Below are positions 1 to 64,000 of a DNA stretch of 64,000 bases, in pieces. Every line of letters starts with the position of its first letter. The stretch's first letter is position 1. The stretch lies in NCBI RefSeq assembly GCF_024734665.1, contig NZ_CP102931.1, forward strand, positions 5,392,001 to 5,456,000, given 5' to 3'. The DNA is from Variovorax paradoxus. Lineage in GTDB: Bacteria; Pseudomonadota; Gammaproteobacteria; Burkholderiales; Burkholderiaceae_C. The notes beneath the pieces are model-generated. The model searched no databases, was not told the DNA's origin, and worked only from the letters and a program-made list of their open reading frames with translations. Made by a program: the position numbers and the translations under genes.

Positions 1-833
1 CGCACCGCGTCGGCATCGGCCGGAGCGAGGACTTCGAGCGCCGCACGCGTCGCGTCGATCACGTCGTAGACCTGCGCGCTCAGCATGCGCCGGATGGTTT
101 CGTAGAGCACGCGCCGACCCTGCAGCTGCGGGTGTTCGGCAAGAGCCTCGCGGCGATGGCGCTCGAACAGCTCGATCTCGGACAGTTGCTCGACGCTGAT
201 GAGCCCCGAGCGCACGCCGTCGTCGATGTCGTGGGCGTTGTAGGCGATGGCATCGGCGAGGTTGCACAGCTGCGCCTCGAGGGCCGGCTGCGTGCGGTCC
301 AGGAAGCGCCGGGCTACACCCCCGGGCTCAGCCGCCTCGATGCGCTCCGCATTCGCGCGGGAGCAGTGCTTGAGGATGCCCTCGCGGGTCTCGAAGCTGA
401 GATTCAGCCCGTCGTACTGCGGATAGCGATGCTCCAGCGCATCGACCACACGCAGGCTCTGCAGGTTGTGCTCGAAGCCACCATGCCCGGCCATGCAGTC
501 GTTGAGCGCGTCCTGGCCCGCATGGCCGAAGGGCGTGTGGCCCAGGTCATGGGCCAGCGCAATCGCTTCGACCAGGTCTTCGTTGATGCGCAGGGCCCGG
601 GCGATCGAGCGGCCCAGCTGGGCAACTTCCAGCGAGTGCGTGAGCCGGGTGCGGAACAGATCGCCCTCGTGGTTCAGGAACACCTGCGTCTTGTAGACCA
701 GTCGTCGAAAGGCCGTGGAATGCACGATGCGGTCACGGTCGCGCTGGAAGGCATCACGCGTAGGCGCGGGCGGCTCCGCATGCCGACGGCCGCGCGACCG
801 CGCGGGCAGGCAGGCATAGGCCGCGAGACTCAT
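1..833 (-). CDS. dgt: Deoxyguanosinetriphosphate triphosphohydrolase-like protein, 3' part outside window
   Basis: HD-domain phosphohydrolase that, in this family, cleaves dNTPs (dGTP in E. coli) to the nucleoside and tripolyphosphate in the cytoplasm. The readable N-terminal part shows the typical sequence [20 protein letters not shown], then [12 protein letters not shown] and the HD signature [13 protein letters not shown] with the metal-binding His-Asp. Further on, [16 protein letters not shown] supplies the last HD-domain aspartate. The frame stays open to position 1, so the C-terminus is missing here. The ATG at 831-833 overlaps the aroB stop by an ATGA junction, placing dgt last in the pilMNOPQ-aroKB-dgt block. 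Family assignment is firm; the preferred nucleotide is unknown because many proteobacterial members are Dgt-like type 2. Confidence 0.9.
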
Positions 834-1939
834 CCCGCGCAGCACTGCGCGAGCACTTCGCGCACCAGCGCGTCAGGCGCGCTGCGGACCACGGCGGAGC
901 CGGGTCGGTCGATCACCACGAAGCGGATCTCACCGGCTTCCGATTTCTTGTCGACGCGCATCAGCTCCAGATAGCGCTCGGCTCCCAGCGCGGGGCCGAC
1001 GACCGGCAGGCCGGCGCGCTCGATCAGGCGCGTGAGCCGATCGACGAATGCAACATCGACGCCCCCGAGCCGCTGCGACAGGTGCACAGCCATGACCATG
1101 CCGCAGCCAACAGCCTCGCCGTGCAGCCATTCGCCATAGCCGAGGCCCGATTCGATCGCGTGGCCGAAGGTGTGGCCGAAATTGAGAATCGCGCGCAGGC
1201 CGGTCTCGCGCTCGTCCTGGCCGACCACCAGCGCCTTGATCTCGCAGCTGCGCTTGACGGCGCAGGCCAGCGCGGCGGGGTCTCTTGCGACGAGGGCGTC
1301 AATGTTCGCCTCGATCCAGTCGAAGAAGGCCATGTCGTGGATCGGGCCGTACTTGATGACTTCGGCCAGGCCGGCGCTCAGTTCGCGCGGGGGCAGCGTC
1401 TGCAGCGTGGACAGATCACAAACCACGAGCTGCGGCTGGTAGAACGCGCCGATCATGTTCTTGCCGAGCGGGTGATTGATGGCCGTCTTGCCGCCAACCG
1501 AGGAATCGACCTGCGCCAGCAGCGTGGTCGGCACCTGCACGAAAGGCACGCCGCGCATGTAGCTGGCGGCGGCGAAGCCGGTCATATCGCCCACCACGCC
1601 GCCGCCTAGGGCGAACAGCACGGTCTTGCGGTCGCTGCCATGGCCCAGCAGGTCGTCGAAGATCAGGTTCAGGGTCTGCAGGTTCTTGTAGACCTCGCCG
1701 TCGGGCAACTCGAGCAGGTGAACCGTGCGGAAGCGGTCCGCCAGGGCAGCCTGCAGCGCCTTGGCGTAAAGCGGCGCCACCGTGGTGTTGCTGACGATCA
1801 GGGCCGTGGCTGCGGCCGGCGTGACGGCAAAGCTCTGGGGGTCGTCCAGCAGGCCAGCGCCGATCAGGATCGGATAGCTGCGGTCGCCGAGCTGGATGTC
1901 GACGCGTTCTGGCGGGGCGGAAAGTACGGGCAGGGACAT
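830..1939 (-). CDS. aroB: 3-dehydroquinate synthase AroB
   Basis: Second step of the shikimate pathway: converts DAHP to 3-dehydroquinate using NAD and a divalent metal. At 369 residues it has the usual family length. Visible motifs are the NAD-binding [20 protein letters not shown], the [20 protein letters not shown] segment, and the metal-ligand regions [11 protein letters not shown] (Glu), [11 protein letters not shown] (His) and [11 protein letters not shown] (His). It lies 35 bases downstream of aroK and overlaps dgt by ATGA, so transcription from the pil-aro block is likely shared. The start [18 protein letters not shown] is the first ATG after aroK. Confidence 0.97.
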
Positions 1940-1974
1940 GGGCAGCGAGTTTAGGCGCTGCGGCCCGGACGGGC

Positions 1975-2523
1975 TCAGGCGGGGGGCTCTTCGGGGTGAG
2001 CACCTGGCTCGACGACGCCCGCCAGCTCCAGCTGCATCACGATGATGTTCACCAGCATGGCGATCGACGGGCGACCGGTATCGACCACGTCATGGGCTGT
2101 TTCCCGATAGAACGGGTCGCGCGCATCGTGCAGTTCGCGCAGCCGACCCAGCGGGTCGGCCACCTGCAGCAGGGGGCGCTTGACGTCGTGGCGCAGGCGC
2201 CGAAACAGGTCTTCGGGGGAGGAGCGCAGGTAGATCACGTGGAAGTGATCGCGCAACTGGGTGCGGTTGGCCTCCCGCAGCACCGCACCGCCTCCGGTCG
2301 CCAGAACGCCATGGGCGTTGGCAGCCAGGTCGGCGATCACGGTCTGCTCGATGTCTCGAAAGGCTACTTCGCCCTCTCGCTCGAAGTAATCGCGAATCGA
2401 GCAGCCTATGCGCTGCTCGATCACGTGATCGGTGTCGATGAACGGAAGGTCCAGCCGCATCCCCAGGCGCCGGCCCACTGCGGATTTTCCGGCGCCGGGC
2501 AAGCCGACGAGTGCGACCGCCAC
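1975..2523 (-). CDS. aroK: Shikimate kinase AroK
   Basis: Phosphorylates shikimate to shikimate 3-phosphate with ATP. The P-loop [11 protein letters not shown] lies at residues 7-17, the substrate-binding Asp in [13 protein letters not shown] follows, and FREIE-like FRDIEQ and ATGGGAVLR match the shikimate-binding core; the Arg-rich lid is [12 protein letters not shown]. Length of 182 residues fits the family. The start is a GTG at 2521-2523, 23 bases after the pilQ stop; no ATG is available upstream in frame near the junction, so either this GTG or a codon inside the pilQ end is used. Gene order pilQ-aroK-aroB is the classic proteobacterial arrangement. Confidence 0.95.
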
Positions 2524-2546
2524 GCGGTGGCTGCTACGCCCGCGCG

Positions 2547-4697
2547 TCAGCGCGCGGCGTTGCGGTCGGTAATCATCTTCGGGGTGATAAAGACGAGCAT
2601 TTCGGTCTTGTTGGCAACGCGTTCGCGCTTGCGGAACAGTGCCCCCAGGTAGGGCACTTCACCCAGCACCGGCACGCGCGATTCGTCATTGGTTTCGGTG
2701 AGCTCGAAGATACCACCGATGACGACCGTGCCGCCGTTCTCCACCAGCACCTCGGTCTGCACGTGCTTGGTGTTGATCGCCGGGCCCGCCGAGGTATTCA
2801 CGCCGCGGGCGTCCTTGCTTACGTCCAGCGTCAGGATGATGTTGCCCTCCGGCGTGATCTGCGGCGTGACTTCGAGCTTCAGCACCGCCTTGCGGAACGA
2901 GATCGAGGTAGCGCCGCTGGACGTGGCCTGCTGGTACGGGATTTCTTCACCCTGCTCGATCAGCGCCTTGGTCTGGTCGGCTGTGATGACGCGTGGGCTG
3001 GACACCAGCTTGCCCTTGCCGTCGGCTTCGAGCGCCGAGATCTCGAGGTTCAGCATGCGCGAGAAGCTCGAATTGAAGAGCGAGATCGCGAAGGTGCCTG
3101 CTGCGTTGCCTGTGCCGCCCGCATCGCCTGCCGGGAGGTTGATGAAGTTGGAATTAGTCCAAGTGGTGGTGGCAGTGCTGGCGCCACCGTTGGTGCCCGC
3201 CGTGACGACGGGCATCACGCCAACGTTGCCATAGGCCCGATTCCCAGCGGACGATGCAAAACGCTCGCCCGAGATACCGCCGCCCAGCCGCACACCGAGC
3301 GACTTGCCGAAGGTATCGGACGCTTCGACGATCCGGGCTTCGATCAGCACTTGGCGAACTGGAATGTCCAGCTTCTGGATCAGCTCGGTCACCTGGGCCA
3401 GGCGCGACGGGATGTCCGACACGAAGAGCTGGTTGGTGCGCGACTCGGCGATGACGCTGCCGCGAGGGCTCAGGATGCGCGTCGTCGTACCACCGCCGCC
3501 ACCGCCACCCGATGCAGCGCTCGTCCCAGTCAGCCCCTGAGCAATGGCAATCGCTTTGGTGTAGTTAAGCTGGAACGATTGGGTCCGCAGTGGCTCCAGA
3601 TTCTCGATCGCGGCCTTGGCCTCGAATTCGAGCTTTTCCTTCGCGTTGATTTCATCCTTGGGCGCGATCCACAGCACGCTGCCGTTCTTGCGCATGCCCA
3701 GATTCTTCGCCTGCATGATGATGTCGAGCGCCTGGTCCCAGGGCACGTCCTTCAGTCGCAGAGTCAGCGCGCCGCTCACCGAATCCGAAGTCACGATGTT
3801 GAAGTTCGTGAAGTCGGCAATCACCTGCAGCAGCGAACGGATTTCGATGTTCTGGAAGTTGAGCGACAGCTTCTCGCCGTTGTAGCCGACGCCTTGCGTC
3901 AGCTTGGTCGGATCGACCTTGCGGGCGCGGACCTCGACCACAAACTGGTTCTCGCTCTGGTAGGCGCTGTGCTCCCAGTCACCCTTGGCTTCGATCGTCA
4001 TGCGGACGCGGTCGCCCGATTGCTGTGAAGTGATCAGCTGGACCGGCGTTCCGAAGTCGGCCACGTCGAGGCGGCGGCGCAGCCCCTCTGGCAACGTCGA
4101 CTTGGTGAACTCCACGACGAGGTTCTTGCCCTGCTGCTTGACGTCGACACCAACCTGGTTGTTCGGAAGATCGACGATGACGCGGCCCGTGCTGTCGGCG
4201 CCAAGGCGGAAATCGACGTCGCGCAACGGCAGCATGTCCCGGTTGCGGTTTTCCGCGAAAGTCGTGGCGGCAGACGTGACAAGCGCGGAGCCAGCCACCG
4301 GTTCGAGAATGACCAGCAGCGACTTGCCCTGGATCTCGGCCTTGTACGCAGTCGCCTGCTTCAGGTTCAACACCACCCGGCTGCGTTCACCAGCCTGAAC
4401 CACGTTCACCGAGCGCAGGTTGCCCTGGTTCACCTCGATGGCGGAGCGGCCGATGGCGTTCGTGACACCCGGGAAATCGAGCGCAATGCGAGCCGGCGTT
4501 TGCACGGCAAACCCGGCGGGCACCGCGGTGAGCGGCTGCGCGAGGTCGATGCGGATCACTTCCGCGCCGGACTGGGTCGAGCTGGTCACGGCCTCGATGG
4601 CGTTTTGCGCATGGGCCACGGCCAATGCGCCGAAGGCCAGCAGACCCAGGCCGGCAGCGCGCAGCCACTGTGCCATCGTTGATTTGTTTTGGTTCAT
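2547..4697 (-). CDS. pilQ: Type IV pilus secretin PilQ
   Basis: Outer-membrane secretin through which the type IV pilus passes. About 716 residues. The chosen ATG (4695-4697) starts MNQNKSTMAQWLRAAG with a Sec signal ending at VAHAQ; it overlaps the pilP stop by ATGA and replaces a longer open frame that has no signal peptide at its start. N-terminal AMIN-type beta domains are followed by a secretin/TonB short N-terminal domain (LNFQNIEIRSLLQVIADFT), an NolW-like domain, a glycine run (SGGGGGGG) and the C-terminal secretin domain with VPVLGEVPYLGALF. It is the last of five consecutive pil genes and is followed closely by aroK. Confidence 0.96.
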   Translation of the reverse strand: MNQNKSTMAQWLRAAGLGLLAFGALAVAHAQNAIEAVTSSTQSGAEVIRIDLAQPLTAVPAGFAVQTPARIALDFPGVTNAIGRSAIEVNQGNLRSVNVVQAGERSRVVLNLKQATAYKAEIQGKSLLVILEPVAGSALVTSAATTFAENRNRDMLPLRDVDFRLGADSTGRVIVDLPNNQVGVDVKQQGKNLVVEFTKSTLPEGLRRRLDVADFGTPVQLITSQQSGDRVRMTIEAKGDWEHSAYQSENQFVVEVRARKVDPTKLTQGVGYNGEKLSLNFQNIEIRSLLQVIADFTNFNIVTSDSVSGALTLRLKDVPWDQALDIIMQAKNLGMRKNGSVLWIAPKDEINAKEKLEFEAKAAIENLEPLRTQSFQLNYTKAIAIAQGLTGTSAASGGGGGGGTTTRILSPRGSVIAESRTNQLFVSDIPSRLAQVTELIQKLDIPVRQVLIEARIVEASDTFGKSLGVRLGGGISGERFASSAGNRAYGNVGVMPVVTAGTNGGASTATTTWTNSNFINLPAGDAGGTGNAAGTFAISLFNSSFSRMLNLEISALEADGKGKLVSSPRVITADQTKALIEQGEEIPYQQATSSGATSISFRKAVLKLEVTPQITPEGNIILTLDVSKDARGVNTSAGPAINTKHVQTEVLVENGGTVVIGGIFELTETNDESRVPVLGEVPYLGALFRKRERVANKTEMLVFITPKMITDRNAAR

Positions 4698-5233
4698 TTC
4701 GCACTCTCTTGCAGCTGCAGCGTCGCGACGCGTTCGATCCATTCACCGGCGGCGTCTTGCACGATTTCACGCAAGGCGACTTCGGTTTCGTTGATACGGG
4801 TAATGCGCCCGTAGTTGAGTCCCAGGTATTCGCCTACGCGCACCTTGTAGAGCAACTTGTCGACACGGACCAGCGCCACCGGCTGGCCGTTGCGGTTCAT
4901 GCTGCCGACCATCGCCATCGAGTCGAGCGGGAAGGCTTCGAGCGCCTCCTTGCGGCGCGCCAGTTCGGGCGCGATCAGCTCCGACGTGCTCGGCTGGTTC
5001 GAATCGCGGCGCAGCGCCTGCGTCAGCTTCAGGATGTTGAAAGGCTCGAACGACGAGGCTTCGGTATAGGCCTGCGGCGTGAACTTCTTGGGCTCCGAAA
5101 TGGGGGGCACCGAGGGCTTCACCTGGGCACGCTGTTCGGCCATCCAGCGTTGCAGGTCGTCCTGGCCCGAGTCGCAGGCGCTCAGCCCCAACGCGGCCAT
5201 CGTCAGCCACAGTACTTTGGCGGCGATCTTCAT
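4694..5233 (-). CDS. pilP: Type IV pilus lipoprotein PilP
   Basis: Inner-membrane lipoprotein that links the PilN/PilO platform to the secretin PilQ. The N-terminus MKIAAKVLWLTMAALGLSAC is a lipoprotein signal with lipobox LSAC, so Cys20 is the expected lipidation site. The remaining 160 residues show the PilP beta domain (VGSMNRNGQPVALVRVDKLL, VGEYLGLNYGRITRINE, LREIVQDAAGEW). Start and stop overlap both neighbours by four bases (ATGA), which points to translational coupling within pilMNOPQ. Confidence 0.95.
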   Translation of the reverse strand: MKIAAKVLWLTMAALGLSACDSGQDDLQRWMAEQRAQVKPSVPPISEPKKFTPQAYTEASSFEPFNILKLTQALRRDSNQPSTSELIAPELARRKEALEAFPLDSMAMVGSMNRNGQPVALVRVDKLLYKVRVGEYLGLNYGRITRINETEVALREIVQDAAGEWIERVATLQLQESAK

Positions 5234-5907
5234 TTCTTCGCCTTCGGCGCAGCGGCGCGCTTCTGCGCGGCCCGCTCGTCATCATCGAGGTAGCGGAAGG
5301 TGCGTGCGGTGGTGTCCATCGTCAGCACGTCCTTGTCCTTTTGCGGGGTGACGGTGATGTTGTTCAACGTCACGATGCGCGACAGGCCGGCAACGTCGGC
5401 TACAAAGGCGCCCATGTCGTGGTAGCGCCCCGTCACACGAACGGCAATCGGCAACTCGGCGTAGTAGTCCTTGACCGACACCGTGCCAGGACGAAACAAC
5501 TCGAACTGAAGGCTGCGGCCAAGGCCTGCCTGGTTGATGTCCGACAGCAGGGCGTCCATTTCAGCCTTGCTGGGCAATTGCTTCTCGAGCAGGGTCACGT
5601 ACTGCTGGACCTGTTCGCGCTGCTTCTTCAGCAGTTCGAGGTTGGCGGCCTGGGCAACCTTCTTCTGGTAGTCGGCCTTGAGCGCGACTTCCTTGGAACG
5701 TTCGCTTTCGAGTTCGTCGTTCGAATTGGTCAGCCAGACGAACCACAAGGCAACCAGTACCAGCGCGGTGACCGCCAGGCAGAGCGCGTACCGGGGCACC
5801 GGCGGCCACATCGACGGATCGTTCGGGTTGAGCCCGCGGAACTGTTCGCCGAAACGCTGCAACGCAGCGCCGACATCTATTTTTTGGGAGGGGCGATTGC
5901 TTGCCAT
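5230..5907 (-). CDS. pilO: Type IV pilus assembly protein PilO
   Basis: Bitopic inner-membrane protein that pairs with PilN in the pilus alignment complex. Residues 1-38 are cytoplasmic and end in PRYALCLAVTALVLVALWFVW, the single transmembrane helix. A coiled-coil stretch follows (NDELESERSKEVALKADYQ onwards), then the periplasmic ferredoxin-like domain with GLGRSLQFELFRPG and IAVRVTGRYHDMGAFVADVA. At 225 residues it is of normal length. It starts six bases after pilN and overlaps pilP. Confidence 0.94.
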   Translation of the reverse strand: MASNRPSQKIDVGAALQRFGEQFRGLNPNDPSMWPPVPRYALCLAVTALVLVALWFVWLTNSNDELESERSKEVALKADYQKKVAQAANLELLKKQREQVQQYVTLLEKQLPSKAEMDALLSDINQAGLGRSLQFELFRPGTVSVKDYYAELPIAVRVTGRYHDMGAFVADVAGLSRIVTLNNITVTPQKDKDVLTMDTTARTFRYLDDDERAAQKRAAAPKAKK

Positions 5908-5913
5908 GATCGG

Positions 5914-6534
5914 TTACCCCTTGGATTGCGCCGTTGCGGCCAAGGCCTTTTCGGCGGCGGCCTTTTGAGCATCGGTGGGGCGTTTCAGGCCAATGCGCAT
6001 CGTGAAGTTCGCAACGCGGCGCTGGTCGCGCGGATTCAGGTTCACGTTTGCCGACGTGATTTCAACCAGCTCCGGCTTCACGAGCCAAGGGCTGTTGTTG
6101 CCAAGGTTGCGCAGCAGTTCCGAGACACGCTCGTTCGACTGCGCCATGCCCTGAAGCGTGACCGTCTGGTTGTCCTGCTTCATGCTGGTCAGGTAGACGC
6201 CGTCGGGCAGTTGCCGGACCAGTTCGTTGAGCAGGTGCACAGGCAGATTGCGGTCGCCCTGCAAGTCTTCGACGGCCTGCTGGCGCGCGCGCAGCGCCGC
6301 GATTTCTTCCTGCAATGTCGAGATTTCCTTGATCTCGACCTCGAGCTTCTTGATTTCGGCCGAGAGGAAGCTGTTCTTTGATCGCTGCCCTGCGATCTGG
6401 GCCTCAAACCAGAGGTAGCCCAGGCCGGCGATCAGGAGACCCAGCACCGCTGCGGCGCCCAAGGTGCCAAAGAAAGCCTCGCGCCGCCGCTTGCGTGCAG
6501 CTTCGCGGTGCGGAAGCAGATTGATGAGGATCAC
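5914..6534 (-). CDS. pilN: Type IV pilus assembly protein PilN
   Basis: Partner of PilO and PilM in the inner-membrane pilus platform. The protein begins MILINLLPHREAARKRRRE, the conserved cytoplasmic segment that binds PilM, when read from the GTG at 6532-6534, which overlaps the pilM stop (GTGA). An upstream extension is open but carries none of the family sequence, so the GTG was preferred. A transmembrane helix (FGTLGAAAVLGLLIAGLGYL) is followed by a coiled coil and a periplasmic domain ending in VANFTMRIGLKRPTD. Length is about 206 residues. Confidence 0.93.
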   Translation of the reverse strand: MILINLLPHREAARKRRREAFFGTLGAAAVLGLLIAGLGYLWFEAQIAGQRSKNSFLSAEIKKLEVEIKEISTLQEEIAALRARQQAVEDLQGDRNLPVHLLNELVRQLPDGVYLTSMKQDNQTVTLQGMAQSNERVSELLRNLGNNSPWLVKPELVEITSANVNLNPRDQRRVANFTMRIGLKRPTDAQKAAAEKALAATAQSKG

Positions 6535-7610
6535 TGCAGGAACCTCCGCATGGCCAACCCGCAAGAGGTCAGATAGGACGGCGCCTCACGGCGAACCTTC
6601 TTCTCGCGAATGTTCGAGCTGAAGTCCATGCCGTCAAAGGGATTCAGGAGCGAGCAGGCAAACGAAGTCTGTCGCGTCACAGCGTTGGTCAGGCCCGGCA
6701 GCGATGCCGATCCACCCGCCAGCAGCACGTAGTCGACACGGTTGTGCGGCGTACTTGTAAAGAAGAACTGGAGCGCACGCGCGATTTCCTGCGCGATGCT
6801 TTCCACGAAAGGCTTGAGCACGCCGGAACCGTAGTCGTCGGGCAGGTCGCCGCTGCGCTTCTTGGCTTCGGCTTCTTCAGCGGAAAAACCGTACTGGCGC
6901 ACGATCAGTTGCGTAAGCTGGGCGCCGCCGAATGCCTGGTCGCGGTCGTACAGCACTTCCTGATTGCGCAGCACCTGCATGCTGGTGGTGAAGGCACCCA
7001 CTTCGAAGAGCGCCACGATCGAATCCACACCCTTGCCAGGCAGTTGCTCGATCAGGCGGGCGGTTGCCAGGCGCGACGCATAGGACTCGACGTCGAGGAT
7101 CATCGCCTTCAGGCCGGCGGCTTCTGCCAGGCCTTCGCGATCCTGGACCTTTTCCTTGCGGGACGCGGCAATCAGCACTTCCACGTCGCCGGCGGACGTG
7201 GCACTCGGCCCCGTGACGCAGAAGTCGAGACTGACTTCGTCCAGCGAGAACGGGATGTACTGGTTGGCTTCGGACTCGACTTGAATCTCGAGCTCCTGCT
7301 CGCTCATGCCGCCCGGAAGAATGATCTTCTTGGTGATCACGGCCGACGGCGGCAGTGCAAGCGCCACATTGCGCGTGCGCGTGCCACTCTTGCGGACAAC
7401 GCGCCGGACGGCTTCCGCCACCTCGTCGAACTTTTCGACGTTGCCGTCAGTGATCCAGCCACGTTCCAGGGGCTCGATGGCACAGCGTTCCAGAACCAGC
7501 TTGCCGCTGGCCTCACGGCCGAGCTCGACCAGCTTGACGCTGGACGAACTGACATCCAGCCCAAGCAGGGGAGCGTTCTGACGACGAAACAATGATCCAA
7601 GAGCAGCCAA
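6531..7610 (-). CDS. pilM: Type IV pilus assembly ATPase PilM
   Basis: Actin-like cytoplasmic ATP-binding protein that docks on PilN. The FtsA-like fold shows LLGLDVSSSSVKLVELG (first phosphate loop), VALALPPSAVITKKI, and the adenosine-site sequence YVLLAGGSASLPGL. The start was set to TTG at 7608-7610 because GGGGGAGAGGGA lies just upstream and the family sequence ALGSLFRRQNAPLLGLDVSS follows at once; a longer frame to 7712 lacks both. The protein is then about 359 residues. It is the first gene of pilMNOPQ and is divergent from ponA. Confidence 0.94.
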   Translation of the reverse strand: MAALGSLFRRQNAPLLGLDVSSSSVKLVELGREASGKLVLERCAIEPLERGWITDGNVEKFDEVAEAVRRVVRKSGTRTRNVALALPPSAVITKKIILPGGMSEQELEIQVESEANQYIPFSLDEVSLDFCVTGPSATSAGDVEVLIAASRKEKVQDREGLAEAAGLKAMILDVESYASRLATARLIEQLPGKGVDSIVALFEVGAFTTSMQVLRNQEVLYDRDQAFGGAQLTQLIVRQYGFSAEEAEAKKRSGDLPDDYGSGVLKPFVESIAQEIARALQFFFTSTPHNRVDYVLLAGGSASLPGLTNAVTRQTSFACSLLNPFDGMDFSSNIREKKVRREAPSYLTSCGLAMRRFLQ

Positions 7611-7666
7611 GTTAGGTCCCTCTCCCCCTGTATTTGTAACCAATAGAAAAATGTGCGTTCGGTTGC

Positions 7667-7695
7667 ATGCTAGCAGCAGGCGTAGCGGCAACCAA
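7667..7695 (-). promoter_or_regulatory. Candidate sigma-70 promoter for pilMNOPQ
   Basis: On the minus strand TTGGTT (7690-7695) is separated by 17 bases from TAGCAT (7667-7672), about 57 bases before the pilM TTG start. Spacing is ideal but both hexamers deviate from consensus. This is a by-eye call. Confidence 0.3.
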
Positions 7696-7820
7696 GCAGC
7701 GCCGGGGGGCAAAACCCTGAAGCGTTGTCAAAACCTGACGTCAAATCCGCATTTTGTAACTTTTGAATTATGGCGATGCAAGGGCAGCAAAGATCGGATC
7801 GTGAAAAGAGGACGGCTTTT

Positions 7821-7826
7821 TATAAT
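7821..7826 (+). promoter_or_regulatory. Candidate -10 element of the ponA promoter
   Basis: A perfect TATAAT sits at 7821-7826, 23 bases before the ponA ATG. No good -35 hexamer is seen 16-18 bases upstream. With initiation expected near 7833, the GTG at 7832 that opens the longer frame would be at the very transcript end, which supports the ATG at 7850 as the start. Confidence 0.5.
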
Positions 7827-7849
7827 GTCCGGTGACTCTCCGGCCCCTC

Positions 7850-10258
7850 ATGCAAGAAACTTCAAGCCCCAAAGGGCCAGCCAAGACCCCTCCCCCCAAG
7901 CGCCCGACCTGGCTGAAATGGCTGTTGCGCTTTTTCTTCTGGGGCTTCGGCATTGCCGCGGCCGGTGTGCTGGCGGTGCTTTGCGTGGTGGCGGTGGCTC
8001 TTGCCGTCGCGTATCCGAACCTGCCGGACATCAGCGAGCTCTCCGACTACCGGCCCAAACTGCCGCTGCGGGTGTTCTCGGCTGAAGGCACCCTGATCGG
8101 CGAATTCGGCGAGGAACGCCGCAATCTCACCCCGATTTCCGCCATTCCCAAGGTCGTGAAAGACGCCGTGCTCGCGGCCGAAGATGCACGCTTCTACGAC
8201 CACGGCGGCGTCGACTACAAGGGCATGGTGCGCGCGGGCCTGGCCAACATGAATCGCGTGAAAAGCCAAGGCGCATCGACCATCACGATGCAGGTGGCAC
8301 GCAACGTCTACCTGAGCTCGGAGAAGACGCTCACCCGCAAGATCTACGAGGTGCTGCTGACCTTCAAGCTGGAGCACCTGCTCACCAAGGACCAGATCTT
8401 CGAGATCTACTTGAACCAGATCTACCTCGGCAACCGCGCCTACGGCTTCGCCGCCGCCTCCGAAGCGTATTTCGGCAAGCCGTTGCAAGAGCTCACGATC
8501 GCACAGGCCGCCATGCTGGCTGGCCTGCCGAAGGCGCCGGGTGCGAACAACCCGGTCAACAATCCGCAGCGTGCGCGCGGCCGCCAGTTCTATGTGATCG
8601 ACCGCATGCAGGAAGCCGGCTTCATCAACGCCGAACAGGCCGCCGAAGCCAAGAAGGAAGAACTGCATCTGCGCGATGCCGCCGACCCGAACCGCCTGCA
8701 CGCCGAATACGTCGCGGAAACCGTGCGCCAGCTGATGTACGCCCAGTACGGCGACAGCACCTATACGCGCGGCCTGAAGGTCTACACCTCGCTGGTCGCG
8801 GCCGACCAGGCTGCAGCCTACAAGGCACTGCGCAAGGGCATCATGGACTACGAGCGCCGCCAGATCTATCGCGGCCCCGAGAAGTTCGTCGATCTGCCGA
8901 ACGACGCCAAGGAACTCGACGAGGCGGTGGACGACGCACTCAGCGACCACCCCGACAACGGCGACGTGATGGCAGCAGTCGTGCTCAAGGCCACGGCCAA
9001 GCAGATCGACGCCGTGCGCGGCAACGGCGACCCCGTGCAGATCACCGGCGACGGCCTCAAGCCCGCGCAGTCCGGCCTCTCCGACAAGGCTCCGCCCAAC
9101 ATCAAGATCCGTCGCGGCGCGGTCATCCGTGTGGTGAAGACGCTCAAGAACACCTGGGAAATCACGCAACTGCCCGAGGTGGAAGGCGCTTTCGTCGCCA
9201 TGGATCCGCGCGACGGCGCCATCAAGGCGCTGGTCGGCGGCTTCGATTTCGGCAAGAACAAGTTCAACCACGTGACGCAGGCCTGGCGCCAGCCGGGTTC
9301 GAGCTTCAAGCCATTCATCTATTCCGCGGCGCTTGAAAAGGGATTCACCCCGGCCACCGTCATCAACGACGGCCCCCTCTTCTTCGACGCCGGCACCACC
9401 GGCGGCCAGCCCTGGGAGCCCAAGAACTACGGCGGCGGCTACGACGGTCCGATGTCGATGCGCACCGCGCTGATGAAGTCGAAGAACCTCGTGTCGATCC
9501 GCATCCTGCAGTCCATCGGCACGCGCTACGCGCAGGAGTGGATCACCAACTTCGGCTTCGACAAGGACAAGCACCCGGCCTATCTGCCGATGGCGCTCGG
9601 CGCGGGCTCGGTCACGCCGATGCAGATGGCAGTGGGCTATTCTGTGTTCGCCAACGGCGGCTACCGCGTCAATCCGTACCTCGTGACCCGCATCACCGAC
9701 CACAAGGACAAGGTCCTGGTCGACAAACAACCGCCGCTGCTCAACGAGTCGCTGCGCGCCATTCCCCAGCGCAATGCCTTCATCATGGACACGCTGCTGA
9801 ATTCCGTGGCCCGCGCCGGCACCGCTGCCAAGGCGCAAGCCATGCTCAAGCGCCCCGACCTGTACGGCAAGACCGGCACCACCAACGACTCGCTGGATGC
9901 CTGGTTCGCGGGCTTCCAGCCGACCATGACGGCCATCTCGTGGATCGGCTACGACACACCGCGCAACCTGGGCGACCGCGAAACCGGCGGTGGCCTGAGC
10001 CTGCCGATCTGGATCACCTACATGGAAACCGCCATCAAGGGCGTGCCGGTGACTGAGCTATCGGCCAATCCGCCTTCAGGCATCGTGAGCGTCGGCGGCG
10101 AGTGGTACTACGACGACTACGCGCCAGGACGCGGCGTGGCAAGCCTGGGTGTGGAGTCCACGCCTGCGGCGCCAGCGGAAGCCCTGACCGGCGCCCCAGT
10201 GAGCCCGCCGGCCCCGCCCGAGGAGCGCAACCGCATCCTCGATCTTTTCCGTAACTGA
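7850..10258 (+). CDS. mrcA: Penicillin-binding protein 1A (class A, bifunctional)
   Basis: Peptidoglycan glycosyltransferase and transpeptidase (PonA/MrcA) acting in the periplasm. A membrane anchor spans about residues 25-54. The glycosyltransferase (GT51) domain has the catalytic Glu in EDARFYDHGGVDYKG (Glu111) and the QGASTITMQVARN and KILEI-like regions. The transpeptidase domain has SSFK (nucleophile Ser near residue 484), an SKN motif in KSKNLVSIR and KTGTT near residue 672. An OB-like insert lies between the domains, as in PBP1A. It is about 802 residues, normal for the family. It is divergent from pilM, the usual betaproteobacterial layout. Confidence 0.96.
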   Translation: MQETSSPKGPAKTPPPKRPTWLKWLLRFFFWGFGIAAAGVLAVLCVVAVALAVAYPNLPDISELSDYRPKLPLRVFSAEGTLIGEFGEERRNLTPISAIPKVVKDAVLAAEDARFYDHGGVDYKGMVRAGLANMNRVKSQGASTITMQVARNVYLSSEKTLTRKIYEVLLTFKLEHLLTKDQIFEIYLNQIYLGNRAYGFAAASEAYFGKPLQELTIAQAAMLAGLPKAPGANNPVNNPQRARGRQFYVIDRMQEAGFINAEQAAEAKKEELHLRDAADPNRLHAEYVAETVRQLMYAQYGDSTYTRGLKVYTSLVAADQAAAYKALRKGIMDYERRQIYRGPEKFVDLPNDAKELDEAVDDALSDHPDNGDVMAAVVLKATAKQIDAVRGNGDPVQITGDGLKPAQSGLSDKAPPNIKIRRGAVIRVVKTLKNTWEITQLPEVEGAFVAMDPRDGAIKALVGGFDFGKNKFNHVTQAWRQPGSSFKPFIYSAALEKGFTPATVINDGPLFFDAGTTGGQPWEPKNYGGGYDGPMSMRTALMKSKNLVSIRILQSIGTRYAQEWITNFGFDKDKHPAYLPMALGAGSVTPMQMAVGYSVFANGGYRVNPYLVTRITDHKDKVLVDKQPPLLNESLRAIPQRNAFIMDTLLNSVARAGTAAKAQAMLKRPDLYGKTGTTNDSLDAWFAGFQPTMTAISWIGYDTPRNLGDRETGGGLSLPIWITYMETAIKGVPVTELSANPPSGIVSVGGEWYYDDYAPGRGVASLGVESTPAAPAEALTGAPVSPPAPPEERNRILDLFRN

Positions 10259-10274
10259 CGGCGAAGACGAAGAA

Positions 10275-10607
10275 TCAGGCGGCCGCGAATGCCAGCGGCT
10301 GACCTGCCTGCAGGGTCGCCTCGCGCGACAGGTTGCCGAAGAATTCCTCCCCGGTCTTGGTATCGACCCAGACTTGGCCGTCATGGCGATAGTGGTAGCC
10401 GCCGGAGCGCGCGGCAAGCCAGATTTCCTGCAGGGGCTTTTGCAGATTCACGATCAACTGGCTGCCGTTGGGGAACGAAATCGTGATCATCCCGCCCACC
10501 CTCTGGTTGTCTATGTCGGCGTCGGTTGCCTCGTTGATACGGTCGCAGCCTTGCTCGATGGCGGCGAGCGCGGCTTCGGCGCGGTCCATGTACTCGGTGT
10601 CGGTCAT
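10275..10607 (-). CDS. cyaY: Iron donor protein CyaY (frataxin)
   Basis: Bacterial frataxin, an iron-binding protein that modulates Fe-S cluster assembly by IscS. The 110-residue protein begins [20 protein letters not shown], has the acidic first helix, then the beta sheet [18 protein letters not shown] and the signature [17 protein letters not shown] longer open frame exists, but the ATG at 10605-10607 matches the family start. It is divergent from lptM with only 12 bases between the starts, so the promoters must overlap the opposing coding regions. Confidence 0.95.
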
Positions 10608-10619
10608 TACAATTTCGCT

Positions 10620-10910
10620 ATGTTGAACGTTCGCCAAATTCTAGTGAGCACCCGCGCCCGCGCTGCGCTCATGGTCTGCCTCGTCGCAGGCGCTGCCGGT
10701 CTGGTTGCTTGCGGACAGCGCGGTGCGCTGTACCTGCCGACCGATCCTGCCGCCGCCGGACGAGCCACGTTGCCGCAGTTGATGACGCCCGAAAGCTTGC
10801 GGTCATCGTCCTCCAGCGAGGCGGCGCCCGCACCAGCGGCTGCCGCAAGTGCCCCGGCCGCCGCTGCCAGCGCACCGGCCAGCAGCAACAGCACGGAACC
10901 GCGCAAGTGA
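10620..10910 (+). CDS. lptM: LPS translocon maturation chaperone LptM (YifL-type small lipoprotein)
   Basis: Small outer-membrane lipoprotein that assists LptD maturation. The signal [16 protein letters not shown] ends in a lipobox, followed by the LptM core GQRGALYLP. An Ala/Ser/Pro-rich tail of about 45 residues ([18 protein letters not shown]) follows and is probably unstructured. The gene ends with a GTGA overlap with lysA, the usual order in proteobacteria. The ATG at 10620 was chosen as the first start after the cyaY divergence; it is 96 residues. Confidence 0.88.
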
Positions 10911-12193
10911 GCCCCGGTATCACATCCCCCGCCCTCCCCGGCCAGCCGCACATTGCCGAGCGCGACGGCGCGCTGCACGTCGAAGGCGTTGCGCTCGACG
11001 CACTGGCCCGCGAGCATGGCACCCCTCTTTTTGTCTACTCGAAGCAGTGGATGCTGGACGCCCTGGCGGCCTACCAGCGCGGCTTCGAAGGTCGCGATGC
11101 GCTGATTTGCTATGCGATGAAGGCCAATTCGTCGCTCGGCGTGCTGCGCGTTTTCGCGGAGGCCGGCTGCGGCTTCGACATCGTCTCGGGCGGTGAACTG
11201 GCTCGCGTGCTGGCCGTCGGCGCCGATCCGAAGAAGATCATCTTCTCGGGCGTCGGCAAGACGCGCGCGGAAATGCGCGAGGCCCTCGCCGCCGGCATCG
11301 CCTGCTTCAACGTCGAGAGCGAAGCCGAGCTCGACGTTCTCAACGAAGTGGCGGTGGCCGAAGGCAAGCGCGCGCCCATCAGCATTCGCATCAATCCGAA
11401 CGTCGACCCGAAGACGCATCCGTACATCTCCACCGGCCTCAAAGGCAACAAGTTCGGTATCGCGCACGACCGCGCGGTCGAGGCCTACCGGCATGCCGCA
11501 AGGCTGCCGGGCCTGGAAGTGGTCGGCATCGACTGCCACATCGGCTCGCAGATCACCGAAGCCTCGCCCTACCTCGACGCCTGCGATCGCGTGCTCGACC
11601 TGGTCGAGGCAATCGAGACGGCCGGCGTGCCGATCCATCACCTGGACTTCGGCGGTGGCCTGGGCATCGACTACAACGGCGAAGTCCCGCCCAAGGCCGA
11701 TGCGCTGTGGCAGCAGTTGCTCGCCAAGCTCGACGCGCGCGGCTTCGGCCAGCGCAAGCTGGTGATCGAGCCCGGCCGCTCGCTGGTCGGCAATGCTGGC
11801 GTGTGCGTGACCGAGGTGCTCTACACCAAGCCGGGCGAGGACAAGAACTTCTGCATCGTCGACGCGGCCATGAACGATCTGCCGCGCCCTGCGATGTACC
11901 AGGCCTTCCAGCGTATCGTGCCGGTGCGCACGCGCGCCGGCGACGCACCGACCTACGATGTGGTTGGCCCAGTCTGCGAAAGCGGCGACTGGATCGGCCG
12001 CGACCGCGCGCTCAACGTGGTGGCGGGCGACCTGCTGGCGGTGCTGTCGGCGGGCGCGTACTGCATGAGCATGTCCAGCAACTACAACACGCGCGGCCGT
12101 GCCGCCGAGGTGCTGGTGAGTGGCGCCAGCGCCAGGCTGATCCGCCGTCGCGAGACGATGGAAGACCAGCTGCGCAGCGAGATCGACGGCTGA
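10907..12193 (+). CDS. lysA: Diaminopimelate decarboxylase LysA
   Basis: Last step of lysine synthesis: PLP-dependent decarboxylation of meso-diaminopimelate. The PLP lysine is in CYAMKANS (Lys72). The group IV decarboxylase fold shows GFDIVSGGELARVLAVG, the PLP-phosphate glycine loop HHLDFGGGLGIDY, EPGRSLVGNAG and the second-subunit catalytic Cys in GPVCESGDWI. The start is a GTG overlapping the lptM stop (GTGA), giving about 428 residues, close to the family norm of 415-430. It is convergent with msrQ, nine bases away. Confidence 0.97.
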   Translation: MSPGITSPALPGQPHIAERDGALHVEGVALDALAREHGTPLFVYSKQWMLDALAAYQRGFEGRDALICYAMKANSSLGVLRVFAEAGCGFDIVSGGELARVLAVGADPKKIIFSGVGKTRAEMREALAAGIACFNVESEAELDVLNEVAVAEGKRAPISIRINPNVDPKTHPYISTGLKGNKFGIAHDRAVEAYRHAARLPGLEVVGIDCHIGSQITEASPYLDACDRVLDLVEAIETAGVPIHHLDFGGGLGIDYNGEVPPKADALWQQLLAKLDARGFGQRKLVIEPGRSLVGNAGVCVTEVLYTKPGEDKNFCIVDAAMNDLPRPAMYQAFQRIVPVRTRAGDAPTYDVVGPVCESGDWIGRDRALNVVAGDLLAVLSAGAYCMSMSSNYNTRGRAAEVLVSGASARLIRRRETMEDQLRSEIDG

Positions 12194-12202
12194 TTACTGC
12201 CG

Positions 12203-12868
12203 TCAGTTGGTGCGCAGCGGCTTCTCGCTGTTGCGCACCGCGCCTGCTGCCCCTGCTGCCGGCTTCGCCCTGCGCTTGCTCGCAAAATTCCACACGCGCC
12301 ACGCGAGCAGCACCCCGATGATCGCAACGTAGATGAACACTTCGGCGAAGTTGTTCTTGCCCGCGCGCATCCAGAAGAAGTGCAGCAAGCCCAGGCCCGC
12401 GATCACGTAGACCAGCTTGTGCAGCATCTGCCAACGCCTGGCACCCATCGCCTTGATCGCGCGATTGAACGACGTGGCCGCCAGCGGCGTCAGCAGCACG
12501 AAGGCCGAGAAGCCCACCAGGATGAACGGCCGCTTCGCGATGTCCTTGGCGATGTCGCCCCACTCGAAGCCCATGTCGAACCAGCTGTAGCACAGCAGGT
12601 GCAGCACCACGTAGAAGTAGGCGAACAGGCCCAGCATGCGCCGATAGCGCGCAAGCGCGTTCCATTTGCTGATGACGCGCAGCGGCGTCACCGCCAGCAC
12701 GATGCAGATGAAGCGCAGCGTCCAGTCGCCCGTGGCGCGGATCAGGAACTCGGCGGGGTTGGCGCCGAGTCCGTCCGTGAACGCGCCGTAGGCCAGCCGT
12801 GCGAACGGCAGCAGGCACAGCAAAAAGATGACCGGCTTGGTCGCCGGGTGCATGAGCAGCTTGTTCAT
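12203..12868 (-). CDS. msrQ: MsrPQ system heme-binding membrane subunit MsrQ
   Basis: Inner-membrane b-type heme protein that passes electrons from the quinone pool or flavin reductase to the periplasmic methionine sulfoxide reductase MsrP. Six hydrophobic helices are visible in 221 residues, with the ferric-reductase-like core RRMLGLFAYFYVVLHLLCYS (heme His) and WQMLHKLVYVIAGLGLLHFF. It lies 28 bases downstream of msrP on the same strand. Confidence 0.96.
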   Translation of the reverse strand: MNKLLMHPATKPVIFLLCLLPFARLAYGAFTDGLGANPAEFLIRATGDWTLRFICIVLAVTPLRVISKWNALARYRRMLGLFAYFYVVLHLLCYSWFDMGFEWGDIAKDIAKRPFILVGFSAFVLLTPLAATSFNRAIKAMGARRWQMLHKLVYVIAGLGLLHFFWMRAGKNNFAEVFIYVAIIGVLLAWRVWNFASKRRAKPAAGAAGAVRNSEKPLRTN

Positions 12869-12896
12869 GGAGCGATGGCCGGGTGCAGAAGCGGGC

Positions 12897-13925
<1,029 letters not shown>

Positions 13926-14041
13926 GACAGGCCTTTCGCGTGAATCGTTGTGCTCAGGGTAGTTCGTGACCGACCCTGATTTGGTTACGCGCCGTCGCGG
14001 CGCGCGGTTTCAATTCTTCGCGAAAGACCGCAAGCTTGCGT

Positions 14042-15358
14042 CTACAGCGTGCCGTAGCTGTGCAACCCGCTCAGGAACATGTTCACGCCAAGGAAGGCGA
14101 AAGTGGTGACCGCCAGCCCGCCCAGCGCCCACCAGGCGGCCACGGTGCCGCGCAGGCCCTTCACGAGCCGCATGTGCAGCCAGGCCGCATAGTTGAGCCA
14201 GACGATCAGCGCCCAGGTTTCCTTCGGGTCCCAGCTCCAGTAGCCGCCCCAGGCGTCGGCAGCCCACAGGGCGCCCAGCACGGTGGCGATGGTGAAGAAG
14301 GCGAAGCCGACGGTGATCGACTTGTACATGACGTCGTCGAGCACATCGTTGGCCGGCAGGCGCGCCGCGATGCGCTTGCGCCCGAGCAGGATGCCCGCCG
14401 CAATCAGCGCCGAGATGCCCGCATAGACCACCCAGTAGCTGCCGCCGGCTTCCTGCACGCGCTGGCGGAATGCCACCGGCACGAAGCACAGCGCCACGCC
14501 CAGCAGCCAGATCGGCGTGAGCTTGTACCAGCGAGTCTCGTTGGCCTGCTCCTTGATGAGATAGGCGAAGGCGACCATGGCCGACAGCGCGAAGGTGCCG
14601 TAGCCGATGAAGTTGGCCGGCACGTGCAGCTTCATCCACCAACTCTGCAGCGCAGGCACCAGCGGCTGGATTTCATGTGCCTCGCGCACGATCGTGTACC
14701 AGAGCAGGAAGCCGACCGCCGCGCTCACCACCAGCATCACGAAGGCGCCGAGCGCACGCGTGTTGTAGCGCTCTTCGAAGTAGAGGTAGAACGCAGCCGT
14801 CAGCCAGCAGAACAGCACGAACACTTCGTACAGATTGCTGACCGGGATGTGGCCGATGTCCGGGCCGAGCAGGTGGCTTTCGTACCAGCGCACCATGGTG
14901 CCGATCAGCGCCATCGTGACGGCAGCCCAGGTCAGGCGCGAGCCGATCATGTCGAAGGTGTCCGACTGCTTGCCGCCGAAGAAGCCGAGCCAGTAGAACA
15001 GCGTGCCCATGAAGAACAGCATGCTCATCCAGAGGATGGCCGACTGGCTCGACAAAAAGTACTTGAGCCAGAACACCGTGTCGGCGCGCGCCAGGTCGCC
15101 CTGGTACGAGGCAATGGCCAGCAGCGACGCCGCGGCCACCACGATAGCCAGCACGCGCAGCGGCCGCCAGAACCAGCCGATGGAGATCATCGCGATCACC
15201 GCGGCAATGAGGATCGGCTTCTCGTAGTAGTCCATCGACCCCGCATAGCGCGCGAACGCGAACAGGCCGCCGGCCAGCACCAGCGCCGCGAACACCCAGT
15301 CGAACAGGTTGCGGCGCGAGAGCCAGCTTTCATTGAGCGTGAGGGTCGTGGTGTTCAT
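14042..15358 (-). CDS. ccsB: System II cytochrome c biogenesis protein, CcsA/ResC-type (CcsB in TIGRFAM naming)
   Basis: Polytopic membrane protein that, with ResB, exports heme and attaches it to c-type apocytochromes. The WWD heme-handling motif AWGGYWSWDPKETWALIVWL is near the C-terminus, with flanking histidines in WLHMRL and in periplasmic loops (MVRWYESHLLGPDIG). About ten transmembrane helices in 438 residues. The ATG at 15356-15358 overlaps the resB stop (ATGA) and removes an upstream extension that lacks family sequence. Names differ between systems: this is CcsA in Bordetella usage and CcsB in many genome annotations. Confidence 0.95.
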   Translation of the reverse strand: MNTTTLTLNESWLSRRNLFDWVFAALVLAGGLFAFARYAGSMDYYEKPILIAAVIAMISIGWFWRPLRVLAIVVAAASLLAIASYQGDLARADTVFWLKYFLSSQSAILWMSMLFFMGTLFYWLGFFGGKQSDTFDMIGSRLTWAAVTMALIGTMVRWYESHLLGPDIGHIPVSNLYEVFVLFCWLTAAFYLYFEERYNTRALGAFVMLVVSAAVGFLLWYTIVREAHEIQPLVPALQSWWMKLHVPANFIGYGTFALSAMVAFAYLIKEQANETRWYKLTPIWLLGVALCFVPVAFRQRVQEAGGSYWVVYAGISALIAAGILLGRKRIAARLPANDVLDDVMYKSITVGFAFFTIATVLGALWAADAWGGYWSWDPKETWALIVWLNYAAWLHMRLVKGLRGTVAAWWALGGLAVTTFAFLGVNMFLSGLHSYGTL

Positions 15359-17535
15359 GGTGTCTCGGGTTCTGTCTTGTTCAGGGCGAGCAACTTGCGT
15401 TTGAGGTGCTCGAATTCGCGGTCGCTGTCCATGGTCTTGCGATTGACCGAGAACGCCATCGTGGCGGCTGTCTCCAATTTGTCGCCGTCGGTCCCGTTGC
15501 CATCGGGCGTCAGCCACACCCAGAGGCGCCGCTCACGCACGTACAGCATGGCAAAAATCCCGACGATCAGCAACAGACAGCCCAGATAGACGACGTTCTT
15601 GCCAGGGGCGCGCGCCACCTGGAACACGCTGGCCTGCACCTGGGTGAAGTCGGTCATCATCATCGCGACAGGGGCCGGGTAGAAGTGCGCGTCGCTGATG
15701 GCCAGCACGGCCTGGGTCAGGTAGGCCTGCGACTTCTCGTCGTTCGGCAGCGCGGCCAGGCCGGCGCCTTCGCGGCTCAGGTTGAGCACTTCGAACAGCA
15801 CATCGTTCAGGATGCGCACCAGCACGCCGCCTGCGCGCTCGCGCTCGGCCTCGGGCACGTTGACTTCCATGAACTCTGCAATCGCCTGCCAGCCGCCTAC
15901 GGTGGTGGCGTCGGCCTTGGCACGCTCGCTGCCCGAGAACAGCGCCAGCGCGCGCGCGGCCGACACGCGCAGCTGCTCGGCCATTTCGGGGCGCTTGGGG
16001 TCGGTCGCCTTGGCGATGTAGCGCTCGATGGCGCGCGCGCGGGTGTCGGCGTCGCCGAGTGCGGCACGCATGCGCACGAAACCATCCATCGAGCCCTGCT
16101 CGTCGGCCGGCACGCGCAGGTAGCGGAACGGGTCTTCGGGCTTCTCGCGCATGCCGAGCAGGAACACCGGTTGGCCGTCGCCGGTGTCGACCGGCACCAT
16201 GTAGTTTTGATATTCGCGCGCCTGGCCGGCGGCATCGCGCAGCTTGTAGCCGATGCTCGGGCCGATGTTGCGCAGCACCTTCGGCTTGTTGGTCTTGTTG
16301 GCGGCGCCCAGGCGCGATTCGATGTCGTGGCGCAGGTCGACCTTGCGCACGTCGGCGCCGCTGCCCATGACGCCGGCGTCGGCGAAGTTCTCGACGTTGA
16401 TCACGCGCAGCGCGGCGTATTCGAGCGTGAGCTTGTCCTTGCCGTTGGTGATCTCGGTGCTCGGGCCGCCGATGATGCCTTCCACTTCGAAAGACTTGGC
16501 AGCGGCCGCCATCGGCACCGCCTTGAGCTTCACCTTGGAGCCGCCATCATCGAAGCTCGACTGGTAGATCTCCACGCCCTTGTAGCTGGCCGGGTGGTTG
16601 ACCTCGATGCGCGCAGGCACCTGCTCGCCGGTCTCGCGGTCGTGCAGCACCACCTCGCTTGCAAAGAGTTTGGGCATACCGGTCGAGTAGTAGTCGACGA
16701 TGAACTTCTTCAGCTCGATTGAGAACGGCAGCTCCTGCAGCAGCACGCCGTCGGATTGGTTCAGGATGGCCACGCTGCCCTGCCCGCCCTCGGGCACGAG
16801 GATGTTGCCGCGGAAGGTCGGGTTGCTGGCGGACAGGCGGTGCTCCGGCGCCACGTCAGCGATCATGCCGCCGCCGGTGAACACGCTCTTGCCGTTGAAC
16901 CAGGTCTGCGCGCGCACCACGAGATCGCCGTCGAGCAGGCCGCCGATGCACACCAGCACGATCGCGCTGTGGGCCGCGATGTAACCGAGCTTGTGGGCGC
17001 CGCCGGCACGCGCCGCGACCATCCAGCCCGCGGAAGTCGGTCGGCTGCCGTCGACAGCCTCGCGCTGCTGCAGCTTGACCTTCCAGCCGCCGCTCACCAG
17101 CAGTTGCCCGATGCGGTTGGCCGCCGCTTCGGGCGTTTCACCGAGCCGGTTCTCCGCGCGTTGGCCGAAGGCCTTCAGGCTCTGCGCACGGATGTCTTCC
17201 TTGAAGGTCTTGAGGTCGACCAGGATGCGCGGCGTGTTGCGCGCAATGCACAGCGTGGTGCTGATCACGAGGAACAGCAGGATCAGCAGGAACCACCAGG
17301 CGCTGTAGATCGAGTCGAGCCGCGCCGCGCGGAACAGCTCGGCCCAGAACGGCCCGAACTGGTTGATGTAGTTGTTGATCGGCTCGTGCTGCTTGAGCAC
17401 GGTGCCGATGATCGATGCGATGCAGATGATGGTGAGCAGCGCGATCGCGAAGCGCATCGACGAAAACAGCTCCACCGCAGCACGAAGCATCTGCGGGCCG
17501 CGATGAACGCGAAGGCCATGGGTGGAGACGGACAT
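15355..17535 (-). CDS. resB: System II cytochrome c biogenesis protein ResB (Ccs1)
   Basis: Large partner of the CcsA-type protein in System II cytochrome c assembly; thought to deliver apocytochrome and form the heme channel. It has the ResB opening SMRFAIALLTIICIASIIGT, further helices at YSAWWFLLILLFLVISTTLC and LGYIAAHSAIVLVCIGGLLD, a long periplasmic domain (about residues 230-620), and a last helix VYLGCLLLIVGIFAMLYV. It is 726 residues, typical for beta-proteobacteria. It overlaps the CcsA-type gene downstream, forming a two-gene unit separated from the upstream cytochrome gene by a terminator. Confidence 0.95.
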   Translation of the reverse strand: MSVSTHGLRVHRGPQMLRAAVELFSSMRFAIALLTIICIASIIGTVLKQHEPINNYINQFGPFWAELFRAARLDSIYSAWWFLLILLFLVISTTLCIARNTPRILVDLKTFKEDIRAQSLKAFGQRAENRLGETPEAAANRIGQLLVSGGWKVKLQQREAVDGSRPTSAGWMVAARAGGAHKLGYIAAHSAIVLVCIGGLLDGDLVVRAQTWFNGKSVFTGGGMIADVAPEHRLSASNPTFRGNILVPEGGQGSVAILNQSDGVLLQELPFSIELKKFIVDYYSTGMPKLFASEVVLHDRETGEQVPARIEVNHPASYKGVEIYQSSFDDGGSKVKLKAVPMAAAAKSFEVEGIIGGPSTEITNGKDKLTLEYAALRVINVENFADAGVMGSGADVRKVDLRHDIESRLGAANKTNKPKVLRNIGPSIGYKLRDAAGQAREYQNYMVPVDTGDGQPVFLLGMREKPEDPFRYLRVPADEQGSMDGFVRMRAALGDADTRARAIERYIAKATDPKRPEMAEQLRVSAARALALFSGSERAKADATTVGGWQAIAEFMEVNVPEAERERAGGVLVRILNDVLFEVLNLSREGAGLAALPNDEKSQAYLTQAVLAISDAHFYPAPVAMMMTDFTQVQASVFQVARAPGKNVVYLGCLLLIVGIFAMLYVRERRLWVWLTPDGNGTDGDKLETAATMAFSVNRKTMDSDREFEHLKRKLLALNKTEPETP

Positions 17536-17566
17536 CGGGCGAAGGTAAGGGAAGAAGGGAAAAAAG

Positions 17567-17601
17567 CAAAAAGGCGGGCCATCCTGCTGGATCGGCCCGC
17601 C
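17567..17601 (-). terminator. Rho-independent terminator after the cytochrome c4 gene
   Basis: GGCGGGCCATCC (17573-17584) pairs with GGATCGGCCCGCC (17589-17601) around a TGCT loop with one bulged base. Read on the minus strand the stem is followed by TTTTTGCTTTTTT, a strong U-tract. It ends the cytochrome c4 transcript 54 bases after its stop and shields resB-ccsB. Confidence 0.85.
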
Positions 17602-17654
17602 CTTTGTTTGGGGTTGTTGTCGGCGGTTAGTTCACGCTCTGGAGCGCATCGTCA

Positions 17655-18335
17655 TCAGCGCAAGCCGGCAATGTAGTCCGCCACGGCGGCAATTTCGCGG
17701 TCGTTGAGCTTGGCAGCGACGCCGGTCATGGGGCCGCTGTTGGTGCGCACGGGAGTGCCGTCGCCGCGGAAGGCCTTGAGCTGGGCCACGGTGTAGTCGG
17801 CGTTCTGGCCGCCCAGGCGCGGGTATTGAGCGGGCAAGCCGGCGCCGTTGGGGCTGTGGCAGCCGGCGCAGGCGGGGATGGAGCGCTCACCGATACCGCC
17901 GCGGTAGATCTTCTCGCCCAAGGCCACGGTGTCCTTGCTCTTCGAGAAGCCGGTCTTGACCTTCTTCGAAGCCACGAACCATGCGATGTCGCGCATGTCC
18001 TGGTCGCTGAGGTTCGCAGCCATGGGACTCATGACGCTGTTCTTGCGCTTGCCGGACTTGAAGTCTTCCAGCTGCTTGAGGATGTATTCGGGATGCTGTT
18101 GTGCCAGCTTGGGATTGGCCGCGATGGTCGAGTTGCCGTCGGCGTTGTGGCATGACGCGCAGCTCTGCACCGTTGGAGTGCTCGCATTGAACAGCGTGTC
18201 CCCCTTGGCGGGGTCCGGCTTGGCCGGTTTTGCAGGCGCCGCGGCCGGAGCAGCCGCGTGTTCATCGGCTGCAAAACTCGCGCTGGATGCGATGCCCACG
18301 AGGGCTGCAAGCAGAATATTGGCAAACAACTTCAT
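17655..18335 (-). CDS. Diheme cytochrome c4-type protein
   Basis: Exported electron carrier with two c-type hemes. The signal peptide MKLFANILLAALVGIASSAS is followed by an Ala/Pro-rich linker (about residues 26-43). Two heme sites are visible, CASCH (Cys59, Cys62, His63) and CAGCH in the second half, each half with its own Met ligand candidate (SVMSPMAANLSD and SGPMTGVAAKL). The two halves align as a duplicated cytochrome fold, as in the c4 family. The ATG at 18333-18335 was preferred over one nine codons upstream because it starts the signal peptide. It sits next to the cytochrome c assembly genes but has its own terminator. Confidence 0.92.
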   Translation of the reverse strand: MKLFANILLAALVGIASSASFAADEHAAAPAAAPAKPAKPDPAKGDTLFNASTPTVQSCASCHNADGNSTIAANPKLAQQHPEYILKQLEDFKSGKRKNSVMSPMAANLSDQDMRDIAWFVASKKVKTGFSKSKDTVALGEKIYRGGIGERSIPACAGCHSPNGAGLPAQYPRLGGQNADYTVAQLKAFRGDGTPVRTNSGPMTGVAAKLNDREIAAVADYIAGLR

Positions 18336-18407
18336 ATCGGGGGCTTCGAATTTATGGCGCAAAACCTCACGATTCTACAATGTGGGTCTTGTTTCGAAAG
18401 TCCGTAG

Positions 18408-19157
18408 ATGCCCTCCCCGCGCGCCAAGCCCGCTGCCTATCCTCCCCGCGCGGCCCCCGCCGCGGACCCCCAGGTCGCTGAACGCGAGCGCGTTGCGCTC
18501 GGCTGGCTGCACACCGCCCACTTCCTCACCAGCGCCCCCCAGCTGGAGCATCTGCCCCCCGTCGACCTGCCCGAGATCGCCTTCGTCGGCCGCTCCAACG
18601 CAGGCAAGTCGACCGCCATCAACACACTCACGCAGCAGACGCGCCTGGCCTTCGCCTCCAAGACACCGGGCCGCACGCAGCACATCAACCTGTTCGGCAT
18701 CGGCAAGCAGAAGGTCGACGACGCGGTGCTGGCCGACCTGCCCGGCTACGGCTATGCGGCCGTGCCGCGCGAGGCCAAGCTGCGCTGGCAGCGCGTGATG
18801 GGCAACTACCTGATGACGCGCGAAAGCCTGCGCGGCGTGGTGCTGATGTGCGACCCGCGCCACGGCCTGACCGAGCTCGACGAGATCCTGCTCGACGTGA
18901 TCCGCCCGCGCGTGGAGCAGGGCCTCAAGTTCCTTGTGCTGCTGACCAAGTCCGACAAGCTCACTCGCAGCGAAGCCGCCAAGGTGCTGTCCATTACGCG
19001 ACTGAACGCCGGCGGCGGCGAGGTGAAACTGTTCTCGGCTTTGAAGAAGCAGGGCGTTGGCGAAGCAGCCGAACTGCTGTGGCGCTGGGTGCATCCGGAT
19101 GGGGCTGCCGTACCGGCAACGCCACCGGAGCCACCGGCTGAGCCAGAAGAGGCCTGA
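18408..19157 (+). CDS. engB: Ribosome biogenesis GTPase YihA/YsxC (EngB)
   Basis: Essential small GTPase needed for late assembly of the large ribosomal subunit. G1 is GRSNAGKST (residues 61-69), G2 region KTPGRTQHINLF, G3 DLPGYGYA, G4 TKSDK and G5 near FSALKKQG. The 249 residues include a short Pro/Ala-rich N-terminal extension and a Pro/Glu-rich tail. It is divergent from the cytochrome c4 gene across about 70 bases. Confidence 0.96.
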   Translation: MPSPRAKPAAYPPRAAPAADPQVAERERVALGWLHTAHFLTSAPQLEHLPPVDLPEIAFVGRSNAGKSTAINTLTQQTRLAFASKTPGRTQHINLFGIGKQKVDDAVLADLPGYGYAAVPREAKLRWQRVMGNYLMTRESLRGVVLMCDPRHGLTELDEILLDVIRPRVEQGLKFLVLLTKSDKLTRSEAAKVLSITRLNAGGGEVKLFSALKKQGVGEAAELLWRWVHPDGAAVPATPPEPPAEPEEA

Positions 19158-19242
19158 TCACAAAACAGGCTGTACCGACCGTCCCATCTGCGCAGTTCAC
19201 TATCAAAACAATAGCGACAGTCAACCCAAGGAGACAAGAAGC

Positions 19243-20157
19243 ATGATCGAGACCTTCCAACGCAGCCTGCCCAACGGCACCACCCTGAGCTGCCGCGCCG
19301 CCGGCAAGCCGGGCCAGCCGCTGATGGTGTTCCTCCACGGCTTCCCGGAGGCCGCGTTCATCTGGGACGAACTGCTCGAATACTTCGCAGACCCCGCCCA
19401 CGGCGGCTACCGCTGCGTGGCGCCCAACCTGCGCGGCTTCGAAAAGTCGAGCGCGCCGACGGAAGTAGCGGCCTACAAGGCTCACCTGCTGATCCAGGAC
19501 ATCCAGCAGCTCGTCGCGACCGAAAGCGCCGACGGCACGATGGCCGCGCTGGTGGCCCACGACTGGGGCGGCGCCTTTGCCTGGGGCTATGCCAACGCAT
19601 TCCCGCAGCAGGTCGGCAAGCTGGTCATCATCAATTCGCCGCACCCAGGCACCTTCACCCGCGAACTGCGCAACAGCCCGGAGCAGCAGCAAGCGAGCGC
19701 CTACATGAACTTCCTCGCGCGCCCCGACGCCGAGGGGCTGCTCGCGGCCGACGACTTCAAGCGCATGTGGCCCTTCTTCCTGCTGATGAAGGCCGGCCCC
19801 GACGGCTTCGGCTGGCTCACCGAAGAGGTGAAGCAGAAGTACCGCGAGGTCTGGGGCGCGGGCCTCACGGGCGCTTGCAACCTCTACCGCGTGACGCCGA
19901 TGAAGCCGCCGCTGCCGGGCCAGACCATCGACGGCATTCCCGTGCTGCCACGCGAACGGCTCACGGTGGACGTGCCGACCTTCGTGTTCTGGGCGCTCGA
20001 CGACGCGGCGCTGCTGCCCGGACTGCTCGAAGGGCTGGAAGACTACGTGCCGAAGCTCGAAGTGAAGAAGGTGCCGAACGCGACCCACTGGATCGTGCAC
20101 GAGCAGCCGCAGCTGGTTGCCCGCGAGATCGAGGGCTTCCTGCAGCGCAATCAGTAA
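19243..20157 (+). CDS. Alpha/beta hydrolase of the epoxide hydrolase / haloalkane dehalogenase type
   Basis: Predicted cytoplasmic hydrolase. HGFPE (His32 onward) forms the oxyanion-hole loop, the nucleophile is Asp107 in VAHDWGGAFAW, the acid is likely in FWALDDAAL and the catalytic His in NATHWIVHEQP. An Asp nucleophile in HDWGG with a cap domain in the middle is typical of epoxide hydrolases and dehalogenases rather than esterases. The ATG at 19243 has AAGGAG eleven bases ahead. The last seven bases overlap the convergent acyltransferase gene. Substrate cannot be told from sequence. Confidence 0.87.
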   Translation: MIETFQRSLPNGTTLSCRAAGKPGQPLMVFLHGFPEAAFIWDELLEYFADPAHGGYRCVAPNLRGFEKSSAPTEVAAYKAHLLIQDIQQLVATESADGTMAALVAHDWGGAFAWGYANAFPQQVGKLVIINSPHPGTFTRELRNSPEQQQASAYMNFLARPDAEGLLAADDFKRMWPFFLLMKAGPDGFGWLTEEVKQKYREVWGAGLTGACNLYRVTPMKPPLPGQTIDGIPVLPRERLTVDVPTFVFWALDDAALLPGLLEGLEDYVPKLEVKKVPNATHWIVHEQPQLVAREIEGFLQRNQ

Positions 20158-21035
20158 ATCGGCGGCTCGCCCTCCGGGCGGGTCTTGAACCGGCGATGCA
20201 CCCAGTAGTACTGGGCAGGCATCGTGTCGATGTAGCCCTGCAGCCGCGTGTTCATGAGCGTCGTGTCGGCCTCGACGTCGTCGGTCGGGAAGTTTTGCCA
20301 GGTCGGCAGGATCTCGATCTCGTAGCCCCCGGGCGTGAGCTTCGACACCACCGGCACAACCTTGGCCTTGCCCAGCCGCGCGAATCGCGACAGCGAGGGC
20401 ACGGTGGCCGCCTGCACGCCGTAGAACGGCACAAAAATGGTCTGGTCACGCCCGAAGTCCATGTCGGGCAGCAGGTACAGCAGGCCGCCCTTGCGCAGGC
20501 CCTGCAGCACCGGCTTGATGCCGTCCACCCGGTTGAGCGCCGCCACGTCGCCGAAGCGGGTGCGGCCTTCGCGGATCCAGGCGTCGACCATCGGGTCACG
20601 CTGGGTCGTGTAGATGGTGGCCGAAGGGCGCGCCGTGTGCATGGTCAGCGCGGTGGCCGCGGCGTCGAGGCCATAGAAATGCGGTGCGAACAGGATCATT
20701 GGCTCATCGCCGTCGGCGATCTCGCGGATCTCCGAAGCGGCCCCGACCACCTTGAGCCGGCTCGACACCACCTTTTCGGGCGCATGCCATAGCCAGCTGC
20801 GGTCCAGCCAGGACTGCGCCACGTAGACGAAGGTCTGGCGCGCGATGGCGCGCCGCTCGGCCTCCGATTTCTCGGGGAAGCAGACCGCCAGGTTGGTGTC
20901 GACCACGCGCCGCCGCGGCACGGCGACGGTGTGGAGGATGCGGCCGAGGAACGCGCCGAAGCCGCGCACGAGCGGCAACGGCAGCGGCGCGATCACGCGC
21001 ATGAAGCCGATGCCGAGTCGGGAACCGAGGCTCAT
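20151..21035 (-). CDS. LpxL/HtrB-family lipid A acyltransferase, second copy
   Basis: Inner-membrane acyltransferase expected to add a secondary acyl chain to Kdo-lipid A. The catalytic HX4D motif is APHFYGLDAAA, with LLYLLPDMDFGRDQTIFVPF and the C-terminal AQYYWVHRRFKTRPEG as family signatures. It has 294 residues, beginning MSLGSRLGIGFMRVIAPLPL with a membrane-associated N-terminus. The start overlaps the stop of the upstream paralogue (ATGA). The tandem suggests sequential addition of two secondary chains; which is LpxL and which LpxM cannot be decided here. Confidence 0.92.
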   Translation of the reverse strand: MSLGSRLGIGFMRVIAPLPLPLVRGFGAFLGRILHTVAVPRRRVVDTNLAVCFPEKSEAERRAIARQTFVYVAQSWLDRSWLWHAPEKVVSSRLKVVGAASEIREIADGDEPMILFAPHFYGLDAAATALTMHTARPSATIYTTQRDPMVDAWIREGRTRFGDVAALNRVDGIKPVLQGLRKGGLLYLLPDMDFGRDQTIFVPFYGVQAATVPSLSRFARLGKAKVVPVVSKLTPGGYEIEILPTWQNFPTDDVEADTTLMNTRLQGYIDTMPAQYYWVHRRFKTRPEGEPPIY

Positions 21036-21922
21036 GCGGCCTCCCCGGCAGCGGCGGCCACGCGCTCGGCGCGCGGCTCCTTGTAGCGGGCGTAGTCCCA
21101 GACGTACTGGCCCGGCAGGCTGTGGATCAGCCGGCCGATGGCGTCGTTCATGGCAGCCGACGCGTCCTCGATGGAAGCCGACGGGTCGGTCAGCGCCGTG
21201 CCGACGATGGGTTCGAAGCGGATCACGTAGCCCGCGCCATTCGGCAGGCGCTCGCACACGCTGAGGAAGCAGGCCGCGCCGGTCTGTTGCGCAAGGCGGG
21301 GAAGCAGGGTCATGGTGTAGGCCGGACGCCCCAGGAACGGCGCCCACACGCCCTGCCCCAATGGCGGCACCTGGTCGGGCAGGATGCCGGTGTAGCCCCC
21401 GCCGCGCAGCGTGCGGATCAGGCCGCGCACGCCGCTGTTGTTGGTGGGCAGCGTCTGCAGGCCGGGCCGATCGCGCGAACCGGCGGCGATCAGATCGGCC
21501 ATCCATTTCTTGCGCGCGGGGCGAAACAGCGCCGTGATCGGGCCATAGGCGGAAAGAAAGCGCTCGCCGATGGCCTGGCCGCACATCTCCCAGCTGCCGA
21601 GGTGCGGCGCGACCAGGATCACGCCCTTTTTGGCCTGCATGGCCGCCTCGAAGGCCTCGACGCCTTCCCAGCGCACCACGCGGTGCAGCACGGTCTGGCC
21701 CTGTGGGCGCAGCCAGAGCCAGGGGAGCTCGGAAGCCATCTTGCCGGCGGCGGCAATGGCGGGACGGTACTGGTCGGGGACGAAGCCCGCGCTCTCGGCA
21801 TTGGCCTTGAAGCGGCGGCGGTAGTCCGGCGCGCTCCACCAGACCAGCCAGCCCAGCATGGCGCCGAGTCGATGCATCAACGGCATCGGCACGCGGGCAA
21901 GCAGGCGGAACAGGGTGATCAT
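21032..21922 (-). CDS. LpxL/HtrB-family lipid A acyltransferase, first copy
   Basis: Paralogue of the following gene. The catalytic motif is APHLGSWEMCG (HX4E form), followed by GVRGLIRTLRGGGYTGILPD with the conserved LP-D-Q binding loop and GQYVWDYARYKEPRAER at the end. It has 296 residues. The HX4E rather than HX4D variant occurs in some LpxL-like proteins and is used here only as a description. The gene is divergent from metK; its ATG is 215 bases from the metK start. Confidence 0.92.
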   Translation of the reverse strand: MITLFRLLARVPMPLMHRLGAMLGWLVWWSAPDYRRRFKANAESAGFVPDQYRPAIAAAGKMASELPWLWLRPQGQTVLHRVVRWEGVEAFEAAMQAKKGVILVAPHLGSWEMCGQAIGERFLSAYGPITALFRPARKKWMADLIAAGSRDRPGLQTLPTNNSGVRGLIRTLRGGGYTGILPDQVPPLGQGVWAPFLGRPAYTMTLLPRLAQQTGAACFLSVCERLPNGAGYVIRFEPIVGTALTDPSASIEDASAAMNDAIGRLIHSLPGQYVWDYARYKEPRAERVAAAAGEAA

Positions 21923-21978
21923 TGAAAAACGGGGGGGTCAAAAAACGGACGCGCGCGCATGGTATTGCGCGGCTCGAA

Positions 21979-22137
21979 TAGAATGCAAATTGTCGCCGAG
22001 TTACGGAACAACTTGCAGGGCGACAAACACAAGCGCGAAGCGATTGTGCCCCGGCCGATTCATCGGCATCTGCTAAAGCGTTCGCCATGGCTCCGCAGAG
22101 TTGGCAACGCGCCAACCACTTCAAGGAGTTTGAACAA
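21979..22137 (+). promoter_or_regulatory. Candidate promoter and structured leader of metK
   Basis: TAGAAT at 21979-21984 resembles a -10 element; transcription from about 21991 would give a leader near 147 bases. Just ahead of the AAGGAG ribosome site (22123-22128) a hairpin is formed by GTTGGC (22100-22105) and GCCAAC (22111-22116) around AACGC. No match to a known SAM or SAH riboswitch could be recognised by eye. Promoter and function are inferred. Confidence 0.3.
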
Positions 22138-23322
22138 ATGGCGAACGATTTCCTCTTCACTTCCGAATCGGTTTCCGAAGGCCACCCCGACAAGGTAGCC
22201 GACCAGATCTCGGACGCAATCCTTGACGCGATCTTCGAGCAGGACCCCCGCAGCCGCGTGGCCGCCGAGACGCTGACCAACACCGGCCTGGTCGTGCTAG
22301 CCGGCGAAATCACGACCAACGCGCACGTCGACTACATCCAGGTGGCGCGCGACACCATCAAGCGCATCGGCTACGACAACACCGAGTACGGCATCGACTA
22401 CAAGGGTTGCGCCGTGATGGTCTGCTACGACAAGCAGTCCAACGACATCGCCCAGGGCGTGGACCACGCGAGCGACGACCACCTGAACACCGGTGCCGGC
22501 GACCAGGGCCTGATGTTCGGCTACGCCTGCGACGAAACGCCCGAGCTGATGCCCGCGCCCATCTACTACGCGCACCGCCTCGTCGAGCGCCAGGCCCAGT
22601 TGCGCAAGGACGGCCGCCTGCCCTTCCTGCGCCCCGACGCCAAGAGCCAGGTGACGATGCGCTACGTGGACGGCAAGCCGCACAGCATCGACACCGTGGT
22701 GCTCTCCACCCAGCACAGCCCCGACCAGAGCGAAACCTCGACCAAGATGAAGGCCTCGTTCAACGAAGCCATCATCGAGGAGATCATCAAGCCCGTACTG
22801 CCCAAGGAGTGGCTCAAGGAAACGCGCTACCTGATCAACCCGACCGGCCGCTTCGTCATCGGCGGCCCGCAGGGCGACTGCGGCCTCACCGGCCGCAAGA
22901 TCATCGTCGACACCTACGGCGGCGCCTGCCCGCACGGCGGCGGTGCGTTCTCCGGCAAGGACCCGTCGAAGGTCGACCGCTCGGCCGCCTACGCCGCGCG
23001 CTATGTGGCCAAGAACATCGTGGCCGCCGGCATCGCGCGCCAGTGCCAGATCCAGGTGGCATACGCCATCGGCGTGGCCGAGCCGATGAACATCACGGTC
23101 TACACCGAAGGCACCGGCGTGATCCCCGACGACAAGATCGCCGAACTCGTGCGCGAGCACTTCGACCTGCGTCCGAAGGGCATCATCCAGATGCTCGACC
23201 TGCTGCGCCCGATCTACCAGAAGACCGCCGCCTACGGCCACTTTGGCCGCGAAGAGCCCGAGTTCACCTGGGAAGCGACGACGCAGGCGCCCGCCCTGCG
23301 CGCGGCTGCCGGCCTCAAGTAA
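22138..23322 (+). CDS. metK: S-adenosylmethionine synthetase MetK
   Basis: Makes S-adenosylmethionine from methionine and ATP. Signatures are [19 protein letters not shown] near the N-terminus, [12 protein letters not shown] (methionine loop), and the phosphate-binding [19 protein letters not shown]. It has 394 residues, normal for bacteria. The ATG at 22138 follows AAGGAG with ten-base spacing; an in-frame ATG 17 codons upstream adds no family sequence. It is convergent with a TonB-dependent receptor gene. Confidence 0.98.
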
Positions 23323-23343
23323 GAAGCGACAAGTGGCGGTGGG

Positions 23344-25482
23344 TCAGAAGCGGTAAGCGCCGCTCAAGCCCACCGTCCAGTTACGGCCCGGCGCAGGCTC
23401 GTAATAGCGCGCATTGCCCTCGTTGACGATGACCGAGCCCACGTAGCGCCGGTCGAACAGATTGTCGACACGCGCAAAGGCGTTGAACTCCCAACGCTCC
23501 CATTTCGTCAGGTAGCCCGCATACACCGCCGCGACGGCATAGCCCGGCCCGCTTGCGGTGTTGACGTCGTTGGCCTGCATGCGGCCCAGCGCACGCATCT
23601 CGACGCCGGCGCGCCAGCCCTCGGGCGGCACCCACCCCAGCGATGCAAACAGCGATTGCCGTGCAATACCCGGAATGCGATTGCCCGCCGCCACGGTGTT
23701 CGCAGTCGCACACGGAGACGGCGAACAGAAGGCATCGCGGTACGTCGCATCCAGCCACGTGTAGGCCAGTTGCGTGCGCCAGTGATTCGCGGTCTCGTGC
23801 TGCCAGCCCAGCTCGAAGCCGTTGCGCCTGGTGCGGCCCGCGTTCTGGAAAGTGGCGCGGCCGCCGACGTTGGTGTCCGTGACGATCTCGTCGCGCGTGC
23901 GGGTCTGGAACAGCGCCGCCGTCAGCAGGCCACCGGCAAGCCGCGCCTTGGCTCCGATCTCGATGCTGTCGTTCACCGAAGGCCGCAGCGCAAAGTTGAG
24001 CCCGCTCGCACCGTTCGCCCGATAAGAAAGCTCGTTCAGCGTCGGCGTCTCAAAGCCGCGTCCGATGGAGCCGTACAGCGCGAGGTCCGGCGTCGCCTGG
24101 TAGCGCAGCGAGGCCACCGGCAGCGTCTTGCTGTAGCGCGCGCTGCCGCTGTCGTCGCGGTTCGCCCCGACGATGTAGCGGTCCTGCGAGTTGAAATGCA
24201 CGCTGCTGCGGCGCACGCCGGCTTCCAGCGTCCAACGGTCGGCGAAACGCCAGGTAGCTTGCGCGTAAGGATCGAGGTTCCAGGCCTCGTTGAGCTCGTT
24301 GCGCCTGAGCCGCCCCTGCACGCCGAGCACCGGCGCTGAAACTGGCCCGAGGTAGTTCTCGTAGCCGCGCCGCTTTTCGCGCAGGCTGTCGTAGGCCAGG
24401 CCCGCCACCACGTCGAGTGGTCGGTCGGCCAGCGTGAGCGCGGCGTTCCAGCGCAGGTCAACGCCGCCATACTGCCGCGACAGGTCGATCACGCCGCCCG
24501 CATGCAGCGGGTTCTGCTGCGCAGATGGCGGGATCGACTGGAACTGCGTGGTCTTGCGCTCGCCGCCGTAGACCATGAGGCGCAGCCCCTGCGTCGCGTC
24601 GATGCGGTGCTCATAGAGCAGGCCGGCCTGCGTCTGTTCGACGGTCTTGCGGGTGTTGTACTGCGTGGCCAGCGGGGCGTTGCGCGGCGCCAGCGCGTAC
24701 TGGTCGGCCGTGAGGCCCAGCGGGTCCTGCGCGTCGATGCGCACGCTGTTGAAGATCAGCGTCAGCTTGTCGCCGTTGTCCAGCGCAATGCCGAGCTTGC
24801 CATTGGCGATGTCGCGCCGCGCCGCGCTGTGCTCGCGCCAGCCGTCGGTGTGAAAGCGGCTCGCGTCGAGCAGATAGTCCACCGCCCCCTGCGATCCGCT
24901 CAATTGCAGCGACTGCCGCCAGGTGCCAAAGCTGCCACCCGCGAGCGAGTACGCCAGCCGCGGTGCACCCTCGCCCGAAGCAGTGAAGGCCTGCACCACG
25001 CCGCCCGACGAATTGCCGTAGAGCGCCGAGAACGGCCCGCGCAGCACTTCGACCCGGTCCAGCGAGCCGATGTCGATGTTCGAAGTCTGCCCCTGGCCGT
25101 CAGGCAAGGTCGCGGGAATGCCATCGACATACAGCCGCACGCCACGCACGCCGAAGGTCGAGCGCGCACCGAAACCGCGAATGGAAAGTTGCAGGTCTTG
25201 CGCGTAGTTCAGCCGGTTCTGCACCTGCAGCCCCGGCACCGCGCCGAGGCTTTCCGAAAGATTGACCTGCAGGCGGCTGCCGCGCATCTCGTCGCCGTCG
25301 ACGCGGTCGACCGAGCCTGGCACGTTGAAAGGCGCGACTTCGCCGCGTGGCGTGGAGACGGTGATCTCGCGCAGACGCGCGCCGCTGGTGTCAGGATCGC
25401 CCGAAGGCTCCTGCTGGGCCTGCGCGGCCAGCGGAACACCCAGCAAGAGAAGGCAGGCGGCGGCAACGGGCGCAGGTTTCAT
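23344..25482 (-). CDS. TonB-dependent outer-membrane receptor
   Basis: Beta-barrel receptor that takes up a ligand using TonB energy. The signal peptide MKPAPVAAACLLLLGVPLAAQAQ is followed by the TonB box-like LREITVSTPRG, a plug domain (LSESLGAVPGLQVQNR, QLSIRGFGARSTFGVRGVRL, VEVLRGPFSALYGNSSGGVV) and a barrel ending in the C-terminal Phe of LSGAYRF. At 712 residues it is complete. The plug looks like the FecA/YncD-like group; YncD (PqqU) carries pyrroloquinoline quinone, but ligand prediction by eye is weak. No Fur-type palindrome was seen in the 60 bases upstream. Confidence 0.93.
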   Translation of the reverse strand: MKPAPVAAACLLLLGVPLAAQAQQEPSGDPDTSGARLREITVSTPRGEVAPFNVPGSVDRVDGDEMRGSRLQVNLSESLGAVPGLQVQNRLNYAQDLQLSIRGFGARSTFGVRGVRLYVDGIPATLPDGQGQTSNIDIGSLDRVEVLRGPFSALYGNSSGGVVQAFTASGEGAPRLAYSLAGGSFGTWRQSLQLSGSQGAVDYLLDASRFHTDGWREHSAARRDIANGKLGIALDNGDKLTLIFNSVRIDAQDPLGLTADQYALAPRNAPLATQYNTRKTVEQTQAGLLYEHRIDATQGLRLMVYGGERKTTQFQSIPPSAQQNPLHAGGVIDLSRQYGGVDLRWNAALTLADRPLDVVAGLAYDSLREKRRGYENYLGPVSAPVLGVQGRLRRNELNEAWNLDPYAQATWRFADRWTLEAGVRRSSVHFNSQDRYIVGANRDDSGSARYSKTLPVASLRYQATPDLALYGSIGRGFETPTLNELSYRANGASGLNFALRPSVNDSIEIGAKARLAGGLLTAALFQTRTRDEIVTDTNVGGRATFQNAGRTRRNGFELGWQHETANHWRTQLAYTWLDATYRDAFCSPSPCATANTVAAGNRIPGIARQSLFASLGWVPPEGWRAGVEMRALGRMQANDVNTASGPGYAVAAVYAGYLTKWERWEFNAFARVDNLFDRRYVGSVIVNEGNARYYEPAPGRNWTVGLSGAYRF

Positions 25483-25545
25483 CGCGCCGATTCTGCTTCG
25501 GCACGCCAGCTACGCGTGTCGCGGTGGCGCGACTCTCAGGGAAAA

Positions 25546-25743
25546 CTAGCGCTCCGGCGCCTTGCGCCAGCCATACCAGGCGCCCACCACGCACGGAATG
25601 CCCAGTGCGATCCAGGCCAGGATGTCGCCCAGCCCGCCATCGCTGAAAAGTGCCGAGATCAGTCCGAAGGTCGTCAGCAGGCCGAGCACGATCGGCCAGC
25701 CCCACATGCGCCAGAAGCTTTGATGATGTTGATGCGGCTTCAT
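25546..25743 (-). CDS. Small two-helix membrane protein downstream of a PepSY gene
   Basis: A 65-residue protein with a His-rich start (MKPHQHHQSFW), two hydrophobic helices (WPIVLGLLTTFGLISALF and ILAWIALGIPCVVGAWYGW) and a short charged end. Its ATG overlaps the stop of the PepSY gene (ATGA), so the two are probably translated together. Similar short proteins accompany PepSY-TM genes next to siderophore receptors. The His cluster might bind metal, which is inference. Confidence 0.8.
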   Translation of the reverse strand: MKPHQHHQSFWRMWGWPIVLGLLTTFGLISALFSDGGLGDILAWIALGIPCVVGAWYGWRKAPER

Positions 25744-26936
25744 GCCTGAACCTTCATCGCCGGAGCCGGCTCGCCCTGCGGGGCGGCGGGCGGCACATGC
25801 TGCTCATGCGCCGCAGCCGTCTTCTTGCTGGACGCGGGCACCGGGTTGCCCCGCTTGAGCCACAGATACAGCCCGCTGCCCAGCACGATGATCGTCGCAA
25901 TGTCGAGCAGCGCCCAGATGATCTGCATCGGCATGCCGCCGTAGTCGCCGAAGTGCAGCGGCTGCGACACCAGCAGCGCCCAGAGGTACCAGGGCAGCTT
26001 CGGCGACGCGGTCACCTCCGCCGTCTTGGCGTCGACCAGCACCGGCTGGAAGAGCTTCGAGGTGAAGGGCTCGTTGCCGCGCAGGAAGAAGGTGGTGTGA
26101 TGCGGGCTCGAGAACGATGTGCCCGGGAACGCGATGAACGACAGCTTCGTGCCGGGCGCCTTCTGCATCGCGGCGTCCATCGAGCGCTGCACCGAGCCGC
26201 GTTCGTTCACCGCCACGATGGGCTCGTTCTTGTAGGGCGTCATGAGCGCGCTGAGCTGGTCGTACTGCCAGTACTTGATGAGCAGGTCGGCCCACGTGTT
26301 GATCATGCCGGTGGCGCCCACCACGAACACCCACACCAGCGTGACGATGCCCAGCAGGTTGTGCAGGTCGAGCCACTTCAGGCGCGGCCGCTTCTCGCGC
26401 CGCACCGTGCCGAAGTCGAGCTTGCGCATGAACGGCGAATACAGCACCACGCCCGAGACAACGGCCACCAGCAGCAGCAGGCCCATGAGGCCGAGGAACA
26501 GCTTGCCCGGCAGTCCCGCGAAGAGGTCGACGTGCAGCTTGAACATCACGTACATGAAGCCTTCGTCGAACTTCGGCTGCGCGAGCACCTCGCCCGTGCG
26601 CGCATCGACCGCGACCGACTTGAAGTCGTCCGTGGCTTCCGGCGTGGGCGTGAGCGTGACGAACCACAGGCCGTCGTCGTCCTCGGGCTGCGAGGCGAAC
26701 TGCACCACGCGGTCGGGGTGCTTCGCCTTCGCGATGTCGAGCACGCGGTCGAGGCTGATGTGCGGCGTGCCCGCCGGCATCTTCGGCGCCTCTACCTCGG
26801 TGCCCAGCAGGTGGCCGATCTCGTGGTGGAAGATCAGCGGCAGCCCCGTGATGCACAGCAGCAGCATGAACACCGTGCACACGAGGCTGCTCCACTTGTG
26901 CACCCAGGCCCAGGTCTTGATCTTTCGGCTGTTCAT
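25740..26936 (-). CDS. PepSY-associated transmembrane protein
   Basis: Inner-membrane protein of the PepSY-TM family found beside TonB receptors and often iron-regulated; some members act as ferric-siderophore reductases. It has 398 residues with helices at SSLVCTVFMLLLCITGLPLI, LGLMGLLLLVAVVSGVVLY, LGIVTLVWVFVVGATGMINT and LLDIATIIVLGSGLYLWL, and PepSY-like periplasmic segments (VAVDARTGEVLAQPKFDEG). The conserved opening WVHKWSSLVC and HDxF-like FKLHVDLF hold histidines likely to bind heme. It lies 30 bases after the siderophore receptor on the same strand. Confidence 0.92.
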   Translation of the reverse strand: MNSRKIKTWAWVHKWSSLVCTVFMLLLCITGLPLIFHHEIGHLLGTEVEAPKMPAGTPHISLDRVLDIAKAKHPDRVVQFASQPEDDDGLWFVTLTPTPEATDDFKSVAVDARTGEVLAQPKFDEGFMYVMFKLHVDLFAGLPGKLFLGLMGLLLLVAVVSGVVLYSPFMRKLDFGTVRREKRPRLKWLDLHNLLGIVTLVWVFVVGATGMINTWADLLIKYWQYDQLSALMTPYKNEPIVAVNERGSVQRSMDAAMQKAPGTKLSFIAFPGTSFSSPHHTTFFLRGNEPFTSKLFQPVLVDAKTAEVTASPKLPWYLWALLVSQPLHFGDYGGMPMQIIWALLDIATIIVLGSGLYLWLKRGNPVPASSKKTAAAHEQHVPPAAPQGEPAPAMKVQA

Positions 26937-26966
26937 GTCGTGGTGGCTCTGATGGAGAAAGGGATT

Positions 26967-29066
26967 CTAGAAACGGTAGGTGGCGCTTGCGACGATGTTG
27001 CGGCGCGAGCCGTACCAGCAGTCACCACGCGACAGGCAGGTACTGAAGTAGACCTTGTCCGTCAGATTGTTGATGTTGAGCGCATAGCGCCAGGCGGCGG
27101 TTTCGTAGGCGAACACGAGGTCGGCCAGCGCAACGCCCGGTATGCGCGGGCCCACGCCCGACTGCATGTCGCGGAACGAGCTCATCATGCGCAAGCCTGC
27201 GCCGGCCGAGAAGCCGTTCACGCCGCCAACCGAGAACTTGTACTTGGCCCAGACGCTCGCCTGGTGCTTGGGCAGGCCCTCGATCAGTGCGTCGGCGTCG
27301 GTGTAGTTGTAGTGGGCGATGAGGTCGAGGTTCGGGCCGATCGAGCCCTTGGCCTCCAGCTCCACGCCGCGGGTCTTGGTTTCGCCGAGCTGCGTGAACA
27401 CCTTGAGCTGCGGCTCGCTGATCTGGTTCTTCTCGCGCAGGTCGTACACCGCGGCGCTGAAGGCCAGGGCGCGGTCCTTGGGCTCGTACTTCACGCCCAC
27501 TTCCCACTGCTCGCCGCGCAGCGGCTTGAAGAGGCGGCCCTCGCGCGCGGCCTGGGGCGTGAACGACTCGCTGTAGCTCACATACGGCGACCAGCCCGAG
27601 GGCGAGGCATACATCAGGCCGAAGCGCTTGGTGGTGGCGCTGCTTTTCTCGTCGTCGCTGCCCGCAGCGCTGGACACCGCCCTGTCGTGGCGAAGGCCCG
27701 CCACGAAGATCCAGTTGTCGAGCTTCATCTGGTCTTGCAGATAGACGCCCGTCTGGCGCTGGCGGGTGCGCGGCCGCGCGTCGCGCACGGGCTCGTCGAG
27801 ATGGCCGTAGACCGGCGCATAGATGTCGATGGTGTCGAAAGTCGTTCCGACCCAGACGTTCTCGCGCTGGCGTGCGAAGTCCGCGCCCACAAGCAGCGTG
27901 TGCTTCAAGGCGCCGGTCTGGAAGTGGCCCTCGACGTGGTTGTCGAGCGTCTGCGTGCGGTTGCGCGTGAGCGAGCTGTCGTAGTAGCGGCCCAGCACGC
28001 GCTTGAAGATCGGGTCGGTGGCATCCCAGCTTTCGGCCCCCGCGAACGCGCCGCCGTAGTGGTAGCGGTTGTCGTTTTCGTTGCGCGCGTAGCGGAAGTT
28101 CTGGCGCAGCGTCCAGCTGTCGTTGAACTTGTGCTCGAACTGCCAGCCGAAGGTCTTGCGCTCGCTGTCGTAGTAGTCACCCGGCTCGCCGATGAAGCGG
28201 CTGGTCGGCACGCGGCCGTTCGGGTTGGGCAGCAGCGTGCCCTGCCACGGCAGGAACTGCGAACTGCTGCCACTCTTGTCCTTCTGCCAGAGACCTTGCA
28301 ACGTCAGCGAGGTCATGGCGTTGGGCCGCCAAGTGAGCGAAGGCGCGATCACGCTGCGGTCGTCGGGCACGTAGTCGACCTGCGTGTCGGACTTGCGCTG
28401 CAGCGCGATCAGGCGGTACGACAGGGTGCCATCAGCGTTGAGCGGACCGGTGAGATCGGCCTGAATCTGCTTGCGGCCGAAGCTGCCGAACTGCACGCCC
28501 ACTTCGCGCTGGGCCTCCTGCAGCGGGCGCTTGCTGACCATGTTGACCACGCCGGCGGCCGTGCCCGCGCCGAACAGCATGCCCGAGGGACCGCGCAGCA
28601 CCTCGAGCCGCTCCAGCGTGTAGGGCTCGGTGCGGGTGGTGCTGGTGTAGTAACCGTAGGCTTGGCGAAGGCCGTCGAGGTAGACGTCGGGGGTGGAGCC
28701 TCGCACCCGCACGGAGTCGGTTCGCGAATCGAGGCCGTAGGCGTCGGAGCGCACGCCGGCCGCGTAGTTGAGCGCGTCCTGCACGTTGATCGCGCCCTGG
28801 TCGACCATCTGGTCGCGCGTGATCACCGTCACGGACTGGGGCGTTTCCGACAGCGGCGTGTCGGTCTTGGTGGCGGTGACCGCGTTTTTCGCGCGGTAGC
28901 CGATCACCGGCGTGGTCGCCGTCTCGGCTTCGGCATTCGCGTCGACCCGCACTTCGGGCAGCGAGCCCGCATTTGTCGTCTGGGCCAGCACCTGGTGCTG
29001 TGTGGAAATCGCCAGGCACCCCATCAGCACCGATGCAGCCTTGCGCCGCGCCACCAACCTCTTCAT
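26967..29066 (-). CDS. TonB-dependent siderophore receptor
   Basis: Ferric-siderophore receptor of the FhuA/FpvA-like group. The ATG at 29064-29066 follows GGAGTGGAGCAGGA and starts a signal peptide ending HQVLAQ; the open frame extends far upstream but without a plausible signal. Plug-domain motifs are TPQSVTVITRDQMVDQ, VRVRGSTPDVYLDGLRQAYG and LEVLRGPSGMLFGAGTAAG. The barrel ends in VASATYRF, the usual terminal Phe. It has about 699 residues. A 19-bp Fur-box-like palindrome lies 28 bases upstream, so iron repression is likely. It heads an operon with the PepSY protein and the small membrane protein. Confidence 0.95.
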   Translation of the reverse strand: MKRLVARRKAASVLMGCLAISTQHQVLAQTTNAGSLPEVRVDANAEAETATTPVIGYRAKNAVTATKTDTPLSETPQSVTVITRDQMVDQGAINVQDALNYAAGVRSDAYGLDSRTDSVRVRGSTPDVYLDGLRQAYGYYTSTTRTEPYTLERLEVLRGPSGMLFGAGTAAGVVNMVSKRPLQEAQREVGVQFGSFGRKQIQADLTGPLNADGTLSYRLIALQRKSDTQVDYVPDDRSVIAPSLTWRPNAMTSLTLQGLWQKDKSGSSSQFLPWQGTLLPNPNGRVPTSRFIGEPGDYYDSERKTFGWQFEHKFNDSWTLRQNFRYARNENDNRYHYGGAFAGAESWDATDPIFKRVLGRYYDSSLTRNRTQTLDNHVEGHFQTGALKHTLLVGADFARQRENVWVGTTFDTIDIYAPVYGHLDEPVRDARPRTRQRQTGVYLQDQMKLDNWIFVAGLRHDRAVSSAAGSDDEKSSATTKRFGLMYASPSGWSPYVSYSESFTPQAAREGRLFKPLRGEQWEVGVKYEPKDRALAFSAAVYDLREKNQISEPQLKVFTQLGETKTRGVELEAKGSIGPNLDLIAHYNYTDADALIEGLPKHQASVWAKYKFSVGGVNGFSAGAGLRMMSSFRDMQSGVGPRIPGVALADLVFAYETAAWRYALNINNLTDKVYFSTCLSRGDCWYGSRRNIVASATYRF

Positions 29067-29093
29067 TCCTGCTCCACTCCTCATAATTTGATT

Positions 29094-29112
29094 AATACGA
29101 ACGATTCGCATT
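29094..29112 (-). promoter_or_regulatory. Fur box upstream of the siderophore receptor
   Basis: AATGCGAATCGTTCGTATT on the minus strand is a 19-bp near-perfect palindrome matching the Fur consensus form with AATGCGAA/TTCGTATT arms around TCG. It ends 27 bases before the receptor ATG, a normal repressor position. It also lies in front of the divergent phospholipase D gene. Confidence 0.82.
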
Positions 29113-29247
29113 TTAGTCGTGACAAATTTCCGCTTCCTCCAATCACCGCCCTGAGTGAAGGGCGTTGCGTTGCGAAATTGCGTCTTCGGGTTAGGAGTGA
29201 ACCGGCTACGATGCCGCCCGCACGCTTCCCGTGCGTTGGCAGCCCTC

Positions 29248-30849
29248 ATGCTCAAGCTCATTGCCTTTCTGTTTCCCGCGCTGCGCGGTCCGGCTTTGCG
29301 GCTGATGGTCCTTGCGACTGCCATTGCGCTGACCGGCTGCGCCGGCCTCCCGCCGCGCACGCCCGAACCGCCAACGCTGGCCATTGCGGCCTCGCCCGCC
29401 ACCGAGCTCGGCCGCGCGGCCGTCAGCCTCAACTCCCCGCCCGACGGCCTGACCAGCATGCGGCCGCTGATCGAAGCCTCCTTCGCGCTCGATGCACGGC
29501 TGGAGCTGATGCGGCGCGCCAAGTCGTCGCTCGACATCCAGACCTACCAGCTCGGCAACGACAAGACCGGTCGCCTGCTGCTGCGCGAAATGCGCAATGC
29601 CGCCCGGCGCGGCGTGCGCGTGCGGCTGCTGCTCGACGACTTCTACACGGCCGGCATGGACCGCCTGCTGCTGGGCCTGGCCGCCGAGCCCAATGCCGAG
29701 ATCCGGCTGTTCAACCCCTTCGTGAATGCGCGCGACCATTCGTCGGGGCGCTGGCTGGAGTTCTTCTCCGACTTCCGTCGCCTCAACCACCGCATGCACA
29801 ACAAGCTGTTCGTGGCCGACGGCGCCATGGCCATCGCGGGCGGCCGCAACCTGGCCGACGAATACTTCCTGCGCAGCGAGAGCGCGAACTTCATCGATTT
29901 CGAGGTGCTGCTGGCCGGCCCGGTTGTCCCCGAATCCGCCGCCATCTTCGACACCTACTGGAATAGCGACGTGGTCTACCCCCTGCAAAGGGTGGCCAGC
30001 ACCAGCCGCACGCCGCAGCAGCTCAAAACCGACTTCGAGGAAGCGACCTCCCCCACCCACGCGCCGCCGCCCGACCCGCTGGCCGCCACCGACCTGCTCG
30101 GCGACCCGCCACTGGCCGCCCAGCTTGCCAACATCGACGAGGCCAAGTGGATGCGCGCCGAGGCCCATGCTTCCGCCGACAGCCCCAACAAGGCGCTGGG
30201 CGTCATGGCGCATCCCACGGAGTCGCTGGCGCAGCGCTTTCACGAAATGCTGGCCACGGCCCAGTCGAACGTGGTGGTGATCTCGCCCTACTTCATTCCA
30301 GGCGACGAGGGCATGGAGCGCATCCGCATGGGCCGCGACCACGGCGTGAACATCACCGTCATCACCAATTCGCTGGCCGACAGCGACGAGCCGCTGGTCA
30401 ACATCAACTACAACCGCTACCGCGTCGACATGCTCAAGCTGGGCGTGAACCTGTACGAGGTCAGCACCCAGCAGTTGCGGCGCAGCGGCCAGTTCCGCGA
30501 CCTGCTCAAGAAGGCGCGCGGCCGCCTGCACGCCAAGCTGGCGCTGGTCGACCGGCAGTGGGTGCTGCTCGGCTCGATGAACCTCGACCCACGCTCCGCC
30601 CGGCTGAACACCGAGTTCGGCGTGCGCGTGCGCAGCTTCGACCTGACGCAGGCACTGCTCTTCGCCTACCAGCTCGACGACATCGAGGGCGTCTATCGCG
30701 TCACGCTCAAGCCCGATGGCCAGAACGTGCAATGGGTCGGCACCGGCGACGTCGACAACGAGGTGCTCGACAGCGAGCCGGACTCGAGCATGCTGACGCG
30801 GCTGCAGCTGCTGCTGTTCTCGTGGTTCGTGCCCACGGACCAGCTGTAG
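29248..30849 (+). CDS. Phospholipase D-family lipoprotein, cardiolipin-synthase-like
   Basis: Predicted exported enzyme with two HKD domains, which transfer or hydrolyse phospholipid head groups. The first catalytic motif is HNKLFVADGAMAIAGG, the second HAKLALVDRQWVLLGSMNLD. From the ATG at 29248 the N-terminus is hydrophobic and ends in a lipobox (IALTGCAG), so it is probably a lipoprotein; a GTG at 29155 gives a longer frame without a better signal. It has about 533 residues. Domain order and the lipobox resemble the ClsC/YmdC-like group, but that is a by-eye match. Confidence 0.88.
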   Translation: MLKLIAFLFPALRGPALRLMVLATAIALTGCAGLPPRTPEPPTLAIAASPATELGRAAVSLNSPPDGLTSMRPLIEASFALDARLELMRRAKSSLDIQTYQLGNDKTGRLLLREMRNAARRGVRVRLLLDDFYTAGMDRLLLGLAAEPNAEIRLFNPFVNARDHSSGRWLEFFSDFRRLNHRMHNKLFVADGAMAIAGGRNLADEYFLRSESANFIDFEVLLAGPVVPESAAIFDTYWNSDVVYPLQRVASTSRTPQQLKTDFEEATSPTHAPPPDPLAATDLLGDPPLAAQLANIDEAKWMRAEAHASADSPNKALGVMAHPTESLAQRFHEMLATAQSNVVVISPYFIPGDEGMERIRMGRDHGVNITVITNSLADSDEPLVNINYNRYRVDMLKLGVNLYEVSTQQLRRSGQFRDLLKKARGRLHAKLALVDRQWVLLGSMNLDPRSARLNTEFGVRVRSFDLTQALLFAYQLDDIEGVYRVTLKPDGQNVQWVGTGDVDNEVLDSEPDSSMLTRLQLLLFSWFVPTDQL

Positions 30850-30861
30850 GCAGCGCCCGGT

Positions 30862-31392
30862 TCAGAGCAAGCGCTGCAGCAGGCGGCAGCCCTCGGGCCA
30901 GTCGCCGAGGCCGCTGGCAGCGTTGATGTGCCCAAGCGCCCCCACCTCGACTAACTCACTGCCCCAGGCGCGTGCGCGCTCGCTCGCGTAAGCCGTGCTG
31001 CCATACGGATCGTCATTGCTGGCGACCACGATGCTCGGGAACGGCAGCCGGGCGGACGGCAGTGGCTCGAACCCCAGCGACGTTTCCGCCGGATAGGCAG
31101 CCGCCTGAGGGTCGGGGACTGCGACGAGCAATGCGCCTCGAATCCGGGGCGTGCACCGCATCGCCCAATGCACCACGGCCAGGCAGCCCAGGCTGTGCGC
31201 CACGACCACGAGATCGCTGCCCAACCCGCCAGCCTGCTGCTCCAGCGCCGAGACCCAGTCGTCGCAAACCGCCCGATCCCAGTCATCGACCTGCAACCGG
31301 AGCCATTCCGGTCGAGTCGACTGCCAGATGCTCTGCCAATGCGCAGGGCCTGAATTGCCGTGCCCAGGCACGACAAAGACTGGATTTTTCAT
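30862..31392 (-). CDS. RBBP9/YdeN-type alpha/beta serine hydrolase
   Basis: Small serine hydrolase of 176 residues. The family opening FVVPGHGNSGPAHWQSIWQ is followed by the nucleophile elbow AHSLG (Ser67), the acid in VVASNDDPYG and the catalytic His in GALGHINAASGLGDW. Substrate is unknown; members act on peptides or esters. It is convergent with the phospholipase D gene, 12 bases apart. Confidence 0.9.
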   Translation of the reverse strand: MKNPVFVVPGHGNSGPAHWQSIWQSTRPEWLRLQVDDWDRAVCDDWVSALEQQAGGLGSDLVVVAHSLGCLAVVHWAMRCTPRIRGALLVAVPDPQAAAYPAETSLGFEPLPSARLPFPSIVVASNDDPYGSTAYASERARAWGSELVEVGALGHINAASGLGDWPEGCRLLQRLL

Positions 31393-31509
31393 TCGCGGTT
31401 CTCCCGTTGAGCGATGCGCTTCAGTCTATGAAGCGCGACACCTCAGCCGGAAGAGCAAGGCATTCGAAGGCGCAGCCGAAAACCTTCAAGTCATCGGCAA
31501 TGCGGTCTG

Positions 31510-32478
31510 CTACACGACCACCACCAGCTTGCCGGCCGCACTGTTGCTCTCCATCTTCGTGTGGGCTTCGACGATCTCGTCGAAGCCGTACACATGGTCG
31601 ATGGGCACGCTGAGCTTGCCCGCGCTCACGCCGTCAAGAAAGTCCTGAAGCACCGAGGCAGGCAGGTCGGAGGCATCGCCGGAGTACGCGCAAAGCCGCA
31701 CGAGGTTCTTCAGGTAGCCGATCGGATAGAAGTCCTTGACCAGCCACTCGTTCGACAGCATTCCGGTGAAACAGACGACGCCCCTGGGCCGAACCGCCCG
31801 CAAGGTGTCGGGCAACGCAGGCGTGCCGACCAACTCCAGTGCGAGATCCACGCCACCCGGCAGGATCTTCCGGACCTGCGGAGCCACGTCGCCGTCATCG
31901 ACGATCACGTGGTCGACCCCGGCAGCCGTGAGCACATCCCGCTTTGCAGCGTTGCGCGTTGTCGAGAAGACCACGAGGCCGCGCTGCCTGGCCAGAATGG
32001 CAGTCGCCAGGCCAACCGACGAAGTTCCACCCCGCACCAGGATCGATTGGCCAGGTTGCGCATCGAGCGCGCTGACCAGCGAGCCATAGGCCGTCTGCAG
32101 CATCTCGGGCACGGCGCCGAGTGTGCTCCAGGGAAGCGTGCTCCTGAACGGAATCACCTGGCTGGCCGGCACGCAGGTGTACTCGGCATAGCCGCCGTCG
32201 TAGGTGCGTCCCATGTTCCCCATCACCGCAACCACTTGCTGGTCGACCGCGAACTCGCCCCCGGGGCATTCGGCGACCTGCCCGCAGGCTTCGATGCCGA
32301 GCACCCGGGGAAATGTCACGCCTTCCGCCAGCCCCAGCCGCGTATGAAGCTCTGATCGATTGAGCCCGAACGCGCGGACCTTGATGAGCACCTGCCCCTT
32401 GAGCGGCGTCGGTATGGGCAGCTCGCGATAGTGCAGCGCTTCGGGCGGCCCGGGCGCATCCAGCACGATGGCTCGCAT
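31510..32478 (-). CDS. Zinc-type alcohol dehydrogenase / quinone oxidoreductase-like protein (MDR family)
   Basis: NADPH-dependent oxidoreductase of the medium-chain family. The N-terminal GroES-like part opens MRAIVLDAPGPPEALHYREL and contains FGLNRSELHTRLG and RVLGIEACGQV; the nucleotide-binding loop is VRGGTSSVGLATAILA. The structural-zinc cysteine cluster is absent, as in quinone oxidoreductases. Three starts are possible (32517, 32502, 32478); the last was taken because family sequence begins there, though weak GAG sites exist before each. It is divergent from a two-component regulator and shares its TTAA-type upstream motif. Confidence 0.87.
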   Translation of the reverse strand: MRAIVLDAPGPPEALHYRELPIPTPLKGQVLIKVRAFGLNRSELHTRLGLAEGVTFPRVLGIEACGQVAECPGGEFAVDQQVVAVMGNMGRTYDGGYAEYTCVPASQVIPFRSTLPWSTLGAVPEMLQTAYGSLVSALDAQPGQSILVRGGTSSVGLATAILARQRGLVVFSTTRNAAKRDVLTAAGVDHVIVDDGDVAPQVRKILPGGVDLALELVGTPALPDTLRAVRPRGVVCFTGMLSNEWLVKDFYPIGYLKNLVRLCAYSGDASDLPASVLQDFLDGVSAGKLSVPIDHVYGFDEIVEAHTKMESNSAAGKLVVVV

Positions 32479-32518
32479 GGTTCTACTCGCAACTTCGTTC
32501 ATGGCCTTCTCGCACATC

Positions 32519-32533
32519 TTAAAAAGTCATTAA
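32519..32533. promoter_or_regulatory. TTAA-N7-TTAA motif between the MDR gene and the response regulator
   Basis: TTAAAAAGTCATTAA has two TTAA blocks with 11-base spacing, the helical repeat used by tandem OmpR-type dimers. The same arrangement, TTAATCAAATCTTAA on the minus strand, occurs upstream of mipA. It is a candidate binding site of the adjacent response regulator. Confidence 0.45.
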
Positions 32534-32588
32534 TGATCCTGGCGCATCATCCGGGCTGTTTCGTTCGGCCACAAGAAATTCCGCTCTC

Positions 32589-33257
32589 ATGCACCTGCTC
32601 CTCGTAGAAGACGACGACATGCTGGGTGAAGCCGTGTGCGATGGCGCGCGCCAGAGCGGCTGGTCCATCGACCGTGTCGGCAATGCATCAGCCGCCCGGA
32701 TCGCCCTGATCGACCATGCCTATGCAGCCGTGCTGCTGGACCTGGGCCTGCCAGGCGGAGAGTCGGGCCTGACGGTGCTGCGGTCGATGCGAAGCCGCTA
32801 CGACCCGACACCGGTCCTGATTCTCACGGCGCGCGATCAGTTGAGCGAGCGCATCCACGGCCTCGACGCGGGCGCCGACGACTACCTCGTCAAGCCCTTC
32901 CAGTTCGACGAACTGTGGGCACGTGTGCGTTCGGTCATTCGCCGCAGTCAGGGTCGAGTGATACCCGTTTTTTCCCGTGGCGACGTCACGGTCGACCGCA
33001 GTCGCCGCGTGGTCACCAAGGCCGGCGTCGATGTGCCGTTGAGCGCGCACGAGTACCGCACCCTGCTCGCCCTGCTGGAACGTCCCGGCCACGTCGTCAC
33101 GCGCGATCAACTGCAGGATGTGGTCTACGGAACGGCCAGTGTCGTCGAGAGCAACACCATTGCCGTATTCATCCACCAGCTGCGCCGCAAGCTTGGCGAC
33201 GACCTGATCCGCACCGTCCATGGACACGGCTACGTCGTCGGCCAGCCTCCGCCGTGA
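32589..33257 (+). CDS. OmpR-family two-component response regulator
   Basis: DNA-binding regulator with a receiver domain (residues 1-120; acidic pocket EDDD at 7-10, phospho-acceptor Asp51 in LLDLGLPGG, KPF at the conserved Lys) and a winged-helix output domain (LSAHEYRTLLALLERPGHVV and NTIAVFIHQLRRKLG, ending in VHGHGYVVG). It has 222 residues. The stop overlaps the kinase GTG (GTGA). The neighbourhood suggests it controls mipA and perhaps the divergent oxidoreductase. Confidence 0.94.
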   Translation: MHLLLVEDDDMLGEAVCDGARQSGWSIDRVGNASAARIALIDHAYAAVLLDLGLPGGESGLTVLRSMRSRYDPTPVLILTARDQLSERIHGLDAGADDYLVKPFQFDELWARVRSVIRRSQGRVIPVFSRGDVTVDRSRRVVTKAGVDVPLSAHEYRTLLALLERPGHVVTRDQLQDVVYGTASVVESNTIAVFIHQLRRKLGDDLIRTVHGHGYVVGQPPP

Positions 33258-34660
33258 AGACCAAGTCGCTGTACGCACGGATGATCCTGATGCTCGGGGC
33301 GACCATCGTCCTGGGCTGGATCGTGGCGTTCGCGGTACTTTTCGCGTATCTCGCGCACAACAAAGCCAGCATCTGGGACGACAAGCTCAAGGTCATTGCC
33401 ACTCGCATCCTGCTGACAATTCCGGCCGACAAGGACATGGTTGTGACGGGGCCAGGGCTGCAACTGCGGGACCCCGCGCTGGCAGAGAGCGAGCAACTCG
33501 TCTTCCAAGTCTGGATCGATCGCAAGCGGTTGTCCGTGCGTACGCCCGGAGCCCCCGAATCGCCGCTGCGGCCAGGCTTCGAGGATGGCATCACCACCAC
33601 GGTGATCGAGGGAAGACGATGGCGTGTCTATTCGGTCTCGGATTCCAAAGGCCGGATCTATGTACAGGTCGGCAACCTCCACAGCGTGGTGGACGCCGAA
33701 ATGCAGCACCAGGCCCTGACCGGGCTGGTACTCAGCACCATCCTGCTGCTGATCGTGGGCGCGCTGATGTGGCTGGTGGTACGCAGCTCGCTCAAGCCAG
33801 TGGTGACGCTGGAAGCTGCCATGCGAAGCCGGCGCAGGTTCGACCTCACGCCGCTATCCTCGGCCGCGTTGCCGCGCGAGCTGCATCCGCTGGTCGCGTC
33901 GTTCAATCGTCTGCTGGAGCAGCTTTCCGAATCGATCGAGGGCGAGCGTCGCTTCATCGGCGATGCCGCCCACGAGCTGCGCACGCCCCTGGCTGCGCTG
34001 CAGGCGCAGGCCCAGATCGCGCTACGCGCGAACACCGCCGCCGACAAGGACGTGGCACTGACCAAGCTGCTTCGGGTCGCACAGAGCAGCTCGCGGTTGT
34101 CCGAACAGTTGCTCGACCTGGCACGACTGAATGCGAGTGCCAATGCTCCGCAGCACATGCGGGCAGACCTGAGCGATCTCATCCTGCACGTGACCCGCGA
34201 TTTCGATACCCATGCCCTGCAGCAGGAGCGCTCGATCCTGCTCGATATTCACAAGTGCACCATCCACTGCAACATCGACGAGATGGGCATCCTGCTGCGC
34301 AACCTGATCGACAACGCGTTGCGCTACACCCCGAAAGGCGGGCGCGTCCGGATCAGTTGCGGCCATGAGCTGCCGGCCGGACGGGAAGAAACACACCACA
34401 AGGTCTACCTCGAAGTAGCGGACGATGGGCCCGGGGTGCCGCTGTCGGAACGAAAGGCGATCTTCGAGCGCTTCCACAGGGCCGCCGGCACCTCCACACG
34501 TGGAAGCGGCATCGGCCTGTCGCTGGTGGCTGGAATCGCCCAGCTGCATCATGCGACCATTGAAACCGGGGATGGACTGGAGGGGCGCGGCTTTGCCATC
34601 CGGGTGATGTTCCCGGCGGCGGCAGCGCCGCCCCCGTCGACCTCTTCTCAGAACCTGTAG
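33254..34660 (+). CDS. Two-component sensor histidine kinase
   Basis: Membrane kinase partnered with the preceding regulator. Two transmembrane helices (residues about 10-34 and 156-176) flank a periplasmic sensor of about 120 residues. The H-box is FIGDAAHELRTPLAALQAQA (His240), the N-box RNLIDNALRYTPKGG, G1 VADDGPGVP and G2 GSGIGLSL. The start is a GTG overlapping the regulator stop. The layout resembles QseC/TctE-type kinases. The last 13 bases overlap the convergent mipA gene. Confidence 0.94.
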   Translation: MKTKSLYARMILMLGATIVLGWIVAFAVLFAYLAHNKASIWDDKLKVIATRILLTIPADKDMVVTGPGLQLRDPALAESEQLVFQVWIDRKRLSVRTPGAPESPLRPGFEDGITTTVIEGRRWRVYSVSDSKGRIYVQVGNLHSVVDAEMQHQALTGLVLSTILLLIVGALMWLVVRSSLKPVVTLEAAMRSRRRFDLTPLSSAALPRELHPLVASFNRLLEQLSESIEGERRFIGDAAHELRTPLAALQAQAQIALRANTAADKDVALTKLLRVAQSSSRLSEQLLDLARLNASANAPQHMRADLSDLILHVTRDFDTHALQQERSILLDIHKCTIHCNIDEMGILLRNLIDNALRYTPKGGRVRISCGHELPAGREETHHKVYLEVADDGPGVPLSERKAIFERFHRAAGTSTRGSGIGLSLVAGIAQLHHATIETGDGLEGRGFAIRVMFPAAAAPPPSTSSQNL

Positions 34661-35472
34661 ACGTACCCGAGGCGCACGCCGGTCTGGTTCGACCGGCTGA
34701 CCAAAGGGCTGTTCTTGATGCCGCTGCCGAAGCTGGTCGCGCTCACGTCCAGGAAAACTGTCTGCTTCGGCGCCACGGCGTAGTCCACGCGCAGGCCCAC
34801 TTCGATGTTGGCGGTAGCCTTGCCGGTATATTCGGGCCGGTCGGATCGGGCCTCGGCCGCCGTCACGCCGTAGTAGTAGTCGACGTACTTGCGGTCGACC
34901 CAATGCGCGGCCAGGCGCGGCGTGAAGCCGAAGGCACCCGAAGAAAAGCGCCGGTCGATCTGCACCTTGAACCGCGTTCCCTTGCTGTTGCCCGACCCGT
35001 CGGCCAGCAGTTCGGCCGACAGGTTGGCAATGTCGTTGCGCCAGATGGCTGCCCCGCCCAGCCACAGGCTGCCCTTGCGCTTTTCCATGCCGCCGAAATA
35101 GGGCGAATCGTCGGCCTCATAGCCATCGCCTGCGTAGCGCGCACGCAACCGCAAAGAGACGGGCCCCACGGACGTCAGCTTCAAATCGGCACCAGGGAAC
35201 GCAACGCTGACCCACTTGTTCTCGTAGGTGAGCATGGGGATGGCCAGGCCCTTGTTGTCGAAGTCGCGGTAGGGCTTGCGCTCCATGCCTGCAGCAATGC
35301 CAATGCCCCATTGCGCGCCCCCTTCGGAGAGCTGGTCTTGTGCAACTTGCGCCCACGCCGACGAAACGCATGCCGCAGAGGCGATGCCCGCGGCGATGGT
35401 TCTGAAAGGTATGCGCGCGCGGCTGTTCTTTTCTCGGCTCGAAAGACAGTTTGACTTCAGGTGGTTCAGCAT
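34648..35472 (-). CDS. MipA/OmpV-family outer-membrane protein
   Basis: Outer-membrane beta-barrel of the MipA/OmpV family, scaffold-like proteins often controlled by a neighbouring two-component system. From the ATG at 35470-35472 (preceded by GGAG) a long basic signal runs to SSAWAQ. Family features are WGIGIAAGMERKPYRDFDNK, LTYENKWVSVAFPGADLKL and the final aromatic residue of VRLGYVYRF. It has 274 residues. It is convergent with the kinase gene. A TTAA-N7-TTAA motif lies about 95 bases upstream. Confidence 0.9.
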   Translation of the reverse strand: MLNHLKSNCLSSREKNSRARIPFRTIAAGIASAACVSSAWAQVAQDQLSEGGAQWGIGIAAGMERKPYRDFDNKGLAIPMLTYENKWVSVAFPGADLKLTSVGPVSLRLRARYAGDGYEADDSPYFGGMEKRKGSLWLGGAAIWRNDIANLSAELLADGSGNSKGTRFKVQIDRRFSSGAFGFTPRLAAHWVDRKYVDYYYGVTAAEARSDRPEYTGKATANIEVGLRVDYAVAPKQTVFLDVSATSFGSGIKNSPLVSRSNQTGVRLGYVYRF

Positions 35473-35566
35473 GGAGGCTCCAGTACGAATGGTCGGCAAC
35501 AGACACCATGTCGTCGCCTTCTGGAGCGGATGCTGAAGGGATGGCTTTAATAAGTTTTTAGCTGTT

Positions 35567-35581
35567 TTAAGATTTGATTAA
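35567..35581. promoter_or_regulatory. TTAA-N7-TTAA motif upstream of mipA
   Basis: TTAATCAAATCTTAA (minus strand) carries two TTAA blocks 11 bases apart, followed by A-rich half-site-like sequence. It shares pattern and spacing with the site at 32519-32533 before the response regulator. Confidence 0.45.
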
Positions 35582-35622
35582 CCGGTTCGCGATGTCATCG
35601 ACTGGCGGCCTCCGGCGTTCTC

Positions 35623-37050
35623 TCAACGACGCCTGGGCATCAACGTCGGCACACCGCAGGCCAGCAGTTCGCCGCGCCCCCGGTGCGAATGAAAGCTGCT
35701 GCCATCCCACACCACCTCGCCGCGGCTCAGCGTCACACCCGGCCAAGCTTTGAGCCGCATGCCTTCATACGGCGTGTAGTCGACCTCGTGGTGAAGCTGC
35801 TCGTTCTTCAACACGAAGTCGCATTCGTCCCAGATCACGATGTCTGCATCGGAACCCACCGCGATTGTTCCCTTGCGCGGATGCAGGCCGTAGGCCTTGG
35901 CCGGGCCTGTGGCCGTGAGTTCGACAAAACGGTTGGCCGTCATCCGGCCCGAGAGCACGCCTTCGGACCACAGCAGCGGCATGCGTGTCTCGATGCCCGG
36001 AATACCGTTGGGAATGTGGCGGAACGCGACCTCCTCGCCATCAGGCTTCTTGCCTTCCGGTGCGTCGTATTTGAACGGTGCATGGTCCGACGAGAACACG
36101 GTGAAGAGCCCGTCGTTGAGTCCGTCCCAGATCACCTGCTGGTTGGCCTTGTCTCGCGGTGGCGGGCTGCACACGCACTTCGCGCCCTTGTAGCTGTCGT
36201 CGATGCCCAGGTCTTCGGCGGTGAGGAACAGGTACTGCGGGCAGGTCTCGGCGAACACGTTAAGACCGTGTGCACGCGCCCAGCGAATCTGCTCGACGGC
36301 CTCGCGGCCCGACACATGCACGATGAGGATCGGCACATCGACCAGTTCGGCCAGCGCGATGGCGCGGTGCGTCGCCTCGCGCTCCACCAGCATCGGCCGC
36401 GCATGCGCGTGGAAGCGCGGCGCGGTGCGGCCTGCGGCCTCGAGCCGCTTGGTCAGCCACTCGATGCAGTCCGAGTTCTCGGCATGCAGCATCGCCATTG
36501 CGCCGTGTTCGCGCGCCACCGCCAGCACATCGAGGATCTGGCCGTCGTCGAGCTTCATGTCGTCGTAGGTCATGTAGATCTTGAAGGACGTGAAGCCTTC
36601 CTTGATCAGTGCCGGCAGCTCTTCCTTCAGCACCGTGGGCGTCGGGTCGCTCACGATCAGGTGGAAGGCGTAGTCGACGTGCGCCTTGCCGGCAGCGCGT
36701 GCGCGGTAGTCCTCGACCGCGGCGCGCAGCGACTGGCCCTTCTGCTGCGCGGCGAACGGAATCACAGTGGTGGTGCCTCCGCAGGCGGCCGAACGCGTGC
36801 CGGTGTCGAAGTCGTCTGCATTACGCGTGGGCGGTGGCATCGGCTGGTCGAGATGGCAGTGGGCGTCCACACCGCCCGGCGTTACGGTGCGGCCGGCAGC
36901 GTCAATCTCGCGCGCGGCAGCACCAAGCTTCGCCCCGAGCTGCACGATGCGCCCATCGCTGATGCCGATGTCGCAATCGAAGGTGTCGGAAGCCGTGACA
37001 ACGCGCGCATTGCGCACCACAAGGTCGAAGTCAGAGGTTGAAGTGGACAT
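35623..37050 (-). CDS. D-hydantoinase / dihydropyrimidinase-like amidohydrolase
   Basis: Metal-dependent cyclic amidohydrolase opening a hydantoin, dihydropyrimidine or similar cyclic imide ring. The HxH pair is in GGVDAHCHLDQP (His64, His66), the carboxylated Lys in FTSFKIYMTYDD (Lys157), further ligands in MLHAENSD (His189) and IVHVSGREA, and the last Asp in VFSSDHAPF. It has 475 residues. It ends the minus arm of the first LacI-type divergon, 18 bases after an ABC permease, implying that the substrate is imported by that transporter. The exact substrate is not readable from sequence. Confidence 0.92.
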   Translation of the reverse strand: MSTSTSDFDLVVRNARVVTASDTFDCDIGISDGRIVQLGAKLGAAAREIDAAGRTVTPGGVDAHCHLDQPMPPPTRNADDFDTGTRSAACGGTTTVIPFAAQQKGQSLRAAVEDYRARAAGKAHVDYAFHLIVSDPTPTVLKEELPALIKEGFTSFKIYMTYDDMKLDDGQILDVLAVAREHGAMAMLHAENSDCIEWLTKRLEAAGRTAPRFHAHARPMLVEREATHRAIALAELVDVPILIVHVSGREAVEQIRWARAHGLNVFAETCPQYLFLTAEDLGIDDSYKGAKCVCSPPPRDKANQQVIWDGLNDGLFTVFSSDHAPFKYDAPEGKKPDGEEVAFRHIPNGIPGIETRMPLLWSEGVLSGRMTANRFVELTATGPAKAYGLHPRKGTIAVGSDADIVIWDECDFVLKNEQLHHEVDYTPYEGMRLKAWPGVTLSRGEVVWDGSSFHSHRGRGELLACGVPTLMPRRR

Positions 37051-37068
37051 GGTTCAGATGAATCCGGT

Positions 37069-37749
37069 TCAGGCCGCGCCACGCGCCGCCGCGTAGCCCC
37101 TGCCGTAGTGGCGCTCCAGCCGCACCTGCACGCGGTCCCAGAGTGTGGTCAGCACAAGGTAGAAGCAGGCCGCGACGCAATAGAGTTCCAGCACTTCGAA
37201 TTTCTCCTGCATGAGCACCTGGGCGCGGCGCATCAGCTCTTCCATCGAGATCACCGAAGCCAGAGAGGTTGCCTTGAGCAGCCCGTTCACCGAATTGCCC
37301 AGCGGCGGAATGATCACGCGCAAAACTTGCGGCAGCGTCACCAGCCGCAAGGTCGCGAAGCGCGAAAGGCTCAGCGCCTTGGCCGCTTCGATCTGCCCCT
37401 TCGCAATGGCGGAGAACCCGCCGCGAATGGTCTCCGACAGGTACGCCGCTTCGTTCAGGCTCAGCGCCAGCACCGCGGAAGTCAGCACGTCGAAGCGAAG
37501 GCCCAGTTGCGGCAGCCCGGTGTAGATGATGACGATCTGCACCAGCAGCGGCGTACCGCGAAACACCCAGATGTAGAAGCGCGCCGGCGCCGACAGAAAT
37601 CGATGCGAAGACATGCTGCCCAGCGCCAGCGGCAGCGCCAGGGCAAGGCCGATCACGATGGTCGCGATGGTCAGTCCGATCGTGATGCCCACGCCCCCCA
37701 GGAGGAACGGGTTGACGAAGTAGGACAGGAAGGCATCGAAATTGAACAC
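37069..37749 (-). CDS. Amino-acid-type ABC transporter permease (His/Glu/Gln/Arg/opine family)
   Basis: Membrane component of a polar-amino-acid-type importer. The 226 residues hold about five helices and the family signature YIWVFRGTPLLVQI; the EAA loop that contacts the ATPase is IEAAKALSLSRFATLRLVTLPQ. It sits between the binding-protein gene and the hydantoinase. The matching ATPase is probably the one at 45362 on the opposite arm, since no ATPase is found in this arm. Confidence 0.93.
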   Translation of the reverse strand: MFNFDAFLSYFVNPFLLGGVGITIGLTIATIVIGLALALPLALGSMSSHRFLSAPARFYIWVFRGTPLLVQIVIIYTGLPQLGLRFDVLTSAVLALSLNEAAYLSETIRGGFSAIAKGQIEAAKALSLSRFATLRLVTLPQVLRVIIPPLGNSVNGLLKATSLASVISMEELMRRAQVLMQEKFEVLELYCVAACFYLVLTTLWDRVQVRLERHYGRGYAAARGAA

Positions 37750-37774
37750 GGCCAGACCCTCTTGCTCGACCCGC

Positions 37775-38617
37775 TTACTTCGGCGCCGGGCCGGGGCCGC
37801 GGATCGCGAACTTCGTGGTGTCCTTCAGGCGCGTCATGCGGAACTTGTCGAACAGCTTGTCGTAGGTGCCGTCGGCCTTCAGGTCGGTCAGGGCCTGCGC
37901 CACGGCTTCGGCAACCGCGCGGTCACGGAACGACAGCGTGATGTCGGTGCCGTAGAGGCCGCTCGCGCGGATCTTGACGATGCCGCGCTCTTCAAAGGCA
38001 ATGGCCGTCTCGTCGATGTTGATGCCCGCTTCGAGCTGGCCGGCGCGCAGCGCGGCCGTGGTTTCAGAAGCCGTTGCAAAGGTGCGGAAGTCGATCGGTG
38101 CCATGCCCTTGGCGACCATGGCCGCATTCGATTCACGCGACTTGCGCTCGGCGTAGGTGCCGGTCTCGATGCCGACGACATGCCCCGAGAGGTCTTCGAA
38201 CTTGGTCAGCGCCAGCTTGCTGTTGGGCACGGTGTAGATGCTCATCGACTGCTGGCCGTACGGCACCTGGAACATGAGCTTGGAGCGCTCTTCGGTCCAG
38301 AACAGTCCGGTGTTGATCACATCGAAACGGCCGGCCTGCAGCGCGGGCACCATCGGCGGCATGTCCATGCGCACGAAGACGGGTTCGAGGCACAGCTGCT
38401 TTGCAACGGCGCGGCCAAGCTCGATGTTCAGCCCCTGCAACTCGCCCTTGCTGTCGACGAACTGCTGCGGCGGCAGCGTCGGGTTGGTGGACATCTGGAG
38501 CTTGCCGGGCGCGGTCAGGTGTTCGGCAGAGACCTTGGGCGTACAGGTCTGGGCAAGGGCCGAGCCGCTCAGCACGAGGCCGACGATGAAACCCAGGGAT
38601 AGTTTGATCATGTGCAT
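37775..38617 (-). CDS. Amino-acid-type ABC transporter substrate-binding protein
   Basis: Periplasmic binding protein of family 3 with a signal peptide MIKLSLGFIVGLVLSGSALA. Features are MSTNPTLPPQQFVDSKGELQ, LNIELGRAVAKQL, RFDVINTGLFWTEERS and the lobe-two entry GHVVGIETGTYAE. About 280 residues from the ATG at 38615-38617; an ATG two codons later is equally possible. It lies 25 bases ahead of the permease gene, forming the import unit for the cluster's substrate. Confidence 0.92.
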   Translation of the reverse strand: MHMIKLSLGFIVGLVLSGSALAQTCTPKVSAEHLTAPGKLQMSTNPTLPPQQFVDSKGELQGLNIELGRAVAKQLCLEPVFVRMDMPPMVPALQAGRFDVINTGLFWTEERSKLMFQVPYGQQSMSIYTVPNSKLALTKFEDLSGHVVGIETGTYAERKSRESNAAMVAKGMAPIDFRTFATASETTAALRAGQLEAGINIDETAIAFEERGIVKIRASGLYGTDITLSFRDRAVAEAVAQALTDLKADGTYDKLFDKFRMTRLKDTTKFAIRGPGPAPK

Positions 38618-38674
38618 GAGATGCTTTCGTTGAAGACAGGGAGGAAAGAAAGAGAAGAACTCGGGCAATCGAAG

Positions 38675-39136
38675 TCAGGCCGCCTGGGTCGCTTGTCGAC
38701 ATGCAACCAGCGCCACGTGCACGGCTTCGATCACTGGCTCCGCGCGCTGGTTGACGAGCTGCAAGCTCTCGGTCACCACACCGCGGCCACCGCGCGACGA
38801 AAGACGTTTGTCGGTGAAGCGAAACACAACATGCACCGCATCGCCTGCAACAACAGGTCGCAAGAACCGGACCTGATCCCATCCGAGCGAGGCGATGGAA
38901 CTGTTCTCGTAGATCTTCAATGCGGTCTTCAGTCCCTCCATCAGCGAGAGACCGAACAGCCCGTGCGCAATGACGCCCGGAAAGCCGCGCGACTGCGCGT
39001 AGTCCGCATCGGTATGCAACGGATGGTGGTCGTGCGTGAGGTCGCAGAAGCGGCCGATGTCTTCGGTACTCACGACATGGCTTTCGCTGCGCAGTTCTGC
39101 GCCGATCACCACGTCTTCGAAATACACGTCACTCAT
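38675..39136 (-). CDS. MaoC-family acyl dehydratase
   Basis: Hot-dog-fold (R)-specific enoyl-CoA hydratase-like protein of 153 residues. The catalytic Asp/His motif is FCDLTHDHHPLHTDADYA and the following VIAHGLFGLSLMEGL matches the hydratase 2 signature. The start overlaps the CoA-transferase stop (ATGA). It probably hydrates an unsaturated CoA ester produced by the adjacent acyl-CoA dehydrogenase. Confidence 0.92.
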   Translation of the reverse strand: MSDVYFEDVVIGAELRSESHVVSTEDIGRFCDLTHDHHPLHTDADYAQSRGFPGVIAHGLFGLSLMEGLKTALKIYENSSIASLGWDQVRFLRPVVAGDAVHVVFRFTDKRLSSRGGRGVVTESLQLVNQRAEPVIEAVHVALVACRQATQAA

Positions 39137-40734
39137 GCCCGCGCTCCTTGCGCCGCGTTGCCTGCGTGGCGCGGTGCCTTCGCAATGAACTCGTCGTGCA
39201 CGCCCATGGGGCCGTTGCGGAAGATGCGTGCGTCCATGGTGCGCAACTGCTCGCTGACGCGCACCTCGAAGCCGATCTTTTCGAGCACGTCTTCCTTCAG
39301 CCGCACGCCTGGTGCGATCTCCGTGAGCACGAGCCCGTCTGCTTCGAGCTCGAACACGGCGCGGTCGGTCACGAAGCTCACTTGCTGGCCTCGCTCGCGC
39401 GCAAGGCGCCCCGAGAAGCTGATCTGGTCGACCGCCGGAACAAACTTCTTGAACGCACCGTCACGGCGGATTTCGAGCTTGCCATCGGTCACGCCAATGT
39501 CGAAGTCGCCGCCGGTAAGCGAGCCGTTGAACACCAGTCGCTGCGTGTTCTGTGTGATGTTGATGAAGCCGCCCGCGCCGTCGTAGCGCTTGCCGAAGCG
39601 CGTGACGTTGACGTTGCCTTGCGGGTCCACTTGCGCGAACGAAAGAAACGCGCAACTCAAACCACCACCGTCGTAGAAGTCGAACTGGTACGACTGGTCG
39701 AGGATCGCGCGCGGGTTGACCGAAGTGCCGAACTCGCGCGCATGACCGGGCACGCCACCGACCACGCCCGACTCGACCGTGAGAGTGATGAGGTCGGCAA
39801 TGCCCTCTTCCGAGGCCACGTTGGGAATCATCGCGGAGATGCCCACGCCGAGGTTCACCACGTCGCGCGGGCGCAGCTCGAAGGCCGCGCGCCTTGCCAC
39901 CACGCGGCGCACGTCGAGCGGGTCGGGCGCGATGCTCGAAGCGGGCACCACGATCTCGCCGCAGCGCGCCGGGTCGTAGCGCGTGGTGTAGGTCTGCATC
40001 TGCTCGGGCTCGACCACGAAGTGATCGATCAGGAAGCCCGGAATCTTCACCATGTGCGGATGCAGCGTGCCGCGCTTGACGATGCGCTTGACCTGGCAGA
40101 TGACGATGCCACCGGCGTTGTGCACGGCCTGCGCCATCGAGAGGTCTTCGCGCGCGGTGGCTTCGTGCTCCATGCTCACGTAGCCGTCTTCGTCGGCCGA
40201 GGTGCCGCGGATCAGCGCCACGTTCGGCACGCCGGGCGCACGGTAGAACAGCCAGTCGCGGTCGGCCACGTGCACCAGTTCGACCAGCGCTTCGGTGGTG
40301 CGTGCGTTCATGCGGCCGCCGTCCTGGCGCGGGTCCATGTAGGTTTCGAGGCCCACGTGCGTGAGCACGCCGGGCTGGCGGCCCGCCATGGCGCGGCACA
40401 GGTGCGTCATCACGCCCTGCGGGAAGTTGTAGGCCTCCACGTCCTGCGCGAGGATCATCTTCATGAACGGTAGCTGCATGCCGAAGTTGCCACCGATCAC
40501 GCGGCGCACCAGCCCCGGGTGCGCGAAGTGGCACATGCCCTTTTCGGTGAGCGCGCCCACGCCGGTAACGTGGAACAGCGTGAGGTCGTGCGGGCCGTCG
40601 CCGGCCGTGAAGCGCCGCTCGATGGCTTCGAACACGGCTTCGGGCACGCCCGAGCCGCCGTTGCCGCCGGCCAGCACCATGTCGCCATCGCGCAGCAGCG
40701 AGGCGGCGGCGTCAGGGGTGATGCAGTCGATCAT
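39133..40734 (-). CDS. Acetate CoA-transferase YdiF-like (fused alpha/beta family I CoA-transferase)
   Basis: Transfers CoA between carboxylic acids. A single 533-residue chain carries the alpha part (DMVLAGGNGGSGVPEAVFEA onward) and the beta part (RDVVNLGVGISAMIPNVASE). The catalytic Glu is expected in LTVESGVVGGVPG, the family (S)ENG-type loop. The gene overlaps maoC and follows the acyl-CoA dehydrogenase by ten bases, so it most likely activates the acid released by the hydantoinase or lyase steps to its CoA ester. Confidence 0.92.
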   Translation of the reverse strand: MIDCITPDAAASLLRDGDMVLAGGNGGSGVPEAVFEAIERRFTAGDGPHDLTLFHVTGVGALTEKGMCHFAHPGLVRRVIGGNFGMQLPFMKMILAQDVEAYNFPQGVMTHLCRAMAGRQPGVLTHVGLETYMDPRQDGGRMNARTTEALVELVHVADRDWLFYRAPGVPNVALIRGTSADEDGYVSMEHEATAREDLSMAQAVHNAGGIVICQVKRIVKRGTLHPHMVKIPGFLIDHFVVEPEQMQTYTTRYDPARCGEIVVPASSIAPDPLDVRRVVARRAAFELRPRDVVNLGVGISAMIPNVASEEGIADLITLTVESGVVGGVPGHAREFGTSVNPRAILDQSYQFDFYDGGGLSCAFLSFAQVDPQGNVNVTRFGKRYDGAGGFINITQNTQRLVFNGSLTGGDFDIGVTDGKLEIRRDGAFKKFVPAVDQISFSGRLARERGQQVSFVTDRAVFELEADGLVLTEIAPGVRLKEDVLEKIGFEVRVSEQLRTMDARIFRNGPMGVHDEFIAKAPRHAGNAAQGARA

Positions 40735-40744
40735 GGCCGCGTCC

Positions 40745-41887
40745 TCAAGCCAGTTCTTTCACGACCTGGCGCGAGATGATCAGGCGCTGGATCTGGTTGG
40801 TGCCTTCGTAGATCTGCGCCAGGCGCACGTCGCGGAAGATGCGCTCGATGCGCAAGGCGCGCGAGTAGCCATTGCCGCCGTGGATCTGCAGCGCGTTCGA
40901 CACGTGGCGCATCGCCATGTCGGTGGTGAAGAGCTTGGCCTGCGCGCCTTCCTTGGCGATGGAGTGGCCGGCGTCCTGCAGCCGCGCGCCGTGATGAATC
41001 AGCAGGCGCGCCGCGGCAATGTCGGTCGCCATGTCTGCCACCATGAACTGGATGGCCTGGAAGTTCATGATCGGCTCGCCGAACTGCTTGCGCGTGGTGG
41101 CGTAGGCCACGGCATCTTCCATCGCGGCCTGCGCCATGCCGAGCGCCATGGACGACATCAGCAGGCGGCTGAAGTTGAAGTTGCCCATGGCCGTCTTGAA
41201 GGCCTGGTTCTCGGCGCCGATGAGCCCCGTCCTGGGCACGTGCACGTCCTGCAGCACGATCTGGCAGTCTTCCAGGCCGTGCATGCCGAGCAGCTCTTCG
41301 TTCTTGCCGCGGCTCACGCCGGCCTGGTGCGCATCGACCATGAAGCAGCTGATCGACTTGTGGCCGGCCTCCTTGCCGGTGCGCGCGAACACCATGATGC
41401 GATCGGCCACCCCGCCGAGCGTGACCCAGGCCTTGGTGCCGTTGAGCACCCAGCCGTCGTCCACGGCGCGCGCGGTGGTGGTGATGCTGGCCACGTCGGA
41501 GCCGAAGTCGGGCTCGGACATTGCAGTGGCCATGACGATGGAGCCGTCGAGGATGCCGGGGATCAGCGCCTTCTGGCTCTCGTTGCCGTGGTGATGCAAA
41601 AAGAGCGCCGCCTCGACGGGAATCGCGAAGGCATTGCCGATGGCGCCCGAGCAGCGCGCCAGCTCTTCCATCACGAGGCAGGTGCTGACGGTGTCGAAGC
41701 CCGAGCCACCAGCCACCTCGGGCAGGCTCACGCCGAACAGCCCGAGCTCTGCCATGCCGCGGTACAGCACGCGATCGAACTTGTCTTCGCGGTCGATGGC
41801 CGCGGCGCGCGGCAGCACTTCGCCTTCGGCGAAACGACGCGCGGTGTCGCGCAGCGAGATCTGGTCTTCGGTGAGGAAATGGGTCAT
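40745..41887 (-). CDS. Acyl-CoA dehydrogenase
   Basis: FAD-dependent enzyme introducing an alpha,beta double bond in an acyl-CoA. The opening MTHFLTEDQISLRDTARRFA is typical. Flavin-binding segments are TAMSEPDFGSDVAS and AWVTLGGVADR; the C-terminal signature is QIHGGNGYSRALRIERIFRD with the substrate region YEGTNQIQRLIISRQ. It has 380 residues. The usual catalytic Glu position lies at YEGTNQ, as in short/medium-chain enzymes. It follows the tautomerase gene by five bases in the minus arm. Confidence 0.94.
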   Translation of the reverse strand: MTHFLTEDQISLRDTARRFAEGEVLPRAAAIDREDKFDRVLYRGMAELGLFGVSLPEVAGGSGFDTVSTCLVMEELARCSGAIGNAFAIPVEAALFLHHHGNESQKALIPGILDGSIVMATAMSEPDFGSDVASITTTARAVDDGWVLNGTKAWVTLGGVADRIMVFARTGKEAGHKSISCFMVDAHQAGVSRGKNEELLGMHGLEDCQIVLQDVHVPRTGLIGAENQAFKTAMGNFNFSRLLMSSMALGMAQAAMEDAVAYATTRKQFGEPIMNFQAIQFMVADMATDIAAARLLIHHGARLQDAGHSIAKEGAQAKLFTTDMAMRHVSNALQIHGGNGYSRALRIERIFRDVRLAQIYEGTNQIQRLIISRQVVKELA

Positions 41888-41892
41888 GGTCT

Positions 41893-42297
41893 TCAGGCGG
41901 TGTGATCGGGTTGCTGCTCGGCTTCGTCGCTGGCCAGATGGCCGTCGTGCGCGACTTCGTCCTGTTCGCGGTCGAGGAAATAGACGGCCACGTTGTGGCT
42001 GCCGGTGGCGAAACAGGTCGCCAGCGCGGGCGTGATGGCGGCGGCCAGCGCGCGGCGCTGGGCCGGCGTACGGCGATAGGCGTGCACCTTGACGAACACG
42101 CGCGTGCCCCCTCCCCCACCGTCGTGGCCCAGCTGGCCCTCGTGGGCGTAGTCGTGGGGCGCGACGGGCATGAAGTACAGCGTCACGGTCGAGGGCTCGA
42201 CGCCGAACGACGTGACGACGCCATCGGTCAGCGCGCGGCTGGCGGCGCGCTTGCGGGTTTCGGGGGCGCTGGGCGCCAGGATTTCGAGATAGGGCAT
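41893..42297 (-). CDS. Two-repeat tautomerase-family protein
   Basis: Predicted tautomerase, 134 residues. It starts MPYLEILAP, leaving Pro2 exposed after Met removal, the catalytic base of 4-oxalocrotonate tautomerase-like enzymes. The sequence repeats: APSAPETRKRAASRALTDGV aligns with RRTPAQRRALAAAITPALAT, and TVTLYFMPVAPHDYAHEG with NVAVYFLDREQDEVAHDG. So it is a fusion of two short tautomerase units joined by a Gly-rich linker (DGGGGG). It sits between lacI and the acyl-CoA dehydrogenase. A role in isomerising an unsaturated keto acid fits but is inferred. Confidence 0.8.
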   Translation of the reverse strand: MPYLEILAPSAPETRKRAASRALTDGVVTSFGVEPSTVTLYFMPVAPHDYAHEGQLGHDGGGGGTRVFVKVHAYRRTPAQRRALAAAITPALATCFATGSHNVAVYFLDREQDEVAHDGHLASDEAEQQPDHTA

Positions 42298-42313
42298 GTG
42301 GGGAGAAGTTGTT

Positions 42314-43324
42314 TCAGTTCGGCGCGACGGCGCGGCAGGAGGCGCGCTGGATCAGCCGCGAGCCGACGCGGTATTCACGCCCGCTGTTGGCCACGCCCGA
42401 CAGGCGCTGCACCAGCCGGTCGACTGCGAGGTTGGCCATCTCGGCGGCGCCGCTGTCCACCACGCTGATGGCGGGGCGCTGCCACTCGAACCAGGGCGAG
42501 TCTTCGTAGAACAGCAGCGACAGGTCGTCGGGAATCAGCAGTCCGCGCTCCGACACCACGCGCAGCACGCCGAGCGATGACTCGTGGTTGGCCACGAAGA
42601 GCGCCGAGGGCGGCGTGGGCATCGACAGCAGCGCGTTGGCAGCCACCACGCCGGTTTCGGGCGCATAGCGGCCGGCCTGGATCAGCGCCGGATCGATGGG
42701 CAGGCCCGCTTCCTGCATGGCCCGCTTGTAGCCCGCGAGACGTTCCTTGCCGGAGGTGGTGTCGCTCATGCCCACGATCAGGCCGATGCGGCGGTGCCCG
42801 AGGTCCAGCAGGTGCTTGGTGCCGGCGTAGGCGCCGTCGAGGTCGCCGGCGAGCACCGATTCGAGCGTGGCGCCCTCGACGCGGCGCACCGCGCAGATCA
42901 CCGGGATGTCGGCGTGCTCCATGGCCAGCAGCTGGGCGCCGTTGGCCCCGTTGGGCACGGCGATCAGGCCGTCGACGCTGTGGTCGACCAGGGTCTTGAA
43001 GATGTCGCGCTCCTGCTCGGGGTCGTCGGCACTGATGCTCAGGATGACCTGGTAGCCGAGCGCCTGCATGCGCGTCTGCACCACCGAGGCGAGCACCTGG
43101 AACGAGGCGTTCTCCAGGTTGTGCACGGTGAGGCCGATGAGCCGCGAGCGCTTGGTTTTCAGCGCCCGGGCGAAGGTGTTGGTGCGGTAGCCGAGGGCGG
43201 CGGCGACCTGGATCACGTGCCGCTGCGTCGCGTGGTTGGTGAGGCTGGAGCCGGCCAGCGCACGGGATGCCGTGGCAATGGAAACGTCGGCGGCACGGGC
43301 CACGTCGCGCAGCGTTACCGCCAT
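42314..43324 (-). CDS. LacI-family transcriptional regulator of the hydantoinase cluster
   Basis: DNA-binding regulator, 336 residues. The N-terminal helix-turn-helix is VTLRDVARAADVSIATASRA with the hinge GYRTNTFARALKTKRSRLIG; the rest is a periplasmic-binding-protein-like effector domain (HLLDLGHRRIGLIVGMSDTT). Its start faces the divergent lyase genes, and two LacI-type palindromes (43351-43364 and 43440-43453) lie between. It probably represses both arms until a pathway intermediate binds. Confidence 0.94.
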   Translation of the reverse strand: MAVTLRDVARAADVSIATASRALAGSSLTNHATQRHVIQVAAALGYRTNTFARALKTKRSRLIGLTVHNLENASFQVLASVVQTRMQALGYQVILSISADDPEQERDIFKTLVDHSVDGLIAVPNGANGAQLLAMEHADIPVICAVRRVEGATLESVLAGDLDGAYAGTKHLLDLGHRRIGLIVGMSDTTSGKERLAGYKRAMQEAGLPIDPALIQAGRYAPETGVVAANALLSMPTPPSALFVANHESSLGVLRVVSERGLLIPDDLSLLFYEDSPWFEWQRPAISVVDSGAAEMANLAVDRLVQRLSGVANSGREYRVGSRLIQRASCRAVAPN

Positions 43325-43350
43325 GTCTTGGCCTCGTGAGAGCAGTTTCT

Positions 43351-43364
43351 TGTAAACGTTTGCA
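43351..43364. promoter_or_regulatory. LacI-type operator O1 of the hydantoinase divergon
   Basis: TGTAAACGTTTGCA fits the LacI-family consensus TGnAAnCGnTTnCA, 27 bases upstream of the lacI start. It is likely the autoregulatory site. Confidence 0.75.
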
Positions 43365-43439
43365 TTTTTTTATCGTAGGTTTTCATAAGGTCTGCAGTCA
43401 AGAAGAAATCTGCAATCCATGCGGCTTGGTCTGGATTAT

Positions 43440-43453
43440 TGCAATCGTTTCCA
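43440..43453. promoter_or_regulatory. LacI-type operator O2 of the hydantoinase divergon
   Basis: TGCAATCGTTTCCA matches the LacI-family pattern with a central CG, 89 bases centre to centre from O1 and about 47 bases before the first lyase gene. The spacing would allow a repression loop. Confidence 0.65.
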
Positions 43454-43499
43454 ATTTTCTTGCATACTGCCGGCTTCAGCGACCCAATCCAGGATGGCC

Positions 43500-44438
43500 A
43501 TGCACATTTCCGGAGTCGGCGGCATCTGGCCCGCCACGCTCACCCCCTTCACCCCGGACGGCCGCGTCGACGACGACGCGCTGGCCGCCCATGTGCGCGA
43601 CGTGGCCGGCACGCCTGGCGTGCGCGCGGTGGTGGTCAACGGGCATGCGGGCGAGGCGACATCGCTCGATCGCGCGGAGCGCGCCCAGGTGGTGAGCGTT
43701 GCGGTGGCCGCGGCCGGCAACGTGCCCGTGGTGGCCGGCGTGGTGGCCGACGACACTCGCTACGCCTGCGCGCTGGCACAGGACGCATCGCAGGCCGGAG
43801 CCTCGGCCCTGCTGCTGTTTCCGCCCGCAGTGTTCGCGCAGGGCGCGGGCGCACGGCCCGACATGGCCCATCGCTTCGTGAACGAGGTGGCCGGTGCGAG
43901 CAGCCTGCCCATCGTGCTGTTCCAGCTGTCGCGCGCCTCGGGCCTTGCTTTCTCGACCGAAACGCTGGCGCAGCTCTGCGCGGACGTGCCGGCCATCGTG
44001 GCCGTGAAAGAAGGCAGCGACATTCCCGAGCTCTACGAGGACAACCTCCGCGCCCTGCGCGCGCTGCCGCGCCCGGTCACGCTGCTGAGCAGCAGCAACA
44101 GCTGGCTGTTCGCTTCACTGGCCTATGGCGCCGACGGCATCCTGTCGGGCCTGGGCAGCGTGGCCGCCCCGCTGCTTGTGGCGCTGCACGAAGCCGTCGC
44201 ACGCGGCGACCTGGCGGCCGCGCGCGCGGTCAACGATCGGCTGGTGCCGCTGTGCCGTGCCTTCTATCGCGCGCCTTATCTCGACGCCCACAACCGCATG
44301 AAGACTGCGCTGCATCTTCTCGGCCGGCTGCCCCATCCGGACCCGCGCCCGCCGCTGCTGCCCGTGCCAGCCGACGACACGGCGCGCATTCGCGCGGCAC
44401 TCGTGGCCTCGGGCCTGCTGCCTTCCTCCACCCATTGA
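43500..44438 (+). CDS. DapA-family (dihydrodipicolinate synthase-like) lyase, first copy
   Basis: TIM-barrel class I aldolase of the DHDPS/N-acetylneuraminate lyase family. The Schiff-base Lys is present in AIVAVKEGSD (Lys170). The usual YNxP loop is replaced by LPIVLFQLSRASG, so the catalytic Tyr is a Phe (Phe141). The carboxylate-binding GS(T)TGE loop reads VVNGHAGEATSL, also unusual. These changes argue against true DHDPS activity. It has about 312 residues from the ATG at 43500 (AGG seven bases ahead; another ATG two codons earlier). First gene of the plus arm. Confidence 0.88.
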   Translation: MHISGVGGIWPATLTPFTPDGRVDDDALAAHVRDVAGTPGVRAVVVNGHAGEATSLDRAERAQVVSVAVAAAGNVPVVAGVVADDTRYACALAQDASQAGASALLLFPPAVFAQGAGARPDMAHRFVNEVAGASSLPIVLFQLSRASGLAFSTETLAQLCADVPAIVAVKEGSDIPELYEDNLRALRALPRPVTLLSSSNSWLFASLAYGADGILSGLGSVAAPLLVALHEAVARGDLAAARAVNDRLVPLCRAFYRAPYLDAHNRMKTALHLLGRLPHPDPRPPLLPVPADDTARIRAALVASGLLPSSTH

Positions 44439-44458
44439 CCTACTGAGCAACCTGTCCC

Positions 44459-45352
44459 ATGGCTGATTTCCGCGGCACCTACACCATCATGGTCACGCCC
44501 TTCGACGCCGACGGCGCGGTCGACGTGCCCACGCTCGAGCGCTATGTCGACTGGCAGATCGAGTCCGGCATTCACGGCCTGATCCCGCTCGGCTCGACGG
44601 GCGAATTCATGTCGATGTCCGACGACGAGATCGAGCTTGTCGCCAAGACGGTGATCGACCGCGCCGCCGGCCGCGTGCCGGTGCTGATCGGCACCACCGC
44701 CGAAGACACGCGCGCCGCCGTGCGCCTGAGCCGCCGCGCCGAGGCGCAGGGCGCCGACGGCGTGATGGTGCTGCCGCCCTTCTACAGCACCCCCACCGAC
44801 GACGAGCTGTTCCTGCACTACAAGACCATCTCGGACGCCATCGGCATTCCGATCATGGTCTACAACAACCCGGCCGTTGCCAACGTCGACCTGAAGCCGC
44901 CGCTGGTGGCGCGGCTCTCGCAAATCGACAACTGCCGCTACATCAAGGAATCGACGCTGGAGGTGACCCGCGTGCGCGACATCATGCGGCTGTCGGACGG
45001 CCGCATGGCGGTGTTCGGCGGCATCATGGGCTTCGAGTCGTACGTCGAAGGCGCTGTGGGCTGGGCCGCGGTGCCATCGAACGGTGCTCCGCGCGAAATG
45101 GCGCGCCTGTACGACCTCGTCATGGCCGGCCAGCTGGCCGAGGCGCGTGAGCTGGCGTTCAAGCACTTTCCGATGATCGACTTCGTCGCCGGCCAGTCGT
45201 ACGTGGCGGGCACCAAGGCCCTGCTCGCGGCCATGGGCCTGCCGGTCGGCGCGCCGCGCCCGCCGCGCCTGCCGCTGGGCGCCGAGGGCATCGCCGAGGC
45301 CAAGCGCCTGGTCGACGAACTCGGCCTGAAGATCCAAACCACCACCGCCTGA
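44459..45352 (+). CDS. DapA-family lyase, second copy
   Basis: Class I aldolase of the DHDPS family with the complete catalytic set: PLGSTGEFMSM loop, Tyr135 in IMVYNNPAVANV and the Schiff-base Lys163 in RYIKEST. It has 297 residues. It lies 20 bases after the first copy and nine before the ATPase gene. Position in a LacI-controlled catabolic cluster, away from lysine genes, suggests a keto-acid aldolase or dehydratase role, not lysine synthesis. Confidence 0.92.
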   Translation: MADFRGTYTIMVTPFDADGAVDVPTLERYVDWQIESGIHGLIPLGSTGEFMSMSDDEIELVAKTVIDRAAGRVPVLIGTTAEDTRAAVRLSRRAEAQGADGVMVLPPFYSTPTDDELFLHYKTISDAIGIPIMVYNNPAVANVDLKPPLVARLSQIDNCRYIKESTLEVTRVRDIMRLSDGRMAVFGGIMGFESYVEGAVGWAAVPSNGAPREMARLYDLVMAGQLAEARELAFKHFPMIDFVAGQSYVAGTKALLAAMGLPVGAPRPPRLPLGAEGIAEAKRLVDELGLKIQTTTA

Positions 45353-45361
45353 GGTATTCCC

Positions 45362-46144
45362 ATGAGCGCCTTGCAACCGGACACGCCCGCGTCGAGCACC
45401 GACAGCCGGGCCGAACTCGTCATCCGCATGGTCGGTGTGCAGAAGTGGTACGGCGACTTCCAGGTGCTGCGCGATATCGACCTCGAAGTGCAGCGCGGCG
45501 AACGCATCGTGATCTGCGGGCCTTCGGGCTCGGGCAAGTCGACACTGCTGCGCTGCATCAACCGGCTCGAAGAGCATCAGCAAGGGCAGATCGTGGTGAA
45601 CCGCGCCGAGCTCACGGCCGACATGCGTCGCATCGACGCGGTACGGCGCGACGTCGGCATGGTGTTCCAGCACTTCAACCTGTTCCCGCATCTCACCATC
45701 CTCGAGAACTGCACGCTCGCGCCGGTGTGGAGCAAGAAGTACACGCCCAAGCAGGCGAAGGAAGTGGCCATGTCGTACCTGGAACGCGTGCGCATTCCGG
45801 AGCAGGCCAACAAATATCCATCGCAGCTTTCAGGCGGCCAGCAGCAGCGCGTGGCCATTGCGCGCGCGCTGTGCATGGGCCCCAAGGTCATGCTGTTCGA
45901 CGAACCGACATCGGCGCTCGACCCCGAGATGGTCAAGGAGGTGCTGGACACCATGGTCTCGCTCGCCGACGATGGCATGACCATGCTGTCGGTCACGCAC
46001 GAGATGAACTTCGCGCGCCAGGTTGCCAACCGCGTGATCTTCATGGACCAGGGCGCCATCGTCGAACAGGCCGAGCCGAAGGAGTTCTTCAGCAACCCGA
46101 AACACGAACGCACCCGGCTCTTCTTGAGCCAGCTGCTGCACTGA
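45362..46144 (+). CDS. Amino-acid-type ABC transporter ATP-binding protein
   Basis: ATPase of a polar-amino-acid-type importer. Walker A is [10 protein letters not shown]-loop [10 protein letters not shown], signature LSGGQQQR, Walker [13 protein letters not shown] and the switch His in SVTHEM. It has 260 residues with a short N-terminal extension. Its partner permease and binding protein are on the other side of the lacI gene, in the minus arm, so the transporter is split between the divergent transcripts. Confidence 0.95.
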
Positions 46145-46175
46145 CCCAACCTCTCTTACTTTCAATCAATCACTC

Positions 46176-46586
46176 ATGGCAAGAATTGGCATCGAAGCGG
46201 CGGGCATGCGCTTCATCGCGGAAACGAATCCCGAAGCACCCAAGACTGTGGAGGCGTTCACCAGGCTGCTGCCCTACAGGCAGAAGATCATCCACGTGCG
46301 CTGGAGCGGCGAAGGCTGCTGGATTCCGCTGGGCGACTTCGAACTGGGCGTCGGCTTCGAGAACCACACCAGCCATCCTTCGGTCGGCGACATCCTGTTC
46401 TACCCCGGCGGCTACAGCGAGACCGAGATCATCCTGGCCTACGGCAGCTGCAGCTTCGCCAGCAAGATGGGGCCGCTTGCGGGCAACCACTTCCTGACGA
46501 TCGTGGAAGGCAAGGAGCAGCTGCGCGCGCTCGGCAAGAAGGTGCTGTGGGAAGGCGCGCAGGACATCGCGTTCGAGCTGCTCTGA
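46176..46586 (+). CDS. DUF3830 (cyclophilin-like) protein
   Basis: A 136-residue protein matching the DUF3830 family by its layout: EAPKTVEAFTRLLPYRQKII, VRWSGEGCWIPLGDF, the glycine-rich SVGDILFYPGGYSETEIILA and ASKMGPLAGNHFLTI. The fold is predicted to be cyclophilin-like. The function is unknown; members occur next to hydantoinases and amidohydrolases in catabolic clusters, as here. It is the last gene of the plus arm and convergent with the next ABC ATPase gene. Confidence 0.85.
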   Translation: MARIGIEAAGMRFIAETNPEAPKTVEAFTRLLPYRQKIIHVRWSGEGCWIPLGDFELGVGFENHTSHPSVGDILFYPGGYSETEIILAYGSCSFASKMGPLAGNHFLTIVEGKEQLRALGKKVLWEGAQDIAFELL

Positions 46587-46612
46587 TTTGATTCGGGTTG
46601 CGGCGGAGGTCG

Positions 46613-47965
46613 TCAGATGTGCGCGTCTTCGACCGCATCCCCGTCTTCCGGCACGAACACCATGCCGGTCTTGGCGTTGTAGTCCATCAGGCCCGCGTAG
46701 CGGCCCCAGGCGATCATCGTCTCGAAGATCTTCTCCGGGTTGTCGTACGGCAAGGCGCTGCCGATGTCCTTGATCACACGCTCGGCCTCGACCTCTTCGT
46801 ATTCCTTGAGCAGCGCGATGATGATGTGGAACAGCCGCAGCTTGAAAACCTGTTCCTCGAAGATCGCGCGCTTTCCGAGCCGGTCGGCAGCGACGAACTT
46901 CCGGCCGAGCTCGGTGAAGCGCACCTCTTGCCTCGGCGTATCGATCAACTCGAGGATTTCAGCCGCCTTGAGAATGGCGATCGTCTCGCCGAACTCCTTT
47001 CCGATCTCGTCGGAAATGTCGTAGATGTTGGACAGGTCCGGCGAGTCGCTGAGGATGCTCATCAGCCCGAGGATCTGCCCCACCGGCACCAGCGGGATCG
47101 ATTCCATGCGGGTGCGCGCACGTGAGATGGGCTCTCCCTTCACAGGCGTCTCCGGCGGCAGGTCGGGCAGCGTCATCGTGGTGATGCACTCGTGGATCAC
47201 GCTGACCAGCCGCTGGAACTCGGGGTCCTTGCTGTCGCGCGGATAGGGCAGCTTGTTTTCCAGCACGAGGCCGATGCGCCCCGGGCGCGGAAACACGACC
47301 ACGATGCGCGTGGCCATCTCCACAGCCTCTTCGATGTTGTGCGTGACCATGAAGACCGAGCTGAGGTCGCCGCCCGGGTCGCGCCACAGGCTGATCAGCT
47401 CCTGCCGGAGGTTCTCCGCCGTCAGCACGTCAAGCGCACTGAAGGCCTCGTCCAGGCACAGCAGCTTGGGCTGTGAAACCAGCGCACGCGCGATGCCCAC
47501 CCGCTGCCGCATGCCGCCCGACAGCTCGCGCGGAAAGGCCGAGTGGTAGTTGCCCAGGCCGATGAGCTCGATCGCCCGATCGACAGCCGCGTCGCGCTCG
47601 GCGCGGCCGATCTTTCTGGCCATCAGGCCCACCGCCACGTTCTGCTCGACGGTGAGCCACGGGTAGAGCGCGAAAGTCTGGAAGACCACCGAGGCATCGG
47701 GATTCACGCCGTTGAGCGGCTTGCCGTTGGCCAGCGCCCGGCCCGAGGTCGGCACGATCAGGCCCGTGAGGCAACGCAGGATGGTCGACTTGCCCGAGCC
47801 CGACTGCCCCAGCAGCGCAAGGAACTCGCCTTCGCTGACGGCCAGGTCGATGTTGTCGAGCACCTTGAGCTCATGGTTGCCCGCTGTCATGAACGTCTTG
47901 GTGACGGCACGGAGTTCGGCCACCGGCACGGGCGGCTCCTTTAATAAGGGCGTGGGAGTGTTCAT
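46613..47965 (-). CDS. Nitrate/sulfonate-type ABC ATPase with C-terminal AAA-associated domain
   Basis: ATPase of an SsuB/NrtD-like importer. Walker A is GQSGSGKST, signature LSGGMRQR, Walker B LLCLDEAFSALD. After residue about 260 comes an extra 180-residue helical region (RTRMESIPLVPVGQILGLMS through FTELGRKFVAADRLGKRA) that matches the AAA-associated C-terminal domain. About 450 residues from the ATG at 47963-47965, two bases after the permease stop; the longer open frame upstream runs through the permease and was not used. Confidence 0.92.
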   Translation of the reverse strand: MNTPTPLLKEPPVPVAELRAVTKTFMTAGNHELKVLDNIDLAVSEGEFLALLGQSGSGKSTILRCLTGLIVPTSGRALANGKPLNGVNPDASVVFQTFALYPWLTVEQNVAVGLMARKIGRAERDAAVDRAIELIGLGNYHSAFPRELSGGMRQRVGIARALVSQPKLLCLDEAFSALDVLTAENLRQELISLWRDPGGDLSSVFMVTHNIEEAVEMATRIVVVFPRPGRIGLVLENKLPYPRDSKDPEFQRLVSVIHECITTMTLPDLPPETPVKGEPISRARTRMESIPLVPVGQILGLMSILSDSPDLSNIYDISDEIGKEFGETIAILKAAEILELIDTPRQEVRFTELGRKFVAADRLGKRAIFEEQVFKLRLFHIIIALLKEYEEVEAERVIKDIGSALPYDNPEKIFETMIAWGRYAGLMDYNAKTGMVFVPEDGDAVEDAHI

Positions 47966-47967
47966 GT

Positions 47968-49710
47968 TCAGTCCAATCTGAATCGGCGCTCGGCAAAGGC
48001 ATACAGCCGGCGCCAGATGAGCTTGTTCATCAGCACGACGAAGATCGACATCACGCCGATGCTCGCGATGATCAATGGCGTATCGCCCATCTTGGTGACG
48101 TTGGCGATGTACGCGCCAAGGCCATCCGCCTGCAGGCTCGTGCCGCCCCATGTGGCGAGCTCGGCCACGATGCTGGCGTTCCATGCGCCGCCGGCGGCCG
48201 TGCAGGCGCCCGTCACCCAGAACGGGAAGATCGCCGGCAGGATCAGGGTGCGCCACAGGCTCCAGCGGCGCAGGCCGTAGACGCGCCCGGCTTCCTTCAA
48301 ATCGTTCGGAATCGCCATGGCGCCGGCGATCACGTTGAACAGGATGTACCACTGCGTGCCCATGGCAATGAGCAGGATGCTGCCCCAGTTGAGGCTGATG
48401 TGGCTGGCCACGAAGAAGCCGACGACGATCGGGAACGTCATGTTCACGGGAAACGACGCACCGATCTGCGCCAGCGGCTGGGCGAATCGCGCAACGCGCG
48501 GCTGGAACCCGATCCACACACCGACCGGCGTCCAGATCAGCGTAGCCAGGACTGTCATGGCAGCGACGCGCAGGGCCGTAAGAAAGCCAAGCCAGACGAT
48601 GTGGCCAAAGTCGGCCAAAGACAGCGCACCGTGCAGCGCGGCAGTGGCCGCCGCCACGGCCCTGAGAAGCTCGATGCCGATCCAGATGGAAAGCACGATG
48701 CCCACCACCCGCCAGAGCAGCTTCTTCCACGACGCCTTGAGCCTCACCGGCATCCGCGCCATCGGAGCCCGCGCCTGGAACGCCTTGTCGAGCAACGGGC
48801 GCCAGAGGCGTTCGCTGATCCACGTGAACAGGTAGGCGCCGCGCAGCAGGTTGTAGACCCACGAGGTTGCCGGGGTCGTCGACCCCGTCAGCTCGATCTT
48901 GAACTTGTCCGCCCACGCCAGCAAAGGGCGCCAGACCAGCTGGTCGCTGGCCAGGATCAACACGATCATGGCCACCACCGCCCACAGCGCGGCCGTTTTG
49001 TCGCCGTTCGAGATCGCCTGCACCATGTACGAGCCCAGGCCCGGCAGCTTGATGTCCTTGTTCATCACGCTGATGGCTTCGCTCTGCGCGACGAAGAACC
49101 AGCCGCCGCCGAAGGACATCATCGAATTCCAGATCAGGCTGTGCGCCGATGCCGGCAACTCGACCGTCCTGAAGCGCTGCCAGCGGGTCAGGCCGTAGGT
49201 CGACGCGGCCTCCTGCATGTCGGTGGGAACGGTGACCATCGAGTGATAGAAACCGAAGGCCATGTTCCACACCTGCCCGGTGAAGATGGCGAAGATCGCC
49301 GCGCACTCCACGCCGAGCAGGCTGCCGGGGAACAGTGCCATGAACCCCGTCACCGTTGCCGACAGGAACCCCAGCACCGGCACCGACTGCAGCACGTCGA
49401 GCGCCGGCAGGATGAAGGCGCGCGCGGTCCGGTTCTTGGCCGCAAGGTAGCCCACGGAAATGGCGAAGAACAGCGAGAAGCCGAAGGCGATCCACATGCG
49501 CATCAGCGTGCGGCCCGCGTAGTACGGAATCAGGCCCGGCGAGTTGTCGACCTGCGGCACGGCGGCCGGATCGAAATGCACCAGCATGCCCTTGCCGAAG
49601 TGCAATGCGCTCCAGAACAAACCCAGCAAGGCCAGCATGACCAGGGCATCGACCCAGCCGAATGCGCGGCGTTCTTCAGTGACGGTGAGCTGCGGGGCGG
49701 TGCTTTTCAT
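47968..49710 (-). CDS. Double-domain ABC transporter permease (nitrate/sulfonate-type)
   Basis: A 580-residue permease with two BPD_transp_1 domains in one chain. Each half has an EAA-type loop: DMQEAASTYGLTRWQRFRTV in the first and DLKEAGRVYGLRRWSLWRTL in the second. About twelve helices are visible. With the adjacent ATPase it forms a complete membrane unit, but no binding-protein gene lies next to it. The only nearby binding protein, at 55012, is of the tripartite (Bug) type and would not fit. Confidence 0.92.
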   Translation of the reverse strand: MKSTAPQLTVTEERRAFGWVDALVMLALLGLFWSALHFGKGMLVHFDPAAVPQVDNSPGLIPYYAGRTLMRMWIAFGFSLFFAISVGYLAAKNRTARAFILPALDVLQSVPVLGFLSATVTGFMALFPGSLLGVECAAIFAIFTGQVWNMAFGFYHSMVTVPTDMQEAASTYGLTRWQRFRTVELPASAHSLIWNSMMSFGGGWFFVAQSEAISVMNKDIKLPGLGSYMVQAISNGDKTAALWAVVAMIVLILASDQLVWRPLLAWADKFKIELTGSTTPATSWVYNLLRGAYLFTWISERLWRPLLDKAFQARAPMARMPVRLKASWKKLLWRVVGIVLSIWIGIELLRAVAAATAALHGALSLADFGHIVWLGFLTALRVAAMTVLATLIWTPVGVWIGFQPRVARFAQPLAQIGASFPVNMTFPIVVGFFVASHISLNWGSILLIAMGTQWYILFNVIAGAMAIPNDLKEAGRVYGLRRWSLWRTLILPAIFPFWVTGACTAAGGAWNASIVAELATWGGTSLQADGLGAYIANVTKMGDTPLIIASIGVMSIFVVLMNKLIWRRLYAFAERRFRLD

Positions 49711-49848
49711 GCAGGGCGGTAACTCTTGTCAGTGAAAGTGTTACCGGCCATTCTCGTGCCTGGGCGATCAAACGGGAATCGGGTCATGAGCGGGAAGCCT
49801 ATCCCGCAGCGCGCAAAAGGACGCAAATTCCTGGAATCGACTCCCTGA

Positions 49849-50880
49849 TCAGCGCGCAGCCGGCGCGCGCGTCGACTTGCGCACCACCAGCTCCGGCCGA
49901 AGCACCACGGTCGACGCCGACATCGCCGCCCCGTCGATCTCCGCGAACAGCATCTCGGCCGAGCGCCAGCCAAGTTCGCGGTGCGGCAGGCGGATGGTGG
50001 TGAGCGGCGGATCGACCATGTCCACCAGCGGCATGTCGTTGTGGCCGGTGACCGAGATGTCCTGCGGCACGCGCAGTCCCGCCTCGCGCAGCGCGTCGTA
50101 GGCGCCCAGCGCGACGAGGTCGTTGCAGCAGACCACCGCCTGCGGTGCGGCGCCGGCCGCGAGCATCTGCTTCATTGCGGCCGCGCCCGCCTCGCGGCTG
50201 TAGCTCGCGCACTCGACCACGCGAAACGGCTTCATGCGGTGGTCGCGCAAGGCCTGCTCCACGCCCAGCGAGCGGCCCACGCCGGTGGGAATGTTCTGCG
50301 GCCCCGCGAGATGCGCGATGCGCTTGTGGCCCAAGCTGACGAGGTGGTCGACCGCGAGCTTCATCGCGAGCCGGTCGTCGCTGACCACGGCCGGCAGGCG
50401 GCCGGTTTCGTCGGCGCGGTTGACCAGCACCGTGGTCATGCCGGCCTTGACGACGAAGTCGACCAGCGGGTCGTCGCGCGTGGCGGTGGCCAGGATCACG
50501 CCGTCGACGCGCTGCGCCAGCATGCGTTCGAGCACCGGCCGCGCCAGCGCGGGGTCGACCACGTTGGTGACGAAGACGAAGTAGCCGCGCGCCGCCGCGC
50601 TGGCCTCGATGCCTTGGAGGATCGGCGGGAACACCGCGTTCGTGATGTCGGGCACCAGCACGCCGATGGTGTGGGTGCGGCCCGTTCGCAAGGCTGAGGC
50701 CGCGCGATTGGGCCGGTAGCCCAGGCGCTGCGCCGCATCTTCCACCACGCGCAGCACTTCGTCGCTGATCAACGAACGCTTCTCGGGGCTGAGCGCGCGC
50801 GACACGGTCGACACATGCACGCCGGCGGCACGGGCGACGTCGCGAATGGTCACGGGGGAGGAAGTCGGGCTGGTGCTCAT
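49849..50880 (-). CDS. LacI-family transcriptional regulator of the dioxygenase cluster
   Basis: LacI-family regulator with helix-turn-helix VTIRDVARAAGVHVSTVSRA, hinge GYRPNRAASALRTGRTHTIG and effector domain (AVDHLVSLGHKRIAHLAGPQ; VTGHNDMPLVDMVDPPLTTI). The ATG at 50878-50880 was preferred to a TTG four codons upstream that falls inside an operator. About 343 residues. It is divergent from the dioxygenase operon with two TGCAAACGATT-type operators between. Confidence 0.94.
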   Translation of the reverse strand: MSTSPTSSPVTIRDVARAAGVHVSTVSRALSPEKRSLISDEVLRVVEDAAQRLGYRPNRAASALRTGRTHTIGVLVPDITNAVFPPILQGIEASAAARGYFVFVTNVVDPALARPVLERMLAQRVDGVILATATRDDPLVDFVVKAGMTTVLVNRADETGRLPAVVSDDRLAMKLAVDHLVSLGHKRIAHLAGPQNIPTGVGRSLGVEQALRDHRMKPFRVVECASYSREAGAAAMKQMLAAGAAPQAVVCCNDLVALGAYDALREAGLRVPQDISVTGHNDMPLVDMVDPPLTTIRLPHRELGWRSAEMLFAEIDGAAMSASTVVLRPELVVRKSTRAPAAR

Positions 50881-50887
50881 GGATTTG

Positions 50888-50901
50888 TGCAAACGATTGT
50901 C
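50888..50901. promoter_or_regulatory. LacI-type operator O1 of the dioxygenase divergon
   Basis: TGCAAACGATTGTC differs from the perfect site at 50990 only in its last two bases and lies eight bases before the lacI start, so binding here would repress the regulator gene itself. Confidence 0.7.
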
Positions 50902-50989
50902 GTACGTGTCAGGCCTTGAGAGCGGCTTTTCCTATTCATGACCTGCGGAATGTGGTCATTTTACTTTTCGACTATCTGGCGTAATATCG

Positions 50990-51003
50990 TGCAAACGATT
51001 GCA
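50990..51003. promoter_or_regulatory. LacI-type operator O2 of the dioxygenase divergon
   Basis: TGCAAACGATTGCA is an almost perfect LacI-family palindrome, 102 bases centre to centre from O1. It ends 20 bases before the dioxygenase start and overlaps an alternative ATG at 51003. Confidence 0.8.
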
Positions 51004-51023
51004 TGAAATCTACGAGACCCACC

Positions 51024-51890
51024 ATGAACATCGCCACCTCCCCCGACTCGGTGCTGGGCTTCGCGCTCGACGCCATGAAGCGAACGCCCGACCCACGGCT
51101 GCGCACCGTGATGGATGCGCTCACCCGCCACCTGCATGCCTTCGTCCAGGAGGTGAAGCTGACCGAGGAAGAGTTCGAGCAGGCGCTCGAATTCATCGTC
51201 GCCATCGGCCAGGCCACTGGCGAGACCAAGAACGAAGTGGTGCTGGCGGCCGACATCCTCGGCGTGTCCACCGTGGTGGCGCTGCAGAACAACCAGGATC
51301 CGCACGGCGAATCGCCGGCCGCGCTGCTTGGGCCGTTCTGGCGCGCGAACTCGCCGGCCTGCGCGCCGGACGACAACATCGCGCGCTCAGGCACGCCGGG
51401 CATTCCGCTCGCGGTGACGGGCACGGTGCGCGACGCCAAAGGCCAGCCCGTGGCCGACGCCACGGTCGACGTGTGGCAGGCCTCGCCCATCGGCCTCTAC
51501 GAGAACCAGGACCCCGAACAGGAAGACATGAACCTGCGCGGCCGCTTCAGCACCGATGCGCAGGGACGCTTTCACTTCCGCAGCGTGCGGCCGGCCGGCT
51601 ACCCGGTGCCTACCGATGGGCCCTGCGGCGTGCTGCTGCGCGCGCAGCAGCGCCATCCGAACCGACCCGCGCACCTGCACTTCATGGTGAGCAAGCCGGG
51701 CCACAAGGTGCTGATCACGCAGGTGTTCGCCGATGACGACGAGAACCTGGAGAGCGACCCGACCTTCGGCGTGACGCGCCGGCTGATCGGCCGCTTCGCG
51801 CTCGCGCCCGATGGCAAGGCCGCCACGCTGCAGTACGACTTCCAGCTCGAGCCGGGCGAGATGAAGTTCCCCCGGCCACCGATTCCTTGA
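51024..51890 (+). CDS. Intradiol ring-cleavage dioxygenase (hydroxyquinol/catechol 1,2-dioxygenase type)
   Basis: Fe(III) dioxygenase that cleaves a catechol-type ring between its hydroxyls. Iron ligands are visible: Tyr159 in SPIGLYENQDP, Tyr193 in PAGYPVPTDGP, His217 and His219 in RPAHLHFMV. The N-terminal helical dimerisation domain covers about residues 1-100. The DVWQASPIGLYENQD stretch and size (288 residues from the ATG at 51024) fit the hydroxyquinol 1,2-dioxygenase branch best. The ATG at 51003 is inside the operator and less likely. First gene of the operon. Confidence 0.92.
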   Translation: MNIATSPDSVLGFALDAMKRTPDPRLRTVMDALTRHLHAFVQEVKLTEEEFEQALEFIVAIGQATGETKNEVVLAADILGVSTVVALQNNQDPHGESPAALLGPFWRANSPACAPDDNIARSGTPGIPLAVTGTVRDAKGQPVADATVDVWQASPIGLYENQDPEQEDMNLRGRFSTDAQGRFHFRSVRPAGYPVPTDGPCGVLLRAQQRHPNRPAHLHFMVSKPGHKVLITQVFADDDENLESDPTFGVTRRLIGRFALAPDGKAATLQYDFQLEPGEMKFPRPPIP

Positions 51891-51912
51891 TTCCCCAACT
51901 CCTCTTCATCCC

Positions 51913-52677
51913 ATGAGCTTCGATCCTGTTTCCAGACTCGACGGCAAGGTCGCCGTCATCACCGGTGGCCTCGGCGCCATCGGCTACGCGACGGCCACCC
52001 GCCTCGCAGCGCTCGGCGCTACCTGCTTGCTGCTGCACCGCAAGGGCGACGATGCGGCCGCGCGTGCTGCCGCCCTGCCCTCCGCGCAAGGACAGCGCCA
52101 CGGCGCCATCCGCGCAGACATCGTCGACACGCCGAGCCTGCAGGCCGCCGCCGCAGAGGTGAAGGCCACGCATGGCCGCTGCGACATCCTGGTCAACAGC
52201 GCGGGCCATACGCAACCCGTGCCGGCTGGCGACCTCGACGCGCTGACCGACGAGCTCATCGACGACATCGTGCGCGCCAACTTCCGCGGCGTGTTCGCGA
52301 CCATCCGCGCCTTTGCACCGATGCTCAAGGCCAGCGGCGACGGGCTGGTAGTCAACATCTCGTCCATCGCGGGCTTCACCGGCGTGGGCAGCAACCTCGC
52401 GTATGTCGCGGCCAAGGCCGGGCTGGACGTGGTCGGCGACGCGCTGGCCAAGGCACTGGCACCGGCGGTGCGCGTGGTGTCGGTGTCGCCGGGCGCGGTC
52501 GAGTCGGGTTTCGTGCCCGGCCGTGGCGCAGAGTTCGCGAACAAGATGGCCAGCACCACGCCGCTCGGGCGTATCGGCAAGCCCGACGACGTGGCCGCGA
52601 CGGTCGAAGCGCTTGCAACGACCATGCGCTTCGTCACCGGCACGCGCATCGTGGTCGATGGAGGGCGCCACCTGTGA
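51913..52677 (+). CDS. Short-chain dehydrogenase/reductase
   Basis: NAD(P)-dependent SDR, 254 residues. The cofactor loop is VITGGLGAIGYATA (TGxxxGxG form), then NSAG, the Ser in VNISSIAGFTG and the YxxxK motif in LAYVAAKAGL. A C-terminal RFVTGTRIVVDGGRHL closes the fold. Its stop overlaps the next gene's GTG start (GTGA). It likely oxidises or reduces an intermediate of the aromatic pathway. Confidence 0.93.
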   Translation: MSFDPVSRLDGKVAVITGGLGAIGYATATRLAALGATCLLLHRKGDDAAARAAALPSAQGQRHGAIRADIVDTPSLQAAAAEVKATHGRCDILVNSAGHTQPVPAGDLDALTDELIDDIVRANFRGVFATIRAFAPMLKASGDGLVVNISSIAGFTGVGSNLAYVAAKAGLDVVGDALAKALAPAVRVVSVSPGAVESGFVPGRGAEFANKMASTTPLGRIGKPDDVAATVEALATTMRFVTGTRIVVDGGRHL

Positions 52678-53564
52678 GCACCGGCAAGACACTCATCACC
52701 TGCGCCGTCACGGGCAACCTCGTGAAGCCCGAGCAGACGCCACACCTGCCGATCACGCCGGTGCAGATCGCCGACGAATGCCTGGCCGCGGCCGAGGCCG
52801 GCGCGGCGCAGGTGCACATCCACGTGCGCCACCCGGAGACCGGCAAGCCATCGATGGAAGTCGAGCTCTACCGCGAGGTGGTCGATCGCATTCGCCGCGA
52901 GAACCGCGAAATCATCATCAACCTGACGACCGGCCCCGGCGGGCGCTTCATTCCGAGCGAGGACGATCCGAAGATCGCCGCGCCAGGCACAACGCTGCTG
53001 CCGCCGGAAAAGCGCGTAGAGCACATCGCGCTGATCAAGCCCGACGTGTGCTCGCTCGACCTCAACACCATGAACTCCGGGCCCGACGTGGTGATGAATA
53101 CGCCGAAGAACGTGCGCCGCATGGCGAAGGTGATCCGCGAGGCAGGCGTGAAGCCCGAACTGGAGATCTTCGATTCGGGCGACATCAACCTTGCCCTCGA
53201 TCTGATCGCCGATGGCACGCTCGACGGCCCCGCCATGTGGACCTTCGTGCTTGGCGTGAAGTACGGCTTTGCGCCGACGCCCGAGACGCTGCTGTATGCG
53301 CGCAACATGCTGCCGCAGGGCGCCTTCTGGAGCGCCTTCGGAATCGGCCGCATGGAGTTTCCGATCGTCGCGCAGGCCTGGCTGCTGGGCGGCCATGTGC
53401 GCGTGGGCATGGAGGACAACATCTACCTCGAGAGGAGCGTGCTGGCCAAGAGCAACGCGCAGCTCGTGGCGAAGGCGCGCGGCATCCTGCTGAGCCTGGG
53501 CGGCGAAGTCGCCAACCCGCGCGAGGCGCGCGCCATGCTGGGCCTGCCGGATGCAAGGAGCTGA
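52674..53564 (+). CDS. BKACE-family (DUF849) beta-keto acid cleavage enzyme
   Basis: Zn-dependent TIM-barrel enzyme of the 3-keto-5-aminohexanoate cleavage family: condenses a beta-keto acid with acetyl-CoA to give acetoacetate and a new CoA ester. The metal His pair is in AAQVHIHVRHPETGK (His48, His50), the acidic catalytic region in LELEIFDSG-like PELEIFDSGDINLA, and the Arg/Glu end in GHVRVGMEDNIYLERSVLA. It has 296 residues, starting with GTG overlapping the SDR stop. Which keto acid it uses is unknown, as family members vary widely. Confidence 0.93.
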   Translation: MSTGKTLITCAVTGNLVKPEQTPHLPITPVQIADECLAAAEAGAAQVHIHVRHPETGKPSMEVELYREVVDRIRRENREIIINLTTGPGGRFIPSEDDPKIAAPGTTLLPPEKRVEHIALIKPDVCSLDLNTMNSGPDVVMNTPKNVRRMAKVIREAGVKPELEIFDSGDINLALDLIADGTLDGPAMWTFVLGVKYGFAPTPETLLYARNMLPQGAFWSAFGIGRMEFPIVAQAWLLGGHVRVGMEDNIYLERSVLAKSNAQLVAKARGILLSLGGEVANPREARAMLGLPDARS

Positions 53565-53567
53565 ACG

Positions 53568-54575
53568 ATGAGCATCGCAGCCATGCACCCGGCCCACAGC
53601 TCCCGCGCATTGCGTGTGAGCGAGAAGGCCGCGAACCTCGACACGCTGCGGCTCGAGGCCGCGCCGCAGCCGGAACCCACGCCGCCACCCGGCCACGCCG
53701 TGGTGCGCATCGCCGCCGCCGCGGTGAACCCGAGCGACGTGAAGGCGACGCTGGGCATCATGCCGCAGGCCGTGTGGCCACGCACCCCGGGCCGCGACTT
53801 CGCGGGCACTGTGGTGAACGGTCCGGTCGAATGGATCGGCCGCGAGGTCTATGGCTCGGGCGGCGACGTCGGCATTACGCGCGACGGCTCGCACGCCCGC
53901 TACATGGTGCTGCCCGAAGCTGCGCTGCGCGCCAAGCCCCAGGGCATTTCGATGGACGAGGCCGGCGCGGTGGGCGTGCCTTTCGTCACCGCCTATGAAG
54001 GCTTTCGCCGCAGCGGCATGCCGCAGGCGGGCCAGACGGTGCTGGTGCTCGGTGCCAACGGCAAGGTCGGGCAGGCGGCGGTGCAGCTCGCTTCGCAGGC
54101 TGACGCGCGGGTGATCGCAGTGCAGCGCAGCGCCGGGCCCTTCGCCGGATTCGCGAGCGGGCCAGTCGACGTGATCGACGTGCGCCAGCACGCCGACGTG
54201 GGTGCGCAAGTGCGCGAACTCACCGACGGGCGCGGCGCGCACATCGTCTACAACACCGTGGGGAGCGCCTACTTCGAGGCCGCCAACAAGGCGATGGCCA
54301 AGGGCGCGACGCAGATCTTCATTGCCACGCACGACCGCGCAGTGCCCTTCGACATCTTTGCGTTCTACCGCGGCATGCACACCTTCGTGGGCATCGACTC
54401 GCTGGCGATGGACTGCATTGCCTCCACCGCGCAGCTCGACGCGATGCGCGAGGGCTTCGAGCGCGGCACGCTGAAGCCCTTTCCCGTGGCGCGCCACTTC
54501 GCGCTCGACGAAGCCATCGACGCCTACCGGCTGGTGCTGTCGGGCAGCACCGACCGCGTCGTGCTGCGCCCCTGA
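53568..54575 (+). CDS. Quinone oxidoreductase-like MDR protein
   Basis: NADPH-dependent medium-chain oxidoreductase of 335 residues without the zinc cysteine cluster. GroES-like part: VRIAAAAVNPSDVKATLGIM and TPGRDFAGTVV; cofactor loop VLVLGANGKVGQAAVQLAS. It starts three bases after the BKACE gene and is followed by a cupin, within one plus-strand operon. A role in reducing an enone such as maleylacetate would fit the hydroxyquinol idea but is inference. Confidence 0.88.
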   Translation: MSIAAMHPAHSSRALRVSEKAANLDTLRLEAAPQPEPTPPPGHAVVRIAAAAVNPSDVKATLGIMPQAVWPRTPGRDFAGTVVNGPVEWIGREVYGSGGDVGITRDGSHARYMVLPEAALRAKPQGISMDEAGAVGVPFVTAYEGFRRSGMPQAGQTVLVLGANGKVGQAAVQLASQADARVIAVQRSAGPFAGFASGPVDVIDVRQHADVGAQVRELTDGRGAHIVYNTVGSAYFEAANKAMAKGATQIFIATHDRAVPFDIFAFYRGMHTFVGIDSLAMDCIASTAQLDAMREGFERGTLKPFPVARHFALDEAIDAYRLVLSGSTDRVVLRP

Positions 54576-54595
54576 AACCACAAGGAACACCCGCC

Positions 54596-54952
54596 ATGCA
54601 TGTGACCCGTTTCAACGAAGCGCCGCACTACGAGGCGCCCAACCATTTCGACATGCGCTGCCTGCGCCTGCAGGGCAAGGAGGCCGGCCCCTCCACGCAG
54701 ATGTGGATGGGCATGAGCCAGATCCTGCCCGGCGGCCACACCGGGCTCGACGGCTCGCCGATGGAAAAGCTCTATCTCGTGCTCGAAGGCCAGCTCCATG
54801 TGGTCGGCGAGACCGACGGCGCGCACCAGGAAGACGTGCTCGAGCAGTACGACAGCTGCCGCTTCGCGCCCGGCGAGAAACGCCAGCTTGAAAACCGCAG
54901 CAACCGCCCGGTGCTGGTGGCTCTGGTGATGCCGAACGCGCCACCGGCCTAG
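54596..54952 (+). CDS. Cupin-domain protein
   Basis: Single-domain cupin, 118 residues. Motif 1 is around MSQILPGGHTGLDGSPMEKLYLVLEG, read here in pieces as GGHTGL with MEKLYLVL; motif 2 is around CRFAPGEKRQLEN. Two or three metal-ligand positions (His, Glu, His) are only partly clear. Function not assignable: single cupins in aromatic operons can be sensors, isomerases or dioxygenases. Confidence 0.82.
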   Translation: MHVTRFNEAPHYEAPNHFDMRCLRLQGKEAGPSTQMWMGMSQILPGGHTGLDGSPMEKLYLVLEGQLHVVGETDGAHQEDVLEQYDSCRFAPGEKRQLENRSNRPVLVALVMPNAPPA

Positions 54953-55011
54953 CGCTCGCGCCGCCTTCGGTCATTCATCGCTCATCGAACAAATCAACGG
55001 AGACAAGACGC

Positions 55012-56010
55012 ATGAAGAACAAGACTTTCCCCTGGAGCCGCCGCCAGGCGCTCACCGTGGCCGCGGCGCTCGCGGCCTGCACGCTGGGCAGCAGCGGCGC
55101 GCTGGCGCAGGGCGCATGGCCGGGCACGCAGCCGATCAAGCTGGTGGTGCCGTTTACGGCAGGCAGCGGCACCGACATCGTCGCGCGCCTTGTGGCCGAG
55201 AAGCTCGGACCAGCGCTGGGCACGAGCGTGATCGTCGACAACAAGCCCGGCGCGGGCGGAACCCTGGGCGCGGCCATCACGGCAAAGTCACCGGCCGACG
55301 GGTACACGCTGCTGGTGCATTCAGCGGGGCACCTCGTGAACCCGTGGATCTACAAGGGCCTGTCGTACGACACGATCAAGGACTTCACCGGTATCACGCC
55401 GATGGCGAGCCTGCCCAACGTGCTGGTCACCGCGCCCGCGCATTTCACGAACGTGCAGGACCTGGTCGCGAAGGTCAAGGCAAAGCCGGGCAGCTTCAAC
55501 TACGGATCGGCCGGCAATGGCTCGGCCACGCACATGAACGCCGAGGTGTTCCGCCTCGCAGCCGGGCTCGATGCGCAGCACGTGCCCTTCCGCGGTACGC
55601 CCGAGGCGATGACCGAAGTGATGTCGGGCCGCGTCGACTGGTTCTTCGCGCCGATGGTGTCGGCGCTGCCGCTCATCAAGAGCGGCAAGCTGCAGGCGCT
55701 GGCCGTGGGAACCGCCCAGCGCTCGCCCGCCTTGCCCGATGCCCCAACCACCGTGGAGGCCGGCGTGCCGGGTTCGGCGTATTTGTTCTGGGTCGGCCTC
55801 TTCGCTCCGGCGAAAACGCCGCAGCCCGTGGTGGAGCGGCTTCAGGCCGAGGTCGCGAAGATCATGGTGTCGCCCGAGCTGAAAGAGCGGCTGGAGAAGC
55901 TCGGCGCCGAGCCGTTCACGATGCCGTCGGCACAGTTCAACAAGTTCATCGTCGACGAAACCGCCAAGGCGCAGCAAGTGGTCAAGGCTGCGAGCATCAA
56001 GGTGGACTGA
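55012..56010 (+). CDS. Bug/TctC-family tripartite tricarboxylate-type binding protein
   Basis: Periplasmic binding protein of 332 residues. The N-terminus has basic residues SRRQ followed by a hydrophobic stretch ending GALAQG; it may use either Sec or Tat. Family features: IKLVVPFTAGSGTDIVARLV, VIVDNKPGAGGTLGA, LPNVLVTAPAHF and VEAGVPGSAYLFWVGLFAPA. Bug proteins are especially numerous in Comamonadaceae and Bordetella and often lack dedicated membrane subunits nearby, as here. It ends the dioxygenase operon and may deliver the substrate. Confidence 0.93.
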   Translation: MKNKTFPWSRRQALTVAAALAACTLGSSGALAQGAWPGTQPIKLVVPFTAGSGTDIVARLVAEKLGPALGTSVIVDNKPGAGGTLGAAITAKSPADGYTLLVHSAGHLVNPWIYKGLSYDTIKDFTGITPMASLPNVLVTAPAHFTNVQDLVAKVKAKPGSFNYGSAGNGSATHMNAEVFRLAAGLDAQHVPFRGTPEAMTEVMSGRVDWFFAPMVSALPLIKSGKLQALAVGTAQRSPALPDAPTTVEAGVPGSAYLFWVGLFAPAKTPQPVVERLQAEVAKIMVSPELKERLEKLGAEPFTMPSAQFNKFIVDETAKAQQVVKAASIKVD

Positions 56011-56020
56011 CACGACACAA

Positions 56021-56047
56021 AGCGGAAGGCCCCGTCCTTCCTGCGCT
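56021..56047 (+). terminator. Possible terminator hairpin after the dioxygenase operon
   Basis: AGCGGAAGG and CCTTCCTGCGCT can pair around CCCCGT ten bases after the last stop. No T-run follows, so it could equally be a stabilising 3' hairpin. Confidence 0.3.
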
Positions 56048-56142
56048 GCATGAGGTACGCCTCAACTTGTCCGAAACTCCAAGGCCGACAACGAAAGTCT
56101 CTCGCCTCAAGAGGAGAGATGACTCGCCTCATCATTTGGTGC

Positions 56143-57696
56143 TCAGAGCTTGGCAGGATAAAGGTTCGCAGACGCAGTTGGCCCGCCGAAGCACATCCTC
56201 AGGCACTGCAAACGATGACCGAGGTCGGACGACTCGCCTATCTTTCCGTCAAACAGCTCTCCCAGCAGTCTCCGGCTCTTGGCAAGATCCATTTCTCCGG
56301 CGGCATATTTCAATGCGAGAGTAGGCAACAGCCTGTGCACCTTAGCTAACAACCCCCAGCCCTCAGATTCAGGGAAACGTGCAATCAAGGCGTGACGGTA
56401 TCGCCAGCCGGTTGCCGGGTTGAAATTGACCGCCAGAATTTTCCCTCCATGTCCCGACCCGTCGATGAATGCTTCCGGGAAACAGATCAACTCGAAAGGG
56501 ATCTGTACGTAGGCGGTGTAGTTCGCCATCATGAAGGCTTCGATGCTCGTCATGCGGCCAATGGCATCCTGGCTGTTCGCGGCAAAGACCCTGATCAGTT
56601 TTCTGTGTTCTGACTCATACTCAAACAGCAAAATGTCAACTCCGCTGGCCTTTCGAATTAATCGGGCATAAACGCCGGTTTCTTTGCGAAAGTTATAGAG
56701 GACCAGGGGATGAAGCCTGTCGGGCTGCTGTAATGCGCGCTCGAAGAGCCGCCGAAAGTTCGCCAGCCTGTAAGGTTTTTCAAAGCGGAAACTTCGGGTC
56801 TGTTGCGGGTTGTCGATGGTCGGGGCTGGGATTCTCCGAGATTTATCGAAAACCAACAGCAGCTGGTCTGAATCAATTGAAAATTCTGGCATCCATCGAA
56901 GATCCTCGGTGTGCCAAATGTGAATAAGGATTGATCGAACAGCACCGTAGCGCTGCATAAGCCGGAGAACTGGAAGCTCGTCGTTCCAAAAGACATTGCC
57001 CAATGCAAAACCGCCGTCCATATAGACATGTATATCGCCGCTGGCTCCCATGCCGAAATACCGGGACACCAGCGCCCACAGAAGCGTCGAAAGCTCCCAC
57101 GGGACTGCTTTGAACAATGAAAGCTTGTCGAGCAGCTGCCCTATATCGGTTTTTTCCAGAGCGGTAGCTTCGGGCGGTGGTTGGGAGACCTCATATGCTT
57201 TCTTGCGGCTCTCCGCACCTGACCAGAACACGCGCGGGCTTTCCGCTTCCAACGGCTTCAACCCCAGAGCTTTGGCGCGCTGCAGGAAAGCATAGGCTTT
57301 GTCTATCTTCTTCTCGATGAAGCACTCCACCATCAATTCCCAAAGGCCCAAAGCCTGTTCTTCGCTGATGGAATTCTTTAAGGTCCGAACGCGCTCAACG
57401 AACTCTTTTCGCCATATCACCAGATTGTCATTCAACATCTGGAAATTGACGGTATGAGCATCGACAGGGCCTTTTGGCCCATAGTTTCTCTCGAAAAACA
57501 AATTGATTTGCTCAATCGATGGTCGCCTTGGTGCGGTCGGCATGAGCCCAAGGACGTGAGCATCGATAGCCTCAGGAAAAGGCCCCTGCATGTAGGTCGC
57601 GCAAACTGGGCAGCGAGTGCTGACGGAATATTCGGCCAGCTCGTGCCATCCGCTCTTTCCCTCCCGAGTGCAGGGGATGCATTTCCACCAGGCCAT
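56143..57696 (-). CDS. Uncharacterised 517-residue protein with N-terminal zinc-ribbon-like cysteines
   Basis: Not recognised. The N-terminus has two CxxC pairs, Cys6/Cys9 in KCIPCTR and Cys29/Cys32 in RCPVCAT, spaced like a zinc ribbon. The remaining 480 residues look like soluble mixed alpha/beta protein with many aromatic residues (DLRWMPEFSIDSDQLLLVFD, LVLYNFRKETGVYARLIRK, GHGGKILAVNFNPATGWRYR). No signal peptide or membrane helix. A GGGAG site sits seven bases before the ATG. The gene stands alone, with lower GC and different codon use from its neighbours, beside an IS21 remnant, so recent acquisition is plausible. Confidence 0.75.
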   Translation of the reverse strand: MAWWKCIPCTREGKSGWHELAEYSVSTRCPVCATYMQGPFPEAIDAHVLGLMPTAPRRPSIEQINLFFERNYGPKGPVDAHTVNFQMLNDNLVIWRKEFVERVRTLKNSISEEQALGLWELMVECFIEKKIDKAYAFLQRAKALGLKPLEAESPRVFWSGAESRKKAYEVSQPPPEATALEKTDIGQLLDKLSLFKAVPWELSTLLWALVSRYFGMGASGDIHVYMDGGFALGNVFWNDELPVLRLMQRYGAVRSILIHIWHTEDLRWMPEFSIDSDQLLLVFDKSRRIPAPTIDNPQQTRSFRFEKPYRLANFRRLFERALQQPDRLHPLVLYNFRKETGVYARLIRKASGVDILLFEYESEHRKLIRVFAANSQDAIGRMTSIEAFMMANYTAYVQIPFELICFPEAFIDGSGHGGKILAVNFNPATGWRYRHALIARFPESEGWGLLAKVHRLLPTLALKYAAGEMDLAKSRRLLGELFDGKIGESSDLGHRLQCLRMCFGGPTASANLYPAKL

Positions 57697-57850
57697 CGAT
57701 CACTCCCGTTCTCAATCGTTAGAAAAGCTCCGTCACTCTCGATTCATGTCAATTTGTTACGCGAAATATTAAGGGCACGGCGGGGACCGGTCCATCACCC
57801 AAATTAGGTATCGCGGCGCGCGCGAGGCGCTCGAAAGCAACTCTGACAGA

Positions 57851-58033
57851 TGCTGGGCCCTACGCAAGCCGATGCCCACCTGCGAGATAGCAAGGCGCAC
57901 AGGCCTGTCTCGCAACACCGCAAAGAAGTACCTGCGAGCGACCGACGAAATGTCGCGCTACACGAAGCGTATGTCGATGCTCGTCCAACTCGAAACTCGG
58001 CCTCTTAGAAATCAACGACTTAGCGCACGCTGA
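57851..58033 (+). pseudogene. IS21-family istA transposase remnant
   Basis: The plus frame from 57851 reads CEIARRTGLSRNTAKKYLRA and on to a TGA at 58031-58033. This is the helix-turn-helix and linker typical of the IstA N-terminus of IS21 elements. Only about 60 codons remain; no DDE catalytic core, no istB and no terminal inverted repeats were found. It marks the site of a lost insertion sequence. Confidence 0.6.
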
Positions 58034-58172
58034 CTCACCGTGCACGGAATTCTGTCTTCGTATGAATACATGAACTACCTCTTGGTAGTCCAGTTTTTGT
58101 CCGCATCCCCAGTGGGTCAAACGAGCGTGGAAATCCACGATCGACAGCCAAGCCAGGGCGAGAAAAAGGGAA

Positions 58173-58484
58173 CTAGAGGAATCCCAAGTGAACGAACGCC
58201 AGCACCAGGGAGGCCCCAACGGCACCCCCGAGGCACGCCGACGTCACGATGTGCGCCCCGATCTCGATTCGCACAGTTTGCACCGCCGATCGCAGTCGCG
58301 GGACACGGCCAAGTGCGCGCTCGCATTGCCTCATGTGTTGAGCGAGGCTCGCGATGTCACTCTCGACCAAGTCAGTCGTGGTCGACCAGAGACCATTGGG
58401 CTTGCAGGCTTCCACGGTGAAGAATCCTTCAGCACTCCCCGGATTCAGTTCTTCCCAAACTTTGTCTTGGCGGCGGCCGCGCAA
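58173..58484 (-). CDS. Possible small protein with C-terminal membrane helix
   Basis: An open frame of 103 codons; its first part overlaps the end of the Cys-repeat gene, so a real start would more likely be internal, for example the Met at codon 51. The C-terminus (ACLGGAVGASLVLAFVHLGF) is hydrophobic and preceded by a plausible amphipathic region. No ribosome site or family match supports it. Weak call. Confidence 0.3.
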   Translation of the reverse strand: MRGRRQDKVWEELNPGSAEGFFTVEACKPNGLWSTTTDLVESDIASLAQHMRQCERALGRVPRLRSAVQTVRIEIGAHIVTSACLGGAVGASLVLAFVHLGFL

Positions 58485-58996
58485 CTTGCCTTGGCATCAC
58501 CCGACATACTGTCGCACTTCTCGGTAGCGACCTTGTAGTCGGCATCGCGCTTTGCCTGGCTGGCGTCGACCTTGGCCTCGCCGATTTCCTTGCCCATCTT
58601 GGCGTTGGCCAGCGCCTTGGTCTTGAGAGCCTTGGCCTCCTGGACGCACACGTCCTTGGCATTGCCCGACTGGTCATCGCACTTTTCCTTGGCGACTGCA
58701 TAGCCCGCCTCCGCCTTCGCAACCAGCACCTTGTTCCGGTCGCTGGACTTGGCGGTATAGCCGTACTCCAGTTCGGCGCGCGCAACTTTCTCCTTGGCCT
58801 TGGCTTCTTCGATGCAGATGTCCTTGGCGTTGTCAGCCAAGGGGACGCACGCCGCCTTGTCGGCCTTGACGTCCGCGCTGATGCGAGTCTTGCCGGCCTG
58901 ATACTCGGCCTTGGTCATCGTCGCTGCCTGTGCCATTGGCAGTACCAGCATGACGACAACAAGAATCGAAGTCTTGATATTGAAAAGCGTGTTCAT
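58445..58996 (-). CDS. Exported protein with three Cys-pair repeats
   Basis: A 183-residue protein with a signal peptide ending PMAQAA. The mature part is Lys/Ala-rich helix with a repeated unit holding a pair of cysteines: CVPLADNAKDICIEEAKAKE, CDDQSGNAKDVCVQEAKALK and CDSMSGDAKASCAAAAK. Each unit could form a disulfide-closed helical hairpin in the periplasm. Similar Lys/Ala/Cys proteins are known in Burkholderiales without a function. AAAGG lies before the ATG. It is not in an evident operon. Confidence 0.8.
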   Translation of the reverse strand: MNTLFNIKTSILVVVMLVLPMAQAATMTKAEYQAGKTRISADVKADKAACVPLADNAKDICIEEAKAKEKVARAELEYGYTAKSSDRNKVLVAKAEAGYAVAKEKCDDQSGNAKDVCVQEAKALKTKALANAKMGKEIGEAKVDASQAKRDADYKVATEKCDSMSGDAKASCAAAAKTKFGKN

Positions 58997-59871
58997 ATGA
59001 ACCTTTCTTTGCCCTCAAAATTGGAGGTCGCAATGCATTCACTGCGCGCTTGCTAAAGCGCCCGGCGAAGTGTGCAAGACCTTTTGCGCTCCATATTTGT
59101 AGACGGTCGAGTGCGTCTTGTCTGTGCGATACCAAACATGCGCGCCCGCTGCGACTTGGCCCTCCGCCTTGGTCAACGCGCGCTACGGCATAGAACGCAT
59201 GGCACGCCCCAGTCTTCGTCGGCGACGGCCTCGAGGCAATGCAGGGCAGTGAGAGTAGACGGGTGTTTGGACCAGACCCTGGGCGGTGACGCATAGGCGC
59301 GGTATCGAACAGACTTCGACGGCGGGCACTGCTACTGTGGCGTCATGTCCGATAGGTCCGCGCCATGTCACTTTCCTTGTTTGCTGCCGAAACTTTGGTC
59401 TTTGACTATCTGAATGGACGCATCCTGCCAAGCACACTGCACCGCGCTGTCGTGCTTGCAGTCGAGACAAGGCTGATGAACGGGTTGATGCCGGTACTGG
59501 ACGAAACCCTCTGCACCGAGATGGAAGACCATGCCACTGCACCGCCCCCCTTGGTCTCCTGAATCCGTCCTGAGAGCCACACAGGAACGCCTGAGAACTC
59601 TCCGCTCGCCATTGGGGAAACACGGGGACGCTCCCTCCGCGTGAGGGTCTTCCTCCGACCTCACTCGCAATCGCGGCCGATGTACAAAGATCTCAGTGAA
59701 AAGGCGCCAGGAACCGCGCAACATTGGGCCTGTGGAACATCGATCGTCCCCATGGCCGAGTCCGCTCGGCTTCCCGGCAAGAACTTGGCAGTCGACCCGT
59801 CGAACCCCTGCGACCGCGCAGCGTGATGCCTTCTTTCAAAAACAGGGGAGCGCAATGGCCGATCCGCCGCC
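58997..59871. other. Gene-poor stretch
   Basis: No convincing gene. A 65-codon plus frame at 59365-59562 (starting MSLSLFAAETLVFDYL) has no ribosome site or family match. Longer minus frames here have low-complexity, out-of-register composition. No repeats, tRNA or terminator was recognised. With the IS21 remnant nearby this looks like decayed DNA. Confidence 0.5.
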
Positions 59872-60090
59872 TTACCAACGCTTCCACCAGGGCCGTGCAG
59901 CGGCCCAAATAGCGAGAGGGCGGGTGTCTAGTTCGTGATTCATTGCAGGAGCACTGCCGCGAAGTCGTCGGACTTCCACTTCGAGCGCGTGGGCAATGCC
60001 GCGGGCATCTCGATCGCCACGGAGTGCGCGTCGGCGCCATTCGGCAGCCTGGGCCGCCAATCCATGTTGATCTGAGTTTTCCAGTTCCAT
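59872..60090 (-). CDS. Small hypothetical protein
   Basis: From the ATG at 60088-60090 it encodes 72 residues, MELENSDQHGLAAQAAEWRR then RALRGDRDARGIAHALEVEV. The Ala/Arg-rich helical character is protein-like and reminiscent of small proteins found beside signalling genes in Variovorax relatives, though no family is named. A GTG start at 60147 would add 19 residues. Cytoplasmic, no membrane helix. Confidence 0.5.
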   Translation of the reverse strand: MELENSDQHGLAAQAAEWRRRALRGDRDARGIAHALEVEVRRLRGSAPAMNHELDTRPLAIWAAARPWWKRW

Positions 60091-60211
60091 GATGGAGAGG
60101 GATTGTTCATTGCTTATGGCAACTGGCTGTAGGCGGACGGAGTGCACCCTTGTACGAAGGGATACAAATAACCATCTGCGCTTGCAGGTGCGACATCAAT
60201 GCGACCGCCCG

Positions 60212-60583
60212 TCAATGCTCGGCAGCGCAATAGGCAAGGAACTCATTGACCTCTGCTGCCTTGTCGAAGACCGCATCGGCGCCCAGACGAATGCACTCCG
60301 CACGGTTGTCTGGAGAAGCCGCATTGGTCAACGCCACCACGATCCCTCTCTTCCTGCCGAGCGCTGAAAGGGCGGCCAACACGCCGAGCCCTGTTCCCTG
60401 TTTCAGCAACAGATCCACGACGAGAAGCTGCCATGCCTCTTCATTCGCCTGGAGCCAGGCCACAGCTTCAGCCTCGGAGAGCGCGGTCCCTACGACCTCT
60501 GCCTGCAAATAGCCCTCGAGCACGACCTTGAGGCTGTCTTGGATCAACGGCTCGTCTTCCACAATAAAAACGGCAAGCGTCAT
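60212..60583 (-). CDS. Stand-alone response-regulator receiver protein
   Basis: Single receiver domain of 123 residues: acidic pocket EDE (residues 9-11), phospho-acceptor Asp57 in LLVVDLLLKQG, Thr86 in VVALTNAAS and Lys108 in AVFDKAAE. No output domain. The ATG at 60581-60583 follows GGAGGCTCCCC; the longer frame lacks family sequence. It may be phosphorylated by the kinase at 63293 or another, and act through protein contacts. Confidence 0.9.
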   Translation of the reverse strand: MTLAVFIVEDEPLIQDSLKVVLEGYLQAEVVGTALSEAEAVAWLQANEEAWQLLVVDLLLKQGTGLGVLAALSALGRKRGIVVALTNAASPDNRAECIRLGADAVFDKAAEVNEFLAYCAAEH

Positions 60584-60722
60584 TTTGGGGAGCCTCCTGC
60601 GGATATCGATATCGAATGCGGGGCGCATTGCTAACGTCCTGTAGAAGGTCGTGCTTTCGAGGAGGCCCTGTTGTAGGTAGACACCGCGTCAGCTTGTTGG
60701 CGCAGCAGCCAAGCCCGTCCCG

Positions 60723-61001
60723 TTATCGTGCGTCCGACGCCTCCAGATCGGCAGGGCGCTGTGTCGAGTTCAACAGGGAACAAGCACGCATCTTCAAGGC
60801 CTCTTCGCCCTTGGCCGTCACCCGTATCACCGTGGCTTGACCGGAGTAAGTTGTTCGCCCCTGGTAGTGCATGAACGGCGGAAGATCTGCCTCTATCAGT
60901 CTTGCAGCGCGCAGCAAGTCGCATTTCTCGATGTCCTCATGCACGTCGATGGTCATGGGCATATCTGCGGAGCAAAGCCGCTCGAGCAATTGCATGGGCA
61001 T
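60723..61001 (-). CDS. Small conserved protein, paralogue of the one at 63003
   Basis: From the ATG at 60999-61001 (GAGGA seven bases ahead) it encodes 92 residues opening MPMQLLERLCSADMPMTIDV. The second half contains VIRVTAKGEEALKM, which looks like the wing of a winged-helix domain. It aligns by eye with the protein at 63003-63254 over most of its length (QLLxR, DVxxxxxL, IE..L, T.xGxxA). Function unknown; it may be a regulatory or adaptor protein of this stress cluster. Confidence 0.6.
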   Translation of the reverse strand: MPMQLLERLCSADMPMTIDVHEDIEKCDLLRAARLIEADLPPFMHYQGRTTYSGQATVIRVTAKGEEALKMRACSLLNSTQRPADLEASDAR

Positions 61002-61065
61002 TGCAGATCCTCGCATCGATGCAGGTTGACGTCGCCGGTTGATGAACTCGCTTGCACCGCAGTGC

Positions 61066-61224
61066 CTAGAGGCGTCCCGTCAACAACAAGACGATCACTA
61101 CGAGCACGACGACGCCGAGAATGCCGCTCGGACCGTAACCCCAGCTGCGGCTGTGCGGCCATGACGGAAACGCCCCGATCAGAACGAGGATCAGGATGAT
61201 CAGAAGAATGGTGCCAATGCTCAT
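61066..61224 (-). CDS. DUF3309 small membrane protein
   Basis: A 52-residue protein missed by length filters: MSIGTILLIILILVLIGAFP, then WPHSRSWGYGPSG, then a second helix ILGVVVLVVIVLLLTGRL. This two-helix layout with the central Trp/Pro/Gly loop is the DUF3309 family, often found in stress-related clusters. AGGAG lies before the ATG. A 38-bp palindrome containing the cluster's 16-bp motif lies upstream, suggesting shared control with the Crp/Fnr genes. Confidence 0.85.
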   Translation of the reverse strand: MSIGTILLIILILVLIGAFPSWPHSRSWGYGPSGILGVVVLVVIVLLLTGRL

Positions 61225-61269
61225 GATTCACTCCTAGGTGCTTGCTTGATATCAAGTTACCAAGGCGGC

Positions 61270-61307
61270 GCATTCCAGTCTGTTCGCTATCGAACAAACT
61301 GGAATGC
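61270..61307. promoter_or_regulatory. 38-bp inverted repeat containing the Crp/Fnr-cluster palindrome
   Basis: The inner 16 bases, TGTTCGCTATCGAACA (61281-61296), match the motif upstream of both Crp/Fnr genes. Flanks GCATTCCAGT and ACTGGAATGC extend the symmetry to 38 bases with only two mismatched pairs. It sits 46 bases before the DUF3309 start and 27 after the Crp/Fnr stop, so it may also act as an RNA hairpin. Confidence 0.65.
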
Positions 61308-61333
61308 ATTGCCTGGTTGTCCGACCGCTGGCG

Positions 61334-62026
61334 TCAATCCAGCGTGTCGGCGTAGGCCTTCCGATCGGCCGCGTAGCAGCCGCACGCTGCCGCTTCCAGG
61401 CCGCTGCGATCGAGCACCTTGAGATCGCCACGGTGGTAAGCGATCAGCCCGCTGTGCTGCAAGGCGTTGGCAGCCACGGTGATGCCTACCCGTCGCACGC
61501 CGAGCATGTAGGCCAGGAATTCATGCGTCACGCGAAAGCTGTCGCGGTGGGCGCGGTCCTGGCTCATCAGCAGCCACCGGGCCAGACGTGGGCCAATCTG
61601 GTGGAAGCGAAGACATGCGGCCGAGGTTGTCAGCTGGGCCATCAGCACGTAAAGGTAGCGGTTCAGCACGCGCTGCAAGGCCGCGCTGCGTTCGAGCTCC
61701 TTGCGGAAGGCACCCGCGTCGACGCGCCATGCCGTCCCCGCACCTTGCACAACCGCACGCAGGGGCGTTGTGCCCACCCCCAGCACGATTTGCGCGCCCA
61801 GCATGCCCTCGCGCCCGACCATCCCGACTTCGAGCTCGGGGCTGCCGCCGGTCAGCGTCAGCAGCGAAATGAAACCTTCCGTGGGGAAATAGGCGTAGCG
61901 CGTGTACTCGCCGGGCGAGCAGAGCACGTCGGCCAAGATCAATGGAGTGGGTTCGCAGATGGCGAGGAAGCGCCGCCGGTCTTTCGCGGGAAGCAGTTCG
62001 ATCAGATGGTTCTCGACGGCGGTCAA
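61334..62026 (-). CDS. Crp/Fnr-family transcriptional regulator, second copy
   Basis: Regulator with a cyclic-nucleotide-binding-like sensor domain (LCSPGEYTRYAYFPTEGFIS; GMVGREGMLGAQIVLG) and a C-terminal helix-turn-helix region (VTHEFLAYMLGVRRVGITVA). The TTG at 62024-62026 was chosen: GGAGGG lies five bases ahead and 230 residues is the usual length, while the longer frame adds only low-quality sequence. The 16-bp palindrome lies 60 bases upstream. No Cys cluster for an Fe-S center is seen. Paralogue of the next gene. Confidence 0.88.
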   Translation of the reverse strand: MTAVENHLIELLPAKDRRRFLAICEPTPLILADVLCSPGEYTRYAYFPTEGFISLLTLTGGSPELEVGMVGREGMLGAQIVLGVGTTPLRAVVQGAGTAWRVDAGAFRKELERSAALQRVLNRYLYVLMAQLTTSAACLRFHQIGPRLARWLLMSQDRAHRDSFRVTHEFLAYMLGVRRVGITVAANALQHSGLIAYHRGDLKVLDRSGLEAAACGCYAADRKAYADTLD

Positions 62027-62862
62027 TCTCGCCCTCCGGTGCGTTGGCAGTCCGAACAAGTCTGCAACCTGCGCCGAAAATCGACTGTTCGATAGCGAAC
62101 ACAACGTGCTGGCATCTGCAGATGCCGGTCGCCACCGCCCGGACAGCCTACGCCGCGACCCTGTCCGGCAGAAGCCGGTCGTATTCCTTCTTGACCACCG
62201 CATAGCATTCGCAGGTGCGTTGCTCCAGGCCTTGTCGATTCAGCTGAAATGTGACCGCGTGCGTAGCGGATCAGACCGGCCTCCTGCAGCTTGAGCGCCC
62301 CCTCGGTCACGCCCTCGCGGCGTACACCGAGCATGTTGGCGATCAGCTCCTGTGTCATCAGGAGTTCGCTTCCTTCCAGCCGGTCCAGGCTCAGCAGCAG
62401 CCAACGGCAAAGCTGTTGATCCAGGGAATGGTGTCGGTTGCAGACCGCCGTCTGCGCCATCTGCGTGATCAGCGCCTGGGTGTAGCGCAGCAACAGGTGG
62501 AGGATGGGGGGGCGCGTGAATTCGTCCTTGATGGCCTGTGCCCTCAGCCGGAAGCCCTGCCCAGCGCTTTGCACGACGGCGCGGCTGGGCGTGGATTCGC
62601 CGCCCATGAACAGCGAGATGCCGACAATGCCCTCGTTGCCAACCACGGCGATCTCAGCCGAGGCGCCGTTCTCCATCACGTACAGCAACGAGACGATGGC
62701 GCTGGTTGGAAAGTAGACATGGCTCAGTGCAATGCCCGACTCATACAACACCTGACCCAACGGCATTTCCACCGCTTCGAGTTGCGGCCGCCAGCGTTGC
62801 CATTCGGCATCGGACAGTGATGCCAGCAGATGGTTTCTTCTCGGATCGATCGCAACGGGCAT
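62023..62862 (-). CDS. Crp/Fnr-family transcriptional regulator, first copy, with apparent C-terminal frameshift
   Basis: Sensor domain (LGQVLYESGIALSHVYFPTS; AVVGNEGIVGISLFMGGEST) and helix-turn-helix (MTQELIANMLGVRREGVTEG) are intact. After LIRYARGH near 62250 the frame changes: the expected family end QLNRQGLEQRTCECYAVVKK is encoded in the next frame and stops at a TAG at 62148-62150. As read, the open frame continues to 62023 with unrelated residues. One extra or two missing bases near 62247-62249 explain it. The start has GGAGGA five bases ahead. The DNA-binding part should still be made. Confidence 0.8.
   Translation of the reverse strand: MPVAIDPRRNHLLASLSDAEWQRWRPQLEAVEMPLGQVLYESGIALSHVYFPTSAIVSLLYVMENGASAEIAVVGNEGIVGISLFMGGESTPSRAVVQSAGQGFRLRAQAIKDEFTRPPILHLLLRYTQALITQMAQTAVCNRHHSLDQQLCRWLLLSLDRLEGSELLMTQELIANMLGVRREGVTEGALKLQEAGLIRYARGHISAESTRPGATHLRMLCGGQEGIRPASAGQGRGVGCPGGGDRHLQMPARCVRYRTVDFRRRLQTCSDCQRTGGRD
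62086..62101. promoter_or_regulatory. 16-bp palindrome upstream of the second Crp/Fnr gene
   Basis: TGTTCGATAGCGAACA has perfect six-base arms around ATAG. It lies 60 bases before the TTG start and, if the frameshift upstream is repaired, in the short intergenic gap between the two regulator genes. Confidence 0.65.
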
Positions 62863-62948
62863 CGCGTCCTCCAGACGGCTCTGGAGATGAATCGGGATCC
62901 GGGTTCAGGCGCAGAGTCTTCTTCAGTATAGGCAGCGACGGCATTTTT

Positions 62949-62964
62949 TGTGCGCTATCGCACA
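62949..62964. promoter_or_regulatory. 16-bp palindrome upstream of the first Crp/Fnr gene
   Basis: TGTGCGCTATCGCACA has perfect six-base arms around CTAT, 86 bases before the start of the first Crp/Fnr gene. It differs from the other two copies at one position in each arm (G for T, C for A). Confidence 0.6.
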
Positions 62965-63002
62965 CATCGGCTTCTCGCGAATACCCGACCGTTCAGCGCG
63001 AA

Positions 63003-63254
63003 TCACGGTGTCGGGAGCACCGTTTTCTTCCGCGCGCAGGACTTTTCGCTGGCGATGGCCAAGGCGCCTTCGCGGGTGATCGCGTGGACATGCACTGCTT
63101 CCGTCGCGAATACTCTCGGCCCGCATTGCACTTCAAGAGTCACTTCAATCATGCCGCTGGCAACCAGCCGTTTTGCCGCAGCAACATCCGCAGACAACGT
63201 GAGCCACCGAGGCTGCGTCATGCGTTCGATCCGCATCAGCAATTGAATGTCCAT
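63003..63254 (-). CDS. Small conserved protein, paralogue of the one at 60723
   Basis: From the ATG at 63252-63254 (AGAAGGA seven bases ahead) it encodes 83 residues opening MDIQLLMRIERMTQPRWLTL, with a second half VHVHAITREGALAIASEK. It lies 38 bases after the histidine kinase on the same strand and so probably shares its transcript. The match to the protein at 60723 is weak but colinear. No function known. Confidence 0.6.
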   Translation of the reverse strand: MDIQLLMRIERMTQPRWLTLSADVAAAKRLVASGMIEVTLEVQCGPRVFATEAVHVHAITREGALAIASEKSCARKKTVLPTP

Positions 63255-63292
63255 GGCGAATCCTTCTGGGGCAGGGAACGACGCAGTGCCGG

Positions 63293-64000
63293 TCACTGGA
63301 GCGAGTGGCGCGGCAGTGCGATCGTGAAGACGCAACCGGTGCCGGGCACGTCCCGCACGGTCAATGTGCCGAAGTCCGCCTCGACGCTCTGGCGGGCGAT
63401 GGAAAGCCCCAGGCCCAGGCCCGACCGGTCATGACTGTGCTGGTTGAAGGGGGCGAACATCTTGGCGGCGATTCCCGGCGGCAGCCCTCCGCAGTGATCT
63501 TCGACTTCGATCAGGACATGCTCGCCAAGCTCATAGGCCTTCAAGGCGATGTCGGTGTGCGGGTGCGTGAACTTGAATGCGTTCTGCAGCAGGTTTGCCA
63601 ATGCAGCAAGCAGCAGCTCCCGGTTTCCCCGGATGGCCAGCAGGGAGTCGACGGGTGACACCTCGAAGGCGCAACCCGCGGCGCTTGCAACGAGCTGGGC
63701 TGCGGTTTCAGCTTCCTTGATGAACAAGGCCACGGAAAATGTCTGTCGCTGCTCCGGCGCGCCGCTGCGCACCTCGGCGAGCGCCCGGCTGATCAGCTCG
63801 CCCATTGCAGACAGGCTGCGCTTCAGCACGGCTCCGGTGGCGCCGCCCACCGTCATGTTGCCGAGTTCGAGGGCGTGAATCGCAAGGGTTGCCGTGCCCA
63901 GGGAATTGCGCAACTCGTGAACCAGGAACCCGAAACGCTCCGTCGCGTCGAGGCTCTGCTGGTGGGCGATTTGCGTATCCCGCTGAAAGCTGAATTCGGT
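63293..64000 (-). CDS. Sensor histidine kinase, N-terminal part outside window
   Basis: C-terminal 235 residues of a kinase. The H-box region reads GFLVHELRNSLGTATLAIHA (phospho-acceptor His after LV), followed by an N-box LANLLQNAFKFTHPHTD, G1 EDHCGGLPPG, F-box MFAPFNQHS and G2 GLGLGLSIARQS, ending in FTIALPRHSLQ. The frame is open to position 64000, so sensor domains upstream are unseen. It may phosphorylate the lone receiver at 60212. Confidence 0.92.
   Translation of the reverse strand, partial: TEFSFQRDTQIAHQQSLDATERFGFLVHELRNSLGTATLAIHALELGNMTVGGATGAVLKRSLSAMGELISRALAEVRSGAPEQRQTFSVALFIKEAETAAQLVASAAGCAFEVSPVDSLLAIRGNRELLLAALANLLQNAFKFTHPHTDIALKAYELGEHVLIEVEDHCGGLPPGIAAKMFAPFNQHSHDRSGLGLGLSIARQSVEADFGTLTVRDVPGTGCVFTIALPRHSLQ

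Follow-up and report, generated by a model that had tools for sequence, protein, structure and literature searches.

The palindromes that precede a pair of Crp/Fnr-type genes in Variovorax paradoxus are, in our judgement, quite probably the operators of an autoregulated class II activator regulon of stress and envelope genes, under the control of a crp2-type Crp/Fnr subfamily with an operator of its own. In the mechanism that we propose, the crp2-type regulator encoded in the island binds the palindromes (consensus TNTGTDCGNTANCGHACANA) as a dimer at approximately -41.5 relative to the predicted transcription start, where a -35 box is normally found; from there it would act in the class II manner, activating by recruitment of RNA polymerase. 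Its targets within the island would be crp1, DUF3309, a histidine kinase, collagen-like lipoproteins, small proteins and crp2 itself; CsbD, BON, Ysc84 and hemerythrin genes would be added to these in other genomes. The motif, its conservation, the spacing to the -10 element, the co-occurrence with the regulator and the kinds of genes downstream are all read from the sequences themselves.

The window, by which we mean the whole 64,000-nt stretch of DNA that was analyzed (NZ_CP102931.1:5,392,001-5,456,000), was searched with the pattern TGTKCGN4CGMACA. A preliminary description had placed three palindromes with perfect arms at 61281, 62086 and 62949, and the 16-mers were found again at these places. 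Its distance of 46-87 bases to the start codons is about right, with 56 free bases for DUF3309, 86 for crp2 and 59 for crp1, the last presuming our own reading of the TTG at 62026 as the start (a longer crp1 ORF begins at 62203, upstream of the crp1 operator). The window holds four exact matches, whereas 300 first-order Markov simulations gave 0.05 on average and never more than 1; the fourth (23697, genome 5415697) overlaps a long ORF and its arms are unequal by one letter. The 7.29-Mb genome has 13 exact places, versus one for the reversed pattern. Five of them fall within 3.6 kb (genome 5453281-5456910, from window position 61281 to 910 bases beyond the window end), two further copies just past the end joining the three palindromes above. 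When 13 sites were placed at random 200,000 times, no such cluster arose. Instead of being frequent throughout the genome, as might have been the case, the motif is scarce and its copies are grouped. A sixth exact site (genome 3575668) belongs to a second crp cluster, and another (758447) has a DoxX gene on one side and a LysR-type gene on the other. The other six (1247619, 1975618, 4405323, 5415697, 5657599 and 6101183) overlap ORFs and are read as chance; the site at 1975618 is additionally 50 bp ahead of an antiporter-like gene. When the operator and the -10 element were searched as a composite in the same genome at two mismatches, 57 oriented matches were obtained versus 37 for reversed controls, hence most of these matches are noise. 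At one mismatch the composite identified DoxX (758420) and 6559526, which are possible candidate targets.

The features of the island are collected in the table below. In the extended region (locus L014) the gene order is 183-aa gene, 65-aa gene, receiver protein, 97-aa ORF, DUF3309, crp1, crp2, 110-aa ORF, histidine kinase, 73-aa gene, a small protein related to the 65-aa one, collagen-like lipoprotein and groES/groEL (both of the latter identified by eye). Nine sites in this region are within two mismatches of TGTDCGNTANCGHACA, at 59123, 59296, 61281, 62086 and 62949 of the window and, past its end in the same numbering, at 64522, 64895, 65162 and 65995. They precede the 183-aa, 65-aa, DUF3309, crp1, crp2, kinase, 73-aa, small-protein and lipoprotein genes; the receiver protein, the 97-aa ORF and the 110-aa ORF have no preceding site at this threshold. 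The weaker copies at 59123 (one mismatch to the refined motif) and 59296 (two mismatches) were not listed in the preliminary description. The uninterrupted ORF of crp2 is 62023-62862, and the C-terminal CECY stretch that is conserved in 78 of 80 homologues lies in another frame of the window gene, be it by true mutation or by an assembly error.

Predicted operators, -10 elements and genes of the island (window coordinates)
Feature	Position	Strand	Remarks
Candidate target, 183-aa gene	58445..58996	-	no Pfam match
Weaker operator, 1 mismatch	59123..59138	-	toward 183-aa gene; TACAAA at 21 nt
Weaker operator of 65-aa gene, 2 mismatches	59296..59311	+	
Predicted -10 TACTGT of 65-aa gene	59333..59338	+	21 nt past operator
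65-aa gene	59365..59562	+	no Pfam match; relative with preceding site beyond window end
DUF3309 gene, 52 aa	61066..61224	-	PF11752, E 6.5e-24
Predicted -10 TAACTT of DUF3309	61254..61259	-	21 nt past operator
Predicted operator of DUF3309	61281..61296	-	TGTTCGATAGCGAACA, read toward gene
crp1, Crp/Fnr-type regulator	61334..62026	-	start TTG 62026 is our reading
Predicted -10-like CAGACT of crp1	62059..62064	-	21 nt past operator
Predicted operator of crp1	62086..62101	-	TGTTCGCTATCGAACA; symmetric, unlike many crp1 homologues
crp2, Crp/Fnr-type regulator	62148..62862	-	frame-shifted near 62240-62255
Predicted -10 TATACT of crp2	62925..62930	-	18 nt past operator, not 21
Predicted operator of crp2	62949..62964	-	TGTGCGATAGCGCACA
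Histidine kinase, cut by window end	63293..64000	-	predicted operator beyond end, genome 5456522

The second cluster, 1.9 Mb away, contains a further crp pair, a collagen-like lipoprotein and a kinase that shares 99.7% identity with that of the island, and sites are present there as well. A unit made up of operator, promoter and histidine kinase is found in both clusters (L014:9291-10539 and L018:3111-4358). Its two copies are 97.4% identical over 1249 bp, and the match ends beside the operator. Collagen-like lipoproteins are found in both clusters (L014:11708-11944 and L018:1004-1423), each with a two-mismatch site upstream.

The sites are conserved upstream of crp2 homologues. The best 80 of a larger number of crp2-type loci were fetched, 79 of which had enough upstream sequence (L048 was dropped). 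Within these 79, the site was exact in 18, carried one mismatch in 37 and two in 15, and was absent from nine. The motif at two mismatches or fewer thus precedes 70 of 79 crp2 loci, compared to 2 of 79 for the reversed pattern, both at two mismatches. When perfect inverted repeats upstream were counted without bias, GTGCG-N4-CGCAC came out on top, in 19 of 80 stretches versus none of 77 control stretches. The alternative outcome, that the motif would be missing in front of orthologues, did not hold for most crp2 homologues. Alignment of one site per locus at no more than one mismatch (64 loci, the rest dropped) returned the consensus TNTGTDCGNTANCGHACANA. Among relatives, 15 of 27 crp2-type genes have a site at two mismatches or fewer within 250 bp, versus 4 of 27 for the reversed control; the remaining 12 have no such site in the 250 bp (one lacked upstream sequence).

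The spacing between operator and promoter bears on the mode of action. A -10-like hexamer (at least four of the six letters of TATAAT) is found exactly 21 nt past the 16-mer in 27 of the 64 crp2-homologue promoters, compared to a mean of 1.76 over 70 offsets. The next-best offsets are 0, with 11 occurrences that belong to the extended arm, and 19, with eight. No -35-like peak exists at the usual distance from the -10 in these 64 promoters. The -10 hexamer spans -12 to -7, and a hexamer in this register 21 nt past the operator places the dyad center near -41.5. This predicted center is close to the position of class II Crp/Fnr activators, and the two features of such promoters, a center near -41.5 and the lack of a -35 box, are encountered here by way of the spacing to the predicted -10. 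The crp2 promoter of the window is the exception, being off by 3 bp. The local sites tell the same story at the offset that the other genomes had indicated: TAnnnT is at offset 21 in five of nine (DUF3309, the 73-aa gene, the small protein, the lipoprotein and the 65-aa gene), and in one at most at any other of 60 offsets. With a background of 0.0016 per position, we calculate a chance of about 1e-12 for five in nine. The kinase promoter has TAACGA at 21 nt. A larger count gave 57 of 200 oriented sites with a -10 at offset 21 (mean elsewhere 4.2; next 20, at offset 35), which is partly circular because many loci had been picked with the -10 in the pattern; we rely on the 27 of 64 and the five of nine instead.

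From this geometry we infer that the effect is activating. The same protein could act on the same operator in the opposite sense, the bound dimer standing in the way of polymerase at its own promoter, and perhaps at others, in negative autoregulation. The crp2 promoter lends itself to this reading, as it has a good -10 (TATACT) just 18 nt from the operator; the distance is 17-18 nt in its own genome and in three others (G002, G003 and G023). With an 18-nt spacing the dyad would come to about -38.5 and extend into the -35 region. Against repression are the spacing fixed at 21 nt across the 64 homologous promoters and the five of nine local sites, the missing -35-like peak, and the weakness of most of the -10 elements, as is expected of activator-dependent promoters. 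On balance, we regard repression as rather unlikely.

The operator differs from those of the known systems, as had been noted for the CRP and FNR consensus sequences; the 64-promoter consensus falls outside both classes. The E. coli CRP operator is TGTGA-N6-TCACA, and CRP acts at class II promoters. The predicted system shares with it the 16-bp length and phase, the TGT...ACA ends, the dyad near -41.5 and the Crp-type helix-turn-helix, and in a hand alignment crp2 keeps the residues at CRP R180 and E181. The consensus differs in having C instead of A at position 5 and G instead of T at position 12 (63 and 61 of 64), position 4 is relaxed, the CG step and the TA center are fixed, and the crp2 residue at CRP R185 is Glu. 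The operator of FNR, ANR and DNR is TTGAT-N4-ATCAA. Family, dyad symmetry and the -41.5 placement are common to both, whereas the half-site is not. FNR-type oxygen sensors possess an N-terminal Fe-S cysteine cluster, and no such cluster is present among the conserved cysteines of 77 crp2-type proteins. These cysteines (141, 152, 218 and 220 in L022 numbering), together with H144-H145, are conserved in 76 or 77 of the 77, and they are possibly part of a redox or metal sensor. As regards cAMP binding, the mark of CRP proteins that respond to cAMP, the corresponding pocket region is conserved within the subfamily as well. Distant profile similarity to solved Crp/Fnr chains was seen (3dv8; 4byy/4cyd/3r6s, presumably GlxR; NtcA; DNR) with E of 4.8e-09 to 1.2e-04, and there was no close solved relative, the single-sequence structure search giving one chain, 2pqq, at E 7.7e-04. 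NCBIfam has no model for crp1, crp2 or DUF3309. No description of the operator was found in the open-access papers searched, which include few subscription papers and do not establish absence from print. PMC8510549 gives matrices for FNR, CRP, DNR, NnrR and MalR.

The island encodes two candidate binders. Both crp1 and crp2 have the Crp-type helix-turn-helix (PF13545) above cut-off, and the cyclic-nucleotide-binding-like domain (PF00027, cut-off 27.5 bits) scores above it in crp2 (29.6) and below it in crp1 (26.2). The recognition helix reads RREGVTE or close to it in most readable crp2-type proteins, and mostly RRVGIT or RRVGVT in the crp1 type. A strong symmetric site lies within 260 bp upstream of 66 of 102 crp2-type genes (a set that includes the loci that trained the matrix) and of 10 of the 52 genes of the crp1 type; among random windows, 5.2% contain one. 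We infer that crp2 is the binder. The preliminary description had both paralogues bind the motif; this holds up well for the crp2 type and poorly for the crp1 type, for which asymmetric variants are seen. Binding of the operator by crp1 would be a candidate less certain than binding by crp2, as the crp1 promoters elsewhere are often asymmetric.

The asymmetric pattern TGTDCG-N4-CAGACA (at most one mismatch) precedes 21 of 52 crp1-type and 7 of 102 crp2-type genes, compared to 10 of 52 and 3 of 102 for its changed control. Exact matches in 80 loci number 14, ten of them with a -10-like hexamer at 21 nt, whereas three changed patterns gave 0 to 2. The form TGTGCG-N4-CAGACAGTC occurs upstream of crp1-type genes in L023, L025, L035, L075, L249 and others, with the -10-like element at 21 nt. 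One could imagine that the crp2 homodimer takes the symmetric TGTDCG-N4-CGHACA and governs a cross-class stress and envelope regulon, that a crp1-crp2 heterodimer or a crp1-biased form takes the asymmetric sites, and that feedback operates through operator asymmetry. We consider this extended scheme unlikely, and its heterodimer component is a guess.

The distribution of the motif among genomes was compared to that of the regulator. Among 369 genomes sampled from the class, 30 contain the composite, with 53 matches in all versus a single match for the reversed control, and crp2 homologues at E 1e-40 are encoded in 41 of the 369. Both are present in 22 genomes, the composite only in 8, crp2 only in 19 and neither in 320 (Fisher p 6.6e-18, a test that treats related genomes as independent, which is not quite so). 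Hence crp2 is encoded in 22 of 30 composite genomes, compared to 19 of 339 others, and 19 of the 41 crp2 genomes have no composite match. With the same reservation on independence, 41 relatives give 12 with both, 1 with the motif only, 4 with crp2 only and 24 with neither (p 2.6e-6; crp2 at E 1e-50 in 16 of 41), and the genus alone gives 9, 1, 3 and 12, respectively (p 9e-4). Exact copies of the refined motif number 18 among the relatives, spread over 13 of them, versus 4 for reversed controls. Fourteen 3-kb loci were fetched from other genomes and queried with 11 island proteins: 8 of the loci encode such a protein close to the site, and 6 encode none of the 11. Judging by both counts, some of the exact sites are fortuitous or mark unrelated targets. 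One genome (G289) has 11 composite matches, and the 10 listed fall within 92-166 kb of one contig. In the 96 kb fetched from it there are 18 sites at a matrix score of at least 20, and for 13 of them a -10 follows at 21 nt on one strand or the other, compared to 0.05 in letter shuffles. The 75-kb stretch rich in composite sites (C1:92254-166350, L235-L239) lies beside CsbD-like, hemerythrin-like, DUF3309-like and crp genes, and looks like a stress-gene island.

A different regulator of the island, such as one that works together with the receiver protein or with the kinase, might bind the palindrome, the crp genes being merely neighbors and targets. Kinase and receiver protein are indeed in the same cluster, and crp2 is missing at E 1e-40 from 8 of the 30 genomes with the composite. 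We hold this to be quite improbable, since the 16-bp TGT...ACA dyad with the CRP phase and the -41.5 center is Crp/Fnr-like, the motif precedes crp2 homologues in most of the 79 loci, and the Pfam matches of the receiver protein include no DNA-binding domain. That the island sites are chance similarities, a repetitive element or terminator-like hairpins, as the composite match in a repeated tract of G039 (L208) and the six of 13 exact genome sites that overlap ORFs might suggest, is ruled out for practical purposes by the clustering, the conservation and the fixed -10 spacing.

For the proposed crp2-type activator, the genes downstream of the sites suggest a stress and envelope theme. Sixty ORFs were placed after sites from 75 candidates, some being shadow frames, and the raw Pfam counts, which have no background, are CsbD 6, Crp helix-turn-helix 5 (two of these the window's own crp1 and crp2), BON 4, GGDEF 3, DUF3309 3, Ysc84 2 and response regulator 2, with one each for hemerythrin, KaiC, DUF2171, DUF3096, DUF3185, Transgly_assoc and others. 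A table of downstream families, a lead only as it is without background and mixes shadow frames, has the collagen-like lipoprotein in 4 of 4 loci and the receiver protein in 3 of 4. Of 30 DUF3309 loci, 23 were locatable, and a site at no more than one mismatch precedes 5 of 15 in crp2 genomes and 0 of 8 elsewhere, numbers too few to be significant. DUF3309 appears among released proteins, its function unknown, in PMC12502724. The earlier proposal that the crp genes and DUF3309 are under a Crp/Fnr-type operator gains support from the conservation before crp2 homologues, the co-occurrence with crp2 and the class II geometry; its regulated set of the two regulators and the membrane peptide is too narrow, the predicted regulon being wider.

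For an apparently uncharacterized subfamily of Crp/Fnr proteins, an operator, a mode of action and a regulon are predicted. DUF3309, CsbD, Ysc84, BON and other small proteins whose function is unknown would be brought under one predicted switch. The small background of the composite in the 369 genomes makes the targets predictable in other genomes, and these predictions are directly testable.
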